Source: Pseudonocardia sp. EC080619-01 (GTDB lineage Bacteria; Actinomycetota; Actinomycetes; Mycobacteriales; Pseudonocardiaceae). Taken from it: 64,000 bases of DNA. The position numbers and the translations under genes are program-made. This document shows positions 1 to 64,000 of the stretch, piece by piece (the stretch's first letter is position 1; the number at the start of each line of letters is the position of its first letter). The stretch spans positions 1-64,000 of the forward strand of contig NZ_CP012184.1 in NCBI RefSeq assembly GCF_001420995.1. Direction: 5' to 3'. The notes beneath the pieces are model-generated. The model made no database searches. It had not been told where the DNA came from and saw nothing but the letters and a program-made list of their open reading frames with translations.

Positions 1-144
1 GGTGGCGGCCGGGGTCCGCAGGGTGACCTCGATGACGGGCAGCCCGCCGTCGACCAGCGCGCGGGCCAGCGGGACGGCGGCGCCGGCGTCGTCGAGCACG
101 ACGACGGGGACGACGGGGGCCAGCTCCAGCAGCTTCTCGCTCAC
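1..144 (-). CDS. eda: KDPG aldolase, N-terminal part (cut by window edge)
   Basis: 2-keto-3-deoxy-6-phosphogluconate aldolase splits KDPG into pyruvate and glyceraldehyde-3-phosphate, the last step of the Entner-Doudoroff pathway. Only the first 48 codons are in the window. They read as the family's first beta-strand ([12 protein letters not shown]) and the strand carrying the catalytic Glu (IEVTLRTP, Glu about 39). The start is GTG at 144, 28 nt after the edd stop on the same strand, so the two are almost certainly co-transcribed. The family is about 210 residues long, so roughly 160 residues lie outside the window. Identification rests on these motifs plus the edd neighbour. Confidence 0.85.
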
Positions 145-172
145 GGTGTGTTCCTCACGGTGTGGTCGGTTC

Positions 173-2017
<1,845 letters not shown>

Positions 2018-2089
2018 GGCGCGTCGATCTCCTGTGGTGGGCGGATGGCGGGCCGAACGTGTGCGGCACCACGGGCGCCACGCTTAAGA

Positions 2090-2118
2090 ACTCTAGCGAT
2101 CCACTTACGTACTTACAA
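2090..2118 (-). promoter_or_regulatory. Probable edd-eda promoter
   Basis: Reading the minus strand, a -35 TTGTAA (2118-2113) is followed after exactly 17 nt by a -10 TAGAGT (2095-2090), about 70 nt before the edd GTG. The intergenic stretch 2080-2130 is markedly AT-richer than its surroundings. Each hexamer has 4 of 6 consensus bases. Confidence 0.6.
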
Positions 2119-2147
2119 GACAATAGTGTGACCGGATCAGCGTCTTG
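2116..2147. promoter_or_regulatory. Inverted repeat in the edd/ROK intergenic region
   Basis: CAAGAC (2116-2121) and GTCTTG (2142-2147) form 6-bp arms around a 20-nt spacer. The left arm overlaps the edd -35 box, and the whole repeat lies just upstream of the ROK start. This position suits an operator for the divergent ROK regulator, but the link is inferred from location only. Confidence 0.35.
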
Positions 2148-2178
2148 CCAGCTCAAAGCCCTGTGGTTCACTGGACGA

Positions 2179-3363
2179 ATGCGAGGACGCACCCCGACCA
2201 GCGCGCCCGCGACCGCGGGCGAGATCTTCCGGCTGGTCCGGGACGGCGTGGCGGCCACCCGGACCGAGATCGGTCGCGAGACCGGCCTGTCCCGGACCGC
2301 CGTGGCCGCACGCGTGGACCGGCTGCTCTCCGACGGCCTCGTGACCGAGGTCGTCGGCGCCGCCGCCACCGGCGGCCGCCCGGCCGCGCGCCTGGAGTTC
2401 AACGCCGCGGGCGGCACGGTGCTCGCGCTGTCCGTCGGCGTCAGCCGCTCCAAGGCCGCCGTGTGCGACCTGGCCGGCACCATCCTGGCCGAGGGCGTGA
2501 TCGACCAGCCGGCCGCCGTCGGACCCGAGAGGCTGCTCGGCGACGCGGTGACGGTGATGGAGAAGCTGCTGCTCGACGCGGGTGTCGAGGACACCGGCAT
2601 CCGCGGCATCGGGCTGTCGATCCCGGGCGCGGTGGACCGGGTACGGGGCTGGTCGGTGGGCGTGCCGTCGCTGCCCGGCTGGGAGCACGTGCCGCTCGCA
2701 CCGCTGCTCACCGAGCGCTTCCCGGCACCGGTGCGGGTGGACAACGACGTGAACGCCATGGCCCTGGCCGAGCACGACGCGCACCCCGACGTCGACGACC
2801 TGCTGATGGTCAAGATCGGGTCCGGGGTCGGGGCCGGGCTGGTGTCCGGCGGGTTCCTGCAGCGCGGTGCGTGGGGTGCCGCGGGCGAGATCGGGCACAC
2901 CCCGGTCCAGGACGGGCCGGGGATCGGCTGTGGCTGCGGCAACGTCGACTGCCTGGAGGTGCTCGCCTCCGGCCGGGCGCTCGTGCGGGACCTGTCCGAC
3001 GGGCGGCCCGAGGGCGAGGTCACCTCGATCGCCGACGTCGTCGAGCTGGTGAAGCGGGGCGACCCGGACGCCGTGCGGCTGGTCCGGATCGCCGGGCGCC
3101 GGCTCGGCGAGGTGCTGGCCGCGGCGGTCAACCTGGTCAACCCGGCGCTCGTCGCGATCGGCGGCGACCTGGTGGGCGCGTTCGACCCACTGGTCGCCGG
3201 CGTCCGCGAGGCGATCTACCGCCGGTCGATGGCGACGGCGACGCAGAACCTGCGGATCGAGCCCGGGCTGCTCGCCGGGCGCAGCGGCGTCACGGGCTGC
3301 GCCATCCTCGTGCTCGACGACGTGCTCTCGGCCGGTTCGGTCGACGCGACCCTCTCGGCCTGA
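2179..3363 (+). CDS. ROK-family transcriptional regulator
   Basis: The 394-residue protein has an N-terminal winged helix-turn-helix (about residues 10-70, TEIGRETGLSRTAVAARVDRL) followed by an actin-like sugar-kinase fold. The ROK zinc signature is present (GHTPVQD then CGCGNVDCLEVLASG). The kinase fold holds an ExGH-like EIGH segment, so residual sugar binding is plausible. The ATG at 2179 was chosen because the HTH begins right after it; longer in-frame versions would read back through the promoter region. It is divergent from edd-eda and most likely controls them in response to a sugar or sugar phosphate. It ends 11 nt from the convergent acetyltransferase gene. Confidence 0.85.
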   Translation: MRGRTPTSAPATAGEIFRLVRDGVAATRTEIGRETGLSRTAVAARVDRLLSDGLVTEVVGAAATGGRPAARLEFNAAGGTVLALSVGVSRSKAAVCDLAGTILAEGVIDQPAAVGPERLLGDAVTVMEKLLLDAGVEDTGIRGIGLSIPGAVDRVRGWSVGVPSLPGWEHVPLAPLLTERFPAPVRVDNDVNAMALAEHDAHPDVDDLLMVKIGSGVGAGLVSGGFLQRGAWGAAGEIGHTPVQDGPGIGCGCGNVDCLEVLASGRALVRDLSDGRPEGEVTSIADVVELVKRGDPDAVRLVRIAGRRLGEVLAAAVNLVNPALVAIGGDLVGAFDPLVAGVREAIYRRSMATATQNLRIEPGLLAGRSGVTGCAILVLDDVLSAGSVDATLSA

Positions 3364-3374
3364 GCCCCGCCCCC

Positions 3375-4124
3375 TCAGGGCGCGGGCGGTGTCCGCACCA
3401 GGTCGAACCGCATCGGGCGCGCCACCTCGAAACCCATCGCACGGTAGAGCCGGATCGCCCCCTCGTTGGACGCCGAGGCGTGCAGCACCGGCCGCTCGCC
3501 GCGGGCGACGATCCCGGCCGCGACCGCGTCCACCAGGCGCCGGGCCAGCCCGCGCCCGCGGTGCTCCGGGTCGGTGCACACCGCGCTGATCTCGGTCGCG
3601 CCGCCGGGACCGGCGGGGCCGATACGCATCCGCTCACCGGCCATCGCGACCAGCCGCCCGCCGTCGCGGATCCCGAGGTAGGTGCCCAGCTCGGCGGTGC
3701 GCGCCAGCCACGGTCCGGGCCGGGTGCGGGCGGTCAGCGCCGCCATCTCGGCGCGGTCACCCGGGCCGAGCTCGACCGCCTCGCCGTCCGGCTCGCCGGG
3801 GACGGCGGCGCCGTCCATCTGGACCCCCGGGAACGCCACCGACAGCGCCCAGCCCGCGGGGAGCGCCGGCGGGCCGTCCCCGGCCCGGACGACGACGACC
3901 TCCTGCCCCGGCCCGCACAGCGCGGCGAGGTCCGCCCAGTCCGCGCCGGACGGGTCCAGCGGCAGCCCGCCGAACGGCGAGACGTCCGGGTCGAAGCGGG
4001 CCGCACCGCCGCGCACCGTCCCGAACCGGCGGAGCCGCCCCCCGAGGGCGCCGGGGACCGGGTTGAGCAGCACTTCCGGCAGGGTCGCGCTGCCGGGGCC
4101 GGATGCGGTCGCGGGACCGGGCAC
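3375..4124 (-). CDS. GNAT-family N-acetyltransferase
   Basis: This 249-residue protein has an acetyl-CoA-binding GNAT domain in its C-terminal half. The P-loop motif reads VCTDPEHRGRGLARRLV, and the following alpha4 region reads ASASNEGAIRLYRAMGF, typical of the FR47-like/GNAT fold. The N-terminal 110 residues are variable and are probably a degenerate second GNAT domain. The start is taken as GTG at 4124, because upstream sequence has no family similarity and would overlap the galK leader. The substrate cannot be deduced. It is convergent with the ROK gene and divergent from galK. Confidence 0.8.
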   Translation of the reverse strand: MPGPATASGPGSATLPEVLLNPVPGALGGRLRRFGTVRGGAARFDPDVSPFGGLPLDPSGADWADLAALCGPGQEVVVVRAGDGPPALPAGWALSVAFPGVQMDGAAVPGEPDGEAVELGPGDRAEMAALTARTRPGPWLARTAELGTYLGIRDGGRLVAMAGERMRIGPAGPGGATEISAVCTDPEHRGRGLARRLVDAVAAGIVARGERPVLHASASNEGAIRLYRAMGFEVARPMRFDLVRTPPAP

Positions 4125-4171
4125 GGTCCGATCGTGCCTCCGCGGCCGCCGGCACGCGTCAGGGGGTCCGC

Positions 4172-4177
4172 TACGGT
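4172..4177 (+). promoter_or_regulatory. -10 box for a leaderless transcript upstream of galK
   Basis: TACGGT fits the actinobacterial TAnnnT -10 motif and lies 6 nt before a GTG codon at 4184. That spacing places the transcription start on or next to the GTG. Confidence 0.5.
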
Positions 4178-4183
4178 TCCCGC

Positions 4184-4276
4184 GTGAGTTGCACGTCGGA
4201 GAAGACACGGCGGGACGGCCGGGCGGACCTCGACGCGAGCCTCCGGGCCGTCGCCGGCACCGGGAGCACCGCATGA
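4184..4276 (+). CDS. Putative 30-residue leader peptide translationally coupled to galK
   Basis: A GTG at 4184 sits 6 nt after a TAnnnT -10 box, the geometry of a leaderless mRNA. It opens a 30-codon reading frame whose TGA overlaps the galK ATG in an ATGA (4273-4276). The peptide is polar and Arg/Ala-rich with no recognisable domain. It may simply load ribosomes for galK by termination-reinitiation, or the reading frame may be fortuitous. There is no protein-level evidence. Confidence 0.35.
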   Translation: MSCTSEKTRRDGRADLDASLRAVAGTGSTA

Positions 4277-5403
4277 CCGCCGCCGACGCCTTCGCCGCCG
4301 ACCGGGGCACCGCCCCGTCCGGGGTCTGGTTCGCGCCGGGCCGCGTCAACCTGATCGGCGAGCACACCGACTACAACGACGGCTTCGTCCTGCCCTTCGC
4401 CCTGCCGCACCGGGCGGTCGTCGCGGCCGGCCCGGCGGGCGGGCGCAGCCGGGTCCGGTCGGCGCAGGAGCCGTCCGGCGCCGTCGAGTTCGACGCGTCG
4501 ACCGTGGCGCCCGGCGACGTCGAGGGCTGGGCCGCCTACGTCGCCGGGACCTGCTGGGCGTTCCGCGAGGCCGGCCACCCGGTCGCCGACCTGGAGATCG
4601 AACTGGACTCGGACGTCCCGGTCGGGGCCGGGCTGTCGTCGTCGGCGGCGGTGGAGTGCGCGGTCGGGGTCGCGCTGGCCGGGCTCGCCGGGGTGGAGAT
4701 CGGTCCGACCGAGCTGGCCCGCATCGCCCGGCGCGCGGAGAACGAGTTCGTCGGTGCCCCCACCGGTGGGATGGACCAGATGGCGTCGATGCACGGCCGG
4801 GCCGGCCGGCTGGTCTTCCTCGACACCCGCGACGACACGGTCGAGCTGGTGCCGTTCGAGCTCGGCCCGCACGGGCTGGAGCTGCTGGTGATCGACACCC
4901 GGGCCCCGCACGCGCACGCCGGCGGCGAGTACGGGCAGCGGCGCGCGGACTGCGAGGAGGCCGCCGCCGCACTGGGCGTGGGTGCGCTGCGCGACGCGAC
5001 CGCCGACGCCGTCGAGCGGCTGACCGACGACCGGGTCCGCCGCCGGGCGCGGCACGTCGTCACCGAGAACGACCGGGTCCGCGCGGTGGTGGAGCTCCTC
5101 GGCTCCGGCGCCGACCCGCGGGAGATCGGCCCGCTGCTCGACGCCTCGCACACCTCGATGCGCGACGACTTCGAGATCACCGTCCCGCACGTCGACGTCG
5201 CCGTGGAGGCGGCCAGGGCCGGTGGCGCGGCCGGCGCGCGGATGACCGGCGGTGGGTTCGGTGGGTGCGTGATCGCGCTCGTCCCGGCGGAGGCGGCCGC
5301 GGCCGTCACCGGCTCGGTGGAGCGGGCCTACGCCGAGCGCGGCTGGACGGCGCCGGTGGTGTTCCCCGGGACGCCGAGCGAGGGCGCGGGCCGCCTCTCC
5401 TGA
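4273..5403 (+). CDS. galK: Galactokinase
   Basis: GalK phosphorylates alpha-D-galactose to galactose-1-phosphate with ATP, the first Leloir step. The 376 residues match the family length. The GHMP-kinase signature set is complete: GRVNLIGEHTDYNDG near residue 27, the ATP-binding VPVGAGLSSSAAVE near residue 120, GGMDQMASMHG with the catalytic Asp, and the C-terminal GGGFGGCVIAL. The ATG at 4273 is preceded by a modest GGGAG. No galT or galE is in the window, so the remaining Leloir genes must be elsewhere. A GC-rich hairpin follows the stop. Confidence 0.93.
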   Translation: MTAADAFAADRGTAPSGVWFAPGRVNLIGEHTDYNDGFVLPFALPHRAVVAAGPAGGRSRVRSAQEPSGAVEFDASTVAPGDVEGWAAYVAGTCWAFREAGHPVADLEIELDSDVPVGAGLSSSAAVECAVGVALAGLAGVEIGPTELARIARRAENEFVGAPTGGMDQMASMHGRAGRLVFLDTRDDTVELVPFELGPHGLELLVIDTRAPHAHAGGEYGQRRADCEEAAAALGVGALRDATADAVERLTDDRVRRRARHVVTENDRVRAVVELLGSGADPREIGPLLDASHTSMRDDFEITVPHVDVAVEAARAGGAAGARMTGGGFGGCVIALVPAEAAAAVTGSVERAYAERGWTAPVVFPGTPSEGAGRLS

Positions 5404-5423
5404 TCCCGGGACCCCCGCGCTCC

Positions 5424-5440
5424 GGCCCGGATACCGGGCC
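5424..5440 (+). terminator. Hairpin after galK
   Basis: A perfect 7-bp stem (GGCCCGG / CCGGGCC) closes a 3-nt ATA loop 20 nt after the galK stop. There is no T-run, which is common for actinobacterial terminators. Confidence 0.55.
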
Positions 5441-5466
5441 ATCGGGCACGCCGGGACCACTTCGGC

Positions 5467-5496
5467 TTTCGAGAGACCGATCAGAGTCGGTACAGT
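5467..5496 (+). promoter_or_regulatory. Probable zwf promoter with a short palindrome
   Basis: TTTCGA (5467-5472) is followed after 18 nt by TACAGT (5491-5496). The -10 overlaps the perfect 8-bp palindrome CAGTACTG (5493-5500). About 60 nt remain before the zwf GTG. Confidence 0.5.
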
Positions 5497-5561
5497 ACTG
5501 AATCGGCCCGTCGCCCACGGGCCGAAGGCACTCAGAACTCGTTCGACCGAGGAGACGGCTC

Positions 5562-7069
<1,508 letters not shown>

Positions 7070-7076
<7 letters not shown>

Positions 7077-7816
7077 TCCCGGCAGCGGGCGTTCGAGTAG
7101 AGGTGCGAGTCCGGGAAGTGCCGGGCCGCGAGCGCGTCACCCACGATGATCACGGCGGTGCGCTCGATCCCGGCCTCCCGGACGGCCTTGGGCATCCCGT
7201 CGAGGGTGCCCCGCAGCACGATCTCGTGCGCCCGTGACGCGTGCGCGACGACGGCGGCCGGGCAGTCGCCGCCGTACGCCGGGGCGAGCGCGTCGACGAC
7301 CTCGTCGATCCGGTGCACCGCCAGGTGCAGGACGACCGTCCCGCCCGCCCGGCCGAGCCCGGCGAGGTTCTCCGCGTCGGGCATCGGCGTGGCGCGGGCC
7401 GCGATCCGGGTGAGGGTGACGGTCTGCGCGACCGTCGGGACGGTCAGCTCCCGGCCCAGCGCGGCGGCCGCCGCCGCGTAGGCGGGGACGCCGGGGCACA
7501 CGTCGTACGGGACGCCCTCGGCCTCGAGCCTGCGCATCTGCTCGGCCATCGCCGAGAACACCGACGGGTCGCCGGACGCGAGCCGCGCGACGTCGAGCCC
7601 GTGCCGGTGCGCCCGGACCATCTCGTCGAGGATCTCGTCGAGGGTCATGAGCGCCGTGTCCACGGTCCGCGCGCCCGGCGGGCAGATCTCCAGCATCTCC
7701 GGCGGCACCAGGCTGCCCGCGTACAGGCAGACCGGCGACGCCGCGATGAGGTCACGGGCCCGCAGCGTCAGCAGGTCGACCGCGCCCGGCCCCGCCCCGA
7801 TGAAGTGCACGGTCAC
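7070..7816 (-). CDS. cobM: Precorrin-4 C11-methyltransferase
   Basis: CobM transfers a methyl group from SAM to C-11 of precorrin-4 in aerobic cobalamin synthesis. The 248 residues show the tetrapyrrole-methylase pattern: VHFIGAGPGAVDLLTLRARDLI at the N-terminus, ASGDPSVFSAMAEQ near residue 85, and VCPGVPAYAAAAAALGRELTVP, the CobM/CbiF family motif. The start is GTG at 7816, overlapping the cobL stop in a GTGA. This marks it as the distal gene of a bluB/cobT-cobL-cobM transcription unit. Its 3' end overlaps that of zwf by 7 bp on the opposite strand. Confidence 0.93.
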
Positions 7817-9048
7817 GGTGCGTCCCCCTTCTCGTACGTCCAGATCGTCACCGGCATCCCCGGCCGCCAGCCGTGGAAGCCGCCGACGGGTTCGGCACGG
7901 GCCACCTGGACCCGCACCAGGTCGCCGCCGTGCTCGGCGTGCGCCGCCGCGAGCAACGCCTCGGTCGCCGTGGTGACGGCGTTCGCGACCAGCCGTCCGC
8001 CCGGCCGCAACGCACCCAGGCACGCGTCGAGCACGCCGTCGCGGGTCAGCCCGCCGCCGACGAACACGACGTCCGGTCCCGGGAGGCCCGCCAGCGCGTC
8101 CGGGGCGCTGCCGGTCACCACCCGCAGGCCCGGCACGCCGAGCGCGGCGGCGTTGGCGGCGACCCGGTCCGCCCGCTCGGGGCGGGACTCGACGGCGACC
8201 GCCCGGCAGGACGGGTGGGCCCGCATCCACTCGATCCCGATCGACCCGGACCCGGCACCGACGTCCCACAGCAGCTCACCGGGCCGCGGTGCGAGGTGCG
8301 CCAGGGTCACGGCACGCACCTCGCGCTTGGTGAGCTGGCCGTCGTGGTCGTAGAGGGCGTCGGGCAGGCCGGGGGTCTCGCCGGGCGGGCGGAGGCCGCC
8401 GTCGGGGACGCACTCGACGGCGACGACGTTGAGCGGGTCGGCCTCGCCGCGCCAGCCGGCGGCGGTGCCGGTGACGACGCGCTCGTCGCCGGCACCGAGG
8501 CGTTCCAGCACCGTCAGGCGCGACCGGCCCCAGCCGGCGCCGGTGAGCAACCCGGCGATCTCCGACGGCGATCCGGCGCCGGCCGAGAGCACGACCAGCC
8601 GGGCGCCCGGCGCGAGCGCGCGGCGCAGCGCGTCGAGCGGGCGACCGACGACCGACAGCACCCGCACGTGCTCCGACCCCCAGCCCAGCCGGGCACACGC
8701 CAGCGCCACCGACGACGGGTGGGCCAGCACCCGCAGCCGGTCCGGCCCGGCGACCCGGGCCAGGGTCGCACCGATCCCGAAGAACATCGGGTCCCCGGAC
8801 GCGAGCACCGCGACCCGGCGCCCGTCGAGCTCGTCGAGGATGCCGGGCAGGGCCGGGACCAGCGGCGACGGCCAGGCCCGCCGCTCCCCCGCCACGCCGT
8901 CGTCGGCCGGGCCGGGCAGCAGGCCGAGCTGGCGCGGCCCGCCGAGCAGCACGTCGGCCTCGCGCAGCGCCTGCCGCGCGGGCTCCGGCAGACCGGCCCA
9001 GCCGTCCGCCCCGATCCCGACGACCGTCACGGCCGGGTGGTCATCCAT
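7813..9048 (-). CDS. cobL: Precorrin-6Y C5,15-methyltransferase (decarboxylating)
   Basis: CobL methylates precorrin-6Y at C-5 and C-15 and decarboxylates the C-12 acetate. The 411 residues show both expected domains. An N-terminal CbiE-like methylase (VVGIGADGWAGL, then ASGDPMFFGIG) is followed from about residue 200 by a CbiT-like class I methyltransferase with GLPDALYDHDGQLTKREVRA and the SAM loop WDVGAGSGSIGIEW. The ATG at 9048 overlaps the end of the upstream fusion gene by 8 nt. The fusion is of usual length and intact. Confidence 0.94.
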   Translation of the reverse strand: MDDHPAVTVVGIGADGWAGLPEPARQALREADVLLGGPRQLGLLPGPADDGVAGERRAWPSPLVPALPGILDELDGRRVAVLASGDPMFFGIGATLARVAGPDRLRVLAHPSSVALACARLGWGSEHVRVLSVVGRPLDALRRALAPGARLVVLSAGAGSPSEIAGLLTGAGWGRSRLTVLERLGAGDERVVTGTAAGWRGEADPLNVVAVECVPDGGLRPPGETPGLPDALYDHDGQLTKREVRAVTLAHLAPRPGELLWDVGAGSGSIGIEWMRAHPSCRAVAVESRPERADRVAANAAALGVPGLRVVTGSAPDALAGLPGPDVVFVGGGLTRDGVLDACLGALRPGGRLVANAVTTATEALLAAAHAEHGGDLVRVQVARAEPVGGFHGWRPGMPVTIWTYEKGDAP

Positions 9049-10759
9049 CGGTCTTGTCCGTGACCCCGGCGCTGTCGAAGGTGGCGACGTCGGCCATGGC
9101 ACGTGCCGCGCCCTGCAGGACCGGCAGCGACAGCAGCGCTCCGGTGCCCTCCCCCAGCCGCATGTCGAGCTCCAGCAGCGGCGCCAGGCCCAGCCGGTCC
9201 AGCGCGATCGCCCCGCCGGGCTCGGCGGAGCGGTGCCCCGCCAGGCAGTACCCGGCCGCGTCCGGCGCGAACGCCGCGGCGACCAGCGCGGCGGACCCGG
9301 CGATGACGCCGTCGAGCAGCACGGGGGTGCGCAGCGCGGCGGCACCGAGGACGAACCCGGCGAGCCCGGCGTGCTCGAACCCGCCGACGGCGGCGAGCAC
9401 CCCGAGCGGGTCCGCCGGATCGGGCCGGTGCAGGTCCAGGGCGCGGCGGACGACGTCGGTCTTGCGGACCAGGGTCTCGTCGTCGATCCCGGTGCCCCGG
9501 CCCGTCACCTCCGCGGGATCGGCGCCGGTGAAGGCGCACACCAGCGCGGCCGCGGCGGTGGTGTTGGCGATGCCCATGTCACCGGTGAGCAGGCAGCGGT
9601 TCCCGGCGGCGACGAGGTCGCGGGCCACCTCGATCCCGTGCTCGACGGCCGCGCGCGCCTGCTCCCGGGTCATGGCGGGGCCGGTGGTCATGTCGGCGGT
9701 GCCGTGCGCGACCTTGCGGGGCAGCAGGCCGGGCACCGGCTCCAGGTCCGCGGCGACCCCGATGTCGACGACCTGCACCTCCGCCCCGAGCTGGCGGGCG
9801 AACGCGTTGACGACGGCCCCGCCGTCGAGGAAGTTCGCCACCATCTGCACGGTGACCTCCTGCGGCCACGGCGTGACGCCCTGCGCGTGCACCCCGTGGT
9901 CGGCCGCGAACACGGCGACGGCGGCGGGCGACGGCACCGGCGGCGGGCACGCTCCGGCGATCCCGGAGAGGGCGACGGCGACGTCCTCGACCCGGCCCAG
10001 CGCCCCGCGCGGCTTGGTCATCCGGTCCAGCCGGTCCTGTGCCGCGGCGCGGGCCTCCCCGTCGACCGGGCCCACGACGTCCACGGTGGACTCCAGGAGG
10101 GTGGTGGGCTCGGCGCCGGGCAGCGCCCGGGCACCCCAGGTCTCCTGGTGCACCGCCCAGTCCAGCGGGCGGCGGCGGGCCCAGCCGTGCCCCTCCAGCT
10201 CGGGGCGGTCCGGGAAGCCGTCGACGTGCCCGACGCACAGGTAGGCGACGACCTCGACGTGCGCGGGGAGGCCGAGCAGCTCGTGCAGCGCGTCGATGCC
10301 GTCGTCGCCGAAGAAGCTGACCCAGCCGACGCCGAGGCCCTCCGCACGCGCGGCCAGCCACAGGTTCTGCACGGCGAGCGCGGCCGAGTACGGCCCCATC
10401 TCCGGCCGGTCGTGCCTGCCGAGGGTGTGCCGGCCGCCGCGGGTCGGGTCGGCGGTGACGACGACGTTCAGCGGCGTCTCCCGGACCGCCTCGATCCGGA
10501 TCGACCGCAGCGCCTCCGCCCGTGCCGCGGGCAGCTCGGCCGCGTACCGGTCCCGCTGCTCGGCGACGAGGGCGTACACCCGCTCACGGGTCGCCGGGTC
10601 GCGGACCAGGACGAAGTCCCAGGGCTGGGAGAACCCGACGCTCGGGGCGGCGTGCGCGGCCTCCAGCACCCGGGTGAGCACGGCGTCGTCGACCGGGTCC
10701 GGGCGGAATCCGGTGCGGACGTCCCGCCGGGAGTGCAGCACGTCGTAGAACCCCTGCAC
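9041..10759 (-). CDS. BluB-CobT fusion: DMB synthase / NaMN:DMB phosphoribosyltransferase
   Basis: Two cobalamin lower-ligand enzymes are fused in one 572-residue chain. Residues 1 to about 215 are BluB, the flavin-destroying nitroreductase-fold 5,6-dimethylbenzimidazole synthase (FYDVLHSRRDVRTGFRPD, PSVGFSQPWDFVLV, WLAARAEGLGVGWVSFF). Residues about 225-572 are CobT, which attaches DMB to nicotinate mononucleotide (FAADHGVHAQGVTPWPQEVT, GDMGIANTTAAAAL, and LDMRLGEGTGA with the catalytic Glu). One polypeptide can therefore make and use DMB. The start is GTG at 10759 with GGGAGG 6 nt upstream. No cobalamin riboswitch box was seen upstream. Confidence 0.93.
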   Translation of the reverse strand: MQGFYDVLHSRRDVRTGFRPDPVDDAVLTRVLEAAHAAPSVGFSQPWDFVLVRDPATRERVYALVAEQRDRYAAELPAARAEALRSIRIEAVRETPLNVVVTADPTRGGRHTLGRHDRPEMGPYSAALAVQNLWLAARAEGLGVGWVSFFGDDGIDALHELLGLPAHVEVVAYLCVGHVDGFPDRPELEGHGWARRRPLDWAVHQETWGARALPGAEPTTLLESTVDVVGPVDGEARAAAQDRLDRMTKPRGALGRVEDVAVALSGIAGACPPPVPSPAAVAVFAADHGVHAQGVTPWPQEVTVQMVANFLDGGAVVNAFARQLGAEVQVVDIGVAADLEPVPGLLPRKVAHGTADMTTGPAMTREQARAAVEHGIEVARDLVAAGNRCLLTGDMGIANTTAAAALVCAFTGADPAEVTGRGTGIDDETLVRKTDVVRRALDLHRPDPADPLGVLAAVGGFEHAGLAGFVLGAAALRTPVLLDGVIAGSAALVAAAFAPDAAGYCLAGHRSAEPGGAIALDRLGLAPLLELDMRLGEGTGALLSLPVLQGAARAMADVATFDSAGVTDKTDG

Positions 10760-10891
10760 CCCTGACCTCCCGGTGATCGCGTCGCGGCAGCGAACGAGAC
10801 GACCACACGTCTGTGCGGGCGGTCAACCGACGCCCCGCGGCCGGTCGGGCACCTCACACGGCGACGGGACCGCAGCGCGATACTGGGCCGC

Positions 10892-11260
10892 GTGAACTGC
10901 CCCTGCGGCACCGGCCGCCCCACCGACGCCTGCTGCGGCCCGGTGCTCGCCGGGCGTCCCGCGCCCACCGCCGAGGCGCTGATGCGCAGCCGCTACACCG
11001 CGTTCGTGCTCGGCGACACCGCGCACCTGACGGCGTCGTGGCACTCCTCCACCCGGCCCCGGCGGCTGCGCCTCGAACCGGGCTCGGTGTGGACCGGGCT
11101 GGAGATCCTCGACCGGTCCGGCGGGTCGATGTCCGACACCGAGGGGACCGTCGAGTTCCGGGCGCACCGGACCGACGGTGCGCTCCACGAGCGGAGCCGG
11201 TTCGTCCGGGAGGACGGGCGCTGGGTCTACGTCGACGGGGACCTCTCCCCCGGCAGGTGA
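10892..11260 (+). CDS. YchJ-family (UPF0225) SEC-C protein
   Basis: The 122-residue protein begins with a Cys-rich SEC-C zinc motif (CPCGTGRPTDACCGP). It continues with the YchJ/UPF0225 NTF2-like core (TAEALMRSRYTAFVLGD, YL-type beta strands, RFVREDGRWVYVDG). The biochemical function of the family is not established. The GTG at 10892 follows a GATACT hexamer by 7 nt, suggesting a leaderless start. Its 3' end overlaps a small minus-strand gene by 34 bp. Confidence 0.85.
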   Translation: MNCPCGTGRPTDACCGPVLAGRPAPTAEALMRSRYTAFVLGDTAHLTASWHSSTRPRRLRLEPGSVWTGLEILDRSGGSMSDTEGTVEFRAHRTDGALHERSRFVREDGRWVYVDGDLSPGR

Positions 11261-11445
11261 CTGCCGTAGAGCCGCCACCCGCCCGCGGTCGGCTCCCAGT
11301 GCAGCTCCTCCCACGGGTTCGGGTCGATCCGCTCGAGCCGGGCCCACAGCTCCTCGTGGACGCGGCCGACGTCGCGCAGGGCACGGCCGAGCCGGACGAG
11401 TACCTGGACGACGGCGCTGGTCGCGGTGCTGTTCTCGCTGTTCAT
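11227..11445 (-). CDS. Small conserved hypothetical protein
   Basis: A 72-residue frame starts at ATG 11445. It encodes a soluble helical N-terminus (VQVLVRLGRALRDVG) followed by a Trp-rich segment (NPWEELHWEPTAGGWRLYG). No function is recognised. Coding-like third positions and a coherent amphipathic N-terminus favour a real gene, although its 3' end overlaps the ychJ-like gene by 34 bp. Longer in-frame starts exist but their extra residues look non-coding. Confidence 0.55.
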   Translation of the reverse strand: MNSENSTATSAVVQVLVRLGRALRDVGRVHEELWARLERIDPNPWEELHWEPTAGGWRLYGSHLPGERSPST

Positions 11446-11544
11446 GGCGACGATCGTGGCGGGATCGCGCCCCGCGGGGAACCGGCAGGAACGCCAGTGT
11501 CCGGCAAGATGCCGCCACGGTTGTCGGCGCCGCGCGCACACGGC

Positions 11545-11550
11545 TAGCGT
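11545..11550 (+). promoter_or_regulatory. -10 box (TAGCGT) before the CoA-transferase
   Basis: TAGCGT lies 8 nt before the GTG at 11559, consistent with a leaderless or near-leaderless mRNA. Confidence 0.45.
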
Positions 11551-11558
11551 GCCCGGAC

Positions 11559-12737
11559 GTGGATCATCCCCCGCTCGGCGACGAGCCCACCGGAGGACCG
11601 CTGGACGGCGTGCTCGTCGCCGACTTCTCCCGCGTCCTGGCCGGGCCGTACGCGACCATGATGCTGGCCGACCTCGGCGCCACGGTGGTCAAGGTCGAGG
11701 GACCGGGCGGCGACGACACCCGCACCTGGAAGCCACCGGTCGTCACCGACCCCGAGCACGGCGACATCGCCACCTACTACCTGTCGATCAACCGGAACAA
11801 GCGGTCGATCGTGCTCGACCTGTCCGACCCGGGCGACCGGGACCTGGCGCAGCGGCTGGCACGCCGGGCCGACGTCCTGGTGGAGAACATGAAGCCGGGC
11901 GGGATGGCGCGCTTCGGGCTGGACCACGCCGCCGTCGCCCGGGAGAACCCGTCGGTCGTCTACTGCTCGATCTCCGGGTTCGGCACCCGGGGCGGCGCCC
12001 ACCTGCCGGGCTACGACCTGCTCGTCCAGGCGGTCTCGGGCCTGATGAGCCTGACCGGCGCCGCCGACGGTCCGCCGTACCGCGCGGGCACCGCGGTGTT
12101 CGACGTGCTCACCGGCCTGCACGCGGCCCTCGCGGTCAGCGCCGCCCTGCGGCACCGCGAGCTGACCGGCGAGGGCCAGCTGCTGGAGACGAACCTGCTG
12201 TCGGTCGCGATGTCGACGCTGGTCAACCAGACCGAGGCCTACGTCGCCGCCGGCGCCGTGCCGCACCGGATGGGCAACGAGCACCCGAGCGTCTTCCCGT
12301 ACCAGCCGATGCCGACCGCGGACGGCGAGCTGATCGTCATCGCCGCGAACGACGGTCAGTTCCGCAAGCTCGCCACCGTCCTCGGCGACCCGGCGATGGC
12401 GGAGGACCCGCGGTTCGCCACGATGTCGGACCGGATCGACCACCGCGCCGAGATCGAGCAGCGGCTGCGCGCCCGGCTCGCGACCCGCTCCGCGCAGGAG
12501 TGGTACACCGCGATCACCGAGGTCGGCGTGCCCTGCGGGCCGATCAACTCGGTCGACGGCGGCGTCGCGCTCGCCGAGGAGCTCGGCCTGGAGCCGGTCG
12601 TCCGCGCCGGCGACGACGCCGCGGTGCCCACCCTCCGCAACCCGGTCACCTGGTCGGGCACCCCGCCGTCCTACCGGCGCTCGCCACCGCCCCTCGGCGC
12701 GGACTCCGACGAGGTCCGGGCCTGGCTGGCGACGTAG
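11559..12737 (+). CDS. CaiB/BaiF family III CoA-transferase
   Basis: The 392-residue protein is a family III CoA-transferase, which moves CoA between carboxylic acids through an Asp-bound acyl intermediate. The N-terminal Rossmann half reads LVADFSRVLAGPYATMMLADLGATVVKVEGP. The catalytic region is recognisable (ETNLLSVAMSTLVNQ), and the C-terminal small domain ends normally with TWSGTPPSYRRSPPPLG. The start is GTG at 11559 after a TAGCGT box. It has no operon partner in the window; the next gene is 260 bp away behind its own operator. Substrate unknown. Confidence 0.88.
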   Translation: MDHPPLGDEPTGGPLDGVLVADFSRVLAGPYATMMLADLGATVVKVEGPGGDDTRTWKPPVVTDPEHGDIATYYLSINRNKRSIVLDLSDPGDRDLAQRLARRADVLVENMKPGGMARFGLDHAAVARENPSVVYCSISGFGTRGGAHLPGYDLLVQAVSGLMSLTGAADGPPYRAGTAVFDVLTGLHAALAVSAALRHRELTGEGQLLETNLLSVAMSTLVNQTEAYVAAGAVPHRMGNEHPSVFPYQPMPTADGELIVIAANDGQFRKLATVLGDPAMAEDPRFATMSDRIDHRAEIEQRLRARLATRSAQEWYTAITEVGVPCGPINSVDGGVALAEELGLEPVVRAGDDAAVPTLRNPVTWSGTPPSYRRSPPPLGADSDEVRAWLAT

Positions 12738-12757
12738 ACCGGCCCGGCCGGGACGCC

Positions 12758-12823
12758 CGCCGCCCAGCCGCAGCCCAGCCGCCGCCCAGCCACAGCCCAG
12801 CCGCTGTCCGGCCGCTGTCCGGC
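12758..12823. repeat. Six tandem copies of an 11-bp unit
   Basis: The unit CGCnGCCCAGC is repeated six times without gaps. The last two copies have drifted to CGCTGTCCGGC. It lies between the CoA-transferase stop and the DUF4188 promoter; no gene crosses it. Confidence 0.8.
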
Positions 12824-12938
12824 GAGCCGGACTCCGGGCCAGCCGGCACCTCCTGCGGAATCGCTGCCTCGGGCAGCGATCTCCGAGAACCCTTCCCCGG
12901 TGCTCGTCGTCGCCACGCCCGGGAACACCCTCCTGTTA

Positions 12939-12970
12939 CGGATAGCGCCACTATCCGATCGGGGTAGCCT
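12939..12970 (+). promoter_or_regulatory. Palindromic operator and -10 box of the DUF4188 gene
   Basis: CGGATAG (12939-12945) and CTATCCG (12951-12957) form perfect 7-bp arms around 5 nt; 8 of 9 symmetric positions pair. A -10-like TAGCCT follows at 12965-12970, so the palindrome covers the -35 region, where a repressor would block transcription. The form resembles TetR-type operators, but no such regulator is adjacent. Confidence 0.6.
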
Positions 12971-13001
12971 GCGACCACGGCGACCACGAAGGGACCGGAC
13001 G

Positions 13002-13487
13002 ATGGCGCAGTACACCCGGACGACGAACGAGGCCACCGACGACGAGATCGTCGTCTTCCTGATCGGCATGCGGTTCAGCAAGCCCTGGCGCCCGGACGCC
13101 TGGCTCCCGACGTTCACCGCGATGCCGAAGATGCTCGCCGAGCTCTCGGCCGACCCGGGATCGGGACTTCTCGGCTACCGCCTGACGATCGGCGCCGGTG
13201 GGCCGATGGTCGTCCAGTACTGGCGGGACCACGAGTCGCTCTACGCCTACGCGAACGACACCTCCGCCCTGCACCGGCCGGCCTGGGCGGCGTTCAACCG
13301 CCGCGCCCGCCGAGTCCCCGGGGCGGTCGGGATCTGGCACGAGACCTTCGTCGTGAAGGAGTTCGAGACGATCTACGGCGACATGCCACCGACCGGCCTG
13401 GCCAAGGCACTCGGCGTGCGGACGGTCGACGCGCGTACCGAGGGCGGGCGCCGCCGGCTGGCCGCGACCCGCCGGACCGCCGCCTGA
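13002..13487 (+). CDS. DUF4188 domain protein (monooxygenase-like)
   Basis: The 161-residue protein matches the DUF4188 pattern: EIVVFLIGMRFSKPWRPDAWLP, then MVVQYWRDHESLYAYAND, and GIWHETFVVKEFETIYGDMPPTGLAKALG. The family has a ferredoxin-like dimeric alpha-beta barrel fold and is often annotated as a putative monooxygenase; its substrate is unknown. The ATG at 13002 is preceded by AAGGGA. The gene stands alone behind a palindromic operator, suggesting induction by a small molecule. Confidence 0.85.
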   Translation: MAQYTRTTNEATDDEIVVFLIGMRFSKPWRPDAWLPTFTAMPKMLAELSADPGSGLLGYRLTIGAGGPMVVQYWRDHESLYAYANDTSALHRPAWAAFNRRARRVPGAVGIWHETFVVKEFETIYGDMPPTGLAKALGVRTVDARTEGGRRRLAATRRTAA

Positions 13488-13511
13488 CAGCCACCCGCGA
13501 CGCGACGACGC

Positions 13512-13572
13512 GCGTTCCGCGGAACGCAGCGGCACGTCCCGCGACGGACAGCATCGCGTTCCGCGGAACGCG
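13512..13572. repeat. Two copies of the palindrome GCGTTCCGCGGAACGC
   Basis: Perfect 16-bp palindromes occur at 13512-13527 and 13556-13571; the second extends to 18 bp (13555-13572). A third copy lies at 54447-54462. Both copies here are intergenic, just after the DUF4188 gene. Confidence 0.85.
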
Positions 13573-13587
13573 ACCTCGCGCTTCGAC

Positions 13588-13645
13588 GCTCACCGGATCG
13601 GCCGGTGCTCACCGGATCGCATGAGCGGGGCCGGATCCGGTGAGC
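13588..13645. repeat. Direct and inverted copies of a 12-13 bp motif
   Basis: GCTCACCGGATCG occurs at 13588-13600 and 13607-13619. Its reverse complement GATCCGGTGAGC is at 13634-13645. The second direct copy and the inverted copy can form a 12-bp stem with a 15-nt loop, a possible terminator. The rest of 13488-13680 holds no credible gene. Confidence 0.7.
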
Positions 13646-13680
13646 GCCGAGGGGGCGTACGCGTCGCGTGGTGGCCGCAC

Positions 13681-13842
13681 CCGAAGCGCGTGCTGCACCC
13701 GGGCGGGCTGCTCGCGGTGGACAACGCCCTCTCGCACGCCGCCGAGGTCGCCCCGCTGGCCGGACGGCTGGACGCCGAGCCGGGCATGCACACGGTCACG
13801 GTGCCCGTCGGCACGGGCGTGCTGCTCGCGTTCCGTTCCTGA
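13681..13842 (+). pseudogene. C-terminal remnant of a class I O-methyltransferase
   Basis: About 53 codons end in a stop at 13842. They read like the last strands of a caffeoyl-CoA-type O-methyltransferase: VLHPGGLLAVDNALSH, then GMHTVTVPVGTGVLLAFRS. In intact enzymes this segment follows about 160 residues carrying the SAM-binding domain, which are absent here; the upstream sequence is repeats. It is therefore a decayed fragment. The reading frame can be opened at 13621, but the added residues show no homology. Confidence 0.6.
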
Positions 13843-13917
13843 GACCGGCACGGACCGCCGCCGCCACCGGCCCCGGTTCCGGTTGCGACCCGCAACCCGG
13901 CGTCGGACGATCATCGG

Positions 13918-15312
13918 GTGACTTCGGGGGCGGAGGCGGCACGACGGCCGTCGCAGTGGGCGATCTGGTTCTTCGGCGCGCTCGGCGGGATCCTGTGGGG
14001 CTTCGACACCGGGGTGATCTCCGGCGCGATCCTCTTCATCCCGGACGACGTCCCGCTCACGTCGCTGCAGGAGGGCCTCGTCGTGTCCGGCCTGCTGGTC
14101 GGGGCGATGCTGGGCGCCGGGGTCTCGGGCCGGCTGGCCGACACCCTCGGCAGGCGGCTGCTGATCCTCGCCGGCGGGATCGTCTTCGTGGTCGGCACCC
14201 TGGGCACGGCGCTCGGGGTCACCGTCGCGATGCTGGTCGGGTTCCGGTTCGTGATGGGGATCGGTGTCGGCATCGTCTCGGTGGTCGTCCCGATGTACCT
14301 CTCCGAGCTCGCGCCCGCCCACATCCGCGGACGTCTCACCTCGCTGATGCAGCTGCTCGTGACCGTCGGGATCTTCCTCGCCTACGTCACCGCGTACGCG
14401 TTCGCCGAGGCGCGGGACTGGCGCTGGATGATCGGGCTCGGCGTGATCCCGGCCGTCGTGCTGGCGATCGGCATCTACACCCAGCCGGAGAGCCCGCGGT
14501 GGCTCGTCGCGCACAAGGCCGACGGCGGCGAGGCCGACGCGCGACGGCTGCTGCGCCGGCTGCGCGGCACCACGGAGATCGCCGACGCGGAGCTCGACGA
14601 GATCAAGGAGAGCGTGCGCGTCGAGCGCGAGCACACCGAGCGGGTCTCGATCCGCAGCCTGTTCGCACCGCGGCTGCGTCGCCTGATGGTGATCGGGCTG
14701 CTGCTGGTGTTCTTCCAGAACTTCGTCGGGATCAACACGATCATCTACTACGCGCCGACGCTGCTCACCGAGGTCGGGTTCGGGGCGACCGGGGCGATCG
14801 GTGCCAACGTCGCGATCGGTGCGGTGAACATGCTGATGACGCTGCCCGGCATGTGGCTGATCGACCGGGCCGGGCGGCGCCCGCTGCTGCGCTGGGGTGC
14901 GCTGGGCATGTGCGTCGCGATGATCGTGCTGGCGGTGACGAACCTGTCCGGGCTGGAGCAGGGCCCGCTGCTGCTCGGGCTGACCCTGGCCGGGATCGTC
15001 GTCTACATCGCGTCGTTCTCGATCTCGTGGGGACCGGTGCAGTGGGTCCTGCTGCCGGAGCTGTTCCCGCTGCGGGTCCGGGCCGGGGCCGTCGCGTTCT
15101 GCGTGACGTTCAACTGGCTGTTCAACATGACCGTCGCGCTGCTGTTCCCGAGCCTGCTGGAGGCGTTCGGCGCGGGCTGGAACTTCCTGTTCTTCGCGGT
15201 GACGACGGCGCTGGGCTACGTCTACGCGACCCGGCTGCTGCCCGAGACCAAGGGCCGCACGCTGGAGCAGATCGAGCGTGACCTCGCGGACCCCGCCGCC
15301 GCACGTTCCTGA
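13918..15312 (+). CDS. MFS sugar porter
   Basis: The 464-residue protein has 12 predicted membrane helices and sugar-porter family signatures: GFDTGVISGAI in helix 1, GRLADTLGRR in the first cytoplasmic loop, PESPRWLVAHK after helix 6, NFVGINTIIYYAPTL in helix 7, and PETKGRTLEQIE at the end. These are hallmarks of GalP/XylE/glucose-proton symporters, so proton-coupled monosaccharide uptake is likely; the exact sugar cannot be read. The start is GTG at 13918. No regulator or kinase is adjacent. Confidence 0.9.
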   Translation: MTSGAEAARRPSQWAIWFFGALGGILWGFDTGVISGAILFIPDDVPLTSLQEGLVVSGLLVGAMLGAGVSGRLADTLGRRLLILAGGIVFVVGTLGTALGVTVAMLVGFRFVMGIGVGIVSVVVPMYLSELAPAHIRGRLTSLMQLLVTVGIFLAYVTAYAFAEARDWRWMIGLGVIPAVVLAIGIYTQPESPRWLVAHKADGGEADARRLLRRLRGTTEIADAELDEIKESVRVEREHTERVSIRSLFAPRLRRLMVIGLLLVFFQNFVGINTIIYYAPTLLTEVGFGATGAIGANVAIGAVNMLMTLPGMWLIDRAGRRPLLRWGALGMCVAMIVLAVTNLSGLEQGPLLLGLTLAGIVVYIASFSISWGPVQWVLLPELFPLRVRAGAVAFCVTFNWLFNMTVALLFPSLLEAFGAGWNFLFFAVTTALGYVYATRLLPETKGRTLEQIERDLADPAAARS

Positions 15313-15357
15313 CCGGCGGGGCCGGGACCGGCCGCCGGACGGCTCGTGCCGTCCGCG

Positions 15358-15411
15358 GCGCTCACGGCGCTCACGGCGCTCACGGCACTCACGGCACTCA
15401 CGGCGCTCACG
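15358..15411. repeat. Six tandem copies of a 9-bp unit
   Basis: Units of GCGCTCACG (two read GCACTCACG) repeat six times between two convergent genes. On the minus strand each unit carries TGA in the frame of the molybdoenzyme. The gene's stop is the first of a series, giving back-up stops every 9 nt. Confidence 0.85.
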
Positions 15412-17704
15412 GTGCTTCCGGCGCCCGGTGCACCTCCACCGCGGGCAGCGGATGGTCGAACCGGCTCACCGCGACCGCGCAGAGCTGTCCGGTGCAGCCC
15501 TGGGCGAACCGCGACGAGCCGCGGTCGCGGGTGACCGCGTTCGGGTTGCCGTGCGCGCACAGGCCGTCGTCGCCGAGCTCGGGGCGCTCCGGATCGGCCG
15601 TCGGCGCCCACCACGCGCCGGTCGGGAGCTGCAGCACCCCGGGCCGGATGTCGTCGGTGAGGCGGGCGGCGGCGAGGGTCGCGCCGCGGTCGTTGTGCAG
15701 CCGGACGACGTCGCCGTCGGCGATCCCGAGCGGGCCGGCGTCGTCCGGGTGGATCCGGACGACCTCGCGTCCGGACCGCTTCGACCCGGAGCTGTGCGCG
15801 CCGAAGTCGAGCTGCGAGTGCAGCCGGGTCGCCGGCTGGTTGGAGACCAGCCAGAACGGGTGCCGCTCGTCCGGGGCCTCGGTCGGTTCCCGCCACGCCG
15901 GGTGGCCGGGGCAGTCGTCGTAGCCGTGCCCGGCGATCGTCGCCGACCCGACCTGGACCCGGCCGGACGGCGTCGGCAGCGGGTGGCCCTCGGGGTCGGC
16001 GCGGAACCGGGCGAGCACGCCGCCGTCGTCGGGCCGTCGCGGCAGCTCCAGCTCCCCGCGCTCCCAGAACTCCTCGAAGTCCGGCGCGGGCTCGCCCCGG
16101 TCGGCGAGCGCCTTGCGGGTGCGGTCGTACATGTGCACCAGCCACTCGTGCGCGGTGCGGCCCTCGGTGAAGGCCTCGCCGTGGCCGAGCCGGTGCGCGA
16201 GCGCGGAGAGCACGTCGTAGTCGTCACGGGCCTCGCCGTGCACGGGGACGAGCTGCTTCATCGCGACGAGCAGCGCGTCGGAGCTGGTGGCGCCGATGTC
16301 GTCGCGCTCGATCGTCATGGTCGAGGGCAGGACGACGTCGGCGTGCCGGGCCGTCGCCGTCCAGACGGGGTCGTGCACGGCGAAGGTGTCCAGCTCGGCG
16401 ACCGCCCGCCGCAGCCGGCGCAGGTCCTGGTGGTGGTGGAACGGGTTGCCGCCCGCCCACCAGGCCATCCGCACGTGCGGGTAGGTGCGCTCGGCGCCGT
16501 CGTAGTCGTAGGTCCCGCCCGGGTGCAGCAGCATGTCCGCGACCCGGGCGACCGGGATGAACGAGTTCACCGGGTTCGGGGCCCGGGAGAAGCTCGGGAC
16601 CGGCACCGCGTTGCGCGGCCGGCCGTAGTGCCCGAGGGAGCCGAGGCCGTAGTTGAACCCGCCGCCGGGCAGCCCGATCTGACCGAGGACGGCCGCGAGC
16701 GCCGTCCCGCCCCAGACCGGCTGCTCCCCGTGCTCGGCGCGCTGCAACGACTGCGCGACGGTGACCAGGGTGCGGCCGTAGGCGATCCGCCAGGCCAGCT
16801 CCCGGATCGCGGACGCGTCGATGCCGGTGATCGCCGACGCCCAGGCGGCGTCCTTGGCTGGGGCGGCGAACAGGTACTCGCGCAGCGTCTCCCAGCCGTC
16901 GCAGTGCGAGGCGAGGAAGTCGGTGTCGTGCCGGCCCTCGGCGACGACGGTGTGCATCAGCGCGAGCATCAGCGCCACGTCGGTGCCGGGGCGGATCGGC
17001 AGCCAGGTCGCGTCGACCTCCTCGGGAAGGTCCGGACGCAGTGGGCTGACCAGCACGAACATCGCGCCCCGGTCCCGGGCGGCGCGCATCGCACCGCGCT
17101 CCACGTGCCGCGACACCCCGCCCGCCGCGATGCCCGAGTTCTTCAGCGCCATCCCGCCGAACGCGAGCACGGTGTCGGTGTGCGCGGCGACCTGGTCCCA
17201 GGTGACGGCGTAGCGGGTGACGGCGTCGAACCCGCCCAGGATCTGCGGCAGCAGCACCTCCGCGGCGCCACCGGAGTAGGAGTTGACCGAGCGGGTGTAG
17301 CCGCCGGTCACCGCCAGGAAGCGGTGCAGCTGGCCCTGCGCGTGGTGGAAGCGCCCGGCCGACGCCCATCCGTACGACCCGCCGTAGACGGCCTCGTCGC
17401 CGTGGGTCGAACGGACCCGGTGGGTCTCCTCGGCGAGCCGGTCCAGGACGGCCTCCCAGGAGACCGTGCGGTACCCGTCGCGTCCGCGGCCCGGGTCGCG
17501 CCCCGGCCCTCGCTCCCACCAGCCGCGCCGCACCGCGGGCGCGGCGACCCGTGCCGGGTGTCCGACGGCGGACGGGATGTTGTCCAGCACCGGCGACGGG
17601 TCCGGGTCGCCGGGGTGCGGGCGGACCCGCAACCGGCGGCCGTCGTAGCGGGCGGTGAACACGCCCCAGTGCGCGCTGTGGGTCTTCTCGGCGTCGATGA
17701 TCAC
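15407..17704 (-). CDS. Biotin sulfoxide reductase / TorA-type molybdopterin oxidoreductase
   Basis: The 765-residue enzyme belongs to the DMSO-reductase family. Like BisC, it starts directly with THSAHWGVFTARYDGRRL and has no N-terminal Cys motif for a 4Fe-4S cluster. The probable Mo-ligand Ser lies in SVNSYSGGAAEV near residue 115. Further family motifs are VSWEAVLDRLAEE, GGMALKNSGI, WWAGGNPFHHHQDL, and RLHSQLDFGAHS in the cofactor-binding C-terminal domain. No twin-arginine signal is seen, so it is probably a cytoplasmic biotin or methionine sulfoxide reductase. The GTG at 17704 gives the family's usual length and overlaps a tiny upstream frame in a GTGA. Confidence 0.88.
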   Translation of the reverse strand: MIIDAEKTHSAHWGVFTARYDGRRLRVRPHPGDPDPSPVLDNIPSAVGHPARVAAPAVRRGWWERGPGRDPGRGRDGYRTVSWEAVLDRLAEETHRVRSTHGDEAVYGGSYGWASAGRFHHAQGQLHRFLAVTGGYTRSVNSYSGGAAEVLLPQILGGFDAVTRYAVTWDQVAAHTDTVLAFGGMALKNSGIAAGGVSRHVERGAMRAARDRGAMFVLVSPLRPDLPEEVDATWLPIRPGTDVALMLALMHTVVAEGRHDTDFLASHCDGWETLREYLFAAPAKDAAWASAITGIDASAIRELAWRIAYGRTLVTVAQSLQRAEHGEQPVWGGTALAAVLGQIGLPGGGFNYGLGSLGHYGRPRNAVPVPSFSRAPNPVNSFIPVARVADMLLHPGGTYDYDGAERTYPHVRMAWWAGGNPFHHHQDLRRLRRAVAELDTFAVHDPVWTATARHADVVLPSTMTIERDDIGATSSDALLVAMKQLVPVHGEARDDYDVLSALAHRLGHGEAFTEGRTAHEWLVHMYDRTRKALADRGEPAPDFEEFWERGELELPRRPDDGGVLARFRADPEGHPLPTPSGRVQVGSATIAGHGYDDCPGHPAWREPTEAPDERHPFWLVSNQPATRLHSQLDFGAHSSGSKRSGREVVRIHPDDAGPLGIADGDVVRLHNDRGATLAAARLTDDIRPGVLQLPTGAWWAPTADPERPELGDDGLCAHGNPNAVTRDRGSSRFAQGCTGQLCAVAVSRFDHPLPAVEVHRAPEAP

Positions 17705-17733
17705 TCCGCGGGATTCGGTCCGGTCCGGCTCAC
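17701..17733 (-). CDS. Putative 10-residue leaderless ORF coupled to the molybdoenzyme
   Basis: GTG at 17733 lies 8 nt after a TAGCGT -10 box (17747-17742) and opens a 10-codon frame. Its TGA overlaps the molybdoenzyme GTG in a GTGA (17704-17701). The geometry repeats that seen before galK. It could be a ribosome-loading mini-ORF; with only 10 codons it could also be chance. Confidence 0.3.
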   Translation of the reverse strand: MSRTGPNPAE

Positions 17734-17741
17734 CGCGTTCC

Positions 17742-17747
17742 ACGCTA
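17742..17747 (-). promoter_or_regulatory. -10 box (TAGCGT) of the molybdoenzyme transcript
   Basis: On the minus strand TAGCGT spans 17747-17742, placing the transcription start near 17735-17733. Confidence 0.45.
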
Positions 17748-17810
17748 GGCCGCACCGGCCCGCGTGCGGAAGGGAGCATACGGATCGCCCCGGGTGGGAA
17801 GCCTCGCAGC

Positions 17811-18332
17811 ATGACGACCTCCGCGGAGCTGCTCATCGACCACTTCGGCCGCGTCGACGAGCTGGTGCACGACGTGCTCGACCGGCTGACCGAGGCCGAT
17901 CTCGCCCGCCGTCCGGAGGTCGCCGGGTCCGGTGGGCCCGGGAACCCGATCGGCTGGCTGGTCTGGCACCTGCTGCGGGTGCAGGACGACCACGTCGCCG
18001 AGGCGTTCGGCACCGGTCAGGTCTGGACCGGCGACGGCTGGGCCGACCGCTTCGGCCTGGACCTCGATCCCGCCGACACCGGGTTCGGCCACACCCCGGA
18101 GCAGGTCGGGCGGGTCCGCACGACCGCGGAGCTCCTCACCGGGTACGGCGAGGCCGTGCACGCCCGCACGGTGGCGCACCTGGGCGGTCTCGGCGACGAC
18201 GACCTGTCCCGGATCCTGCCCTCGACCTGGGGCGAGGGTGTGAGCCTGGGCGTGCGGCTGGTCAGCGTGCTCGGCGACGACCTGCAGCACGCCGGACAGG
18301 CCGCCTACCTGCGAGGCCTGTTCGGGGTGTGA
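17811..18332 (+). CDS. DinB/MDMPI-family protein
   Basis: The 173-residue four-helix-bundle protein carries the DinB/DUF664 pattern. ELLIDHFGRVDELVHDVLDRL is followed by two metal-binding His segments, WLVWHLLRVQDDH near residue 50 and GDDLQHAGQAAYLRGL at the C-terminus. In actinobacteria such proteins are often thiol transferases using mycothiol. The start is ATG 17811. It is divergent from the molybdoenzyme; substrate unknown. Confidence 0.85.
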   Translation: MTTSAELLIDHFGRVDELVHDVLDRLTEADLARRPEVAGSGGPGNPIGWLVWHLLRVQDDHVAEAFGTGQVWTGDGWADRFGLDLDPADTGFGHTPEQVGRVRTTAELLTGYGEAVHARTVAHLGGLGDDDLSRILPSTWGEGVSLGVRLVSVLGDDLQHAGQAAYLRGLFGV

Positions 18333-18370
18333 CACCGGCGGCCGTACCGGTCCGCGGCGGTACCGGCGCC

Positions 18371-18376
18371 TAGGCT
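18371..18376 (+). promoter_or_regulatory. -10 box (TAGGCT) of the LysR gene
   Basis: TAGGCT lies exactly 7 nt before the ATG at 18384, indicating a leaderless mRNA. Confidence 0.6.
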
Positions 18377-18383
18377 GGACCGG

Positions 18384-19307
18384 ATGTCCACCGCACCCGT
18401 ACGCGTCCCCGACCTGACCGCGCTCGCCCTGGTCGTCACCGTGGCCCGCACCGGCGGGCTCGCCGCCGCCGCGCAGGAGCAGGGGCTGTCGGTGCAGGCC
18501 GCGTCGTCGCGGCTCCGGACACTGGAGCAGCAGGTCGGCGGGCCCGTCCTCGAGCGCACGCGGCGCGGCCGGTCGGGGCGGCTCACCGCCCGCGGGGTGC
18601 TGCTGGCGGAGTGGGCCGGTCCGCTGCTGGACACGGCCCGCGATCTCGACGCGGCGCTGGCGGTGCTGCGCCCGGCGCCGGACGGGACCGACCCGGTCGT
18701 CCTGGCGGCCGGGTCGGGGGTGGCGGAGTGCCTGCTCCCCCGCTGGCTGGTGGAGCTGCGGGACGGCCCGGGCGGGCGGATCTCGCTGCTCGACACCGAC
18801 GACCCCGCGACCGCGGTGCGCGACGGCGACGCGGCCGTCGGCGTCGTCGAGACGCCCGGCCCGCTGGACAAGCTGCACGCGGCGACCGTCGCGACGGACG
18901 CGCTCGTCCTCGTCGTCGCTCCCGGGCACCACTGGGCGGGCGGGCCGGGGGTCGGCGCCACGGAGCTGCTCGCCACTCCCCTGCTCACCCGCCGTCCGGG
19001 GACGGGGTCGCGGCCCGCCGCCGAGGCCGCGCTCACCGCGGCCGCCCCCGGGGTCACGGCCGCCGCGCCGCTGTCCGAGCTCGCCGCCGACGCGGCCGTC
19101 CGCGCGGCCGTGCGGGCCGGCGACGGCCCGGCGCTCCTCGGGCGGACGTCGGTGGCCGCCGACCTGGCTGCGGGCTCCGCGGTCGAGGTCCCGGTGCACG
19201 GCGCCGATCTCGGCCGCGAGTTCCGCGCGGTCTGGCAGGAGGGCACGTCACCGCAGGGGACGGCGCGCGACCTCCTCCGCATCGCCACCGGCGGCCGGAT
19301 CCGCTGA
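18384..19307 (+). CDS. LysR-family transcriptional regulator
   Basis: The 307-residue protein has an N-terminal winged HTH (DLTALALVVTVARTGGLAAAAQEQGLSVQAASSRLRTLEQQVGGPVLERTRR, with the usual spacing) and a periplasmic-binding-like effector domain from about residue 95. The effector domain is Ala/Asp-rich and diverged, so no ligand can be proposed. The ATG at 18384 has a TAGGCT 7 nt upstream. The gene overlaps the convergent MFS gene by 60 bp at its 3' end; its target is not evident. Confidence 0.85.
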   Translation: MSTAPVRVPDLTALALVVTVARTGGLAAAAQEQGLSVQAASSRLRTLEQQVGGPVLERTRRGRSGRLTARGVLLAEWAGPLLDTARDLDAALAVLRPAPDGTDPVVLAAGSGVAECLLPRWLVELRDGPGGRISLLDTDDPATAVRDGDAAVGVVETPGPLDKLHAATVATDALVLVVAPGHHWAGGPGVGATELLATPLLTRRPGTGSRPAAEAALTAAAPGVTAAAPLSELAADAAVRAAVRAGDGPALLGRTSVAADLAAGSAVEVPVHGADLGREFRAVWQEGTSPQGTARDLLRIATGGRIR

Positions 19308-20561
19308 CCGCCCGTCCCGCTCCGCCCGCGCAGCACGCCGGGCGGCGGGCAGGCCGATGAGGGCGGCGACCAGGCAGGCGACGGCGCCGAGCGCGAGGCC
19401 GCCCCGGCCGCCGAGGTGCTCGCTCACCCAGCCCGCGACCGGGCCGCCGATCGGGGTCGAGCCGAGGAAGGCGACCGACCACAACGCCATCACCCGGCCC
19501 CGCATGTGCGGCTCCGAGGCCAGCTGCATCGTGCTGTTCCCGCCCGCCATGAACGCCACGCTGGCCATCCCGACCATCGCCATCGCGACGAGCGCGACCC
19601 ACAACGACGGGGCGGCCGCCGCGAGGCCGAGCACCACGCCGAACACGAGCGCCGTGCGCACCAGGGACGGCAGCCCGGTCCGGCCCCGCCCGGCGACGAC
19701 CAGCCCGCCGATCACCGCACCGACGCCCATCGCCCCGGTGAGGTAGCCGTAGGTGCTCGCGTTCCCGCCGAACGTCTCGGACGCGACGACCGGCAGCACC
19801 ACCGGGAACTCGTAGGCCAGGCAGCCGATCAGCGCCATCATGACCAGCGGGACGAGCAGGTCGGGGTTGCCGCGGACGTAGGCCAGTCCCTCGCGCAGCT
19901 GCCCGGGTGCGCGAGGGGCGGGCTCGGTCGGGGTGAGCGCGGAGACGTCGAGCCGCAGCAGCGACGTCACGACGGCGACGAAGCTGGCCGCGTTCACCGC
20001 GAAGCACACCCCGGTGCCCCCGGCGACGATCACCAGGCCGGCGACGGCGGGGCCGACCGCGCGGGCGGCGTTGGTCAGGACCGAGTTGAGGGTGACGGCG
20101 TTGCGCAGGTCGTCGCGGCCCACCAGCTCCTGCACGAACGCCTGGCGGGCCGGGTTCTCGAACGCCTTGTTCAGCCCGAGCACGGCGGCCAGGACGTAGA
20201 CGTGCCAGAGCGCGACCGTCCCGGTCAGGGTGAGCACGGCCAGCGCGAGTGCCTGCAGGCCCATGACCGACTGCAGCCCGATCATCAGCCGTCGCTTGTC
20301 GACCCGGTCCACCCACACGCCCGCGTACGGCCCGAGCAGCAGGGTGGGCAGGGTCTGCATCGCGACGACGGTGCCGAGCACGGCCGCGGACCCGGTCAGC
20401 TCGTAGACCAGCCAGGACTGGGCGACCGACTGCATCCAGGTGCCGACCAGCGAGATCGACTGGCCACCGAACCAGAGCCGGTAGTTGCGCCCGGACAGCG
20501 CGGCGAAGGTGCGGCCCGCGGCGGACCGGGCCGACGAGCGGAGCGCCGAGCCGGTGATCAC
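19248..20561 (-). CDS. MFS transporter (EntS/TMS5-like)
   Basis: The 437-residue protein has about 11-12 membrane helices. Family features are SGRNYRLWFGGQSISLVGTWMQSVAQSWLVYELTGS at the N-terminus, WVDRVDKRRLMI between helices 2 and 3, and NKAFENPARQAFVQELV before helix 5, all typical of the EntS-type (DHA3) drug or siderophore exporters. The start is GTG at 20561, overlapping the stop of the upstream marR gene in a GTGA. The pair is therefore probably a self-regulated efflux operon. Confidence 0.87.
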   Translation of the reverse strand: MITGSALRSSARSAAGRTFAALSGRNYRLWFGGQSISLVGTWMQSVAQSWLVYELTGSAAVLGTVVAMQTLPTLLLGPYAGVWVDRVDKRRLMIGLQSVMGLQALALAVLTLTGTVALWHVYVLAAVLGLNKAFENPARQAFVQELVGRDDLRNAVTLNSVLTNAARAVGPAVAGLVIVAGGTGVCFAVNAASFVAVVTSLLRLDVSALTPTEPAPRAPGQLREGLAYVRGNPDLLVPLVMMALIGCLAYEFPVVLPVVASETFGGNASTYGYLTGAMGVGAVIGGLVVAGRGRTGLPSLVRTALVFGVVLGLAAAAPSLWVALVAMAMVGMASVAFMAGGNSTMQLASEPHMRGRVMALWSVAFLGSTPIGGPVAGWVSEHLGGRGGLALGAVACLVAALIGLPAARRAARAERDGRSADPAAGGDAEEVARRPLR

Positions 20562-20995
20562 CGGGCGTCCCGCAGCGACGACGCGAGGGCCTCCAGCGCA
20601 GGGAGCGCGGCACGCAGGCCGTCGGCCTGGACGTCGGGCAGGGCGTCGACGTGCTCGGCGAGCAGCCTGGCCCGCTCCGCGCGCTGCCGCTCGTGCTCGG
20701 CCCGGCCGGTCCCGGTCGCGGTCACCCGGACGGCGCGACCGTCGTCGGGGTCGGTGTCGCGGGCCAGCAGCCCGGCCGCCTCCAGCTTGCCCGCCATCCG
20801 GGACAGCATCGTCGGGTTGAGCCCCTCGAGGGTCGCGAGCTCGCCCATCCCGATCGGCCCGCGCACGACGACCGTGCCGAGCACCGAGACCTGGGTGCGG
20901 GTGAGCTCGGACCCGCGGGAGTGCCGGTCCAGGCCGCGCCCGATCCGGGCGAGGACGACGCGCAGCCGGGCCAGCTCGTCGGGGTCGAGACTCAT
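20558..20995 (-). CDS. MarR-family regulator of the adjacent MFS exporter
   Basis: The 145-residue protein has the MarR winged HTH: ELTRTQVSVLGTVVVRGPIGMGELATLEGLNPTMLSRMAGKLEAAGLLARD and a wing containing DPDDGRAVRVTATG. The ATG at 20995 is chosen because AGGAG (GGAGCACG) precedes it; the longer in-frame extension would cross the promoter. A 14-bp palindrome lies about 30-45 bp upstream. It is translationally coupled to the downstream exporter, so it most likely represses its own operon until bound by the exported compound. Confidence 0.87.
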   Translation of the reverse strand: MSLDPDELARLRVVLARIGRGLDRHSRGSELTRTQVSVLGTVVVRGPIGMGELATLEGLNPTMLSRMAGKLEAAGLLARDTDPDDGRAVRVTATGTGRAEHERQRAERARLLAEHVDALPDVQADGLRAALPALEALASSLRDAR

Positions 20996-21024
20996 CGTGC
21001 TCCGGTCTCCCGCCTGTCGTTCTA

Positions 21025-21038
21025 TTGCCTGTCGGCAA
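21025..21038. promoter_or_regulatory. Likely MarR operator
   Basis: TTGCC-TGTC-GGCAA is a 14-bp inverted repeat 30 bp upstream of the marR start, in an AT-rich stretch of an otherwise very GC-rich region. Size and placement suit a MarR dimer. Confidence 0.6.
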
Positions 21039-21086
21039 GCATATACCCGGGGACAGGAGGGTGCCGGTGGACGTGAGCGGGAGAAC

Positions 21087-21569
21087 TCAGCCGGCCGGCT
21101 CGTCGTGGTCGTCGTGCTCGTCGCGTCCGTCACGCAGCCGTGCCGCGAGCCGCTGGAGGTCGTCGCGCAGGCGGAAGAGCTCGTCGAGATCCATCCCGGT
21201 CGCCCGGATGACCTGCTCCTGCGCGACCGCGGCCCGGCTGCGCAGGGCCCGGCCCTCCTCGGTCAGCGAGACCTGCACGGTGCGCTCGTCGTCGGGACGG
21301 CGGGCCCGCACGACGAGCCCGCGCTTCTCGAGCCGGGTCAGCATCGGCGACAGCGTGCCGCTGTCCAGGACCATCCGCTCGCCGAGCTCGCGCTGCGGCA
21401 CGGACTCCTCGGCCCACAGCACCAGCAGCACCGCGTACTGGCTGTAGGTGAGGCCGATCGCGTCGAGGATCGGTCGGTAACAGCCGGTCATCGCCCGCGA
21501 GGCCGAGTGCAGCGCGAAACAGAGCTGCTCGTCGAGCGCCAGCGGCGCAACGGTTCCGGTCCGGTCCAT
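21087..21569 (-). CDS. OhrR-like MarR-family regulator
   Basis: The 160-residue protein has the OhrR hallmarks. A reactive Cys near residue 17 sits in LDEQLCFALHSASRAMTGCY; the HTH reads VPQRELGERMVLDSGTLSPMLTRLEKRGLVVR, and the wing RRPDDERTVQVSLTEEG. OhrR repressors sense organic hydroperoxides through this Cys. No ohr gene is adjacent in the window, so the target lies elsewhere or it regulates itself. The C-terminus is extended by an Asp/His-rich tail. The ATG at 21569 lies 6 nt after TACCCT, a leaderless start. Confidence 0.85.
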   Translation of the reverse strand: MDRTGTVAPLALDEQLCFALHSASRAMTGCYRPILDAIGLTYSQYAVLLVLWAEESVPQRELGERMVLDSGTLSPMLTRLEKRGLVVRARRPDDERTVQVSLTEEGRALRSRAAVAQEQVIRATGMDLDELFRLRDDLQRLAARLRDGRDEHDDHDEPAG

Positions 21570-21575
21570 CCCCAC

Positions 21576-21581
21576 AGGGTA
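21576..21581 (-). promoter_or_regulatory. -10 box (TACCCT) of the OhrR-like gene
   Basis: On the minus strand TACCCT is 6 nt before the ATG at 21569; it fits TAnnnT. Confidence 0.55.
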
Positions 21582-21683
21582 GGCCGTCACCGCGCGGAGT
21601 CCACCGGGCGTCCGTGTCCGGCGCGCCGCGGGCGGGCCCGGAACGGCCCTACGATCGGCGGGACCGGAAGGGGTGATCGGGCG

Positions 21684-22160
21684 ATGGACGAGCAGGACCG
21701 CGTGCATCTGCGCCGGTGCGTCGAGCTGGCCGAACAGGCCCTCGGGGCCGGGGACGAGCCGTTCGGGTCGGTGCTGGTCGACGCCTCGGGCGTCGTGCGG
21801 GCCGAGGACCGGAACCGGGTCGCCTGCGGGGACCCCACCCGTCATCCGGAGTTCGAGCTGGCCCGGCTCGCGACGGAGCTGCTCACTCCCGGTGAGCGGG
21901 CCGGGGCGACCGTCTACACCTCCGGTGAGCACTGCCCCATGTGCGCGGCCGCGCACGCCTGGGTCGGACTGGGACGCATCGTGTACGCGAGCTCGACGGC
22001 CCAGCTCACCACGTGGCTGCAGGAGATCGGGACACCGTCGCCCCCGGTCCGGCCGCTTCCGGTGTCGGAGGTGGCGCCGGGGGTCCGGGTGGAGGGCCCC
22101 GATCCCGATCTCGCCCCCCGGGTCCGTGCACTGCACCAGCGGTTCCACCGGTGGCACTGA
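21684..22160 (+). CDS. Nucleoside/cytosine deaminase-family protein
   Basis: The 158-residue protein has the zinc-dependent cytidine-deaminase-like fold. EPFGSVLVDASGVV is followed by the metal-binding and proton-shuttle HPEFELARL (an HxE motif with Pro in place of the usual Ala) and the CxxC ligand pair in SGEHCPMCAAAHAWVGLGRIVYA. It resembles guanine/tRNA-adenosine/CMP-type deaminases; substrate not determinable. GGAAGGGGTGATC precedes ATG 21684, with a TACGAT -10 candidate about 30 nt upstream. A strong hairpin follows. Confidence 0.82.
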   Translation: MDEQDRVHLRRCVELAEQALGAGDEPFGSVLVDASGVVRAEDRNRVACGDPTRHPEFELARLATELLTPGERAGATVYTSGEHCPMCAAAHAWVGLGRIVYASSTAQLTTWLQEIGTPSPPVRPLPVSEVAPGVRVEGPDPDLAPRVRALHQRFHRWH

Positions 22161-22178
22161 ACTCGGTGGCGACGGGAC

Positions 22179-22224
22179 GGGGTCCGGGGCGCCACCGCCC
22201 CCGAGCGGCCGCGCCCCGGACCCC
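22179..22224 (+). terminator. Strong hairpin after the deaminase gene
   Basis: Perfect 13-bp arms (22179-22191 and 22212-22224) enclose a 20-nt loop, 18 nt after the stop. No T-tract. The remaining sequence up to 22366 shows no gene. Confidence 0.65.
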
Positions 22225-22366
22225 GGGGCGACGGACCGGAAGGCTCCCCAGCATCCGGCCCGGTTCCGAGGTCGTCAGGTCTTCGGGATACCCGCACACG
22301 ACCGCGGTAACCCACACGGGCCGGAAAAGTTCGGGATCCGGCCGCCGCAACCGGAAGGACCGACCG

Positions 22367-22795
22367 ATGCTCCGCACCACCGCCCGCCTGCTGCTCGGCG
22401 CCTTCCTGCTGACCGCCGGCGTCGCCCACCTGCTGGTTCCCGCCGAGTTCGGCGCGCAGGTCCCACCGTTCCTGCCCGCCCCGGGCGTGATCGTGCTGGT
22501 CTCCGGGCTCGTCGAGATCGCCCTGGGCGCGGCGGTGCTCGTGGCTCCGGCGCGGCTCCGCCCGGCGACCGGCCTGATCGTCGCCGCGCTGTTCGTGCTG
22601 GTGTTCCCGGGGAACGTGTCGCAGTACCTGACCGGCACCGCCGCGTTCGGGCTCGACACCGACGGCGCCCGCGCGCTGCGCCTGGTGTTCCAGCCGATGC
22701 TGGTGGCGTGGGCGCTGTGGGCCTGCGCGTCGTGGCCGGTGCTGCGCGGGTGGTGGCTCGGACGTCGGCGGGGCGGGGCCCGTCAGCGGTCCTGA
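22367..22795 (+). CDS. DoxX-like small membrane protein
   Basis: The 142-residue protein has four predicted membrane helices starting with ARLLLGAFLLTAGVAHLLVP. This resembles DoxX/DUF417-type families (helix 1 ending in GxxHL, then a Pro-rich loop PPFLPAPG). The function of these proteins is poorly defined. The ATG at 22367 has GGAAGGA 8 nt upstream. Its end overlaps the convergent SRPBCC gene by 13 bp. Confidence 0.75.
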   Translation: MLRTTARLLLGAFLLTAGVAHLLVPAEFGAQVPPFLPAPGVIVLVSGLVEIALGAAVLVAPARLRPATGLIVAALFVLVFPGNVSQYLTGTAAFGLDTDGARALRLVFQPMLVAWALWACASWPVLRGWWLGRRRGGARQRS

Positions 22796-23271
22796 ACGGT
22801 GCGCGCCAGGATGCCGAGGGTCGCCCGGAGCGCCTCCCCGGAGATCAGCGGGAACCCGAGCCCGCGGTAGTCGGGGTGGATGTCCGACCAGTCGCAGTAC
22901 GACACGACCCGGGTGGCGCCCTCCCCGGCGGGCTCCAGCCGGTAGCCGTAGACGTGCCCGACCGGAGGCCGCATGGTGCCGTCGATGGTCCATGCGATCT
23001 CACGGTCCGGCTCGTATGCGGTGATCACGACGTGCACGTCGTAGCGCCCCATCGGGCGGTCACCGAGGGCCTCGCGGTCCATGTGCACGAGGAACCTGTC
23101 CCCCGTCGCCGTGACCGGCTCGCCCTCTGCGGACATCAGCATCCCGGAGCTGTCGATCGCCACGTGACCGTGCGGGTCACGCAGCACCGCGAAGATCGCC
23201 GACGGCGACGCGTCGACCACCCGTGCCGCCTCGATCCGCTCGCCGGTCGCCGCACTGCGCTCGTCGCTCAT
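22783..23271 (-). CDS. SRPBCC-family protein (polyketide cyclase/dehydrase-like)
   Basis: The 162-residue protein has a START-like helix-grip fold. ARVVDASPSAIFAVLRDPHGHVAID forms the first strand and helix, EIAWTIDGTMRPPVGHVYGYRLEP the central sheet, and SGEALRATLGILARTVQ the long C-terminal helix. Such proteins bind hydrophobic ligands; no substrate can be named. The ATG at 23271 is the first plausible start. It is convergent with the DoxX-like gene. Confidence 0.78.
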   Translation of the reverse strand: MSDERSAATGERIEAARVVDASPSAIFAVLRDPHGHVAIDSSGMLMSAEGEPVTATGDRFLVHMDREALGDRPMGRYDVHVVITAYEPDREIAWTIDGTMRPPVGHVYGYRLEPAGEGATRVVSYCDWSDIHPDYRGLGFPLISGEALRATLGILARTVQDR

Positions 23272-23297
23272 GGCTCCCGATCATGCCGGACGGAACG

Positions 23298-24395
23298 TCA
23301 GGCGGCCGGGCCGACCGGGAAGCGCAGGATCGCGCCCAGGCCGTCGGAGAGGGTGACGTCGTCGCCCGGGCGAGCCTGCACCACGTCACCGTCCGCGGAG
23401 ACGACCGCCCGCACCAGCACGTCCGCCGCGGGCCCGGAGGTCTCCGGCCCGCCGGCGAGCAGCTCGTCGGCCCGCTCGGCGACGGCGGTCGGGTCCGTTC
23501 CGACGAGGAGTTCGGTCCCCGGCACCGCCGACGGGTCGACCAGCAGCGTCTCCACGGCGTGCGCGCGGGCGGCCGCGGCGACGCCGGACAGCCCGGTCAC
23601 GGCGAGGCCGTCGGTGCGGCCCGACGCGGTCGCGTAGCTGGTCACCGCGGTCACCCGGCGCTGCTCGCGGACGTCGTCGGCGGCGGCGCGCACGGTGTCG
23701 TCGACCTGCTCGGGGACCGTGCCGCCGGTGTTCTCGATCTCCGCCATGATCTCGGCCGAGGCCGGGGCGAGCTCGTCGCGCAGCCGGGCGCGGGCCGGTG
23801 CGTCCCCGGCGACCACGAGCAGTCCCGCGTTGCCGCCGCGGACGAGCTTGTCGACCCGCTCGGCGACGGCCTGGGCGTTGCGCTTCCAGGTCTCCTCCAC
23901 GCGGGCGTCGGCGCCACCCTCGCCGGGGCCTGCGGTGTTCGCCTTGTGCACCGGTCCGGTCGCGTCCGAGCTCACCGTCTCCACCGAACCGTCGACGGCG
24001 CGGATCTCACCGCCGGTCCGGTCGACCGCGACCACGACCGTCGGCACCTCGTCACTGCCCGAGGAGAGCACGGCGAGCAGGTCGGGGACCGGCCCCCAGC
24101 TCGCGGTGCCACGCTCCGGCGGCACCTCGCAGTGCCGGTCGAGCAGGACGCGGGCGGAGTCGGCGACGAGCAGCCGGCCCGCCGTGCCGTCGGGAGCGCC
24201 GGCGCCGGTCACGGCCTCGTCGAGCACCGCGAGCGTCGCGTCGTCGGCACCGGCGTCGACGAGCCGCTCGCGCAGGTCGCGCCACCGCAGCCGGTACTGC
24301 TCGGTCGCGTCGGCCGTGTCGTGCGTGGCGTCCATGACCACGGTCGCGAACGGGCCGGCGCTGTCGTTCAGGTCTCGGATCCAGATGTTTCGCAT
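23298..24395 (-). CDS. Rv2629-like, Vms1/baeRF-type protein (possible peptidyl-tRNA hydrolase or ribosome factor)
   Basis: The 365-residue protein resembles mycobacterial Rv2629 and the bacterial eRF1-like (baeRF/Vms1) families. It starts with GPFATVVMDATHDTADATEQYRLRWRDLRERL and has a central VPTVVVAVDRTGGEIRAVDG. A helical segment WKRNAQAVAERVDKLVRGGNAGLLVVAGDAPARARLRDEL follows, and a C-terminal RNA-binding-like domain ends in ILRFPVGPAA. The family is thought to act on stalled ribosomes or peptidyl-tRNA; this is inference here. ATG 24395 is preferred over two nearby starts because GGGAAGG is then 9 nt away. Confidence 0.72.
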   Translation of the reverse strand: MRNIWIRDLNDSAGPFATVVMDATHDTADATEQYRLRWRDLRERLVDAGADDATLAVLDEAVTGAGAPDGTAGRLLVADSARVLLDRHCEVPPERGTASWGPVPDLLAVLSSGSDEVPTVVVAVDRTGGEIRAVDGSVETVSSDATGPVHKANTAGPGEGGADARVEETWKRNAQAVAERVDKLVRGGNAGLLVVAGDAPARARLRDELAPASAEIMAEIENTGGTVPEQVDDTVRAAADDVREQRRVTAVTSYATASGRTDGLAVTGLSGVAAAARAHAVETLLVDPSAVPGTELLVGTDPTAVAERADELLAGGPETSGPAADVLVRAVVSADGDVVQARPGDDVTLSDGLGAILRFPVGPAA

Positions 24396-24444
24396 CACCA
24401 TCCGCCTTCCCGCTGAGACCCCGGACAAACACCCCGGAGGTGCC

Positions 24445-25155
24445 TCAGCCCGACCACGCGTCGGCGGCGTCGGCCAACGCCTGCGCGACGCCCGCCGGGA
24501 CCTCGCCGGCGTGCGGGGCGGCCGCGGACAGCGCACCCGTCACCCGGCCCTCGCGGCGCAGCGGGACCGCGACCGCCGCGGCCCCGGGCAGCAGCGTCCC
24601 GCTGGCGCCGCGCTCCCCGCCTGCCTCCCGGATCCGGGCACAGGTCTCCAGCAGCGCGGCGGCCGCCGCCGGGTCGCCCTCGTGCGCGTGCAGCGCGATC
24701 CGCTTGCGTTCCTCCGGCGGCAGGTGCGCGAGCAGGACCCGCCCGGCCGCGGTGTCCGGGAGCGGCGCCCGCACCCGCGCCGACAGCGCCACGTCGAACG
24801 ACTCGTCGGCACCGGCCCAGTCCAGGTAGACGGCGTCGTCGCCGATCCGGGCGGCCAGCAGCACCGGGAGGCCCGTCACCCGGGCGAGGTGGTCCAGCGC
24901 GTCGTGCGGGACCGCGGGGACCGGCGGGACGCCGGCGCGGGCGGCGAGCATCCACGGCGCGGGCCCGAGCGTGTAGCGACGGTCCCGCTCGTCGAGGTAT
25001 CCGGTGGCCACGAGGCCGTCGACGAGCTTCTGCACGGACGACACCGGTGCCCCGACCCGGCGGGCCAGCGACGACAGCGTGCTCCCGCCCGGGCGGCGCG
25101 CCGCGGCCTCCAGCAGCGCGGCCACCCGGTCCACGGTCCGGTGATGATTACGCAT
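24445..25155 (-). CDS. IclR-family regulator
   Basis: The 236-residue protein has an IclR N-terminal winged HTH (TVDRVAALLEAAARRPGGSTLSSLARRVGAPVSSVQKLVDGLVATGYL) and the effector domain from about residue 75 (VTGLPVLLAARIGDDAVYLDW, then AAGRVLLAHLPPEE). The ATG at 25155 follows a TATGCT -10 box by 7 nt, so the mRNA is probably leaderless. It is divergent from the CoA-transferase/acyl-CoA dehydrogenase pair, which it presumably controls in response to the dicarboxylate substrate or its CoA ester. Confidence 0.86.
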   Translation of the reverse strand: MRNHHRTVDRVAALLEAAARRPGGSTLSSLARRVGAPVSSVQKLVDGLVATGYLDERDRRYTLGPAPWMLAARAGVPPVPAVPHDALDHLARVTGLPVLLAARIGDDAVYLDWAGADESFDVALSARVRAPLPDTAAGRVLLAHLPPEERKRIALHAHEGDPAAAAALLETCARIREAGGERGASGTLLPGAAAVAVPLRREGRVTGALSAAAPHAGEVPAGVAQALADAADAWSG

Positions 25156-25162
25156 TTGGGTA

Positions 25163-25168
25163 AGCATA
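25163..25168 (-). promoter_or_regulatory. -10 box (TATGCT) of the iclR gene
   Basis: On the minus strand TATGCT spans 25168-25163, 7 nt before the ATG. A 6-bp inverted repeat CATCAG (25174-25179) / CTGATG (25198-25203) in the same divergent region is a possible IclR operator. Confidence 0.55.
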
Positions 25169-25243
25169 ACTCGCATCAGGGAACGTCGGTAGCCATGCTG
25201 ATGTTGTGCGGAGCGAGAACCCCGACGGAAGGACGTGAGGGAC

Positions 25244-26440
25244 GTGAGCACAGCGGGAGCACTCGAAGGGCTGCGCGTGATCGATCTGGCCTCGGTCGTG
25301 ATGGGCCCGTACGCCTGCCAGATCCTCGGTGACATGGGCGCCGAGGTGATCAAGGTCGAGCCGCCGACGGGCGACATGACGCGCCGCACGATGCCGCAGC
25401 GCCACCCCGGGATGGGGGCGCTGGCGCTGAACGTGAACCGCAACAAGCGCTCGCTCGCCCTCGACCTCAAGACCGACGGGGGCCGCGCCGTCCTGGACGA
25501 CCTGCTCGGCACCGCCGACGTGCTCGTCACCACCATGCGCCCCGGGGCGCTGGCCCGGCTGGGGCTCGCCCCCGACGCGGTGTCGCAGCGGTTCCCGCGC
25601 CTGGTCCACGTGCGTGCGCAGGGTTTCCGCAGCGACTCGGAGCTCGCCGACCGCGCCGCCTACGACGAGATCGTGCAGGCGTCCTCCGGGATGGTGGACC
25701 TGATGCGCCGGGCGACCGGCACGCCGTCGTACGCGCCGACGATCCTCGCCGACAAGGTCTGCGCCCTGACGATCGCCTACTCCACGCTGGCCGCGGTGAT
25801 CCACCAGCGGGCCACCGGCGAGGGGCAGCTCGTCGAGGTGCCGATGACCGACACCCTGCTGGCGTTCAACCTGGTCGAGCACCTGTCCGGGCACACGTTC
25901 GTCCCCGCGGAGGGGCCGACCGGGTTCAACCGGTCGATGGCGGAGAAGCACGAGGCCGTCGCCACCGCCGACGGCTGGGCCTGCATCCTGCCCTACACCC
26001 CGGCGAACATCGCCGACTTCTTCCGCGCCGCCGGCCGCGAGGACCTCGCCACCGACGAGCGGTTCGCCGGCTCCGAGGCGCTCTCGCGGCACCAGCCCGA
26101 GCTGTACGCGCTGATCGGCGAGCTCGCCCCGTCGCGCACCACCGCCGAGTGGGGAGAGCTGTGCGCCGACCACTCGATCCCGTTCGCGCCGGTGCTGTCC
26201 GTCGACGACGCGGAGGACGACCCGTACGTGACCGGCGGCGGGATCCTCGCCGAGGCCGACCACCCCACGGAGGGCCGCTACCGCTCCATCGGCTTCCCGG
26301 TCCGCTTCGCCGGCACCCCCGCCGGGCTCCGCAGCCCGGCCCCGCAGCTGGGTGCCGACGGCGCCGACGTCCTGCGCGAGCTGGGCCGCACCGACGCCCA
26401 GATCGAGGAGCTCGTCGAGGCGGGGGTGCTGGCCCGATGA
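25244..26440 (+). CDS. Family III CoA-transferase (probable glutarate/dicarboxylate CoA-transferase)
   Basis: The 398-residue CaiB/BaiF-type enzyme carries LRVIDLASVVMGPYACQILGDMGAEVIKVE at the N-terminus, the acyl-carrying Asp region AAYDEIVQASSGMVDLM, and the C-terminal small domain. It is followed after 73 bp by a glutaryl-CoA dehydrogenase-like gene. Family III transferases beside gcdH commonly activate glutarate with succinyl-CoA, which is the inferred role. The GTG at 25244 has GGAAGG 11 nt upstream; GTG 25235 is an in-frame alternative. An IclR regulator is divergent. Confidence 0.86.
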   Translation: MSTAGALEGLRVIDLASVVMGPYACQILGDMGAEVIKVEPPTGDMTRRTMPQRHPGMGALALNVNRNKRSLALDLKTDGGRAVLDDLLGTADVLVTTMRPGALARLGLAPDAVSQRFPRLVHVRAQGFRSDSELADRAAYDEIVQASSGMVDLMRRATGTPSYAPTILADKVCALTIAYSTLAAVIHQRATGEGQLVEVPMTDTLLAFNLVEHLSGHTFVPAEGPTGFNRSMAEKHEAVATADGWACILPYTPANIADFFRAAGREDLATDERFAGSEALSRHQPELYALIGELAPSRTTAEWGELCADHSIPFAPVLSVDDAEDDPYVTGGGILAEADHPTEGRYRSIGFPVRFAGTPAGLRSPAPQLGADGADVLRELGRTDAQIEELVEAGVLAR

Positions 26441-26513
26441 GGGCCGCCGACGTCCTCGCCGCCGGGACGGCCCCGGCCGCGCACCCCACCGCCACCACAC
26501 AGGAGGACCCGTC

Positions 26514-27713
26514 ATGACCGTGCTGGACCCGCTTCCCGCCGACGTCTACGGCTACGCCGGCCTGCTCGACGACACCGACACGGAGATCCTGGCCCGGGTG
26601 CGCCGGTTCGCCGAGCAGCGGATCGCACCGATCGCCGACGACTACTGGGACCGCGCGGAGTTCCCGCACGAGCTGATCCCCGGCTTCGCCGAGCTCGACG
26701 TCGTCGGCCTCGCCCGGGACTGGCCGGACCGTCCCGCGCGCTCCCGGCTGCTCACCAGCTTCGTGTCGATGGAGCTGTCCCGCATCGACCCGTCGATGGC
26801 GACGTTCTTCGGCGTGCACGCGGGACTCGCGCTGACCTCGATCGACCTGTGCGGTTCCGAGGAGCAGAAGGAGCGCTGGCTCCCGGCGATGCGCCGGATG
26901 GAGAGGATCGGCGCGTTCGCGCTGTCCGAGCCGCACGGCGGCTCCGACGTCGCCGGCGGGCTGGAGACGACCGCCGAGCGCGACGGCGACGCCTGGGTCC
27001 TGAACGGCGCGAAGCGCTGGATCGGCAACGGCACGTTCGCCGACCTCGTCGTCGTCTGGGCCCGGGACGTCGCCGACGACGCCGTGAAGGGCTTCGTCGT
27101 CGAGAAGGACATGCCCGGGTTCGCCGCCACCAAGATGGAGGGCAAGCTGGCCCTGCGCTCGGTGCAGAACGCCGACCTGACCTTCACCGGCGTGCGGGTC
27201 CCCGAGGCGAACCGGCTGCCCGGCGCGCAGAGCTTCGCCGACACCAACCGGGTGCTGCGGGTGACCCGCGGCGGGGTCGCCTGGAACGCCGTCGGTGCCA
27301 TGGCCGGGGTGTACGAGCTCGCCCGCGACTACGCCGTCGACCGCGTCCAGTTCGGGCAGCCGATCGCCGCGTTCCAGCTGGTGCAGGACCACCTCGTGTC
27401 GATCCTCGGCAACGTCACGGCCTCGCTGGGCATGGCGGTGCGGATCGCGCAGATGCAGGACGACGGGACGTTCCGCGACGAGCAGGCCGCGCTGGCGAAG
27501 CGGCAGGCCACGCTGATGCTGCGCGACTCGGTCGCCCGTGCCCGCGAGGTGTTCGGCGGCAACGGGATCCTGCTGGAGAACAAGGTCGGCCGGTTCTTCA
27601 ACGACGCCGAGGCCCTCTACTCCTACGAGGGCACCAAGGAGATCAACACACTCGTCGTCGGGCGGTCGGTCACCGGCATCGGGGCCTTCGTCGGGCGGTC
27701 GCGGTCCCGCTGA
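26514..27713 (+). CDS. Acyl-CoA dehydrogenase, glutaryl-CoA dehydrogenase type
   Basis: The 399-residue flavoenzyme most resembles glutaryl-CoA dehydrogenase, which oxidises and decarboxylates glutaryl-CoA to crotonyl-CoA. Supporting motifs are FALSEPHGGSDVAGGLETTA, the FAD-binding RGGVAWNAVGAMAGVYELA, RVQFGQPIAAFQLVQDHL, GGNGILLENKV, and the catalytic Glu in SYEGTKEINTLVVGRSVTG near residue 378. An ideal AGGAGG lies 7 nt before ATG 26514. With the preceding CoA-transferase and the IclR regulator it forms a short dicarboxylate (glutarate) catabolic unit. Confidence 0.88.
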   Translation: MTVLDPLPADVYGYAGLLDDTDTEILARVRRFAEQRIAPIADDYWDRAEFPHELIPGFAELDVVGLARDWPDRPARSRLLTSFVSMELSRIDPSMATFFGVHAGLALTSIDLCGSEEQKERWLPAMRRMERIGAFALSEPHGGSDVAGGLETTAERDGDAWVLNGAKRWIGNGTFADLVVVWARDVADDAVKGFVVEKDMPGFAATKMEGKLALRSVQNADLTFTGVRVPEANRLPGAQSFADTNRVLRVTRGGVAWNAVGAMAGVYELARDYAVDRVQFGQPIAAFQLVQDHLVSILGNVTASLGMAVRIAQMQDDGTFRDEQAALAKRQATLMLRDSVARAREVFGGNGILLENKVGRFFNDAEALYSYEGTKEINTLVVGRSVTGIGAFVGRSRSR

Positions 27714-27738
27714 CCGCCGCGGCGGGACGGCCCCGCGG

Positions 27739-28551
27739 TCACACCCCGCCGGGCCCGGTCGCGGGCCCGCCGAGCGCCGTCCGCAGCGACCGGAGCCCGG
27801 CGGCCGACGGGTCGGCGGCGGGGAGCGCCGCCAGGTAGGCGTCGACGCACTCCCGGTACAGCGGGGCCAGGTGCGCGGTGAGCAGGCCGAGCGTCACGTC
27901 CGCGTCGGGCAGGCCGCCGTCCCGCCAGTGCAGCGCCGCCGTCGCCAACGCGGTGTGCGGCCCGTCGTAGGACGCGACGGCGGCGTCGTTGCGTCCGATG
28001 TCGCCGGTCCGGAGGGTGTGCAGGAACCGCACCGGGAAGAGCACCGCCTTCGTGACGGCGCGCGCCCCGCCGTCCAGCAGCCCGGCCGGGTCGGCGATCC
28101 CGGCGAGCCACGCGTCGTCGGCCCGGCCGGCGAGGAACTCCGCGGACGCGGCGACGAGCTCGGCGTGACCGGGTGCGACGGCGCCGTCGCGGACGTCGGT
28201 GCCGTGCCGCAGCACCCCGTGCTCGAGCAGGTCGAGCCGGTCCACCGCGGGCAGCCGCGCGGGGGTCGCCGCACCGCCGCGGCGCACGGTCGCGGGATCG
28301 GCCCAGAAGACCGAGAGCCGGTCCGCGAGCGCCCCGGGGGCCCGGCCGCGGGTCCGGGCGGTGACGTCACGGACCCGGTCCGCGGTCCCGTCGCCGGTGC
28401 TGCGCAGGACCAGCGCGAGATCGACGTCGCTCACCTCCGGCGCGAACCCGCCGTGCGCGAGGCTGCCGAGCGTGTACGCGGCCACCAGGTCGTCCCCGAA
28501 CTCCGCGGCCGCCTCGGCGGTGGCCGCGGCGAGCACCGTCTCGCCGTCCAC
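27739..28551 (-). CDS. Nucleotidyltransferase-domain protein
   Basis: The 270-residue protein starts with a DNA-polymerase-beta-like nucleotidyltransferase motif: YTLGSLAHGGFAPEVSDVDLALVL (GS followed by DxD) at residues 25-48. The helical C-terminal half resembles aminoglycoside adenylyltransferases (TKAVLFPVRFLHTLRTG). Whether it adenylylates an antibiotic or another small molecule is unknown. The start is GTG 28551. It is convergent with the acyl-CoA dehydrogenase gene. Confidence 0.75.
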   Translation of the reverse strand: MDGETVLAAATAEAAAEFGDDLVAAYTLGSLAHGGFAPEVSDVDLALVLRSTGDGTADRVRDVTARTRGRAPGALADRLSVFWADPATVRRGGAATPARLPAVDRLDLLEHGVLRHGTDVRDGAVAPGHAELVAASAEFLAGRADDAWLAGIADPAGLLDGGARAVTKAVLFPVRFLHTLRTGDIGRNDAAVASYDGPHTALATAALHWRDGGLPDADVTLGLLTAHLAPLYRECVDAYLAALPAADPSAAGLRSLRTALGGPATGPGGV

Positions 28552-28591
28552 CCCGACAGCGTGACAGGTCGTCCGTCGCCCGGGAGGGTGT

Positions 28592-28624
28592 ACCGCCGGG
28601 CGCGTCGTCGACCGCCGGGCGCGT
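28592..28624. repeat. 14-bp direct repeat
   Basis: ACCGCCGGGCGCGT occurs at 28592-28605 and 28611-28624, between divergent genes and upstream of a small hypothetical gene. Confidence 0.7.
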
Positions 28625-28686
28625 GGCGGGCTCCACCGGGCCCGGGCAGGGTTGCCCGCAATCGATCATCGCGGACCATCGTCGAC

Positions 28687-29007
28687 GTGCTCTACATCGG
28701 ACCGGTCGACATCCCGGGGTCGGACGACCACGAGGGCTTCGTCAGTGCCCGCACCCCCGACGGCCGGGACACCGGGATCTGGACCGACGTCCGGGCGGCG
28801 GACGCCGGGTACACCGGGTTCCGGGCCGGCTGCAAGTGCGGCTGGCTCGACGACGCCTTCACCACCCCCGACGACGGCGGTCACCAGGCCGCGCTGCACG
28901 ACTTCGTGCACCACCACTTCGAGGTCGTCGCCGGCCGGACGCTCGACCCGGCGCAGGACTTCCTCACCCCGTGGGCGGTTCGTGTCCGATCGGGCTCCGC
29001 CGTCTGA
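28687..29007 (+). CDS. Hypothetical protein with CxC motif
   Basis: The 106-residue soluble protein is not recognised. Visible features are an N-terminal strand pair (LYIGPVDIPGSDDHEGFVSA), a CKCGWLDDAF segment with two Cys, and a His-rich DFVHHHFEVVAG, together a possible metal site. The GTG at 28687 was chosen as the first start after the intergenic repeats. Base usage is coding-like. Confidence 0.6.
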   Translation: MLYIGPVDIPGSDDHEGFVSARTPDGRDTGIWTDVRAADAGYTGFRAGCKCGWLDDAFTTPDDGGHQAALHDFVHHHFEVVAGRTLDPAQDFLTPWAVRVRSGSAV

Positions 29008-29087
29008 TCCGTCCGTCGCGGGCACCCCGTCCTCGGGCACACTCGGTGATCACCGAACCGCACCCACCACCACCCGGGGAGCCCCGT

Positions 29088-29483
29088 ATGTCCACGCCGA
29101 ACCGGCACGTCGCGCCGGCCTCGTCGCCGACGGCGCCCGTCGTCGCCCTCCGCGCACTGACCGTCGCCTCGCTCGTCGTGCTCGCCTGGCAGTTCCTCAC
29201 GGCCGCGGGCCTGTTCACCGGCGGGGGTGTCGGCCCGCACGGCACCGGGGCGATCGTGCTGCACGTGGTGACCGGGCTGGCCGCGGCCGCTGCGCTCTGG
29301 GTGCTGCTCGCCCGGGGCGGGCCCTGGTGGCCGTCGGCGCTGGCGGTCGTCCTGTTCGCGTTCACCTTCGTCCAGGCATGGTTCGGCGACTTCCCGGGCC
29401 TGGTCGTGCACGTGCCGGGCGCGATGGCACTCACCGCAGGCACGGCCTGGCTGACGGCCTGGTCGTTCCTGCGGCTGCCCTGA
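29088..29483 (+). CDS. Small four-helix membrane protein
   Basis: The 131-residue protein has a polar 20-residue N-terminus and four predicted membrane helices (around residues 22-42, 54-76, 80-98 and 104-127). No family is recognised. The ATG at 29088 has GGGGAG 7 nt upstream. It precedes the GGPP synthase gene by 180 bp and could be co-transcribed, but a TAGTCT -10 candidate at 29538 separates them. Confidence 0.65.
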   Translation: MSTPNRHVAPASSPTAPVVALRALTVASLVVLAWQFLTAAGLFTGGGVGPHGTGAIVLHVVTGLAAAAALWVLLARGGPWWPSALAVVLFAFTFVQAWFGDFPGLVVHVPGAMALTAGTAWLTAWSFLRLP

Positions 29484-29662
29484 GCCCCCACGGGGTACGG
29501 ATGTCCGATTCGGCGGGCACGAACGGGGCCGCGGCCATAGTCTCGGCCGGACCCGGCGCGGAGCCGGCCGTCACCGTCGATGCCGCCCGCCCGGTCCGGA
29601 CACACCGTCCGGAACACCCACACGGGCCCCCGGGGCCCCGGTCACGGCGGGAGCAGGTCGCG

Positions 29663-30814
29663 ATGGTCGTCGATGCGGAACGGGCGGGGCAGCGCGGGCG
29701 GGCACGGCCCGAGGAGGGCCCACCGTCCCCGCCGGGCGCGCCGGCCCCCTCGTGGACCGACGAGGTCCGCGGCCGCGTCCGGGACCGGGTCGAGGAGACC
29801 GTGCGGCGCCGGTGCGCCGAGCACGTGCACTCGATGGAGGGCGCGGAGTTCCTCGCCGGGGTGCTCACCGACTTCGTCGGCCGCGGCAAGTACCTGCGCT
29901 CGATGTTCGGCTACCTCGGCTGGCGGGCGGCCGCACCGGACTCCCCCGCGGCCCTCGACGCCGTCGCCGGGCTGGAGCTGCTGCACGCCTTCGCCCTGCT
30001 CCAGGACGACGTCATGGACGGCTCACTGCTGCGGCGCGGCCGCCCGACCGTGCACGTCCAGCTCGCCGCCTGGCACCGCGGACAGGGCATGTCGGGCTGC
30101 CCGGACCGGTTCGGCGAGTCCGGTGCCGTGCTGCTCGGTGACCTCTGCCTGGTGTGGGCCGAGCAGGCCATGCGGGAGAGCGGGCTGCCCCGTGACGCCC
30201 TGGACCGGGGCTGGCCGCGCTACGACGCGATGCGCTCCGAGCTCGCCGTGGGCCAGTTCGCCGACCTGCTCAACGAGGCCCGCCGCGTCCCCACCCTGGA
30301 CGAGGTGATGGACGTCCTGCGCCGCAAGTCGGGCAACTACACGGTGCGCCGCCCGCTCGAGCTGGGTGCCGCGATGGCGGGCGGCGGGGACGACCTGGTC
30401 GCCCTGCTCGGCGACTACGGCACGATGGTCGGCGAGGCCTTCCAGATGCGCGACGACGTGCTGGGCGTGTTCGGCACCGACGCCACCGGGAAGCCCACCG
30501 GCGACGACCTCGCGGAGCGCAAGGCGACCAGCGTCGTCGTCCTCGCCCGGGAGCTCGCCGGACCGGCCACCCGGCCCCGTCTCGACGCCCTGCTGCACGG
30601 CTCCGACACCGACGACGGCCCCGTCGACGTCGCCGCCGCCCGCGAGCTGATCGACGCGACCGGGGCCCGCCGCCGCGTCGAGGAGCTGATCTCCACCCGG
30701 GTGGCGGGCGCGCTGCGCCTGGTCGAGGCCGCCGTCGACGACGGCCACCTGGGTGACGACGTCGCCGGGGTGCTGCGGGCGATGGCGGTCCGCTGTGCCG
30801 ACCGGATCTCCTGA
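29663..30814 (+). CDS. Polyprenyl (geranylgeranyl) diphosphate synthase
   Basis: The 383-residue trans-prenyltransferase has both Asp-rich motifs: LLQDDVMDGSLLRRGRPTVH (first, DDxxD) and FQMRDDVLGVFGTD (second, here DDxxG), plus GKYLRSMFGYLGW. With methyltransferase and CrtU-like genes following it, a role as CrtE, making GGPP from IPP and DMAPP for carotenoids, is likely. ATG 29663 with GGGAG 9 nt upstream is preferred; an in-frame ATG at 29501 would add 54 poorly conserved residues and lie upstream of the probable TAGTCT promoter. Confidence 0.85.
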   Translation: MVVDAERAGQRGRARPEEGPPSPPGAPAPSWTDEVRGRVRDRVEETVRRRCAEHVHSMEGAEFLAGVLTDFVGRGKYLRSMFGYLGWRAAAPDSPAALDAVAGLELLHAFALLQDDVMDGSLLRRGRPTVHVQLAAWHRGQGMSGCPDRFGESGAVLLGDLCLVWAEQAMRESGLPRDALDRGWPRYDAMRSELAVGQFADLLNEARRVPTLDEVMDVLRRKSGNYTVRRPLELGAAMAGGGDDLVALLGDYGTMVGEAFQMRDDVLGVFGTDATGKPTGDDLAERKATSVVVLARELAGPATRPRLDALLHGSDTDDGPVDVAAARELIDATGARRRVEELISTRVAGALRLVEAAVDDGHLGDDVAGVLRAMAVRCADRIS

Positions 30815-30904
30815 GGGACAGGGTGATCGTGCGATGAGCACCGGAGCTCCCGGCAGGCAGGCCGGCGGGACGTCCCCGCGCTCCCCCGGCCGGCGGCACG
30901 GTCC

Positions 30905-30910
30905 TACGCT
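30905..30910 (+). promoter_or_regulatory. -10 box (TACGCT) before the methyltransferase gene
   Basis: TACGCT lies 7 nt before ATG 30918, consistent with an internal leaderless promoter in the carotenoid-type cluster. Confidence 0.45.
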
Positions 30911-30917
30911 CCGGTCC

Positions 30918-31676
30918 ATGGCCGACCGTCACGTCCCCGCCCCGTCCCGCACCGGAACCGTCGGCCGGGCCGGCCTGCCCCGGGCCGAGGTGCCCACCCA
31001 CTTCGACGACGGCGCGGGTGACTACGACCGGCTCGTCGGCATGAACCCCGGCTACCACGACCACCTGCGCGCCTCGGCCGCCCGGATGCGCCTGCCCCGC
31101 GACGGCGCCGGCCTCCGGCTGCTCGACGCCGGCTGCGGCACCGGTGCCTCGACCGCCGCGCTGCTGGGCGTCGCGCCGCGCGCGGAGATCGTCGCGGTCG
31201 ACGCGTCGGCCGGGATGCTGGAGCGGGCCCGGACCAAGCCGTGGCCCGGTTCGGTGACCTTCGTGCACAGCACCGCCGAGACCATGGCCGAGCACGGCGT
31301 CGAGGGGCCGTTCGGCGGCATCCTCGCCGCCTACCTGCTGCGCAACCTCGACGACCCGGACGCCCAGCTGCGCCGCTTCCACGACCTGCTCCGCCCCGGC
31401 GGCACCCTCGCCCTGCACGAGTACTCGGTCGCCGACTCCCCGCGCGCCCGCGCGGTCTGGCACGCGGTCTGCTGGGGCGTGATCGTCCCGCTGGGCCGGG
31501 TGACGACCGGTGAGACCGCGCTGTACCGGCACCTGTGGCGCAGCGTGAACACCTTCGACGGCGTCGGGCGGCTGCGCGACCGGATGCGCGCGGCCGGGTT
31601 CGACGCCGTGCACTCCGAGACGATGACGGGCTGGCAGAACGGCGTCGTCCACACCGTGCTCGGGTCCCGGACGTGA
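30918..31676 (+). CDS. Class I SAM methyltransferase of the carotenoid-type cluster (CrtT-like position)
   Basis: The 252-residue UbiE-like methyltransferase has motif I LLDAGCGTGASTAAL, the acidic strand end EIVAVDASAGMLERA, and LLRPGGTLALHEYSV. It is followed by a CrtU-like gene with a GTGA overlap. In isorenieratene clusters of streptomycetes the methyltransferase-like gene crtT sits beside crtU, so the context suggests a CrtT counterpart; the substrate is not proven. An in-frame ATG at 30834 is an alternative start. Confidence 0.82.
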   Translation: MADRHVPAPSRTGTVGRAGLPRAEVPTHFDDGAGDYDRLVGMNPGYHDHLRASAARMRLPRDGAGLRLLDAGCGTGASTAALLGVAPRAEIVAVDASAGMLERARTKPWPGSVTFVHSTAETMAEHGVEGPFGGILAAYLLRNLDDPDAQLRRFHDLLRPGGTLALHEYSVADSPRARAVWHAVCWGVIVPLGRVTTGETALYRHLWRSVNTFDGVGRLRDRMRAAGFDAVHSETMTGWQNGVVHTVLGSRT

Positions 31677-33286
31677 GCGTGCGGCCGGTCGACCCGCGGC
31701 GGGTGGTGCACCCCCCGGCGGGCGGCCTGGGCGACGCGGGGCTGCTCGGGCGCCGGCCGCGGGTGGCCGTCGTCGGCGCCGGCATCGCCGGGCTCGCCGC
31801 GGCGACCGGGCTGGCCGAACGCGGCGTCGCCGTCGAGGTCCTGGAGCGCGAGCCGCACCTCGGCGGGCGGGTCGGCGGCTGGTCGGACACCCTGCCGGAC
31901 GGCTCGCCGGTCGCGATGAGCCGCGGGTTCCACGCGTTCTTCCGGCAGTACTACAACCTGCGCAACCTGCTCCGGCGCGGTGACCCGGGCCTCGAGCACC
32001 TCGTCCCGCTGGCCGACTACCCGCTGGTCGACGCCGAGGGGCGTCGCGACACGTTCCGCGGTCTCCCCCGCACCCCGCCCTGGAACGCGGTGCTGTTCGC
32101 GCTGCGCAGCCCGACGTTCCGGCCGTCGGACCTGCTGCGGCTCGATCCCCGCGCCGCGGCGCCGCTCGCGGCGGTCTCGGTGCCGGGGATCTACGAGGCC
32201 ATCGACGACGTCGACGCGCAGAGTTTCCTCGAGTCGATCAACTTCCCGCCCGCCGCCCGGCACCTGGCGTTCGAGGTGTTCTCGCGCAGCTTCTTCGCCC
32301 CGCCGTCGACGATGTCGGCCGCCGAGCTGGCGACGATGTTCCACATCTACTTCCTCGGCTCCTCCGAAGGGCTGATGTTCGACGTCCCCGACGACGGGTT
32401 CGACGCCGCCCTCTGGGAGCCGTTGCGGCACTACCTCTCCACCCGAGGTGTCTCGTTCCGGACGGGCGTCGCGGTCTCGTCGGTGCAGCGCGACGTCGCG
32501 AGTGGACGGTTCCACGTGAATCATTCGTCCGGCGGTACCTCCACCGGTTCGTCCACCGTGGACGCCGTGGTCCTCGCGACGGACGTGCGCGGCCTGCGGG
32601 AGATCGTCGCCGCGTCGCCGGACCTGGGGCCCGCGGACTCGGGCCTCGGTGACCCGGAGGCGGTGCAGCACTGGCGCGACGACGTCGCCGCGCTCGGCAG
32701 CGCGCCGCCGTTCCTGGTCCAGCGCCTCTGGCTGGACCGCCCGGTGCGCGAGGACCGGCCGCCGTTCCTGGGCACCGGCGGGCTCGACCCCCTCGACAAC
32801 GTCTCGGTGCTCGACCGCTACGAGCGCGACGCCGCGTCCTGGGCGTCCCGGCACGGCGGGTCGGTCGTGGAGCTGCATGCCTACTCCGCGGCGGTACCCG
32901 ACGGCGTGGACGAGGCCGCCTGGACCGCGGACCTGCGTGCGCGGTGCCTGGCCCGGCTGCACGAGCTGTACCCGGAGACCGCCGGCGCCCGGATCACCGG
33001 GGAGCTCGTGCAGTGGCGCGCGGACTGCCCGATGTTCGGCGTCGGCGACTTCGCCCGCCGCCCGACCGTCGCGACCCCGCTGGACGGGCTGGTGCTCGCC
33101 GGCGACGGCATCCGGATCGACCTGCCCGTCGCGCTCATGGAGCGGGCGGCCGCCACCGGGTGGCAGGCGGCGAACCGCCTGCTCGCCGGCTGGGGGCTCG
33201 CCGGGCATCCCCTCGAGACCGTCCCGACCGGCGGGCGGCTCGGCCCGCTCCGGCGCGCCGCCGAGTACGCGATGCGGTCCCGCTGA
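31673..33286 (+). CDS. CrtU-like FAD carotenoid desaturase/methyl-migrating oxidoreductase
   Basis: The 537-residue flavoprotein has an N-terminal dinucleotide fold (RVAVVGAGIAGLAAATGLAERGVAVEVLERE) and segments typical of CrtU beta-carotene desaturase/aromatase: SRGFHAFFRQYYNLRNLLRRGDP, FPPAARHLAFEVFSRSFFAPP, FLGSSEGLMFDVPDDGFDAALWEPL. CrtU converts beta rings into aromatic (phi or chi) rings with methyl migration. The GTG at 31673 overlaps the methyltransferase stop (GTGA). Synthase, desaturase and cyclase genes (crtB, crtI, crtY) are not in the window, so the pathway is incomplete here. Confidence 0.83.
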   Translation: MSVRPVDPRRVVHPPAGGLGDAGLLGRRPRVAVVGAGIAGLAAATGLAERGVAVEVLEREPHLGGRVGGWSDTLPDGSPVAMSRGFHAFFRQYYNLRNLLRRGDPGLEHLVPLADYPLVDAEGRRDTFRGLPRTPPWNAVLFALRSPTFRPSDLLRLDPRAAAPLAAVSVPGIYEAIDDVDAQSFLESINFPPAARHLAFEVFSRSFFAPPSTMSAAELATMFHIYFLGSSEGLMFDVPDDGFDAALWEPLRHYLSTRGVSFRTGVAVSSVQRDVASGRFHVNHSSGGTSTGSSTVDAVVLATDVRGLREIVAASPDLGPADSGLGDPEAVQHWRDDVAALGSAPPFLVQRLWLDRPVREDRPPFLGTGGLDPLDNVSVLDRYERDAASWASRHGGSVVELHAYSAAVPDGVDEAAWTADLRARCLARLHELYPETAGARITGELVQWRADCPMFGVGDFARRPTVATPLDGLVLAGDGIRIDLPVALMERAAATGWQAANRLLAGWGLAGHPLETVPTGGRLGPLRRAAEYAMRSR

Positions 33287-33313
33287 CCCTGCCGACCTGC
33301 GAAGGAACCCGCC

Positions 33314-34321
33314 ATGACCCTCCTGTCCCGCCTCACCGGCCGATGGCCGGGCACCTGGCCGCTGCAGCCGCTGCCGTCGTCGCAGTGGGCCCGCCAGGAG
33401 CCGACCTACGCCGGCGCCGACCCGAAGCTGATCGCCGCGGCGCTGGAGCGGGCCCAGGCCCGCAGGTCCGGGAACTGGTTCGTCCTCGCGGCGAGCCGCG
33501 AGATCCGGGCCGACCGCCCGTTCGGCACCCGGGTCGGCGGCGCCGAGCTGGTGGCCTGGCGCGACGAGGACGGTGACGTGCGGATCGGGCCCGGCGCCTG
33601 CCCCCACCTCGGCGCGCCGATGGCGCTCGCCGCCGTCGACTGCGGCGAGCTGGTCTGCCGCTGGCACGGGCTGCGGCTCGGGGCCCGCACCGGCCCCGGC
33701 TGGGCCCTGCACCCCGCGCACGACGACGGCGTGCTCGTCTGGGTCCGGCTCGACGAGCTCGGCGGCGAGGAGCCGAGCGGCGCGCCGGTCGTCCCGGCCC
33801 GCCCCGCCGGCCGGACACTGGACGCGGTCACCACGCTCACCGGTGTCTGCGAGCCGGAGGACATCGTCGCGAACCGGCTCGACCCCTGGCACGGGGCGTG
33901 GTTCCACCCGTACTCGTTCCAGCGGCTCGACGTGGAGTCCGCGCCGGCCGTCACCGACGTGACCGAGTCCGACGACCGGTTCCTCGTCACCGTCACCTTC
34001 AAGGTCGGGCCGGGCCTCGGCGTGCCGGTGCGGGCCGAGTTCGTGTGCCCGGAGCCGCGCACCGTCGTCATGCGGATCGTCGAGGGCGAGGGTGTCGGCA
34101 GCGTCGTCGAGACGCACGCGACGCCGCGCGGTGCCGGCCGCGACGGGCGGCCCCGGACGTCGGTGATCGAGGCCGTCGTCGCCGGGTCGGATCGTCCCGG
34201 GTTCGCCGTCGCCTCCCGGATCGCCCCGGCGCTGCGGCCGGCGATGGCGAAGGCCGCGACGAGGCTGTGGCGCGACGACCTCGACTACGCCGAGCGCCGC
34301 TACGAGATGCGGACCCGCTAG
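33314..34321 (+). CDS. Rieske 2Fe-2S protein (DUF5914-like) of the carotenoid-type cluster
   Basis: The 335-residue protein has an N-terminal Rieske domain with CPHLGAPM and CRWHGLRL as the two CxH/CxxH cluster-ligand pairs (about residues 96-118). A long C-terminal domain follows (EDIVANRLDPWHGAWFHPYSFQRLDVESAP, then a beta-rich region). It is probably an electron-transfer or oxygenase component working with the flavoenzyme just upstream (27-bp gap). The ATG at 33314 has GAAGGA 7 nt upstream. Its TAG stop shares the palindrome CTAG with the stop of the opposing monooxygenase gene. Confidence 0.83.
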   Translation: MTLLSRLTGRWPGTWPLQPLPSSQWARQEPTYAGADPKLIAAALERAQARRSGNWFVLAASREIRADRPFGTRVGGAELVAWRDEDGDVRIGPGACPHLGAPMALAAVDCGELVCRWHGLRLGARTGPGWALHPAHDDGVLVWVRLDELGGEEPSGAPVVPARPAGRTLDAVTTLTGVCEPEDIVANRLDPWHGAWFHPYSFQRLDVESAPAVTDVTESDDRFLVTVTFKVGPGLGVPVRAEFVCPEPRTVVMRIVEGEGVGSVVETHATPRGAGRDGRPRTSVIEAVVAGSDRPGFAVASRIAPALRPAMAKAATRLWRDDLDYAERRYEMRTR

Positions 34322-35619
34322 TCCCCGACGCCTGCGCGGTCCCGCGGGCCGGGCCCGCTCGCCGCCGCGGGGGTACCGGCGGCCGGGGCACCGGGCACGA
34401 CCGTCGTGCGCTCGGGACCGGTACGGTGCCCGACGGGCTCACCGCGGCGGACGGCGAACCAGGTCCGCCTGCCGGTCTCGTACCAGCGCCGGGTCTTGCG
34501 GACCGGCAGGTACTGGATGGCGCGATGGCTGCGGTAACGCCACGGCGGCATCGGCCCCAGCCGGGCACACATCGCGGCCGCGAAGTCGGCCACGTCCCGG
34601 TCGGTGTAGCGGTCCATCTGCTCGAACCAGGCCATGCTGCTGCGCGCCGACGCCTGGGTCTGCTGCAGCGGACGCCGGCGCTGCCGCTCGTAGGTGTTCA
34701 GGGCACCGGTCAGGTCGTCCGGCCGCCCGAGGAGGCTGTGCGCGAGCGACACCGCGTCGAGGATCGCCAGCCGGGTGCCGGAGCCGATCGTGAAGTGGGT
34801 GGTGTGGGCGGCGTCGCCGACCAGGACGACGCCGTCGTGGTGCCAGCGCTCGTTGACCACCTCGGGGAAGTGCCGCCACTGCGCCGGCTCACCGCGGGAC
34901 GAGCCGATCAGGCGGTGTCCCCTCAGCGTCCCGGCGAAGATCTGTTCCATCAACGCGGTGCTCTCCGCGGGGGTCGTCGTGGCGAGCCCGAGGCCGTCCC
35001 AGGTCTCCTGCCGGCACTCGACGATGAAGGTGCTGGTCCCGGAGCTCGTCGGGTAGGCGTAGCACCAGACCCACCCCGACGGGGTCTCGACGAAGTCGAA
35101 GACGAACGTGCTGAACACGCGGTCGGTGCCCAGCCAGATGTAGGGGTTCCCGCCCGTCCGGACCGTGGTGCCGAACGCGCCGCCGTAGAGGGTGCGCACC
35201 CGGCTGTTCGCGCCGTCCGCGGCGACCACGAGATCGGCGGACGGAAGGTCGGCCGGCTCGGCGACCTCCTGCTCGTGGAGGACCTCGACGCCCAGGTCGG
35301 TGGCCCGCTCGGTGAGGATCCGCTGCATCGCCGCCCGGCCCACGCTGTAGCCGTAGCCGCCGAGGTAGGCGGTCCGCCCGCGCATCCGGATCTCCTGCTC
35401 CTGCCACAGCGCGGACACCGCCCGCAGCCTGCGGCCGCTCTCGGCGTCGTTGCGGTAGAGGGTGTCGAGCAGATTGTCCTTGTAGACGACACCCCAGCCG
35501 TAGGTCGCGCCGGGCGGATCGCGGTCGAGGACGGTGATCTCGTGTCCGGCGTCGCGCAGCTTGGCGGAGAGGGCGAAGTACAGGCCGGCGGGTCCCCCGC
35601 CGACGCACACGATCTTCAT
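34318..35619 (-). CDS. FAD-dependent monooxygenase (VioD / salicylyl-CoA hydroxylase-like)
   Basis: The 433-residue group A flavin monooxygenase starts with KIVCVGGGPAGLYFALSAKL (FAD-binding GxGxxG variant). It has DLVVAADGANSRVRTLYG near residue 130 and VVLVGDAAHTTHFTIGSGTRLAILDAVSLAHSL near residue 265. The whole resembles VioD tryptophan hydroxylase and the N-terminal half of salicylyl/anthraniloyl-CoA hydroxylases. No Shine-Dalgarno precedes the ATG at 35619; the sequence directly upstream is the end of an IS110 element that appears to have separated the start from its ribosome site. On the same strand, across the IS, lie an ABC exporter and a Trp-rich peptide gene, suggesting a peptide or Trp-derived substrate. 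It is convergent with the Rieske gene. Confidence 0.85.
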   Translation of the reverse strand: MKIVCVGGGPAGLYFALSAKLRDAGHEITVLDRDPPGATYGWGVVYKDNLLDTLYRNDAESGRRLRAVSALWQEQEIRMRGRTAYLGGYGYSVGRAAMQRILTERATDLGVEVLHEQEVAEPADLPSADLVVAADGANSRVRTLYGGAFGTTVRTGGNPYIWLGTDRVFSTFVFDFVETPSGWVWCYAYPTSSGTSTFIVECRQETWDGLGLATTTPAESTALMEQIFAGTLRGHRLIGSSRGEPAQWRHFPEVVNERWHHDGVVLVGDAAHTTHFTIGSGTRLAILDAVSLAHSLLGRPDDLTGALNTYERQRRRPLQQTQASARSSMAWFEQMDRYTDRDVADFAAAMCARLGPMPPWRYRSHRAIQYLPVRKTRRWYETGRRTWFAVRRGEPVGHRTGPERTTVVPGAPAAGTPAAASGPGPRDRAGVGD

Positions 35620-35640
35620 GAGGAGGTGGTCCCTAAGGTC

Positions 35641-35820
35641 GTAGGTGTTCGGGGTTGGTGCCCCGGATGCCCGGGACGACGGGGTGTGGCTGATGAGGTG
35701 TTGTCGCTTCGGTGGCTCGGAAGGAATGGCCGCCCCGTCGTGCTGGACAGGCCTGGCCACTGATTCGGATCTGTGCGGACCGTCGCTGATTAGGGACCTG
35801 ATGGCGGGTTGTCCACGGGC
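35641..35820 (+). ncRNA. Candidate IS110 bridge RNA with identifiable target and donor guides
   Basis: The non-coding left end contains a 5' hairpin (35648-35667). A 9-bp stem (35676-35684 with 35733-35741) closes a 48-nt loop, and a 6-bp stem (35744-35749 with 35810-35815) closes a second loop. In the first loop TGATGAGG (35691-35698) copies the left flank TCATGAGG with one mismatch. TCGGAAGGAAT (35717-35727) can pair with the right flank 37085-37095 at 10 of 11 positions, one of them a G-U. In the second loop TGATTCGG (35761-35768) copies the element's right end TCATTCGG. TTAGGGACC (35790-35798) is complementary to the left end at 35628-35636. This is the target-loop/donor-loop logic of IS110 bridge RNAs. 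Confidence 0.65.
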
Positions 35821-35847
35821 GTGACCTGCAACGACAGGAGCCTGCGC

Positions 35848-37071
35848 GTGGCGCAACGGCCAGTGATCTGGATCGGGATCGACGTCGGGAAGAGGACGCA
35901 CCATGCGTGCGCGATCGATACCGACGGCAAGGTGGTGTTCTCCCGCAAGGTCAGCAACGACCAGGCCGCGATCGAGGCGTTGCTGGCCCGCGCTGCGGAA
36001 GCGGCCCAGGACGTGCGGTGGGCCATCGACCTGACCTGCAGCTATGCGGCGCTGCTGCAGGTGGTCCTCACCGCGGCCGACCAGCAGGTGGTCTATGTCC
36101 CCGGTCGGGTCGTCGACCGGATGAGCGGCGTGTTCCGGGGCGAGGCCAAGACCGACGCCCGTGACGCGAAGGTCATCGCCGAGACCGCCCGCATGCGCGG
36201 CGCCGACCTCACCACGGTCACCGCCACTGATGAGACCACTGCCGAACTGGCCCGGCTCGTGGCCCATCGCGAGGACCTGATGGCCGACTGGGTGCGCGGG
36301 GTCAACCGGCTGCGTGACCTGCTCGGGTCGATCTTTCCCGGTCTCGAGGCGGCATTCGACTATTCCACCCGCAGCGCTCTGGTGCTGGTCACCGGGTTCC
36401 AGACACCCCAGGCCCTCCGGGACGCCGGCGAGGCAGGGGTGATCGAGTACCTGCGTGCCCATCGGGCGTGGGCACCGGGTATTGCTGCGATGGCCGCCAC
36501 CGCGGTCGAGGTCGCCCACGCCCAGACCGTGGCACTGCCCAGCGAGACGCGGACCGCGATCCTTGTTGCCGGCCTGGCCCGACGACTGCTGGAACTCGAC
36601 CGGGAGATCAAGGACACCGACAAGCTGATCACCACCGTGTTCCGCTCCCACCCGGACGCGGCGATCATCGAGTCGCTGCCCGGTCTCGGACCCATCCTGG
36701 GCGCGGAGTTCCTCACCGCCACCCACGGCGGTGTCGGCCCTGAACTGGGCGGATTCACCTCTCCAGGGCGGCTGGCCTCCTACGCCGGACTCGTCCCGGT
36801 GCCCCAGGACTCCGGCCGGATCAGCGGGAACCTGCGTCGCCCACGACGCTACAACCGCCGCCTGCGGCGAGTGTTCTACATGGCCGCACTGTCCAGCCTC
36901 AAGGTCAATGGCCCGTCCCGGGCCTTCTACCAGCGCAAACGCAGCGAAAGAATGCTTCATACCCAGGCTCTGCTCGCCTTGGCCAGACGCCTGGTCGACG
37001 TCCTGTGGGCCCTGCTGCGTGACCGGAGGATGTTCACCATCACCGCACCACAACCCGCTATCGCGGCTTGA
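35848..37071 (+). CDS. IS110-family transposase (DEDD recombinase)
   Basis: The 407-residue protein has the RuvC-like DEDD domain at the N-terminus: WIGIDVGKRTHHACAID, WAIDLTCSYAALL (Asp where many relatives have Glu), and EAKTDARDAKVIAETAR. The C-terminal Transposase_20 domain reads ESLPGLGPILGAEFLTATHG, SPGRLASYAGLVP, and the catalytic-Ser region FYMAALSSLKVNGPSRAFYQRK. The GTG at 35848 is preceded by CAGGAG with 7-nt spacing, better than upstream alternatives. The gene is full length, so the element is probably active. Its last 14 bp overlap the 3' end of the opposing ABC gene. Confidence 0.92.
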   Translation: MAQRPVIWIGIDVGKRTHHACAIDTDGKVVFSRKVSNDQAAIEALLARAAEAAQDVRWAIDLTCSYAALLQVVLTAADQQVVYVPGRVVDRMSGVFRGEAKTDARDAKVIAETARMRGADLTTVTATDETTAELARLVAHREDLMADWVRGVNRLRDLLGSIFPGLEAAFDYSTRSALVLVTGFQTPQALRDAGEAGVIEYLRAHRAWAPGIAAMAATAVEVAHAQTVALPSETRTAILVAGLARRLLELDREIKDTDKLITTVFRSHPDAAIIESLPGLGPILGAEFLTATHGGVGPELGGFTSPGRLASYAGLVPVPQDSGRISGNLRRPRRYNRRLRRVFYMAALSSLKVNGPSRAFYQRKRSERMLHTQALLALARRLVDVLWALLRDRRMFTITAPQPAIAA

Positions 37072-39055
37072 CACGGTCATTCGGATTCCCTTCGACCGGA
37101 TGGGAAACGGGGTGTGGGGCGGGCTCGGGGCCGGGCGGCACCTCGGCGCGCCGGTGACGGCCGTTGCGGGGCGCGCCGCCCGGGACGTCGGAGGTGCCGG
37201 GCACCCGCACGACCCGCTGCGGTCGCTCGGACGGGCGGTGGTGCAGGCGGTACAGGTCGGCGTAGCGCCCGTCGGCCCGCATCAGCTCGTCGTGGGTGCC
37301 GGCCTCGGTGATGCGGCCGTGGTCGACGTGCACGATCCGGTCGGCATCGGCCACGGTCAGCAGGTTGTGCGAGATGACGACCGTCGTGCGGCCCGCCATG
37401 AGCCGCCGCAGCGGGGCGAGGATCCGCTCCCCCGCCTCCGCGTCGAGGCTCGCGGTGGGCTCGTCGAGCAGCAGGACGGGGGCGTCGCGGACCATCGCGC
37501 GGGCGATCGCGATCCGCTGGCGCTGGCCCCCCGAGAGCAGGCGGCCACGCTGCCCGACCCTGGTCTCGTAGCCGTCGGGCAGGGCGCTGACGAACTCGTG
37601 GGCGTCGGCGGCCCGGGCCGCCGCGACGACCGCGGCGTGGTCGGCGTCCGGGCGCCCGGCGAGGATGTTCTCCTCGATGGTGCCGTCGAGCAGCAGGGTC
37701 TCCTGCAGGACGATCGCGACCGCCCCCCGCAGCGCGTGCGGGTCCAGGTCCCGCAGGTCGTGACCGTCCAGGGTGATCCGGCCCTCGGTCGGGTCGTAGA
37801 AGCGGAGCAGCAGTTTCATCAGTGTCGTCTTGCCGGCCCCGCTGGCGCCGACGATCGCGGTGGTCTCCCCCGGCGCGGCGGTGAACCCGATGTCGTGCAG
37901 CACCTCGGTGCGGGACTCCGGGTAGCGGAACCCGACACCGTCGAGCCGGAGCAGGCCGCGCGGCCGGGCCAGGCGCACCGGGTGCTCCGGGACGGCGACG
38001 TCCGGCTCCTGGTCGAGCAGCTCGACGATCCGCTCGGCACCGGCGGCGGCGGCGAAGACCGTGTTCGAGAGCTGTCCCAGGCCCCGGACCGGGCCGTAGA
38101 GCTGCGACAGGTAGATGAGGAACGCCAGCAGGCCGCCGAGGCTGATCTGCTCGAGCGACAGCTGCCAGATCCCGACGCCGACGACCGTCATCACCCCGAC
38201 GACCTGGAACAGGTCGATCGTCGGTCCGAACATCGCCGCGATCCGGGCCGCGGCGAGCTGGGCCCGCACGGTGCCCCGTGCCTGCTCGTCGAACCGGTCG
38301 ACCTCGGCGCCCTCCCGGCCGTAGGCCTGCACCAGGATCGCGTTGCCGAGGCTCTCCTCGGCCACCACGTTGACCGAACCGCTGCGCCGGCGCACCTCGC
38401 GCGACGCCAGCTTGATCCGGCGGGAGAACGAGCGGGCGATCAGCCAGAAGAACGGGACGGCGATCATCGAGATCACCGCGAGCTGCCAGTTCAGGTAGAA
38501 CATCACGCCGCCGAAGATCCCTATCTTGATCAGGGCGGAGAGCGCCTGTGCGATTCCGGCGAGCAGCAGCGCCTCGATCGTCGCGACGTCACCGGAGAGG
38601 CGGGTCAGGATGTCGCCGAGACGACGACGGTCGAAGAATCCGACCGACAGCGTGTGCAGGTGCGCGAACACCCGGGTCCGCATCCGCCGGAGAAAGTTCT
38701 GTCCGATCCAGACCGCGAGGTACTGATCGAAGAATCCGACGACCCCGCCGAGCAGGGTCAGTCCGACATATCCGGCGACGACGAGGGGAAAGGCGCCGAA
38801 ATCACGGGGAGTGAGCACGTCGTCGACGAGGACCTTGAACATCCAGATGACGGCGGCCTCGAGCGCCGGGGTCACCACGATGAAGAACAACGTCAGGCAC
38901 AGCCACCCGCGGAACGGACGGACGTCCGGTGCGAACCTGCGGAAGATCTCGACGACGGTCTTCGCCGGGACCGGCTCCACCAGCCCCTCGGCCGTCTCGC
39001 CGGGCCGCAGCATCTCCCGGAGCCGCTCCCGCACCGCACCCGCCCGTCGTCGCAC
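37058..39055 (-). CDS. ABC exporter, fused permease and ATPase
   Basis: The 665-residue half-transporter has six membrane helices (about residues 50-335) and a nucleotide-binding domain (about 365-600). Walker A is VGASGAGKTTLMKLL, the signature LLSGGQRQRIAIARA, Walker B PVLLLDEPTASLD, and the switch His is in TTVVISHNLL. There is no C39 peptidase domain. GTG 39055 is preceded by GGAGG; an in-frame GTG at 39079 is an alternative. The last residues (DRVKPR and stop) are encoded by IS110 sequence, so the natural C-terminus was probably altered. It directly follows a Trp-rich peptide gene, making peptide export a plausible role. Confidence 0.88.
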   Translation of the reverse strand: MRRRAGAVRERLREMLRPGETAEGLVEPVPAKTVVEIFRRFAPDVRPFRGWLCLTLFFIVVTPALEAAVIWMFKVLVDDVLTPRDFGAFPLVVAGYVGLTLLGGVVGFFDQYLAVWIGQNFLRRMRTRVFAHLHTLSVGFFDRRRLGDILTRLSGDVATIEALLLAGIAQALSALIKIGIFGGVMFYLNWQLAVISMIAVPFFWLIARSFSRRIKLASREVRRRSGSVNVVAEESLGNAILVQAYGREGAEVDRFDEQARGTVRAQLAAARIAAMFGPTIDLFQVVGVMTVVGVGIWQLSLEQISLGGLLAFLIYLSQLYGPVRGLGQLSNTVFAAAAGAERIVELLDQEPDVAVPEHPVRLARPRGLLRLDGVGFRYPESRTEVLHDIGFTAAPGETTAIVGASGAGKTTLMKLLLRFYDPTEGRITLDGHDLRDLDPHALRGAVAIVLQETLLLDGTIEENILAGRPDADHAAVVAAARAADAHEFVSALPDGYETRVGQRGRLLSGGQRQRIAIARAMVRDAPVLLLDEPTASLDAEAGERILAPLRRLMAGRTTVVISHNLLTVADADRIVHVDHGRITEAGTHDELMRADGRYADLYRLHHRPSERPQRVVRVPGTSDVPGGAPRNGRHRRAEVPPGPEPAPHPVSHPVEGNPNDRVKPR

Positions 39056-39183
39056 GCCCACCTCCGCTCGTCCCTGCACGTCATGTCCCGTACGTCACGC
39101 TCCGGGCAGGCGGTGGCCCGTAGACCGAGGTCCAGGGACATCGGGGCCACCGCCCACGTCATCGACCTAGCACCGGTGCGGGC

Positions 39184-39354
39184 TCAGCAGTCGGAGTTGC
39201 TGCCCCAGCCGCCCCACCCCTTTCCCCAGCTGTCGTCATCGTCGTCGTCGTGCTTGCGGTGCCAGTCGCCCCAGCCACCCCAGCCGCCCCAGCTTCCCCA
39301 GTCGTCGTCCTTGTCGTCGTGGCCGTTCCACCAGCCACCCCAGTGATCACCCAT
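39184..39354 (-). CDS. 56-residue Trp/Gly/Asp-rich peptide (possible precursor peptide)
   Basis: The reading frame from ATG 39354 to TGA 39184 encodes 56 residues: 11 Trp, 15 Gly, 14 Asp and 4 His, with a single Cys as the last residue. Trp recurs in WGxWGGWGGWGDW spacing, then a six-Asp run (residues 36-41), then WGKGWGGWG. No signal peptide or known domain. AAGGTGG lies 6 nt before the ATG, and codon choice becomes coding-like only from this ATG. It is followed on the same strand by an ABC exporter and, beyond an IS, a flavin monooxygenase. It may be a RiPP precursor, a metal-binding peptide or an adhesive protein; which is not known. Confidence 0.65.
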   Translation of the reverse strand: MGDHWGGWWNGHDDKDDDWGSWGGWGGWGDWHRKHDDDDDDSWGKGWGGWGSNSDC

Positions 39355-39750
39355 CGTGATCCACCTTCTTCTCGGTGCGGGAGGACCGCCGTCGACGGCC
39401 CCCGGAGTCCGCTCCGGCCCGGATCCGTCCAACGCGTGGGCGGAGGGGTGCCGATCGCCGCCTCCGATCGCCGGACTCGGCGGCCGGAGCGGGGCCGTTT
39501 CGCGGCGCCGGAACAACTCACTCGATTGCAGGACCGAAACCATTCATCGGTGTCGCGACGATTCGTCGACAGCAGACACCGTTCATTCGAACCCTATTCC
39601 GGCGTAGCCGGTGAAATGCGACGGAAGCGCCGGGAGTGGCGTCGGGACCGAAAGGGAACACCGGTCGACCGGGGACCGTACGGCATTCTGCGGAGACCCG
39701 TCACGACGTCCCGCGGTTCTCAACCACCGGATTGACGACATCCGGGCGAC
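39355..39750. other. Intergenic region upstream of the Trp-rich peptide gene
   Basis: These 396 bp hold no credible gene on either strand. The centre (39530-39620) is AT-richer than the surroundings. On the minus strand it has a TAGGGT -10 candidate (39596-39591) and a weak GTTC-ATTC-GAAC inverted repeat (39581-39592), so it probably contains the promoter and a long leader for the peptide gene. Confidence 0.45.
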
Positions 39751-40776
39751 TCAGCGCCCCGGGAGCGCCGGGCCCGCCTTGCGCAGCGTCCGGGGCGGGA
39801 CGCCGAACCAGCGCCGGGACGCCCGGGTCAGCGCGGACTGCTCGGCCAGCCCCACCATCGCGGCGATCTGGGTGAAGGGCAGGTCGGAGCGGGTGACGAG
39901 GCGCTCGGCAGTGTCCCGCCGTGCGTCGTCGACGATCTGCTCGAACGTGGTGTCCTCGGCGGCGAGGTGGCGCTGCAGGGTCCGCGGGTGCACCCGCAGC
40001 AGCCGTGCGACCGCACCGATCCGGACCGGGCCCGTCCCGAGCGACCGGTCGACCGCCGTCCGGACCCGGTCGGTGACCCGGCGGTCCGGGCGGTCGAAGT
40101 GCGTCTCCAGGTACTCGATCGCGATGTCGCGGACGGCCTGGTCGCCGTCGAGCGGCCGGCGCGGCAGGTCGGCGGGCACCCGCAGCACGGCGGTCGGCCG
40201 GTCGAACCGGACCTCTGCGCCGAAGAACTCGCGGTAACGCCGTTCAGAAGCGAGTGCCGGGTGCGGCAGGTGTACCGAGCGGAGCCCGTACCCGCCCCCC
40301 GACAGCAGCCCGATGATCCGGTGCAGCACGCCGACCCCGAGGTCGGCCACGTGCGGCGGGAGGCGCTCGGTGCTGCCGTACTCGACGCCGGTGACCCCCG
40401 CGACGTGCTCCGGGTCCGGCACGGCGGCGATGCGGAGCGCGGGACTGTGCACGTAGAGGTACTTCGAGGCGCAGTCGAGCGCGGCGCCCAGGGTCGGCGA
40501 GTTCTGGACGGCGACGGCGAGCGGCCCGAGGATCTCCGGCCCCTGCCGCTCGGCCAGGCGCAGGCCCAGGTCGCTGCAGTCCAGCTCCGCCGCCGCGGTC
40601 TCGAGGACGAGCGCGACCGCGCGGGTCGGGACGAGGGCGTCCGGGTCGGCACCGTCCACGGCCTCGGCCGGGATGTGGAACCGGTCGAGCATCGCGGCCC
40701 CGTCCCCGCCCAGCTCGTCGACCAGCCCGGGCAGGCCGCGCAGCGCTCTCGCCCGGGTGAGCGATCCCGTCCCCAT
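39751..40776 (-). CDS. AraC-family regulator (VirS-like)
   Basis: The 341-residue protein has an N-terminal arabinose-binding-like domain of the OruR/VirS type (about residues 15-200; GLRLAERQGPEILGPLAVAVQNSPTLGAALDCASKYL). The C-terminal double HTH reads IGAVARLLRVHPRTLQRHLAAEDTTFEQIVDDARRDTAERLV, then FTQIAAMVGLAEQSALTRASRRWFGVPP. It is divergent from a MymA-like monooxygenase operon, exactly the virS-mymA arrangement of Mycobacterium tuberculosis. The ATG at 40776 lies 8 nt after a -10 with a matching -35, so earlier TTG or GTG codons sit inside the promoter and are rejected. Confidence 0.87.
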   Translation of the reverse strand: MGTGSLTRARALRGLPGLVDELGGDGAAMLDRFHIPAEAVDGADPDALVPTRAVALVLETAAAELDCSDLGLRLAERQGPEILGPLAVAVQNSPTLGAALDCASKYLYVHSPALRIAAVPDPEHVAGVTGVEYGSTERLPPHVADLGVGVLHRIIGLLSGGGYGLRSVHLPHPALASERRYREFFGAEVRFDRPTAVLRVPADLPRRPLDGDQAVRDIAIEYLETHFDRPDRRVTDRVRTAVDRSLGTGPVRIGAVARLLRVHPRTLQRHLAAEDTTFEQIVDDARRDTAERLVTRSDLPFTQIAAMVGLAEQSALTRASRRWFGVPPRTLRKAGPALPGR

Positions 40777-40784
40777 GTCGTCCG

Positions 40785-40819
40785 AGGGTAAGTTGTTGTC
40801 GCGCACAGTCAAGTTACCC
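40785..40819 (-). promoter_or_regulatory. virS-like promoter with overlapping inverted repeat
   Basis: On the minus strand TTGACT (40812-40807), 16 nt, then TACCCT (40790-40785) form the promoter. GGGTAAGTTG (40786-40795) and CAAGTTACCC (40810-40819) form 10-bp arms with one mismatch and a 14-nt spacer. The repeat spans both hexamers, ideal for AraC autoregulation and control of the divergent operon. Confidence 0.65.
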
Positions 40820-40903
40820 GCGGTAGGTTACGGGCAGAATCGACCGCAGCGAACACCATCACCGCAGACGGTGCACGAACAGCGCAGACAGGAGGCCGCT
40901 GGA

Positions 40904-42478
40904 ATGACGCAGCCCACCGCGACGCCCGGGCCGGGCGCCACCGCCGGGCCCGAGCACCACGACGTGATCATCGTCGGTGCCGGTCTGTCCGGGATCGGTG
41001 CCGCCTGCCGGCTCCAGCAGGAGCTCCCCGGCAAGGACTACGCGATCCTCGAGGGCCGGGAGAACGTCGGCGGGACCTGGGACCTCTTCCGGTACCCGGG
41101 CATCCGCTCCGACTCGGACATGTTCACACTCGCCTACCCGTTCCGGCCCTGGCGCGAGCGCAAGTCCATCGCCGACGGCGCCGACATCCGGCGCTACATC
41201 GTCGACACCGCCCGCGAGTACGGCGCGCTGGACCGGATCCGGTTCGGCAACCGCGTCGTCGGCGCCTCCTGGGACTCCGCGGCCGCGCTCTGGACCGTGC
41301 GCACCGAGACCGCCGACGGCCCGCGCACCTACACCTGCGCGTTCCTGTTCATGTGCTCCGGCTACTACGACTACGACGCCGGCTACCAGCCCGAGTTCCC
41401 GGGCCGCGAGGACTTCGCCGGCACCTGGGTGCACCCGCAGTTCTGGCCCGAGGACCTCGACCACGCCGGGAAGAAGATCGTCGTCATCGGCTCCGGCGCC
41501 ACCGCGGTGACGCTGATCCCGTCGCTGGCCGACCAGGCCGAGCACGTGACGATGCTGCAGCGCTCGCCGTCCTACCTGACGGTGCTGCCGAGCACCGACC
41601 CGATCGCCGACCGCCTGCGGAAGTACCTGCCCGCGAAGGTCGCGCACCACATCCTGCGGCTGCAGTACGTGACGCTGACCCAGGCGTTCTACCAGCTCGC
41701 CCGCCGCCGCCCGGAGCGCGTGAAGAAGGTCCTGCGCGGTCTCGCCCTGAAGTTCCTCAAGGACGAGTCCTACGTCGACCGGCACTTCACCCCCAGCTAC
41801 GAACCGTGGGACCAGCGGCTGTGCGTGATCCCGGAGGGCGACTTCTTCAGATCCATCAACGCAGGGCGCGCCTCGGTCGTGACCGACCACATCGACCGGA
41901 TCACCGAGAAGGGGATCCGGCTGCGCTCCGGTGAGGAGCTGCCCGCCGACGTCGTCGTCTCGGCGACCGGGCTGTCCCTGAAGCCGCTGGGCGGCATGAC
42001 CATCCACGTCGACGGCGAGCAGGTCGACATCGGCAAGACGGTCACCTACCGCGGCCTGATGCTCTCCGGCGTGCCGAACCTGGCGTTCTGCATCGGCTAC
42101 GTCAACGCGTCCTGGACGCTGCGGGCCGACCTCGTCGCCCGCTACGTGCCGCGCCTGCTCGGGATGATGGACCGCGAGCGCGTCGCCGTCGCGACCCCCG
42201 CGCCCACGGTCTCGCCGGACCGCCCCCTGCTGGACCTCGCGTCCGGCTACGTCAAGCGCTCCGAGCACCTCTTCCCGCGGCAGGGCCGCACGGACCCGTG
42301 GCGGCTGCGGCAGAACTTCTTCCTCGACGCCGTCGGGCTCGGCCGGGCCGACCTGAAGAAGGACATGCTGCTCACCCCGGCGTCCGCGGTCGGCGCCCGG
42401 TCCGCCGCGGTGCCCCGCCCGTCGGTCGCCGGCATCGCGGCCGACGCCCCCACCGAGACGCAGGAGGTGGCCTCGTGA
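40904..42478 (+). CDS. MymA/EthA-type flavin monooxygenase (Baeyer-Villiger type)
   Basis: The 524-residue flavoprotein has DVIIVGAGLSGIGAACRL near residue 20, a second nucleotide fold IVVIGSGATAVTLIPSL near residue 190, and the Baeyer-Villiger fingerprint FAGTWVHPQFWP near residue 170. It most resembles M. tuberculosis MymA (Rv3083) and EthA, which oxidise ketones and thio compounds; MymA also takes part in fatty-acid/mycolate modification under acid stress. An AGGAGG lies 8 nt before ATG 40904. It is the first gene of a three-gene unit (flavin monooxygenase, SDR, hydrolase) divergent from the AraC regulator. Confidence 0.88.
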   Translation: MTQPTATPGPGATAGPEHHDVIIVGAGLSGIGAACRLQQELPGKDYAILEGRENVGGTWDLFRYPGIRSDSDMFTLAYPFRPWRERKSIADGADIRRYIVDTAREYGALDRIRFGNRVVGASWDSAAALWTVRTETADGPRTYTCAFLFMCSGYYDYDAGYQPEFPGREDFAGTWVHPQFWPEDLDHAGKKIVVIGSGATAVTLIPSLADQAEHVTMLQRSPSYLTVLPSTDPIADRLRKYLPAKVAHHILRLQYVTLTQAFYQLARRRPERVKKVLRGLALKFLKDESYVDRHFTPSYEPWDQRLCVIPEGDFFRSINAGRASVVTDHIDRITEKGIRLRSGEELPADVVVSATGLSLKPLGGMTIHVDGEQVDIGKTVTYRGLMLSGVPNLAFCIGYVNASWTLRADLVARYVPRLLGMMDRERVAVATPAPTVSPDRPLLDLASGYVKRSEHLFPRQGRTDPWRLRQNFFLDAVGLGRADLKKDMLLTPASAVGARSAAVPRPSVAGIAADAPTETQEVAS

Positions 42479-43338
42479 GCCGCACCCCGTTCCGCTTCGC
42501 CGAGGGCACCGCCGTCGTCACCGGTGCCGCCGGTGGCATGGGCGAGCACGTGGCCCGGCTCCTCGCCGAACGCGGCAGCGACCTCGTCCTGGCCGACCGC
42601 GACGGCGACCGGCTCGAGACCGTCGCCACCGCGATCCGGGACAGGCACCCCGGCCTGTCGGTGACGACCGAGACCGTCGACCTCGCCGACCGCGACGCCG
42701 TCGACGCGCTCGCCGGCCGGATCCTCGCCGGGCACCCGGAGGTCCGGCTGCTCGTCAACAACGCCGGCGTCGCGCTCGGCGGCGACTTCGCCCGGCTGAC
42801 CCTCGACGAGTTCGACTGGGTCATGGACGTCAACTTCCGGGCCCCGGTCCGGCTCACGCACGCCCTCCTCCCGGCCCTCACCGCACGCCCCGGCGCGCAC
42901 GTCGTCAACGTGTCCAGCCTGTTCGGCCTGATCGGGCCGCCCGGGCAGTCGGCCTACTCGTCGTCGAAGTACGCGCTGCGCGGCTTCTCCGAGGTCCTCC
43001 GTGCCGAGCTCGCGCAGGTCGGTACCGGTGTCACCACGGTGCACCCCGGCGGCATCCGGACGAACATCGCGCGCTCGGCGCGGGTCGGGGTCAACATCCC
43101 CGCCGCGGAGGCGGAGAAGGGCCAGCGGGACTTCGACAAGCTGCTCACCTTCCCGGCGGACCGGGCCGCCGAGCTGATCGTCGAGGCGGTCGCGAAGCGC
43201 AGGCCCCGGCTGCTGATCGGTGCCAGCGCACGGATCCCGGACGCGCTGGCCCGGATCGCACCGGCGCACGGCATGACGCTCCTCTCCCGGCTGCTCGGCG
43301 CCTCCGCGCGACGGCCGGCGACGGCGGGTGCCCGGTGA
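42475..43338 (+). CDS. Short-chain dehydrogenase/reductase (SadH/Rv3085-like)
   Basis: The 287-residue SDR has the cofactor motif VVTGAAGGMGEHVARLLAERG, LLVNNAGVALGG, the catalytic Ser in HVVNVSSLFGLIG, and YSSSKYALRGFSEVLRAEL (YxxxK). The start is GTG at 42475, overlapping the monooxygenase stop (GTGA) with GGAGG upstream, so the two are translationally coupled. In the mycobacterial mymA operon the SDR SadH (Rv3085) holds an equivalent place. The likely role is alcohol/ketone interconversion ahead of the monooxygenase. Confidence 0.9.
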   Translation: MSRTPFRFAEGTAVVTGAAGGMGEHVARLLAERGSDLVLADRDGDRLETVATAIRDRHPGLSVTTETVDLADRDAVDALAGRILAGHPEVRLLVNNAGVALGGDFARLTLDEFDWVMDVNFRAPVRLTHALLPALTARPGAHVVNVSSLFGLIGPPGQSAYSSSKYALRGFSEVLRAELAQVGTGVTTVHPGGIRTNIARSARVGVNIPAAEAEKGQRDFDKLLTFPADRAAELIVEAVAKRRPRLLIGASARIPDALARIAPAHGMTLLSRLLGASARRPATAGAR

Positions 43339-44234
43339 GCGGGGACGCGCTGCCCGCCACCCGGCTCGTCGACGTCGGCGGCACCCGCATCCGGGTCCGC
43401 GAGTCCGGCGACCCCGCGGGCGAGCCGGTGCTGCTGCTGCACGGCATCGGGCGCAGCCTGGAGGACTGGGACGCCCAGCACGACCTGCTGGCCGGGTACC
43501 GGGTGCTCGCCGCCGACCTCGCCGGGTTCGGGTACTCCGACCGGGTCCCGGGCCCGGCCACGATGGAGAAGCTCGCCGACACCGCCGTCGCGACCCTCGA
43601 CGCGCTCGATGAGACCCGCCCGGCACACGTCATGGGCAACTCGCTGGGCGGCGCGGTCGCCCTGCTGATCTCGGTGCGGCGTCCCGAGCGGGTCGCGTCG
43701 CTGGTGCTCGCCGACCCGGCCGGGTTCGGGTCCGAGGTGACACCGGCGCTGCGCATCCTCGGGGTGCCGGTGCTCGGCCGGTTCCTGATGGGCCGGTTCG
43801 ACGAGCGTGCCGCCCGGCAGACCGAGCGCTCGCTGTTCGTGGACCGGTCCCTGGTCACCGAGGAGCGGGTGCGGCGGGGCCTGGAGATCGGGCGACGGCC
43901 GGAGTTCGCGCAGACCTTCCTGGAGATCGCCACCGAGCTGGGCACGATCCGCGGTGTGCGGGCGGGCTGGCGCACGGCGCTGCTCGCGGCGGCCGCGCGG
44001 GCGCCCCGGCCGACCCTCGTCGTCTGGGGCGAGCGGGACGTCATCCTTCCGGTCGCGCAGCTGCGGGCGGCGGCGCGGGCGCTGCCGCACGTCACGACGC
44101 ACGTCTTCGGACGGGTGGGGCACATGCCGCAGATCGAGGTGCCGGAGCGGTTCGCCGCGCTGGCCCGCGACCACCTCGCTCAGGCCGGGCGGCGGACCAG
44201 CATCTCCAGCGAGACGCGGGCCGGCACCGCGTAG
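43335..44234 (+). CDS. Alpha/beta hydrolase
   Basis: The 299-residue hydrolase has the oxyanion segment LLLHGIGRSLEDWD near residue 35, nucleophile elbow GNSLGGAVAL (Ser near 103), acid GERDVILP near residue 237, and catalytic His in GRVGHMPQIE near residue 261. It is coupled to the SDR through a GTGA overlap. In this operon it could hydrolyse the ester formed by the Baeyer-Villiger enzyme, giving a ketone-to-ester-to-acid/alcohol route (inference). Its 3' end overlaps the convergent SRPBCC gene by 55 bp. Confidence 0.88.
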   Translation: MSGDALPATRLVDVGGTRIRVRESGDPAGEPVLLLHGIGRSLEDWDAQHDLLAGYRVLAADLAGFGYSDRVPGPATMEKLADTAVATLDALDETRPAHVMGNSLGGAVALLISVRRPERVASLVLADPAGFGSEVTPALRILGVPVLGRFLMGRFDERAARQTERSLFVDRSLVTEERVRRGLEIGRRPEFAQTFLEIATELGTIRGVRAGWRTALLAAAARAPRPTLVVWGERDVILPVAQLRAAARALPHVTTHVFGRVGHMPQIEVPERFAALARDHLAQAGRRTSISSETRAGTA

Positions 44235-44569
44235 GGCAGGACGACGGCGGCCGGCCCGTCCACGGTCAGCCAGGTGCGCGTCCCCCGCCCGGACGCCCGC
44301 ACCCCGTGGCCGAGGGAGAGCCGCAGCGGGCCGGCCGCCACGTCCCACGCCCAGGTGCGGGCGTCCTCGTCGGCCGTGGTCACCGCGAACGCGACCCGGG
44401 TGCCCAGGGGGCCGCGGACGTGGCCGGTGGAGCCCGCCCGGATCCGCGGGTCCGAGCAGTCGACGCCGACGATGTAGGGCGCCCACTCCGGCCAGCGGGC
44501 CGGGACGGCGTAGCGCTCCCACACCTCGTCGGCGGGCTGCGGTCCGCGGGCGTGCAGCGTCAGGCGCAT
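44180..44569 (-). CDS. SRPBCC-family small protein
   Basis: The 129-residue protein has a helix-grip fold pattern: LTLHARGPQPADEVWERYAVPARWPEWAPYI at the N-terminus, a beta-rich middle with GHVRGPLGTRVAFAVTTADE, and a C-terminal helix. It is a probable lipid or polyketide-type ligand binder of unknown role. The ATG at 44569 is the first start on this strand that fits the domain. It is convergent with the hydrolase gene. Confidence 0.75.
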   Translation of the reverse strand: MRLTLHARGPQPADEVWERYAVPARWPEWAPYIVGVDCSDPRIRAGSTGHVRGPLGTRVAFAVTTADEDARTWAWDVAAGPLRLSLGHGVRASGRGTRTWLTVDGPAAVVLPYAVPARVSLEMLVRRPA

Positions 44570-44656
44570 GCCCCGATCCTGACCCGGCGGGCGGTGCGGC
44601 GCAGCGGGAGCGGGCCCGGAGGCCGGGCCCGCCGCGCGGCCCGGCCGTCCCGCCCG

Positions 44657-44662
44657 TAACGT
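44657..44662 (+). promoter_or_regulatory. -10 box (TAACGT) of the lipoprotein gene
   Basis: TAACGT lies 7 nt before ATG 44670, a leaderless arrangement. Confidence 0.55.
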
Positions 44663-44669
44663 CCGTATC

Positions 44670-46097
44670 ATGCGGATCACGGCGCACGACCGGGCTCGGC
44701 GGCCCGGGCCCCCGACCCGTCCCTCCCGGCCGCTCCGGCACACCCGCCGCCGGCTCGCCGCACTCGCCTACCTCCCCGTCGTCGCTGTCGTCGCTGCCTG
44801 CGGCACCGGCCCGAACCCGGTCACCAACGCCGTGTCGGGCAGCGAGGCACCGGTCGGCGCGGCCGCGGCGGATCTGGTCCCGGCGCAGGTCGCGGTGCCG
44901 GACGGGATGGCGACCGGGCCGTTCGACCAGCCCCGCGAGGCACTGGTCCCGCAGGGCTGGACCATGTCGGTGTTCGCGCGCGTCCCGAACGCCCGGCTCG
45001 CCGCGTGGACGCCCGACGGGAACCTGCTGGTGTCGGTCCCGGACGAGGGCCGGGTCCTGCTCCTCGACCCCTCGGGTGGGCAGCGCCCCCTGCTGGAGGG
45101 CCTCACCCAGCCGCACGGGCTGGCGTTCTCCCCGGACGGCGCGACGCTCTACGTCGCCGAGTCGGACCGGGTCGCGTCCTGGTCCTACGCCGGCGGCGCG
45201 GCGACCGGCGAGCAGGTCGTCGCCGACGGCCTGCCCGACGCCAACAGCCCCGACCTGCGCGGTGCCTACGGCCACGAGCTGAAGTCCGTCGCGGCCGGTC
45301 CGGACGGCACGGTCTACGTGTCGATCGGCTCGACCGGGAACATCTCGGTGGAGGACCTCGACGCCACCCCGCCGCGGGCGTCGATCCTGCGGGTGCCGCC
45401 GGGTGGCGGGCCTGCCGAGCCGTTCGCCGTCGGCGTGCGGAACGGGACCGGGCTCGCGGTCGCGCCGGACGGCGCGGTGTGGTCGGCGGTCAACGGCCGC
45501 GACAACGTGCCCTACCCCTACGACCGGCCCTACGGCGACGCCACCGGTTCGTCGTTCGGCGAGGTGATCGACGAGTACGTGACCGCGCACCCGGCCGAGT
45601 CGCTCGCGAAGCTGACGCCGGGCCGGAACCTCGGCTGGCCGTACTGCAACCCGGAACCCGACACCGATCCCGGGGTGCAGGGCAGCGCGCAGGACTTCAC
45701 CGACGTCCCGCAGGTCGCCGACGCCGAGATGAACCCGGGCGGCCGCGAGCTGGACTGCGCGTCGCTCGCACCGGTGGAGCAGGCGTTCCCGGCGCACTCG
45801 GCCCCGCTGGGCCTGGCCTTCACCTCCGCGGCGCTCCCCGCCCCGTTCGGCGGCGGCGCGCTGGCCGGCGTGCACGGGTCGTGGAACGCCGACCCGCCGC
45901 GGGCGCCCGAGGTCGCGTTCTTCCCCTACGCCGACGGCCGCATGGGACCGCAGCAGACGCTGGTCGGCGGGTTCCAGGACCCGTCGGGCGCGCGCTGGGG
46001 CCGCCCCGTCGCGGCCGTCACCGGCCCGGACGGCGCCGTCTACGTCACCGACGACGACGCCGGTGCCGTCTACCGCGTCGCCCCGCCCGGGCGCTGA
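44670..46097 (+). CDS. Glucose/sorbosone dehydrogenase-like lipoprotein (beta-propeller)
   Basis: The 475-residue protein has a long Arg-rich n-region, a hydrophobic stretch and a lipobox VVAACG near residue 44, so it is probably a membrane-anchored lipoprotein facing outward. The rest is a PQQ-dependent sugar-dehydrogenase-type beta-propeller: QPHGLAFSPDGATLYVAESDRVASW, GHELKSVAAGPDGTVYVSIGSTGN, VGVRNGTGLAVAPDGAVWSAVNGRDN, GRNLGWPYCNPEPDTDPG, and GVHGSWNADPPRAPEVAFFPY. Substrate and PQQ use are unproven. Leaderless ATG at 44670. Confidence 0.86.
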   Translation: MRITAHDRARRPGPPTRPSRPLRHTRRRLAALAYLPVVAVVAACGTGPNPVTNAVSGSEAPVGAAAADLVPAQVAVPDGMATGPFDQPREALVPQGWTMSVFARVPNARLAAWTPDGNLLVSVPDEGRVLLLDPSGGQRPLLEGLTQPHGLAFSPDGATLYVAESDRVASWSYAGGAATGEQVVADGLPDANSPDLRGAYGHELKSVAAGPDGTVYVSIGSTGNISVEDLDATPPRASILRVPPGGGPAEPFAVGVRNGTGLAVAPDGAVWSAVNGRDNVPYPYDRPYGDATGSSFGEVIDEYVTAHPAESLAKLTPGRNLGWPYCNPEPDTDPGVQGSAQDFTDVPQVADAEMNPGGRELDCASLAPVEQAFPAHSAPLGLAFTSAALPAPFGGGALAGVHGSWNADPPRAPEVAFFPYADGRMGPQQTLVGGFQDPSGARWGRPVAAVTGPDGAVYVTDDDAGAVYRVAPPGR

Positions 46098-46153
46098 GGC
46101 CGGGTACCGTCGCGAGGGGCGTCGGCACCGGCCCGGGGCCGGGAGGGGTACCG

Positions 46154-47197
46154 ATGCGGATCGTGGACTGGGCGGACGAGAGCGACGGCGGACCGGCCGT
46201 CGTCCTGCTCGACCAGCGGGCGCTGCCGCACCACACCACCCACCTGCACCTGACCACCGTCGACGGCGTGATCGACGCCGTCCGCTCGCTCGCGGTGCGG
46301 GGAGCCCCGAGCCTGGGGCTGGCGGGTGCGTTCGGCGTCGCGCTGGCCGCCCACGTGCACGGGACCGCCACCCCGGTCGCCGTCGCCGCCGTACGGGCCG
46401 CGGCCGAGCGGATCGCGACGGCCCGGCCGACCGCGGTGCCGCTCTCGCTCGGGGTCCGGCGGGCACTGGGCGCGCTCGACGGCGGACCCGCCGCGGTGCT
46501 GGCCGAGGCGCGCGCGGCCGCCGACGACAACGCCCGCACCAACGCGGCCGCGGCCGGCCGCGCCGCCGACCTGCTGCAGGAGCGGTGCCCGGACCGGCCG
46601 CTCCGCGCCCTGACCGTCTGCAACACCGGACCGCTCGCCACCGGCGCCGTCGGCACCGCCCTCGGCGCGATCCTGCGGCTGCACGAGCGCGGCGCGCTCG
46701 CCGAGGTGCTGGCCTGCGAGACGCGGCCGCTGCTGCAGGGCGCCCGGCTGACGGTCTGGGAGCTCGCGCGGGCCGGGGTGCCGCACCGGCTGTGCGTCGA
46801 CTCCGCCGGGCCCGCCGCGATCGCTGGCGGCCTCGTCGACGTCGTGCTCGCCGGGGCCGACCGGATCGCCGCGAACGGCGACGTCGCGAACAAGATCGGC
46901 ACCTACATGCTGGCCTGCGCCGCGGCCCGCTCCGGTGTCCCGTTCGTGGTCGTGGCGCCGGAGGAGACCGTCGACCCGGGGACCCCGACCGGCGACGGGA
47001 TCGTCGTCGAGGAGCGCGACGCCGCCGAGGTCCGCGAGCACGGCGGGGCGCTGGTCACGCTGCCCGGCACCCCCGTCTACAACCCGGCGTTCGACGTGAC
47101 CCCGCACGACCTCGTGACGGCGGTGGTCACCGAGTCCCGGGTGTGGTCGCCCGCACCCGCCGCTTCTGCGCTGCGAACCGCCGTACCGCCTCGCTGA
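46154..47197 (+). CDS. mtnA: S-methyl-5-thioribose-1-phosphate isomerase
   Basis: MtnA isomerises 5-methylthioribose-1-phosphate to methylthioribulose-1-phosphate; it also acts on 5-deoxyribose-1-phosphate. The 347 residues match the family. Signatures are SLAVRGAPSLGLAGAFGVAL, the catalytic Cys region TVCNTGPLATGAVGTALG, ACETRPLLQGARLTVWEL, and the catalytic Asp in VLAGADRIAANGDVANKIGTYMLA. GGGAGG lies 8 nt before ATG 46154. The convergent neighbour is a class II aldolase, pointing to an MtnA-aldolase salvage of 5-deoxy or methylthio sugars rather than the full methionine salvage pathway. Confidence 0.92.
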   Translation: MRIVDWADESDGGPAVVLLDQRALPHHTTHLHLTTVDGVIDAVRSLAVRGAPSLGLAGAFGVALAAHVHGTATPVAVAAVRAAAERIATARPTAVPLSLGVRRALGALDGGPAAVLAEARAAADDNARTNAAAAGRAADLLQERCPDRPLRALTVCNTGPLATGAVGTALGAILRLHERGALAEVLACETRPLLQGARLTVWELARAGVPHRLCVDSAGPAAIAGGLVDVVLAGADRIAANGDVANKIGTYMLACAAARSGVPFVVVAPEETVDPGTPTGDGIVVEERDAAEVREHGGALVTLPGTPVYNPAFDVTPHDLVTAVVTESRVWSPAPAASALRTAVPPR

Positions 47198-47819
47198 TCT
47201 CCGCGGCGGACAGCAGCCGGGGCTCGCCGGCGGCGCGGGCGCGCAGCCACACCTCGCAGAGCCACTCGAGCTGGCGGGCACCGTCGTAGGCGGCGCCGAG
47301 CGTGTCGCCGAGGACGAGCGTGCCGTGGTTGCCGAGCACGACCGCGGTGGAGTCCCCCAGGGCGGCGACGGCGTTCGCGACGAGCTCGTCGCTGCCGAAC
47401 GGCGCGTACCCGGCGACCCGTACCGACCCGCCGAACATGGCGAGCTGGTAGTGCACCGGGGGGACCTCGTCCACGAGCAGCGACGTCGCGACGGCCGCCG
47501 GCGAGTGGGTGTGCACGACCGCGGTGGTGCCGGGGCGGGCGTGCGCGGCCAGGTGCAGCGCGAGCTCGCTGGTCGGCTCGCGGTCCCCGGCGGCGACCGT
47601 GCCGGCGTCGTCGACCAGCACGACGTCGGACGGGGTCATCGTCTCGTAGTCCACCCCGGACGGTGTGACGGCGATCAGGTCACCGGTCCGCAGCGACAGG
47701 TTGCCCGACGTGCCGACGACCAGGCCGTCGCGCACCATCCGGCGCGACCAGGTGCAGAGGGACTCGCGGGCGGCGGTGTGATCGGCCGGGGAGGGATGCG
47801 GGGTCACGGCGTCCAGCAT
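47127..47819 (-). CDS. Class II aldolase/adducin-family protein (possible deoxy-pentulose-1-phosphate aldolase)
   Basis: The 230-residue zinc aldolase-fold protein has VGTSGNLSLRTGDLIAVTPSGVDY (phosphate binding), SELALHLAAHARPGTTAVVHTHSPAAVA (catalytic Glu and zinc His pair) and VVLGNHGTLVLG (third His). Family members include fuculose-1-phosphate aldolase, MtnB dehydratase and Ald2. Overlapping mtnA by 71 bp at the 3' end, it probably processes MtnA's product; Ald2-type cleavage to DHAP plus an aldehyde is favoured because no other mtn gene is present, but MtnB is possible. ATG 47819 or GTG 47804 may be the start. Confidence 0.83.
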   Translation of the reverse strand: MLDAVTPHPSPADHTAARESLCTWSRRMVRDGLVVGTSGNLSLRTGDLIAVTPSGVDYETMTPSDVVLVDDAGTVAAGDREPTSELALHLAAHARPGTTAVVHTHSPAAVATSLLVDEVPPVHYQLAMFGGSVRVAGYAPFGSDELVANAVAALGDSTAVVLGNHGTLVLGDTLGAAYDGARQLEWLCEVWLRARAAGEPRLLSAAEISEAVRRFAAQKRRVRATTPGTR

Positions 47820-47872
47820 GCCCGGCGGATCCGCCCTACCCGTGGGTAGCTCCGATCGTGCAGGATCGCGCC

Positions 47873-49537
47873 ATGGACGCCGATGTCATCGTGGTCGGGG
47901 CCGGGCTCGCCGGGCTGGTCGCCGCCGCCGAGATCGCCGACGCCGGGCGCTCGGTGATCGTGCTGGACCAGGAGCCGGAGCAGAACCTGGGGGGCCAGGC
48001 GTTCTGGTCGCTCGGCGGGCTGTTCCTGGTGGACACCCCCGAGCAGCGGCGCACCGGGATCCGGGACTCGGCCGACCTGGCGCTGTCGGACTGGCTGGGG
48101 TCGGCCGCGTTCGACCGGGGCGTCGACGACCCGTCCGGCGAGGACTTCTGGGCCCGCCAGTGGGCGACGGCCTACGTGCACTTCGCGGCCGGTGAGAAGC
48201 GGGCGTGGCTGCACGAGCAGGGGGTGCGGTGGCTGCCGGTCGTCGGCTGGGCCGAGCGCGGCGGGCACCTCGCCGACGGGCACGGCAACTCCGTACCCCG
48301 CTTCCACCTGACCTGGGGCACCGGGCCGGGTGTGCTGGAGCCGTTCGTCCGGCGGGTCCGCGCGCACGCCGACGCCGGCCGCATCACGCTGCGGTTCCGG
48401 CACCGGGTGGACGAGCTCGCCCTCACCGACGGGGTCGTCGAGGGGGTGCACGGCGCCGTGCTCGCCCCCGACGGCGCCGAGCGGGGCGCCGCGACCAACC
48501 GGGACGTGATCGGCGAGTTCACCGTCCGGGCGGGGGCGGTGCTCATCACCTCCGGCGGGATCGGCGGGGACCACGACCTCGTGCGGGCGAGCTGGCCCGA
48601 CCGGCTGGGGACGCCGCCGTCGCACATGGTGTCCGGGGTGCCCGCGCACGTCGACGGCCGCATGCTCGCGATCACCGGGCGCAGCGGCGGGCGGATCGTG
48701 AACTCCGACCGGATGTGGCACTACACCGAGGGCGTGCAGAACCACTCCCCGGTCTGGGAGAACCACGGCATCCGGATCATCCCCGGTCCGTCGTCGCTGT
48801 GGCTCGACGCCACCGGACGGCGGCTGCCGGCGCCGAACTTCCCCGGCTTCGACACCCTCGGCACCCTCGGGGCGCTGCGCGCGACGGGGTACGAGCACTC
48901 CTGGTTCGTCCTGACCCGGAAGATCATCGAGAAGGAGTTCGCGCTCTCCGGGTCCGAGCAGAACCCCGACGTCACCGGCAAGGACGTCCGCGCCACGCTC
49001 GGCCGGGTCCGGCCCGGGGCGGCCGCGCCGGTCGAGGCCTTCATGGAACGCGGGGCGGACTTCGTCGTCGCCGGCACCCTCGACGAGCTCGTCGCCGGGA
49101 TGAACCGCCTCACCGGCGGCACCCCCGAGCTCGACGTCGACGCGATCCGCCGCCAGGTGGTGGCCCGCGACCGGCAGATGGACCACGCCTTCACCAAGGA
49201 CCTGCAGGTCATGGCGATCCACAACGCGCGCCGCACGCTCGGTGAGAAGCTCGCCCGCACGGCGCCGCCGCACCGGCTGCTCGACCCGGCCGCCGGGCCG
49301 CTGATCGCCGTCCGGATGCACGTGCTCACCCGCAAGACCCTCGGCGGGCTGCAGACCGACCTGTCCGGCCGGGTGCTCGACGGCGGCGGCTCGCCGGTAC
49401 CGGGGCTGTGGGCGGCAGGCGAGGTCGCCGGGTTCGGCGGGGGCGGGGTGCACGGCTACCGGTCGCTGGAGGGGACGTTCCTCGGCGGCTGCCTGTTCTC
49501 CGGGCGCGAGGCGGGGCGGGCGATCGCGCTCGGGTAG
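47873..49537 (+). CDS. FAD-binding dehydrogenase (3-ketosteroid-dehydrogenase-like)
   Basis: The 554-residue flavoprotein belongs to the FAD_binding_2/KstD-like family. DVIVVGAGLAGLVAAAEIADAGRSVIVLDQEP is at the N-terminus, then QAFWSLGGLFLVDTPEQRRTGI, ITSGGIGGDHDLVRASWP near residue 230, and the C-terminal FAD segment GLQTDLSGRVLD, LWAAGEVAGFGGGGVHGYRSLEGTFLGGCLFSGREAG. It is probably a flavin dehydrogenase of cyclic ketones or steroids; the substrate is not defined. ATG 47873 is preferred; a GTG at 47858 with a weak -10 just upstream is possible. It is divergent from the aldolase. Confidence 0.85.
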   Translation: MDADVIVVGAGLAGLVAAAEIADAGRSVIVLDQEPEQNLGGQAFWSLGGLFLVDTPEQRRTGIRDSADLALSDWLGSAAFDRGVDDPSGEDFWARQWATAYVHFAAGEKRAWLHEQGVRWLPVVGWAERGGHLADGHGNSVPRFHLTWGTGPGVLEPFVRRVRAHADAGRITLRFRHRVDELALTDGVVEGVHGAVLAPDGAERGAATNRDVIGEFTVRAGAVLITSGGIGGDHDLVRASWPDRLGTPPSHMVSGVPAHVDGRMLAITGRSGGRIVNSDRMWHYTEGVQNHSPVWENHGIRIIPGPSSLWLDATGRRLPAPNFPGFDTLGTLGALRATGYEHSWFVLTRKIIEKEFALSGSEQNPDVTGKDVRATLGRVRPGAAAPVEAFMERGADFVVAGTLDELVAGMNRLTGGTPELDVDAIRRQVVARDRQMDHAFTKDLQVMAIHNARRTLGEKLARTAPPHRLLDPAAGPLIAVRMHVLTRKTLGGLQTDLSGRVLDGGGSPVPGLWAAGEVAGFGGGGVHGYRSLEGTFLGGCLFSGREAGRAIALG

Positions 49538-49711
49538 CCGGCGGCTCGACACCTCCGGGTGTCACCCGACCAGGTCGGCCGGCGTACGGCGGAGCGGCCC
49601 CGGGGTCAGACTCGACGGACCGGCCGCGGCCGGAGGCGGGCGACGGTCGCTCCCCGCGGTGCAGCCGATGCCACCGATCGCGCCCCTCCGGGCGCAGGAA
49701 GCAGGACCGCC

Positions 49712-50008
49712 GTGCAGAGTCTCGTCCGCGCCGTGACCGTCACCGTGCTCGTCCTCGGCCTCGGGGCCGCAGGTGCCGGGATCGCCGCCGCCCAGCCGGC
49801 CCCGCCCGACCCGCCGCTCACCCCGGCCGACGAGCGTGCGCAGCTCGCGTGCGTACAGCGCTACCTCGACCTGACGGCCCTGCCGCAGCAGGCGCTGCAG
49901 GACCCGGCCGCGTTCTCGCTGACCGTCGCCGACGCCGCGGAGAAGTGCCACGACGTCCGCGCCCCCGCGGCGCCCACGGTGCCCACGGCGCCGCTCCCGG
50001 CCGGCTGA
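49712..50008 (+). CDS. Small secreted protein
   Basis: The 98-residue protein has a Sec signal peptide of about 30 residues (VRAVTVTVLVLGLGAAGAGIAAAQP, cleavage after AAA). A Pro-rich mature region of about 70 residues carries two Cys (LACVQRY and EKCHD) that may form a disulfide. No family is recognised. GCAGGA precedes GTG 49712. Only 4 bp separate it from the convergent CBS-protein gene. Confidence 0.62.
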   Translation: MQSLVRAVTVTVLVLGLGAAGAGIAAAQPAPPDPPLTPADERAQLACVQRYLDLTALPQQALQDPAAFSLTVADAAEKCHDVRAPAAPTVPTAPLPAG

Positions 50009-50012
50009 GCGG

Positions 50013-50861
50013 TCAGAGCAGGTCGCTGCGGCTGATCACACCGACCAGGACGCCGTCGTCGTCGACGACCGGGATCACCCGGAAGCCGCGCTCGGCGAGC
50101 AGCTGCTCGGCGTCCGCCAGCGGGTCGCCGGGGTGCACGGTCTCGACGTCGTAGGTCATCACCCCGGCGACCGTGCTGGCCCGGGTCCGGCGCCCGCCGT
50201 AGGTGGACCCCGCCATCAGGTCGGCCTCGGAGACGACGCCGAGCAGCCGGTCGTCGTCGTCCACGACCGGGACGGCGGTGTACCGGTAGGACAGCAGCAC
50301 CTCGGCGGCCTCGTCGAGCGCGAGGCCGGGCGGGACCGCGACCAGCCCGCCGTCGGTCATGACGTCGGAGACCCGCAGCGAGGAGACCGGCCGCCCGCCG
50401 ACCCGGCCCGCGCCCCGGGGTGCCATCGCCTCGGGCAGCGGCCCGCTGATCCCGGCGCCGCCGAACAGGCGGGCCGCCTTCCGGAACATCCCGCCCTCGC
50501 GGCGGGCCCGCAGCAGGTCGCTGCGGGTGATCACCCCGAGCAGCCCGCCCCGCTGGACGACGGGGACCAGGCGCAGCTCGCCGTAGACCCGCATCCGGTG
50601 CGCCACGATGGACACCGAGGTGGTGGCCTGCACGGTCACGACCTGCTCGGTCATGGCGTCACCGACCGTCGCGTTCGGATCGTCCCGGTGCCGCAGGACG
50701 TCGACGAGGCTGATCACGCCGACCAGCGAGAACCGCCGGTCGACCACGGGCAGGGCGGAGAAGCGGGCCTCCGCCATCCGCTCCTGGGCGCGGGACAGGG
50801 GTGCGTCGGCCCACACGGTGACGACACGTTCGGTCATGACGTCCCGCGCTCGCAGCACCAT
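50013..50861 (-). CDS. Protein with four CBS domains
   Basis: The 282-residue protein consists of two Bateman modules. CBS motifs repeat as ARDVMTERVVTVWADAPLSRAQ, VGDAMTEQVVTVQATTSV, VSDVMTDGGLVAVPPGLALDEAAE and VAGVMTYDVETVHPGDPLADAEQ. Each is followed by LPVV/VPVV and a closing GVIS/GVIT/GVVS strand. CBS pairs bind adenine nucleotides, so an energy- or redox-sensing role is likely; no effector domain is attached. A TACGGT box lies 6 nt before ATG 50861, indicating a leaderless mRNA. Confidence 0.88.
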   Translation of the reverse strand: MVLRARDVMTERVVTVWADAPLSRAQERMAEARFSALPVVDRRFSLVGVISLVDVLRHRDDPNATVGDAMTEQVVTVQATTSVSIVAHRMRVYGELRLVPVVQRGGLLGVITRSDLLRARREGGMFRKAARLFGGAGISGPLPEAMAPRGAGRVGGRPVSSLRVSDVMTDGGLVAVPPGLALDEAAEVLLSYRYTAVPVVDDDDRLLGVVSEADLMAGSTYGGRRTRASTVAGVMTYDVETVHPGDPLADAEQLLAERGFRVIPVVDDDGVLVGVISRSDLL

Positions 50862-50867
50862 GCAACG

Positions 50868-50873
50868 ACCGTA
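50868..50873 (-). promoter_or_regulatory. -10 box (TACGGT) of the CBS gene
   Basis: On the minus strand TACGGT (50873-50868) is 6 nt upstream of the ATG. Confidence 0.5.
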
Positions 50874-50909
50874 ACCCCGGCGCGGGCCGCAGGGAGCGCC
50901 CGGCCCGGA

Positions 50910-53900
50910 TCAGCGGCGTTCGATGTGGCCGAACCGGTGCCGGGTGCGGCTGATCGCCTGCTCACGCAGGACGGTGAGCAGCTCGCGGCGCCCGTCGGCG
51001 AGCACCGGGGCGTCCACGATCGACGCCCCGGCCCCTGCCGCAGCGCCGCGCAGCGCGGCGGGCACCTCGCCGAGCGCGCGGATCCGCTCGCCGGGGACGG
51101 GTTCCAGGTGCTGCCCGTCGTGGACGCCGCCGGGCAGCGGACCGCCCGGGACGGCGGGCCCGTGCAGCCGGACCGGGACACCCGCCGTCGCCGCGGCGAG
51201 CAGCACCCGCAGGACGTCGGCGCGGGTGGTGCCGGCGCCCGCCCAGACGGTGAGCGCGGGCAGCGGCCGGTAGCGGAACACGTTCGACTCGGCGGCCAGA
51301 CCGGTCGGGTCGTGCTCCACGGCGAACTCGTCCCGCCAGGCGACGGCGTCCGACGCGGCCGCACGACGCAGCCGGTCCCGCTCCGCCGGGTCCAGGCCGG
51401 ACGCCGCGGCGAGCACCCGCCGGGCCGCCCGCCCGGGCGTCGCGTCCCCGGCATGCGCCTCGGCCGGGGCCGGCGCGGGGCCGTCGTGCCAGGTCCCGAA
51501 CTGGGCGACGTAGTTCGGCCCGCCCGGCTTCGCACCCGGGCCGAGCACCGACCCCTTCCACCCGCCGAACGACTGCCGCTGCACGACCGCGCCCGTGATG
51601 TGCCGGTTCACGTAGGCGTTGCCGACCTCGGCGCGGGCACACCAGTGCGCGATCTCGTCCTCGTCCAGGGAGTGGATGCCGCCGGTGAGACCGAAGCCGG
51701 TGCCGTTCTGGAACGCGATGGCCTCGTCGAGGTCGCGGGCCGCCATGAGGCCGAGCACCGGGCCGAAGCACTCGGTGCGGTGGAACCAGCTGCCCGGCGC
51801 CACCCAGGCCCGGACACCCGGGGACCACAGGCGCTCGCCGAGCCGCCGCGGCGCGACCAGCCACCGCTCCCCCGGCTCCAGCGTCGTCAGCGCACGGTGC
51901 AGCTTCTCCGACGGCTCGTCGACGAGCGGCCCCGTCGTCGAGCCGAGGTCGGTCCCGGGGCCGACGTGCAGGCTCCGGACGGCGTCGACGAGCTGGCGGC
52001 GCAGCCGTCGCCCCGTCGCCGAGCCGGTCGCGGCCGGGCCCACCAGGATCCCCAGCGAGGCCGCCGAGCACTTCTGCCCGGCGTGCCCGAACGCGGAGCG
52101 GACGAGATCGGCGACGGCCAGGTCCGGGTCGGCCGCCGGAGTGATCACCAGCGCGTTCTTGCCGCTGGTCTCGGCGACCAGGTTCAGGTCCGGCCGCCAC
52201 GAGCGGAAGAGGGCGGCCGTCTCGGACGCGCCGGTCAGGACCACCCGGTCGACCCCGGGGTGGGTGACCAGCCGCCGTCCCGCGTCGCCCTCGTCGGCCG
52301 GGAGCAGCTGCAGCGCGTCGGCCGGGACACCGCCGCGGTGCAGCGCGGCGACCCCGGCCTCGGCGCACGCCCGCACCTGCGGGGCGGGCTTGAGCAGGAC
52401 GGGCGCGCCCGCCGCCAGCGCCGCCAGGCAACCACCGAGCGGGATCGCGACCGGGAAGTTCCACGGCGGGGTCACCGCGACGACCCGGTCCGGGGTGAAG
52501 GGGGCACCGGCGAGCTCGGCGGCGCGCTCGGCGTAGTACGCGGCGAAGTCGACGGCCTCGGAGATCTCGGGGTCGGCCTCGGCGACGGTCTTGCCGCCCT
52601 CGGCGATCATGACGGCGAGCAGCGTCCCGCGGGCGGCGGCCAGTGCCCGTGCGGCGCGGCGCAGGACCGCGGCCCGCTCCGCGGCGGGCACGTCGCGCCA
52701 GCCGGAGGCCGCGGCCCGGCGCACGGCGGCGTCGACCTCGCCGGGGTCGGTGACGACCGGGACCCGCGGCACCGCGACCGCACCGCCGGCCGCGGTCGTG
52801 GCGGCGTGGCGGGCCCACACCCGGTTCGCGGGCAGGGACGGGTCGGTGTCGGGCTCGTTCCGGAAGCCCGGTGGGACGGGTGCGTCGCCCACCGGCCCGT
52901 CCTTCCCGACGGGGGCCTCCACCGTCCGGTCCTGGGTGCGGCGCGGGGTGTCGGCGACCGTGTCGCGGTCGCGGACCGAGGCGAGGAACCGGTCCCGGTA
53001 CGACGCCGGGCCGGCGTCCGGGGAGAACAGGGCGTAGAGGTAGCCCTCCGGCGACGCGTTCTCCTCGAGCCGCCGGACCAGGTACGACACCGCGGTGTCG
53101 AAGTCGCCGCGGTGCACGACGGGTGTGTAGAGCACCAGCTTCGACCCCGGCCCGGACTCCGGCAGGTCCCCCGCGACGGCGCGGGCGAACGCCGGGGCCA
53201 TGCCCTGCAGCATCTCCAGGTCGAGCTGGGCGCGGGCGCCGCGGGCGTCGGCCAGCTCGAGTGAGAGGGCCACGTGGTGCAGGTGGTGCGACGCGACGCC
53301 CAGGCGCAGCGGGTGCCGTCCCCCGGCCGCGGCGCCGCCCGGGACCCGGTGCCCGCCGATCGCGCAGTCGAGCAGCCGGACGTAGTTGGCGTCGACCTCG
53401 GCCTTCGTCCCGTACGGCGCCTGCGCCCAGTCGTGGACGCCGGCGTCGACCCGCTCCATGGCGAGGTTCGCGCCCTTCACGAGGCGCACCTTGACCGGTG
53501 CCCCGCCACCGGCGGCGCGGCGGGCCGCGAACTCCCCCAGCTCGTCGAGCGCGGCGACCGAGTCGGGCAGGTAGGCCTGCAGCACGATCCCGGCGGGCAG
53601 GTCGCGGAACTCCGGGCGGGACAGCAGCGTCGTGAACAGCGCGACGGTCAGGTGGAGGTCCTTGTACTCCTCCATGTCGAGGTTCACGAAGACGCCGTGG
53701 TCGCGGGCCGCGCGGTACAGCGGAAGCAGCCGCTGCACGAGCCGGTCCCGGCTCCCCTCCAGGTCCCACGGGACCAGCTGGGACGCGACCGACGACGCCT
53801 TCACCGACACGTGGTCGACACCCGGGCGGCGCAGCAGGGCGATGGTCCGCTCGAGGCGCCGGTCGGCCTCGGCCTCGCCGAGCACCGCCTCGCCGAGCAG

Positions 53901-54380
53901 GTTCAGGTTGAGCCGGTGCCCGTCCGCCTCGGCGGCCGCGAGCCGTCCCGCCAGGGACCGCCCGCCCGCGTCGACGACGAGGTGCCCGACCAGACTGCGC
54001 AGCCGCACCCGCGCGGCGGGGACGACGACGTGCGGCAGCGCCGTCGCCAGCCGGCCGCCGGCGCGCAGCAGCAGCCGGTCGAGCCCGCCGACGAACGACG
54101 GCAGGTCCGCCCCGGCCCCGGCGAGCCGGGCCAGCTCGCGGGCGGCGACCCGGTCGTCGGCCGGGCGGGCGACCCGGTCCACGAAGCGCAGCGTGAAGTC
54201 GACCCCGGCGGGGTCGTGCATCAGGGCGGCCAGCCGCGCCGTCGGGTCCGGGGACGCAGACCGGCCGTGGCCCACGGGATCGGTGCCGGTGCGCTCGGTC
54301 CAGCGGCGCACGCGCTCGACGGCGCGCCCGGTCAGCGCGTCGTCGAGGGCGGGGACGGGGTGGGTGGGGTGCACGCTCAC
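50910..54380 (-). CDS. putA: Bifunctional proline dehydrogenase / P5C dehydrogenase
   Basis: The 1156-residue enzyme oxidises proline to glutamate. The FAD-dependent PRODH barrel spans about residues 60-480 (VSVKASSVASQLVPWD, VNLDMEEYKDLHLTVALF, VRLVKGANLAMER, EYLYALF-like ending). A linker with GFRNEPDTDPSLPANR leads to the P5C/aldehyde dehydrogenase domain at about 530-990 (VTPPWNFPVAIPLGG, GASETAALFRSW, AETSGKNALV, GHAGQKCSAAS with the catalytic Cys near 768). A further 150-residue C-terminal domain follows. It has no N-terminal ribbon-helix-helix, so it is not a self-regulating PutA of the enteric type. The start is GTG at 54380. Confidence 0.92.
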   Translation of the reverse strand: MSVHPTHPVPALDDALTGRAVERVRRWTERTGTDPVGHGRSASPDPTARLAALMHDPAGVDFTLRFVDRVARPADDRVAARELARLAGAGADLPSFVGGLDRLLLRAGGRLATALPHVVVPAARVRLRSLVGHLVVDAGGRSLAGRLAAAEADGHRLNLNLLGEAVLGEAEADRRLERTIALLRRPGVDHVSVKASSVASQLVPWDLEGSRDRLVQRLLPLYRAARDHGVFVNLDMEEYKDLHLTVALFTTLLSRPEFRDLPAGIVLQAYLPDSVAALDELGEFAARRAAGGGAPVKVRLVKGANLAMERVDAGVHDWAQAPYGTKAEVDANYVRLLDCAIGGHRVPGGAAAGGRHPLRLGVASHHLHHVALSLELADARGARAQLDLEMLQGMAPAFARAVAGDLPESGPGSKLVLYTPVVHRGDFDTAVSYLVRRLEENASPEGYLYALFSPDAGPASYRDRFLASVRDRDTVADTPRRTQDRTVEAPVGKDGPVGDAPVPPGFRNEPDTDPSLPANRVWARHAATTAAGGAVAVPRVPVVTDPGEVDAAVRRAAASGWRDVPAAERAAVLRRAARALAAARGTLLAVMIAEGGKTVAEADPEISEAVDFAAYYAERAAELAGAPFTPDRVVAVTPPWNFPVAIPLGGCLAALAAGAPVLLKPAPQVRACAEAGVAALHRGGVPADALQLLPADEGDAGRRLVTHPGVDRVVLTGASETAALFRSWRPDLNLVAETSGKNALVITPAADPDLAVADLVRSAFGHAGQKCSAASLGILVGPAATGSATGRRLRRQLVDAVRSLHVGPGTDLGSTTGPLVDEPSEKLHRALTTLEPGERWLVAPRRLGERLWSPGVRAWVAPGSWFHRTECFGPVLGLMAARDLDEAIAFQNGTGFGLTGGIHSLDEDEIAHWCARAEVGNAYVNRHITGAVVQRQSFGGWKGSVLGPGAKPGGPNYVAQFGTWHDGPAPAPAEAHAGDATPGRAARRVLAAASGLDPAERDRLRRAAASDAVAWRDEFAVEHDPTGLAAESNVFRYRPLPALTVWAGAGTTRADVLRVLLAAATAGVPVRLHGPAVPGGPLPGGVHDGQHLEPVPGERIRALGEVPAALRGAAAGAGASIVDAPVLADGRRELLTVLREQAISRTRHRFGHIERR

Positions 54381-54446
54381 ACCGCACAGTCTGGACCCCG
54401 TGTCAGGACCGTGTCACGTCACGGTCCTGACACGCCCCTCCGTGTC

Positions 54447-54462
54447 GCGTTCCGCGGAACGC
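54447..54462. repeat. Third copy of palindrome GCGTTCCGCGGAACGC
   Basis: Perfect 16-bp palindrome upstream of putA, identical to those at 13512 and 13556. Confidence 0.85.
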
Positions 54463-54467
54463 AGGAT

Positions 54468-54533
54468 CTCGCCGAGATGCAGCTCAGCGTCGTCGGATGA
54501 TCGACAATTCGCGCTGAGCTGCATCTCGGCGAG
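54468..54533. repeat. Long perfect inverted repeat (22-bp arms)
   Basis: Arms at 54468-54489 and 54512-54533 are perfect reverse complements over 22 bp. They read CTCGCCGAGATGCAGC... on the left and match inward to CAGCG/CGCTG. The spacer is 22 nt. The structure sits between divergently placed putA and the tandem-repeat block. Confidence 0.9.
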
Positions 54534-54552
54534 GGGCGGACGCGTGGCGCAC

Positions 54553-54677
54553 GGCACGAGCGGCGTGGCACGAGCGGCACGGCGCGGCGCGGCACGAGCG
54601 GCACGAGCGGCGCGGCACGGCGCGGCACGAGCGGCACGAGCGGCGCGGCACGAGCGGCACGAGCGGCACGAGCGGCG
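54553..54677. repeat. Imperfect tandem array of a 9-bp unit
   Basis: GGCACGAGC recurs nine times, interspersed with GGCGC and GGCAC variants, over about 125 bp. No gene is seen in 54381-54711 apart from these repeats and palindromes. Confidence 0.8.
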
Positions 54678-54711
54678 CGGGGCCGGCGGGGCGGGGCGGG
54701 TCAGGGTTCGG

Positions 54712-55398
54712 TCAGGACTCGGTCAGGTCCCGGTCCGGGAGCGACCCGAGCAGGGCGAACGCGCCGAGGTACGGCGCGACGTCGCCGCGCTCGGTCCAGG
54801 AGCGCAGCTGCGCCGCGGACCGGCGGGTGACCAGGGCCCTCGCCAGCTCGAAGTCGGTCGTGCGGATCGCGACCGCCGCATCCGCCTCGTCGCCGCGGGA
54901 GACCCAGCGCCAGCCGTCACCGATCAGCGCGATCGGCGGGAGGTCGCCGAGCCCGCCCCCGAAGCGGCCGGCGAACTTCTCGCGCAGCGCGTGCAGTCCG
55001 GGGGTGTGCTGGGCGCCCGGCTCACCGAGCGCGCCGCGCAGGTCCTGCTCGTGGATGATCACGTCGCCGAGCGGGCGGGTCGTGTGCGCCGCCATCCACT
55101 CCCGCACCGGCCCGGTCAGCGACTCCCACTCGCCGACCAGCGTCGCGACGTCGTGGTCACGGCGCTGCTCCACCTGGCGGGCCGTCCACCCCTCGTGGTG
55201 GTCGTCGGGCTCGTCGCCGCGCACGACGTCCGCCCCCAGGCCGACCATGTGCGAGAACAGGTCCCGCACCGTCCAGTCCGGGCACGCCGGGACCCGCTGC
55301 TCCGACCGGGACGGGGGCAGGTCCCGCACCAGGTCGATCACCCGGCGCTGCGCCCGGGTCCACTCCTCGATCTCGTCGATTCCGCTCACGAGGGGCAT
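54712..55398 (-). CDS. Mycothiol-dependent maleylpyruvate isomerase-like (DinB-superfamily) protein
   Basis: The 228-residue protein has the actinobacterial MDMPI N-terminal pattern: RVIDLVRDLPPSRSEQRVPACPDWTVRDLFSHMVGLGADVV, with the His of SHMVG and later IIHEQDLRGALGEPG as metal-site candidates. A C-terminal SCP2-like domain follows. Such proteins use mycothiol in isomerisations or detoxification; substrate unknown. ATG 55398 is preceded by a purine-rich GGTGGTGG. Confidence 0.8.
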   Translation of the reverse strand: MPLVSGIDEIEEWTRAQRRVIDLVRDLPPSRSEQRVPACPDWTVRDLFSHMVGLGADVVRGDEPDDHHEGWTARQVEQRRDHDVATLVGEWESLTGPVREWMAAHTTRPLGDVIIHEQDLRGALGEPGAQHTPGLHALREKFAGRFGGGLGDLPPIALIGDGWRWVSRGDEADAAVAIRTTDFELARALVTRRSAAQLRSWTERGDVAPYLGAFALLGSLPDRDLTES

Positions 55399-55549
55399 CC
55401 CACCACCGTCCGGTGCAGGGCGCAGGCGCGCCGGAGGGGCGTTTGTCCTGGACCCGGCCCCCGGCTGCCGGGATCATCGCCCGCAACACCGTCAGCAGCA
55501 CGGCCCGGGCAGGGTGCCTCCCGCCCGGGGCCGGTCGGGAAGGACCACC

Positions 55550-56119
55550 GTGAGCAGCCCACCGCCGTACCCGGGTCAGCCGGGCGACCCGCAGGACCCG
55601 CAGCAGCCGGGAGCGTCCGAGCAACCCACCGAGCAGTACGGCCGGCAGCAGTACGGGCAGGGGTACGCCGAGCACGGCGCGTACCCGGACCGGACGGCCT
55701 ACGGACCGGGGCCCGGCGGCTACGGCCCCGGCGGACCGGGCGGACCGCCGCGCAACGGCGTCGGGATCGCCGCGCTGGTGCTCGGCATCCTCGCCGTGCT
55801 CAGCGGCATCTTCCTGATCGGCGGGCTGCTCGGCCTCGTGGCGATCGGGCTGGGCATCCTCGGCATCGTCCGCGCGTCGAAGGGCGTCGCGAACAACCGC
55901 GGGGTCGCGATCACCGGGCTCGTGCTCGGCATCGTCGGGCTGCTGCTCGCGATCGTCGTGGCCGTGCTGCTCGTGTTCTCGTTCAACGTGTTCAACAGGG
56001 TGGACCAGGGCCAGCTGATGCAGTGCGTGCAGCAGTCCGGTGGGGACCAGTCCGCGGTCGACCAGTGCGTGCGGGAGCTCGAGGACCGGCTCCAGAACCA
56101 GGTCGACCAGATCAACTAG
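55550..56119 (+). CDS. DUF4190 membrane protein
   Basis: The 189-residue protein has a 70-residue Pro/Gln/Gly/Tyr-rich disordered N-terminus, two membrane helices (GVGIAALVLGILAVLSGIFLIGGLLGLVAIGLGILGIVRAS and VAITGLVLGIVGLLLAIVVAVLLVF) and a Gln-rich outside tail with two Cys. The helix pair with the GIxRA segment is the DUF4190 pattern common in actinobacteria; function unknown. GGAAGGA precedes GTG 55550. Its TAG stop shares CTAG with the opposing SGNH gene. Confidence 0.8.
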   Translation: MSSPPPYPGQPGDPQDPQQPGASEQPTEQYGRQQYGQGYAEHGAYPDRTAYGPGPGGYGPGGPGGPPRNGVGIAALVLGILAVLSGIFLIGGLLGLVAIGLGILGIVRASKGVANNRGVAITGLVLGIVGLLLAIVVAVLLVFSFNVFNRVDQGQLMQCVQQSGGDQSAVDQCVRELEDRLQNQVDQIN

Positions 56120-57273
56120 ACCGGGGCGAACGCGCCGCCCGGGCCGAACACGGCCCGGGCGAACCGCTCCCCCATCCGTTCGTGCGTCGCGGCGTCGGGG
56201 TGCAGGCGGTCGGGCAGCGGCAGCTCGGTGGCGTCGGCCTCGCCGTACAGCTCGCGGCCGTCGAGGTGGCCGAGGTTCGGGTCCTCGGGCACCCGGGCCG
56301 CGACCAGACCGGCCAGCTGCTCCCGGACCACCTGCAGGGTCAGCCGGCCCGCGGCGACGTCGGCCGGGTCGCCGGTGGCACGGAACCGCAGCGTGCCGTC
56401 GGTGACGTCCGGTGCCAGCGGGCCCGGGGTCTCCTCGTGGATCGGGCACAGCACCGGCGAGACGACCAGCAGCGGAGTGTCCGGGTGGCCGTCGCGGATC
56501 GTGTCGAGGAACCCGTGCACCGCGGGGCCGAACGCACGCACCCGCATCAGGTCCGCGCCGACCACATTGATGCCGATCTTGACGCTGATCAGGTCGGCCG
56601 GGGTGTCGCGGATCGCCCTGGCGACGAACGGGTCGAGCAGGCACGCCCCGGAGAACCCCAGGTTCAGCAGCTCGACGCCCGCGGAGCGCGCCGCCAGCGC
56701 CGGCCAGGTCGTGCTCGCCCCGGCGGCGTTCGAGCCCTGGCTGATGGAGCTGCCGTGGTGCAGCCACACCGGCCGGTCCCCCGCGGGCACCGCCGTGACC
56801 GGGGCGTCGGTGCGCAGCGCGACGACCTCGGTCATCTCGTTGTGCGGCAGCCAGATCTCGACCAGCGCCGACCGGCCGGGCAGCGGGAACCGGACGGTGC
56901 CGGGCGGGCCGTCGGTCGTCTCCGCCGCACCCGTCGCGGGGTCGATCATGTGCAGCCGCCCGCCGGTGGTCGGCGCGGAGCCGGCGGGGACCCCGTCGAC
57001 CAGCAGGTCGTACGCCCCGTCCGGACGCAGCGGCGCACCGGCCAGCCCCACCCGGGTCCGCACCGTCTCCAGCTCGACGACGGTCGCGGCGGTCCGGAAC
57101 ACCACCCGGACCCCGGACGGCTGGGACTCGGCACCGGCCAGCTGCGGATCGGTGTTCCGGGCCCGCGCGGCCGGGGGCAGGCGGTGCGGGACCAGCCCGG
57201 CCGGGCCGGGCGTGGAGTCGAGGGCGCCGTGGAGCAGGCCGGCGTCGACCGGCGTGGTGATCGAGGGGAGCAC
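56116..57273 (-). CDS. SGNH/GDSL-type hydrolase
   Basis: The 385-residue protein has an N-terminal beta-sandwich (about residues 30-160) and a C-terminal SGNH esterase domain. Block I is WLHHGSSISQGSNA (catalytic Ser near 180), block II GFSGACLLDPFVA, block III ISVKIGINVVGADLM, and block V LPDRLHPDAATH with the Asp-His pair. The two-domain layout resembles carbohydrate esterases. No signal peptide is visible from GTG 57273, so it is probably cytoplasmic unless the start is further upstream. It is convergent with DUF4190. Confidence 0.83.
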   Translation of the reverse strand: MLPSITTPVDAGLLHGALDSTPGPAGLVPHRLPPAARARNTDPQLAGAESQPSGVRVVFRTAATVVELETVRTRVGLAGAPLRPDGAYDLLVDGVPAGSAPTTGGRLHMIDPATGAAETTDGPPGTVRFPLPGRSALVEIWLPHNEMTEVVALRTDAPVTAVPAGDRPVWLHHGSSISQGSNAAGASTTWPALAARSAGVELLNLGFSGACLLDPFVARAIRDTPADLISVKIGINVVGADLMRVRAFGPAVHGFLDTIRDGHPDTPLLVVSPVLCPIHEETPGPLAPDVTDGTLRFRATGDPADVAAGRLTLQVVREQLAGLVAARVPEDPNLGHLDGRELYGEADATELPLPDRLHPDAATHERMGERFARAVFGPGGAFAPV

Positions 57274-57384
57274 GACCCCACCCTGCCGCGCCGGCGCCCG
57301 GTCCGCCGCCCGTTTCTCCGGCGCGCCGCACCCGCGGCGGGGATCCGCGGTGCCGCCCGGCGCCGTGTGCCCGATCATGTCGGG

Positions 57385-58158
57385 GTGACCGACGACGAGC
57401 AGCGCACCGCCACCGACGACCGCAGCCACACCCGGATCGAGCGCGCCCTGGTGATCGCCGCCCATCCCGACGACATCGACTTCTCGTGCAGCGGCACGGT
57501 CGCCGTCTGGACCGACGCCGGTGTCGCGGTGACCTACTGCCTGGTCACCGACGGCGACGCAGGCGGGTTCGACCCCGACGTCGCCCGCTCCGACATCGCC
57601 GGGATCCGGCAGGCCGAGCAGCGCAATGCGGCGGCCGCCGTCGGCGTCACCGACCTGGTGTTCCTCGGCTACCCCGACGGACGGCTCACCGTCACCCTGG
57701 AGCTGCGCCGCGACCTGGCACGGGTGATCCGGCGGACCCGCCCGGACCGCGTCGTCGTGCAGCCGCCGGTCCGCGACCTCGGGAACATGTACGGCAGCCA
57801 CCCCGACCACACCGCGACCGGTGAGGCATCGATGTGCGCGGTGTACCCGGACGCGCGGAACCCCTACGCGTTCCCGGAGCTGGCCGCCGACGGGTTCGAG
57901 GCGCACACGGTGCCGGAGGTGTGGGTGCTGGGCGGCGGGTCGGACGACGCGGCGTCGTCGCGGCACGTCGACATCCACGTCGACATCACCGCCACGGTCG
58001 ATCGCAAGATCGCGGCGCTGCGCGCGCACGAGAGCCAGACCGCGCACATGACCGAGCTGGACGACATGATCGCCCGCTGGGCCGGGTCGCAGGCCAGGGC
58101 CGCCGGGTTCCCGCACGGCGCGCTGGTCGAGTCGTTCCGGGTGCTCGACACCCGCTGA
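57385..58158 (+). CDS. PIG-L family deacetylase
   Basis: The 257-residue protein is a zinc-dependent N-acetylglucosaminyl-type deacetylase (MshB/LmbE family). It has the metal-binding AAHPDDIDFSCSGTVA near residue 29, FLGYPDGRLTV, a second His motif YGSHPDHTATGEA near residue 140, and a C-terminal KIAALRAHESQT. MshB and Mca act in mycothiol metabolism, but this shorter member cannot be assigned to either. GTG 57385 follows GATCAT by 6 nt. It is divergent from the SGNH gene. Confidence 0.88.
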   Translation: MTDDEQRTATDDRSHTRIERALVIAAHPDDIDFSCSGTVAVWTDAGVAVTYCLVTDGDAGGFDPDVARSDIAGIRQAEQRNAAAAVGVTDLVFLGYPDGRLTVTLELRRDLARVIRRTRPDRVVVQPPVRDLGNMYGSHPDHTATGEASMCAVYPDARNPYAFPELAADGFEAHTVPEVWVLGGGSDDAASSRHVDIHVDITATVDRKIAALRAHESQTAHMTELDDMIARWAGSQARAAGFPHGALVESFRVLDTR

Positions 58159-58170
58159 CCGGGGCGCGGC

Positions 58171-59109
58171 TCAGGCCGCGGCGCGGACCCGGACGTGCGT
58201 GCCGCCGTCGTCGCTCCAGACGTGCAGCAGGTCGCAGAGCTGGCGGGCGATCCAGATCCCGCGGCCGTGCGGCGCGCGCGGGTCGGGCGGTGCGAGGCCG
58301 GGGAGCGGGTCGTCGAGCCGGCCGGTGTCGTGCACCTCGCAGACGACCTCGCCGGGCGGCGTCCAGATCATCAGCCGGGCGGTGCCGGGCCCGTGGTGCA
58401 CCGCGTTGGTGGCGATCTCGTTGACGGCGACGGTCACGTCCTCCGAGCGTGCCTGCGGGAACCCCTGCCCGCGCAGGGCCCCGTCGACGGCGGACCGGAC
58501 CTCGCGCAGCCGGACCGCGTCGAACGGCAGGTCCGTCACCGGCGGTCCCATCTCGGCCGGGACGGGGGCGGGACGGTCGGTGAGCAGGCTCCGCGGGTCC
58601 CGGTGCGCGGACGACCCGACGACGGCGCCGTCGCGGTCCTCGAGCGGGTGCGCGGCCCGGGCCGCCGCGGCGACCGGCGCCGCGACCTCCTGCGGGAACC
58701 AGCAGAGCAGCTGCACGGGCAGGTCGGCCAGCGCGACCTGGGCGGCGGCCTCGACCTCGGTCCAGTAGGCGCCGCCGGGGCCGGCGTGACCGGCGGCGTG
58801 CTCGGACACCACGGTGACCGGGCCGGTCTCGACCACCCGCTCGCGCAGGACCCGCGCCGCCCGGGCCACCTGGGTCTGGCCGGACGGGCCGTCCGGACCG
58901 GCGTCGCGGGGCAGCCGGAGGAGCCCGGCGACGGCGTCGGCGCCCAGCTCGGCGGCGACCCGCCCGCGCAACGCCACCTCGGTCGACGGCCGCAGCTCCA
59001 CGGCCACCGAGCCGCCGTCGCGCAGGGTGGCCAGCACCGTGTCGCCGAGCCGTGCGTGCAGGTCCTCCTCACCGGAGTACCAGCACAGGACGTGCCGCAG
59101 ACCGCTCAT
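58171..59109 (-). CDS. MEDS sensor fused to RsbW-type ATPase (anti-sigma-like)
   Basis: The 312-residue protein has an N-terminal MEDS/DcmR-like sensory domain (about residues 1-165; HVLCWYSGEEDLHARLGDTVLATLRDG) and a C-terminal HATPase_c domain of the RsbW/SpoIIAB type. The ATPase has the N-box EDVTVAVNEIATNAVHHGPG, a G1-like EVHDTGRLDDPLPGL and GRGIWIARQLCDLLHV. No phospho-acceptor His domain is present, so it likely binds and phosphorylates a STAS antagonist or sequesters a sigma factor. The ATG overlaps the stop of the upstream MEDS-STAS gene (ATGA), making that protein its probable partner. Confidence 0.85.
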   Translation of the reverse strand: MSGLRHVLCWYSGEEDLHARLGDTVLATLRDGGSVAVELRPSTEVALRGRVAAELGADAVAGLLRLPRDAGPDGPSGQTQVARAARVLRERVVETGPVTVVSEHAAGHAGPGGAYWTEVEAAAQVALADLPVQLLCWFPQEVAAPVAAAARAAHPLEDRDGAVVGSSAHRDPRSLLTDRPAPVPAEMGPPVTDLPFDAVRLREVRSAVDGALRGQGFPQARSEDVTVAVNEIATNAVHHGPGTARLMIWTPPGEVVCEVHDTGRLDDPLPGLAPPDPRAPHGRGIWIARQLCDLLHVWSDDGGTHVRVRAAA

Positions 59110-60029
59110 CCCGGCGCCCCGCCCGCCAGTTCGAGGGCGTCGGCGGTGCGGAGCGGGCTGCGCTCCCCGATCCCGACGTCGAGCCGGCTCGCGAAGCCCG
59201 CACCGCACCGGTCGAGCAGCCGCGCCACCCCGGGGCGGACGTTCTCCAGGCGCAGCCGCAGCGTCGCCGGGAGCTCCTCCGCCGCGTGCACCACGCTGAC
59301 CGCGGCGGCGACGTCGCAGAAGCGCAGCGACCCGAGATCGGCGACGACGGTGTCGGCCTCGATCTCACCGCGCACCATCCGGTCCAGGACCCGGCCCAGC
59401 ACCCGGCGGACCTGCGGCCGGTTGCCGTGGTCGACCTCGCCGGCGAGGCGCAGGTGCGCCGGGCCGAGCTCGGTGATCCGCAGCAGCGTGTCGTCGAGCA
59501 GCGGGGTCCCGCCGATCTCGGCGTCGTGCACCGAGCGCATGTGGGCGATCAGGTCGTCGGGGTAGCGGAGGTGGTCGTAGACGCACAGCGCGTGCACCGG
59601 ACGGCCCCGGACCGCGTCGGCGAGGACGCGGTCGTACTCGTCGAGCGCCTGCCCGCCGGGCCGCCGCAGGCCGTGGTCCATCTGGCCGGTGAACCGCAGG
59701 CCCGCCCAGCCGTCGTCGACGGCGGCCTGCATGTTGTGCTCCAGCACGCCGCCGAGCTCGTCGAGCGGGGCGAGCAGTGCGGCCCGGGTGAAATCGCCGG
59801 GCACGAGCTGGAACTGCCCGCTGCGCAGCGGCCCGCGGACGTCGACGCCGTCCTCGTCCATCCGGGCGAGCACGGCGTCGGCGGTGTCGTCGTCGAAGTA
59901 GGCGACGCGCTCGCCCCGGGCCAGCCCGGTCGTGAGGAACTCCGACACCGACTCGCAGAGCTGCTCGTCGCTCACCGGAACGGTGAGCACGTGTGACGAC
60001 GGGTCGTCCACGACCGGTCCAGCCGTCAC
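59106..60029 (-). CDS. MEDS sensor fused to STAS domain (anti-anti-sigma-like)
   Basis: The 307-residue protein begins with a MEDS domain (about residues 12-175; DEQLCESVSEFLTTGLARGERVAYFDDD, GQFQLVPGDFT, FTGQMDHGLRRPGGQALDEYD). It ends in a STAS domain (about 195-295; LRLAGEVDHGNRPQVRRVLGRVL, DTVVADLGSLRFCDVAAAVSVVHA). The residue normally phosphorylated in STAS antagonists is the Ser/Thr of the D-S-S-G type loop; here it reads LGSLRFCD, which keeps a Ser. It is coupled to the MEDS-ATPase gene downstream. Start GTG 60029. Confidence 0.85.
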   Translation of the reverse strand: MTAGPVVDDPSSHVLTVPVSDEQLCESVSEFLTTGLARGERVAYFDDDTADAVLARMDEDGVDVRGPLRSGQFQLVPGDFTRAALLAPLDELGGVLEHNMQAAVDDGWAGLRFTGQMDHGLRRPGGQALDEYDRVLADAVRGRPVHALCVYDHLRYPDDLIAHMRSVHDAEIGGTPLLDDTLLRITELGPAHLRLAGEVDHGNRPQVRRVLGRVLDRMVRGEIEADTVVADLGSLRFCDVAAAVSVVHAAEELPATLRLRLENVRPGVARLLDRCGAGFASRLDVGIGERSPLRTADALELAGGAPG

Positions 60030-60129
60030 TCGCCACCCCCCGTTGCGGTACTCGTCACACGACCAGGTGTGACGTGCCGGGCACGATAGGTGACACCGGT
60101 GATCGTCGCGAGCCGGAGCCGCCCGCCCC

Positions 60130-60157
60130 TTGCGACAGGCACGACGAGGCGTAGAGT
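60130..60157 (+). promoter_or_regulatory. Promoter of the small membrane-protein gene
   Basis: TTGCGA (60130-60135), 16-nt spacer, TAGAGT (60152-60157). It is followed by a leader of about 70 nt that contains a 13-bp tandem duplication. Confidence 0.55.
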
Positions 60158-60194
60158 TAGCCGGACCGAACTTCGCTGTTCGGGACGTGCACAC

Positions 60195-60220
60195 CGCGTC
60201 GATCAGGCGCGTCGATCAGG
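60195..60220 (+). repeat. Perfect 13-bp tandem duplication in the leader
   Basis: CGCGTCGATCAGG occurs twice back to back (60195-60207, 60208-60220), ending at the ribosome-binding site of the next gene. Confidence 0.8.
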
Positions 60221-60231
60221 AGGTGGTCAGC

Positions 60232-60462
60232 ATGTTCCGTGCCGCCCCGTCGCCCGACCGGACGGCAGGCCGGGTCGCACTGCGCCCGGTCCTCCTGGCC
60301 GGGCTGCTGATGGTGCTGCTCGCCGCCGCCACGATCGTCTCGGTGACCACCGCCCCCGCCCCGGTGACGCTGCTGCTCGCCGCGGCCGCGCTCGCCGTCC
60401 GCCCGCTGGTCGTGCTGCACCACCGCCGCGCCGCCGGGCGGCCCGCGCTCATCCGCCGCTGA
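60232..60462 (+). CDS. Small membrane protein
   Basis: The 76-residue protein has two predicted helices (PVLLAGLLMVLLAAATIVSV and VTLLLAAAALAVRPLVVL) with Arg-rich ends. No family is recognised. An AGGAGG lies 9 nt before ATG 60232, and a good promoter is present upstream, so expression is likely. Its end overlaps the LAL regulator gene by 14 bp. Confidence 0.65.
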   Translation: MFRAAPSPDRTAGRVALRPVLLAGLLMVLLAAATIVSVTTAPAPVTLLLAAAALAVRPLVVLHHRRAAGRPALIRR

Positions 60463-63160
60463 GGCGCCCCGCCAGCTCCGCCCGGGACCGCACGCCGACC
60501 TTGGCGTAGATGCGGGTCAGGTGGTACTGGACGGTCTTGACCGACACCTGCAGCTCGGCCGCCGCCTCCCGGTTCGTGCGTCCCCCGGTGACGAGGTCGG
60601 CGACCGCCCGCTCCTGCGGCGTCAGGTCGGCGGGCCCCCGCTCGGCGCGGGCGCCCGCGTGCACCCCGCCCGCCTTGAGCTCCCGGTCGCAGCGCCGCAC
60701 GTAGACCGTCGCGCCGAGGCCCGCCCACATCTCCCGGGACGCCGACAGCATCGCGTCGGCGTCCCGGCGCTTGCCGGCCCGCCGCAGCGTCTGGCCGTAG
60801 GCGAACCGGACGCGGGCGCGGTCGTAGCGGTGCGGCAACCGGTCCGCCACGCGCAACGCCTCCTCGAACGCCGGCCACGCGGCGTCGTGCTCGCCGCGGG
60901 CGCCGAGCAGGCGGCCCCGCGCGTACCCGAGCCGGGCGAGCGTCGAACGGTGGCCCCGGACCGCGGCGCGGCGCTCGTGCGGCGACAGGAACTCCTCGGC
61001 CGCGTCGAGGTCGCCGGTGACGACCAGGGCGTTCGCGTACATGTCGGTCCACGGCCACCAGCCCGGCTCGTCGGTGCTGCCGGTGCCGGCGGACCGGTGC
61101 AGCGGCTCCAGCGCCCGCAGCACGGCGGCGTAGTCGGCGCGGACCTCGGCCAGCTGGGCGCGTGCCAGCAGGGCCGGGACCCGGGCGACCTCGTACTCCG
61201 AGCTGCCCGCCTCCGCGGCCAGTGCGGCCCGCTCCGCACGCTCCGGCTCGTCGCGCAGCGCGTGCACCTGGGCGGCCGTCCACTCGATCAGCGGCGTGAC
61301 CAGGGCGATCCCGGTCCGTCCGGCGAGCTCGCGGCCCTGCCCGGCGGCCCGGAGCGCCCCGTCCCAGTCACCGGCGAGGAACCGGGTCCGGGCGAGCCAG
61401 GCCAGCGCCCACAGCGAGATCCGGGACGAGCCGCCGAGCACCGTCGTCGGGACGGCGCTCTCCAGGTCGGCCCGGGCCCGGCCCAGGTCGTCCTGCAGCA
61501 GGTGCAGCCAGCCCCGGCCCATCGTGACGCGCTGGGCCTGCGCGCCGTGCCGGACCCGGTCCGACACCGCCTCGTACGCGGCGCGGGCCTCGTCGGGGCG
61601 ACCCGCGGCGGACAGTCCGAGTCCGCGGATCGCCGCCGCCTCCACCGCGTGCGGGGTGTCGGGGCCGGCCAGCGCGATCGTGCGGTCCGCCCACGTCACC
61701 AGCTCCTCGCCCCGGCCACGGGCCAGCGCGTGCAGCACGTAGCGCTGCGCGACGAGCGCCGCGACGGCGCGGTCGGTCCCTCCGGTCCCGGCCTGCTCCC
61801 AGGCCCGTCCGAGCCCGGCCGACGCGGTGTCGGCCTGCCCGCGCAGCACCGCCAGGTAGCCGAGCACCGCGCCCCGCAGCGGCGTCTCCCGGGTGGCCTC
61901 CACGACCGGGACGAGTGCCTCCGCCGCCCGGCACTCCCCCGCCCCGACCAGCGCGTCCACCGCCCGGACCAGACGTTCCTCGCGCAGTCGGCGCTCGGTC
62001 GTCAGTCGCGACGCCTCGGTGAGCAGCGCAGCGACCGTGCTCCAGGCACCGGCCCCGGCCTCCTCGCCGGCCCGGGTGTCGAGCTCGGCCGCCAGGCCGT
62101 CGTCGCGGCCGGGGACGCTGCCGGCCAGCAGGGTCAGCCGCCGGGTCGGGTCGTCGACGAACTCGCCGGCCCGGCGGCGCAGCGCGGCGACGACGTCGGG
62201 CCCGAGCAGGTCGAGCACGGCGGCGCGCACCATCGGGTCGGCCGGCGCCGCCGCCGGGCCCCACCGGCTCCCCGCCCGGGCGACGAGCCCGGCCCGCGCG
62301 CTCTCCGCCAGCGCCGCGAGGACGGTGCCGGGGTCCCCGGTGACCGCCCCGATCTCGTCGGGCTCGGCGGGCCGGTCCAGGACGGCGACCACGTCGAGGA
62401 GCGCCCGCGCGGGCCCGGACAGCGCGGCCCGGCGCTGCGCCACGGACGTGGCGACCTCCGGTGGGGCGGGCAGCCGGGCGTGCGGGTCGGACCAGGCGTG
62501 CGGGGGCAGCTCCGCCAGCAGGGCGAGCACGTGGCGGGGGCGGCCCCCGGTGTGCCGGGCCAGCCGGTCGGCTCCGGCGACGTCGAGCGGGACGCCGTGG
62601 GCGGTGGCGATCGCGCCGACCGCGGTCGCGTCCAGCGGGCGCAGCGCGATCTCGGTGGTGGCGACCCGCCGGAGGAGGTCGGCGACGCCGGGGCCCGCGT
62701 CGGCCGGGCGTGCGGCCAGCACGACCGTCACGTCGAGCCCGGGGTGGTGCCCGGTCAGGGTGGACAGCACCTGCAGCGACCACGGGTCGGCCTCGTGCGC
62801 GTCGTCGACGAGCAGCAGCGTCCGGGCCCCGGCACCGCACGCGCCGGCGACCGCCTCCGCCGCGGCGAACGCGTCCGTCCCCGGCACCGCGACGCCAGGC
62901 ACGAGCTGGGCGAGGACGCCGCCGGCCCGGCCCGCCTCCCAGGACGCGCCGCGGGCCCGGTGGACCGGTCCGTCGTGCCCGTCGGCGACGGCACGGACGA
63001 GCGCCGACGTGCCGGCGCCCGCCGGGCCCGTGACCAGCGCGGCGCACGGGCCGGTCCCGGTGAGCAGGCCGCGCAGCCGCGCGATCTCGTCCGCCCGCCC
63101 GGCGAGGCCGGCGGCGTCACCGGGGCCGGCGGGGTCCGCACCGGCGCCGGGGTCACCCAC
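60449..63160 (-). CDS. LAL-type LuxR regulator, probable BenR
   Basis: The 903-residue protein has an N-terminal AAA ATPase, a TPR-like helical middle (about 400-800) and a C-terminal LuxR HTH (LTPQERAVADLVTGGRTNREAAAELQVSVKTVQYHLTRIYAKVGVRSRAEL). It lies 45 bp downstream of benD on the same strand, the position held by the LuxR-type benzoate regulator BenR in corynebacteria and rhodococci. Walker B (TLLLVDDAHEAD) is intact, but Walker A reads GPAGAGTS at residues 45-52, with Thr replacing the usual Lys, so ATP turnover may be lost. The GTG at 63160 lies 7 nt after TACGGT; an in-frame GTG at 63181 overlaps the promoter. Confidence 0.83.
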   Translation of the reverse strand: MGDPGAGADPAGPGDAAGLAGRADEIARLRGLLTGTGPCAALVTGPAGAGTSALVRAVADGHDGPVHRARGASWEAGRAGGVLAQLVPGVAVPGTDAFAAAEAVAGACGAGARTLLLVDDAHEADPWSLQVLSTLTGHHPGLDVTVVLAARPADAGPGVADLLRRVATTEIALRPLDATAVGAIATAHGVPLDVAGADRLARHTGGRPRHVLALLAELPPHAWSDPHARLPAPPEVATSVAQRRAALSGPARALLDVVAVLDRPAEPDEIGAVTGDPGTVLAALAESARAGLVARAGSRWGPAAAPADPMVRAAVLDLLGPDVVAALRRRAGEFVDDPTRRLTLLAGSVPGRDDGLAAELDTRAGEEAGAGAWSTVAALLTEASRLTTERRLREERLVRAVDALVGAGECRAAEALVPVVEATRETPLRGAVLGYLAVLRGQADTASAGLGRAWEQAGTGGTDRAVAALVAQRYVLHALARGRGEELVTWADRTIALAGPDTPHAVEAAAIRGLGLSAAGRPDEARAAYEAVSDRVRHGAQAQRVTMGRGWLHLLQDDLGRARADLESAVPTTVLGGSSRISLWALAWLARTRFLAGDWDGALRAAGQGRELAGRTGIALVTPLIEWTAAQVHALRDEPERAERAALAAEAGSSEYEVARVPALLARAQLAEVRADYAAVLRALEPLHRSAGTGSTDEPGWWPWTDMYANALVVTGDLDAAEEFLSPHERRAAVRGHRSTLARLGYARGRLLGARGEHDAAWPAFEEALRVADRLPHRYDRARVRFAYGQTLRRAGKRRDADAMLSASREMWAGLGATVYVRRCDRELKAGGVHAGARAERGPADLTPQERAVADLVTGGRTNREAAAELQVSVKTVQYHLTRIYAKVGVRSRAELAGRLSGG

Positions 63161-63167
63161 GGCGCGC

Positions 63168-63173
63168 ACCGTA
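63168..63173 (-). promoter_or_regulatory. -10 box (TACGGT) of the LAL regulator
   Basis: On the minus strand TACGGT (63173-63168) is 7 nt before GTG 63160, suggesting an own promoter besides read-through from benD. Confidence 0.5.
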
Positions 63174-63205
63174 CCCGGCACCGCCCGGTGGGCGGGCCGC
63201 TGCGC

Positions 63206-64000
63206 TCACCCCTGGTCGCCCCCGGCGACCGGGAGCACCGTCCCGGTGATGTAGGACGCCTCCGGCGAGGCCAGGAACGTGATGGCCGCGGCCTGCTCGT
63301 CGAGCGTGCCGTACCGCTTGAGCAGCGACGACTCGGTGGTCTGCTCGACGATCGTGGCGTACCAGTCCTGCTCCTGCGCGGACTGCGGCGCCGGTCCCCG
63401 GGGGATCCGCCGGGGCGGCGCGTCCGTCCCGCCGGGTGCGGTGGCGAGGACCCGGACGCCGTGCGGGGCCAGCTCCGTCGCGAGCGCGGAGGTGATCGCG
63501 TTGACCCCGCCCTTGGCCGCCGCGTACGGCACCCGGTTGAGCCCGCGGGTGGCGACCGAGGAGACGTTGACGATCGTGCCCGCGCCCTGTTCCACCATCT
63601 GCGGCGCGACCGCGCGGCAGCACCACAGGGTGGGCATGAGCGAGCGGTCGATCTCCGCGCGGATCTGTTCCGGCGGGTAGTGGTGGTAGGGCTTGGCCCA
63701 GATCGTCCCGCCGACGGTGTGGACGGCGACGTCGATCCGGCCGTACCGGCGCAGCGCGGCGGCGACGACGGCGTCGGCACCCTCCCACTGCTCGAGGTCG
63801 GCGGTCACCGCCTCGGCGCCGAGCTCGCCGGCGACCGTCGTGACCTGCTCGGACCGGTCGGCGAGGACGAGCGCCCCGCCCTCGGCGCCGATCCGCCGGG
63901 CGACGGCCTCCCCGATACCCTGCGCCGCCCCGGTGACCAGCACGACGAGGCCGTCGAACCGGCCCGGCGCGACGAACCGCGGCCGGCGGGCCCGGGCGGC
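63206..64000 (-). CDS. benD: Benzoate cis-diol dehydrogenase, 5' end beyond the window
   Basis: BenD oxidises 1,6-dihydroxycyclohexa-2,4-diene-1-carboxylate to catechol with NAD+, after benzoate dioxygenase. Visible SDR and family motifs are VLVTGAAQGIGEAVARRIG, TIVNVSSVATRGLNRVPYAAAKGGVNAITSALATE (YxxxK), and the BenD/XylL-specific TAPGGTDAPPRRIPRG, SSLLKRYGTLDEQAAAITFLASPEASYITGTVLPVAGG. The frame stays open to the window edge with no start codon before the SDR motif, so the first few residues lie outside. benABC presumably lie upstream. Confidence 0.9.
   Translation of the reverse strand, partial: AARARRPRFVAPGRFDGLVVLVTGAAQGIGEAVARRIGAEGGALVLADRSEQVTTVAGELGAEAVTADLEQWEGADAVVAAALRRYGRIDVAVHTVGGTIWAKPYHHYPPEQIRAEIDRSLMPTLWCCRAVAPQMVEQGAGTIVNVSSVATRGLNRVPYAAAKGGVNAITSALATELAPHGVRVLATAPGGTDAPPRRIPRGPAPQSAQEQDWYATIVEQTTESSLLKRYGTLDEQAAAITFLASPEASYITGTVLPVAGGDQG

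Follow-up and report, generated by a model that had tools for sequence, protein, structure and literature searches.

In many soil actinobacteria, across five named families, a gene for a short Trp-Gly (WG) repeat peptide is linked to a gene for a VioD-like FAD monooxygenase (FMO). We think it probable that these genes are the core of a widespread actinobacterial module for a secreted polypeptide of Trp-Gly repeats that is oxidised after translation, in which the FMO would hydroxylate the indoles before export. In Pseudonocardia sp. EC080619-01, where the window of 64,000 nucleotides (64 kb) was analysed, a first-pass annotation had noted a set of peptide, exporter and FMO genes split by an IS110 element, and this arrangement is confirmed in the sequence.

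The gene set in Pseudonocardia sp. EC080619-01

The features of the set are as follows.

39361..39367, minus strand: ribosome-binding site AAGGTGG of the peptide gene (from the sequence; comparable sites precede the relatives' peptides)
39184..39354, minus strand: gene for the precursor or substrate peptide, 56 aa (from the sequence; relatives have homologues in this position)
39108..39156, minus strand: GC-rich hairpin in the spacer that separates the peptide gene from the exporter gene (folded as a ~11-bp stem with a loop of >20 nt)
37058..39079, minus strand: dedicated MsbA-like half-size ABC exporter without a peptidase domain (ABC_membrane and ABC_tran; relatives)
35630..37089, plus strand: IS110-family insertion sequence, not part of the system (transposase 35809-37071)
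34318..35619, minus strand: VioD/salicylyl-CoA-5-hydroxylase-type FMO (FAD_binding_3)

The peptide gene starts with ATG at 39354 and its stop codon ends at 39184. Its 56-residue product contains 11 Trp, 15 Gly and 14 Asp with eight WG pairs, arranged as WGxWG repeats with Asp/His-rich linkers, and ends in Cys. No other ORF in the window is WG-rich by the strict rule, and one WG-repeat DNA pattern matched only here in the whole 7.2-Mb genome. A plain HMMER search of 60 genomes (own included) with this peptide returned only the self-match, though several of them hold homologues; low-complexity peptides of this kind therefore call for a search by position and composition.

Among the 18 Pfam matches there is no peptidase family, and thus no C39 peptidase domain on the exporter. 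The native C-terminus of the exporter has been lost and replaced by an IS-encoded tail, and relatives suggest that its translation may natively begin at GTG 39034 instead of 39079. The transposase of the element carries the DEDD transposase (PF01548) and Transposase_20 (PF02371) domains and scores 242.6 bits against the IS110 model NF033542 (cut-off 140), which places it in this family. The insertion is recent, and 10 nt separate it from the FMO start that follows; as it broke the coupling between exporter and FMO in this strain, FMO expression may be reduced or IS-dependent.

The best NCBIfam match of the FMO is the N-terminal half of salicylyl-CoA hydroxylase (371.6 bits), ahead of VioD at 172.7 bits, below the cut-off of 620 for the VioD equivalog NF053547; the enzyme is thus related to VioD but is not VioD itself. 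The closest solved structures are those of VioD (E 3e-56; next 1e-21), with a nearly full-length alignment. A score of 36.7 bits against the QhpG model (cut-off 240) sets it apart from QhpG-type enzymes of QHNDH maturation. Plasmid carriage was not supported: 101 plasmid records were matched by the FMO, none at >=60% identity. We propose that this FMO may be the indole hydroxylase of the peptide.

Conservation of the peptide-FMO pair

Among 62 genomes of the genus, the trio-type exporter was found in 11 further loci in nine other Pseudonocardia genomes, and in each the FMO gene follows directly, without an IS. The upstream peptide is complete in nine of these loci and sits at a contig edge in two, as a 12-residue WG-rich tail (L064) and as a weak remnant of only four residues, GGWH (L066). 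In 15 of the 16 IS-free collinear loci read, the stop codon of the exporter and the start codon of the FMO overlap in the sequence ATGA. Along with the conserved Trp patterns described below, these IS-free relatives and the ATGA coupling strongly support the idea that the three genes form a natural set; the outcomes that would have spoken against it, a peptide homologue never neighbouring exporter or FMO or the absence of any homologue with a conserved Trp pattern, were not what we observed. The first-pass annotation had also allowed for a generic drug transporter in the exporter's place. Among the matches listed, however, the trio exporters stand apart by score (>=1132 bits in 12 loci, <=907 in all others) and the peptide is found only beside this group, and on these grounds we rejected a generic drug pump.

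By the strict rule, 48 of 64 named loci of the FMO clade have a WG-rich ORF in the slot immediately before the FMO or exporter gene, compared with one such ORF in 779 kb outside that slot and none in 16 outgroup loci; in a quick tree the clade is split from the outgroup at SH-aLRT 100. When the seven loci cut by contig ends are set aside and three weaker peptides recognised by eye are added to the 48 strict ones, 51 of 57 assessable loci hold a peptide, while in six (L098, L112, L113, L115, L137 and L146) it is missing nearby despite the sequence being present. Some clade FMOs stand alone. A class-wide sample holds 17 clade loci in addition to the window; 14 of them have a WG-ORF in the slot and the remaining three are cut by contig ends, and none was found in 11 loci outside the clade, nor in the single next branch (L299).

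A candidate ribosomal precursor is thus encoded beside a putative modifying enzyme, as in RiPP pathways, and this neighbouring enzyme would modify the peptide. Among the genes called beside 11 loci, no other gene shared with the pair was evident by eye, and neither was a protease, recognition or immunity gene.

Precursor forms, export routes and the hairpin

The 11 trio-type peptides are mostly acidic, with a net charge of -13 to +1 (-10 for the window peptide), and the Pseudonocardia ones have no obvious leader. Phe is absent from all 11 peptides of Pseudonocardia, Actinomycetospora and Geodermatophilus and Tyr from 10 of them, making Trp practically the sole aromatic target there. Two Streptomyces precursors have only two WG each, and one of these precursors (L105) is Gly/His/Tyr-rich instead; Phe or Tyr also occurs in other Streptomyces and Saccharopolyspora forms, where a different residue could therefore be the modified one. 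Nocardia and Streptomyces precursors consist of long Gly-rich repeats, like structural proteins. Coding constraint is visible in 16 Nocardia precursors, where third codon positions are the most variable (0.30 vs 0.14 and 0.11) and 10 of 13 Trp columns contain Trp or gaps only.

Nocardia and Streptomycetaceae precursors bear a Sec-type signal. Such a signal without an exporter was seen for 32 precursors and an exporter without a signal for 13, and the two modes are never mixed; a Fisher test (30/0 against 0/13) takes no account of how the loci are related, and we do not read it as a probability. Of the unit of peptide, exporter and FMO originally put forward, peptide and FMO therefore stand as the conserved core, while the exporter is only one of two export solutions.

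Saccharopolyspora and Pseudonocardiales MAG precursors start with an M-x-IK-x-x-F-like N-terminus, and Frankiaceae precursors carry a lasso-type RiPP leader (NF033521; four of five above the NCBIfam cut-off). Beside the Frankiaceae WG precursors, no lasso genes (cyclase, B1/B2) were recognised by eye at six loci, and PF13471 matches in nine Frankiaceae genomes all lie away from the WG loci; it is possible that lasso B1/B2 act in trans. Four Frankiaceae sites (L263, L264, L265 and L267) have a WG peptide without an FMO within ~8 kb. Two DNA-pattern scans returned mostly unrelated repeats; from the 60 loci examined (30 per scan, part of the matches), nine Frankiaceae ORFs and the window were kept, and seven ORFs were dropped by eye for irregular sequence (L233, L239, L244, L256, L258, L259 and L262). 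Lasso-like clusters with other precursors were seen elsewhere in such Frankiaceae genomes.

Of 49 loci, 40 have a stem of >=12 bp just after the precursor gene, compared with 39 of 980 random windows. The window itself scored as a miss (stem 8) because the loop limit of the script was 20 nt. Single-fold z-scores are mixed (four of nine below -2.5), that of the 150-nt piece holding the window hairpin being only -0.09, and RNAalifold found compensatory changes in none of 24 pairs in 15 Nocardia intergenic regions, so that the hairpin is no covariation case. We suggest that the window hairpin is likely an attenuator or an mRNA-stabilising element.

Proposed oxidation of the repeat and known systems

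Judging from the hairpin and the ribosome-binding sites, expression of the first, short gene would exceed that of the gene downstream. The cytosolic FMO, translationally coupled to the exporter in relatives, would then bind the unfolded repeat and hydroxylate its indoles; C5 is the most likely position, since this is where VioD hydroxylates a Trp-derived indole. The non-mixing gene patterns suggest that Pseudonocardiaceae and Geodermatophilaceae would export the oxidised polypeptide via the dedicated ABC exporter, and Nocardia and Streptomycetaceae via Sec. Once outside, we speculate, the hydroxyindoles might act jointly with the Asp/His or Gly-His linkers, either in metal binding or by becoming oxidised and cross-linked. 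A tentative extension, which we put forward as a possibility well short of even, is that the module gives bacteria an equivalent of quinone-tanned structural proteins. One cytosolic FMO would hydroxylate the many indoles of a Gly-Trp repeat polymer, and after secretion this polymer would be cross-linked or loaded with metal on the surface of filamentous actinobacteria; it would be a new multi-site Trp-oxidised RiPP class, with two export routes that are interchangeable.

Alternatively, the FMO might act on a small aromatic or indole metabolite, the WG polypeptide being a secreted partner that binds or scavenges product, metal or pigment. The substrates that this FMO superfamily hydroxylates are mostly small molecules or CoA thioesters, the top NCBIfam match here is salicylyl-CoA 5-hydroxylase, and some clade FMOs lack a peptide partner; we nonetheless consider this unlikely, as the peptide recurs as FMO partner in five named families with no further shared gene by eye at 11 loci, Trp is the near-exclusive aromatic of 11 trio-type peptides, and Frankiaceae precursors bear a RiPP leader. 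A Trp-rich antimicrobial (bacteriocin), with the FMO for tailoring or self-protection, would fit the short peptide, the dedicated exporter and a leader type known from RiPPs, but appears quite improbable to us: these peptides are mostly acidic, in contrast to cationic Trp-rich antimicrobials, inspection by eye of 11 loci showed neither an immunity nor a protease gene, and the Nocardia and Streptomyces forms resemble structural proteins. That the ORF is untranslated, its TGGGG repeats being a DNA/RNA element or a read of an opposite-strand Pro/Gln-rich ORF, is hardly credible given the ribosome sites, in-frame Sec signals and leaders, codon-position pattern and same slot in most clade loci, even though such repeats are also common outside these genes in GC-rich genomes.

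If the repeat is indeed oxidised by the FMO, two or three genes would be enough to make polypeptides that contain hydroxyindoles, by a route both compact and widespread. One enzyme that hydroxylates Trp many times over would then be of use as a biocatalyst, and soil actinobacteria could possess in the product a new material with a structural, redox or metal-binding function. No prior account of this WG peptide/FMO family was found in open papers, and the family of modified, exported WG peptides is apparently undescribed.

Flavoenzyme oxidation of peptidyl Trp, once thought new for this set, does have a precedent: in the maturation of quinohemoprotein amine dehydrogenase, the FMO QhpG dihydroxylates a Trp of QhpC and the ABC exporter QhpF then exports the polypeptide (PMC7876137), so that both FMO action on peptidyl Trp and ABC export of a ribosomal polypeptide are known there, while here the chemistry is deduced from genes. 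In the Qhp system one Trp of an enzyme subunit is modified after thioether cross-linking, a leader is cleaved, and QhpD and the protease QhpE are among the parts; the peptides described here have a Trp repeat, and a cross-linking enzyme or protease is not evident. With only 36.7 bits against QhpG, this FMO also stands much further from that enzyme than from salicylyl-CoA hydroxylase (371.6) or VioD (172.7). VioD, the indole hydroxylase of the violacein pathway, acts on a small bis-indole within a multi-enzyme pathway, and while its structures are the closest solved ones, the FMO falls below the NCBIfam VioD cut-off (172.7 vs 620). Likeness to lasso peptides is confined to the NF033521 leader on Frankiaceae WG precursors, beside which lasso genes were not recognised by eye at six loci. 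The Gly-rich structural proteins of animals that are cross-linked through DOPA or His have Gly-His/Gly-aromatic repeats resembling the Nocardia and Streptomyces precursors, but use Tyr/DOPA instead of Trp, and the analogy is speculative. Atropopeptides and crocagins are RiPPs with oxidised Trp, made by enzymes other than this FMO, P450s among them, and to our knowledge their precursors have no WG repeats. Both are reported to arise from short ribosomal precursors by oxidative modification, with CgnB, CgnC and CgnE as crocagin enzymes (PMC11450843, PMC10070186).

The three genes and their junction in the window

The peptide, exporter and flavin monooxygenase (FMO) genes proposed in the first-pass annotation are all present where it had placed them, on the minus strand, with an IS110 element splitting the last two:

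39184-39354, minus strand: peptide gene, 56 residues with 11 Trp, 15 Gly, 14 Asp, 4 His and 8 "WG" pairs
37058-39079, minus strand: exporter, ABC_membrane and ABC_tran domains
35630-37089: IS110 element, 10 nt upstream of the FMO start
34318-35619, minus strand: FMO, FAD_binding_3 domain

A good ribosome site lies ahead of the peptide gene, a domain search finds no peptidase family in the exporter, in agreement with the earlier description of it as peptidase-less, and the stop codon of a convergent gene ending at 34321 overlaps that of the FMO. The plus-strand flanks at 31535-34321 and 40673-42478 hold, as read by eye from translations, a FAD oxidoreductase, a Rieske-type oxygenase-like gene and a Baeyer-Villiger-type FMO; such neighbours are not evident in the relatives' flanks listed.

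The IS110 element has removed the last codons of the exporter and left an IS-encoded tail in their place. The genome carries 15 full copies of this element, the one here included, at 100% identity as listed, and 14 of them share the same first bases. When the flanks are joined at the shared ends, the stop codon of the exporter and the start codon of the FMO overlap as an in-frame ATGA, by our reading of the join; nine offsets were tried, and the in-frame ATGA arises from three of them, those of equal length. The same overlap is real in 15 of the 16 IS-free loci printed, the exception (L107) having a 23-nt gap between exporter and FMO, and the pre-IS junction that had been reconstructed from the window is therefore supported.

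As a separate observation, the left end of IS110 lies 5-10 nt from an outward-read start codon in all 15 full copies (14 ATG, 1 GTG; L192-L202, L276-L278 and the window), and this codon opens an ORF of more than 100 aa in 12. In a comparison covering left ends, an ATG-ORF of at least 60 aa was found within 12 nt at 12/15 ends vs 175/4000 random sites. This suggests that the element prefers the TCATG/RBS region as its target, a preference perhaps set by its bridge RNA.

Pairing of monooxygenase and WG peptide in other genomes

Within the genus Pseudonocardia, matches to the exporter profile in 62 genomes fall into two clearly separated groups: 12 loci from 10 genomes, counting the window, reach at least 1132 bits, and all other matches listed score at most 907. 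The IS-free arrangement to be sought in relatives was found at every one of the 11 other high-scoring loci, with the FMO directly after the exporter. A Trp-Gly-rich (WG) peptide lies ahead of the exporter at 8 of the 12 by script and at two more by eye (L070, L071); L064 and L066 start at a contig edge, with a peptide tail of 12 WG-rich residues in the former and a weak one of four residues in the latter. None of the 18 lower-scoring exporter loci examined has a WG peptide. At L073 (G012:C5, near 9371-10210), an FMO of the clade containing the window FMO adjoins a truncated trio-type exporter (280 aa matched at 72%), with no WG peptide beside it; this locus is a decayed copy of the module. Tandem pairs of FMOs from outside the clade, 44-47% identical to the window FMO, also recur in Pseudonocardia (e.g. 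G000:C1:329411-332094, in the window's own genome), and the one such piece read (L081) has no WG peptide.

To look beyond the genus, the FMO alignment was scanned against 84,980 genomes, each representing one species, and the best 80 of a larger number of loci were used. A quick ML tree of 88 FMOs sets 70 rows, window included, apart from 18 outgroup rows with support of 100, placing 64 of the 80 loci in the clade and 16 in the outgroup. A strict WG ORF (at least 3 WG and at least 6 Gly in 25 residues, plus a start codon) occurs upstream of the FMO (up to 700 nt) or of the exporter (up to 400 nt) at 48 of the 64 clade loci, and only once elsewhere in their 779 kb, vs none of the 16 outgroup loci in that slot and none in their 177 kb. 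Seven of the remaining 16 clade loci are contig-cut: six upstream (L085, L103, L111, L130, L131, L135; tails visible in the first three), and L104 on the side that carries exporter and peptide in its near relatives L087 and L102. Weaker peptides are seen at three others (L105, L106, L134), and six have no peptide nearby (L098, L112, L113, L115, L137, L146). Leaving out the contig-cut loci and counting the weaker peptides, 51 of 57 assessable clade loci carry the peptide. They come from Pseudonocardiaceae, Streptomycetaceae, Nocardiaceae, Frankiaceae, Geodermatophilaceae and unplaced MAGs.

A sample of 296 genomes of the class, 35 of them with an FMO match at E 1e-120 or better, gave 29 further loci. 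Their clade line was first set by score, with two members known beforehand, and checked later by a FastTree of 117 FMOs, which places 17 within the clade (support 0.83) and 11, including L292, with the outgroup; L299 forms the branch next to the clade on its outside. A same-strand upstream WG ORF is present at 14 of the 17, the other three having at most 277 nt of upstream sequence, and at none of the 12 outside. All 17 are from Frankiaceae and several share genomes with the Frankiaceae loci already named, so this sample is not wholly independent of the 64-locus count.

The reverse test used FMO-blind WG-repeat DNA patterns on the 296 class and 249 order genomes. The patterns also match many unrelated repeats; among 60 loci taken, part of the matches, convincing WG-rich coding ORFs were those of nine Frankiaceae loci and the window. 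An FMO lies within 1.5 kb at six of the nine; the other three (L263, L264, L265), and the related L267, have none within about 8 kb. Since the four Frankiaceae genomes with such an FMO-less locus carry an FMO locus elsewhere, the precursors of L263, L264 and L267 may be modified in trans. These three are conserved WG precursors with a lasso-type leader, and those of L263 and L267 share a nearby gene whose protein begins with a signal-like stretch. The module is real and widespread, and we are highly confident of the linkage.

The precursor gene and export of its product

The WG precursor is a real coding gene. Among 16 Nocardia precursors, aligned on protein letters, which favours the result somewhat, third codon positions differ in 30% of comparisons vs 14% and 11% for the first two, and in Gly codons the figures are 49% vs 10% and 9%; in 10 of 13 Trp columns no residue other than Trp occurs, gaps aside. 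The repeats share their reading frame with the signals or leaders. An N-terminus like M-x-IK-x-x-F is common to Saccharopolyspora and Pseudonocardiales MAG precursors, and that of Frankiaceae resembles MKATYxAPxL..GSF, exceeding the NCBIfam lasso_leader_L3 cut-off in 4/5. Reading by eye of the called neighbours at six Frankiaceae loci revealed no lasso genes, and a lasso-type B2 peptidase is located elsewhere in each of nine Frankiaceae genomes. At L310, L311 and L315, among the six of nine B2 places listed, a leader-bearing precursor is followed by genes which by eye have lasso-cluster size and order; these precursors also have a Trp-rich core of GRWGWGRD type.

Hairpins placed between a structural-peptide gene and its enzyme genes are known to maintain a surplus of RNA for the former. 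At 40 of 49 loci the stretch from precursor to downstream gene contains a hairpin whose stem has at least 12 bp; random windows of matched length at these loci have one in 39 of 980 cases. The hairpin sequences vary between clades, and no U-tract follows the stem in nine folds. That of the window is visible in the fold, and was scored as a miss because its loop exceeds the script's limit.

Export was surveyed at 51 clade loci with a peptide by a looser script. A strongly hydrophobic, signal-like stretch (mean hydrophobicity of 1.9 or more over 14 residues) is present in 30 precursors, and in two more on reading (L094, L144); none of these 32 loci has an exporter of at least 55% identity in the fetched flanks. 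An exporter is found at 13 loci, where no signal is seen (one of these precursors, L111, has lost its start to a contig end); the remaining six, L088, L092 and four Frankiaceae loci, show neither feature. The pattern follows families, so that the 45 loci stand for a few evolutionary events and are not independent of one another. It still indicates that the product leaves the cytoplasm. FMOs of this type depend on FAD and NAD(P)H, and their sequence opens at once with the FAD-binding motif and lacks a signal; for both reasons the FMO most likely acts before export.

Proposed chemistry and comparison with known systems

In a profile search of solved structures VioD comes first (3e-56 and 7e-55, the next at 1e-21), aligning with the window FMO over nearly its full length. 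The best NCBIfam match is the N-terminal part of salicylyl-CoA 5-hydroxylase (371.6 bits, cut-off 1078), with VioD second (172.7 bits, cut-off 620). Across 73 FMO sequences the N-terminal GGGP and GDAAHTTH, among others, are invariant or nearly so. We consider it likely that the FMO oxidises the Trp residues of the peptide. With VioD as first structural match, hydroxylation of the indole at C5 specifically would be our best guess, held about evenly; the reaction may instead be indole epoxidation or double hydroxylation.

Searches of open PubMed Central papers brought up no account of WG-repeat peptides paired with an FMO; elsewhere, for example in subscription papers, preprints or genome-mining supplements, the family may be listed without a name. 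Our boldest reading would give the product an extracellular role, as a cross-linked or metal-binding surface polymer. The module itself is best filed as an apparently undescribed form of RiPP-like peptide maturation. One precedent for an FMO acting on peptidyl Trp is QhpG, which dihydroxylates a peptidyl Trp and whose operon includes an ABC exporter gene (PMC7876137); the QhpG model is nonetheless far from the window FMO, at 36.7 bits.
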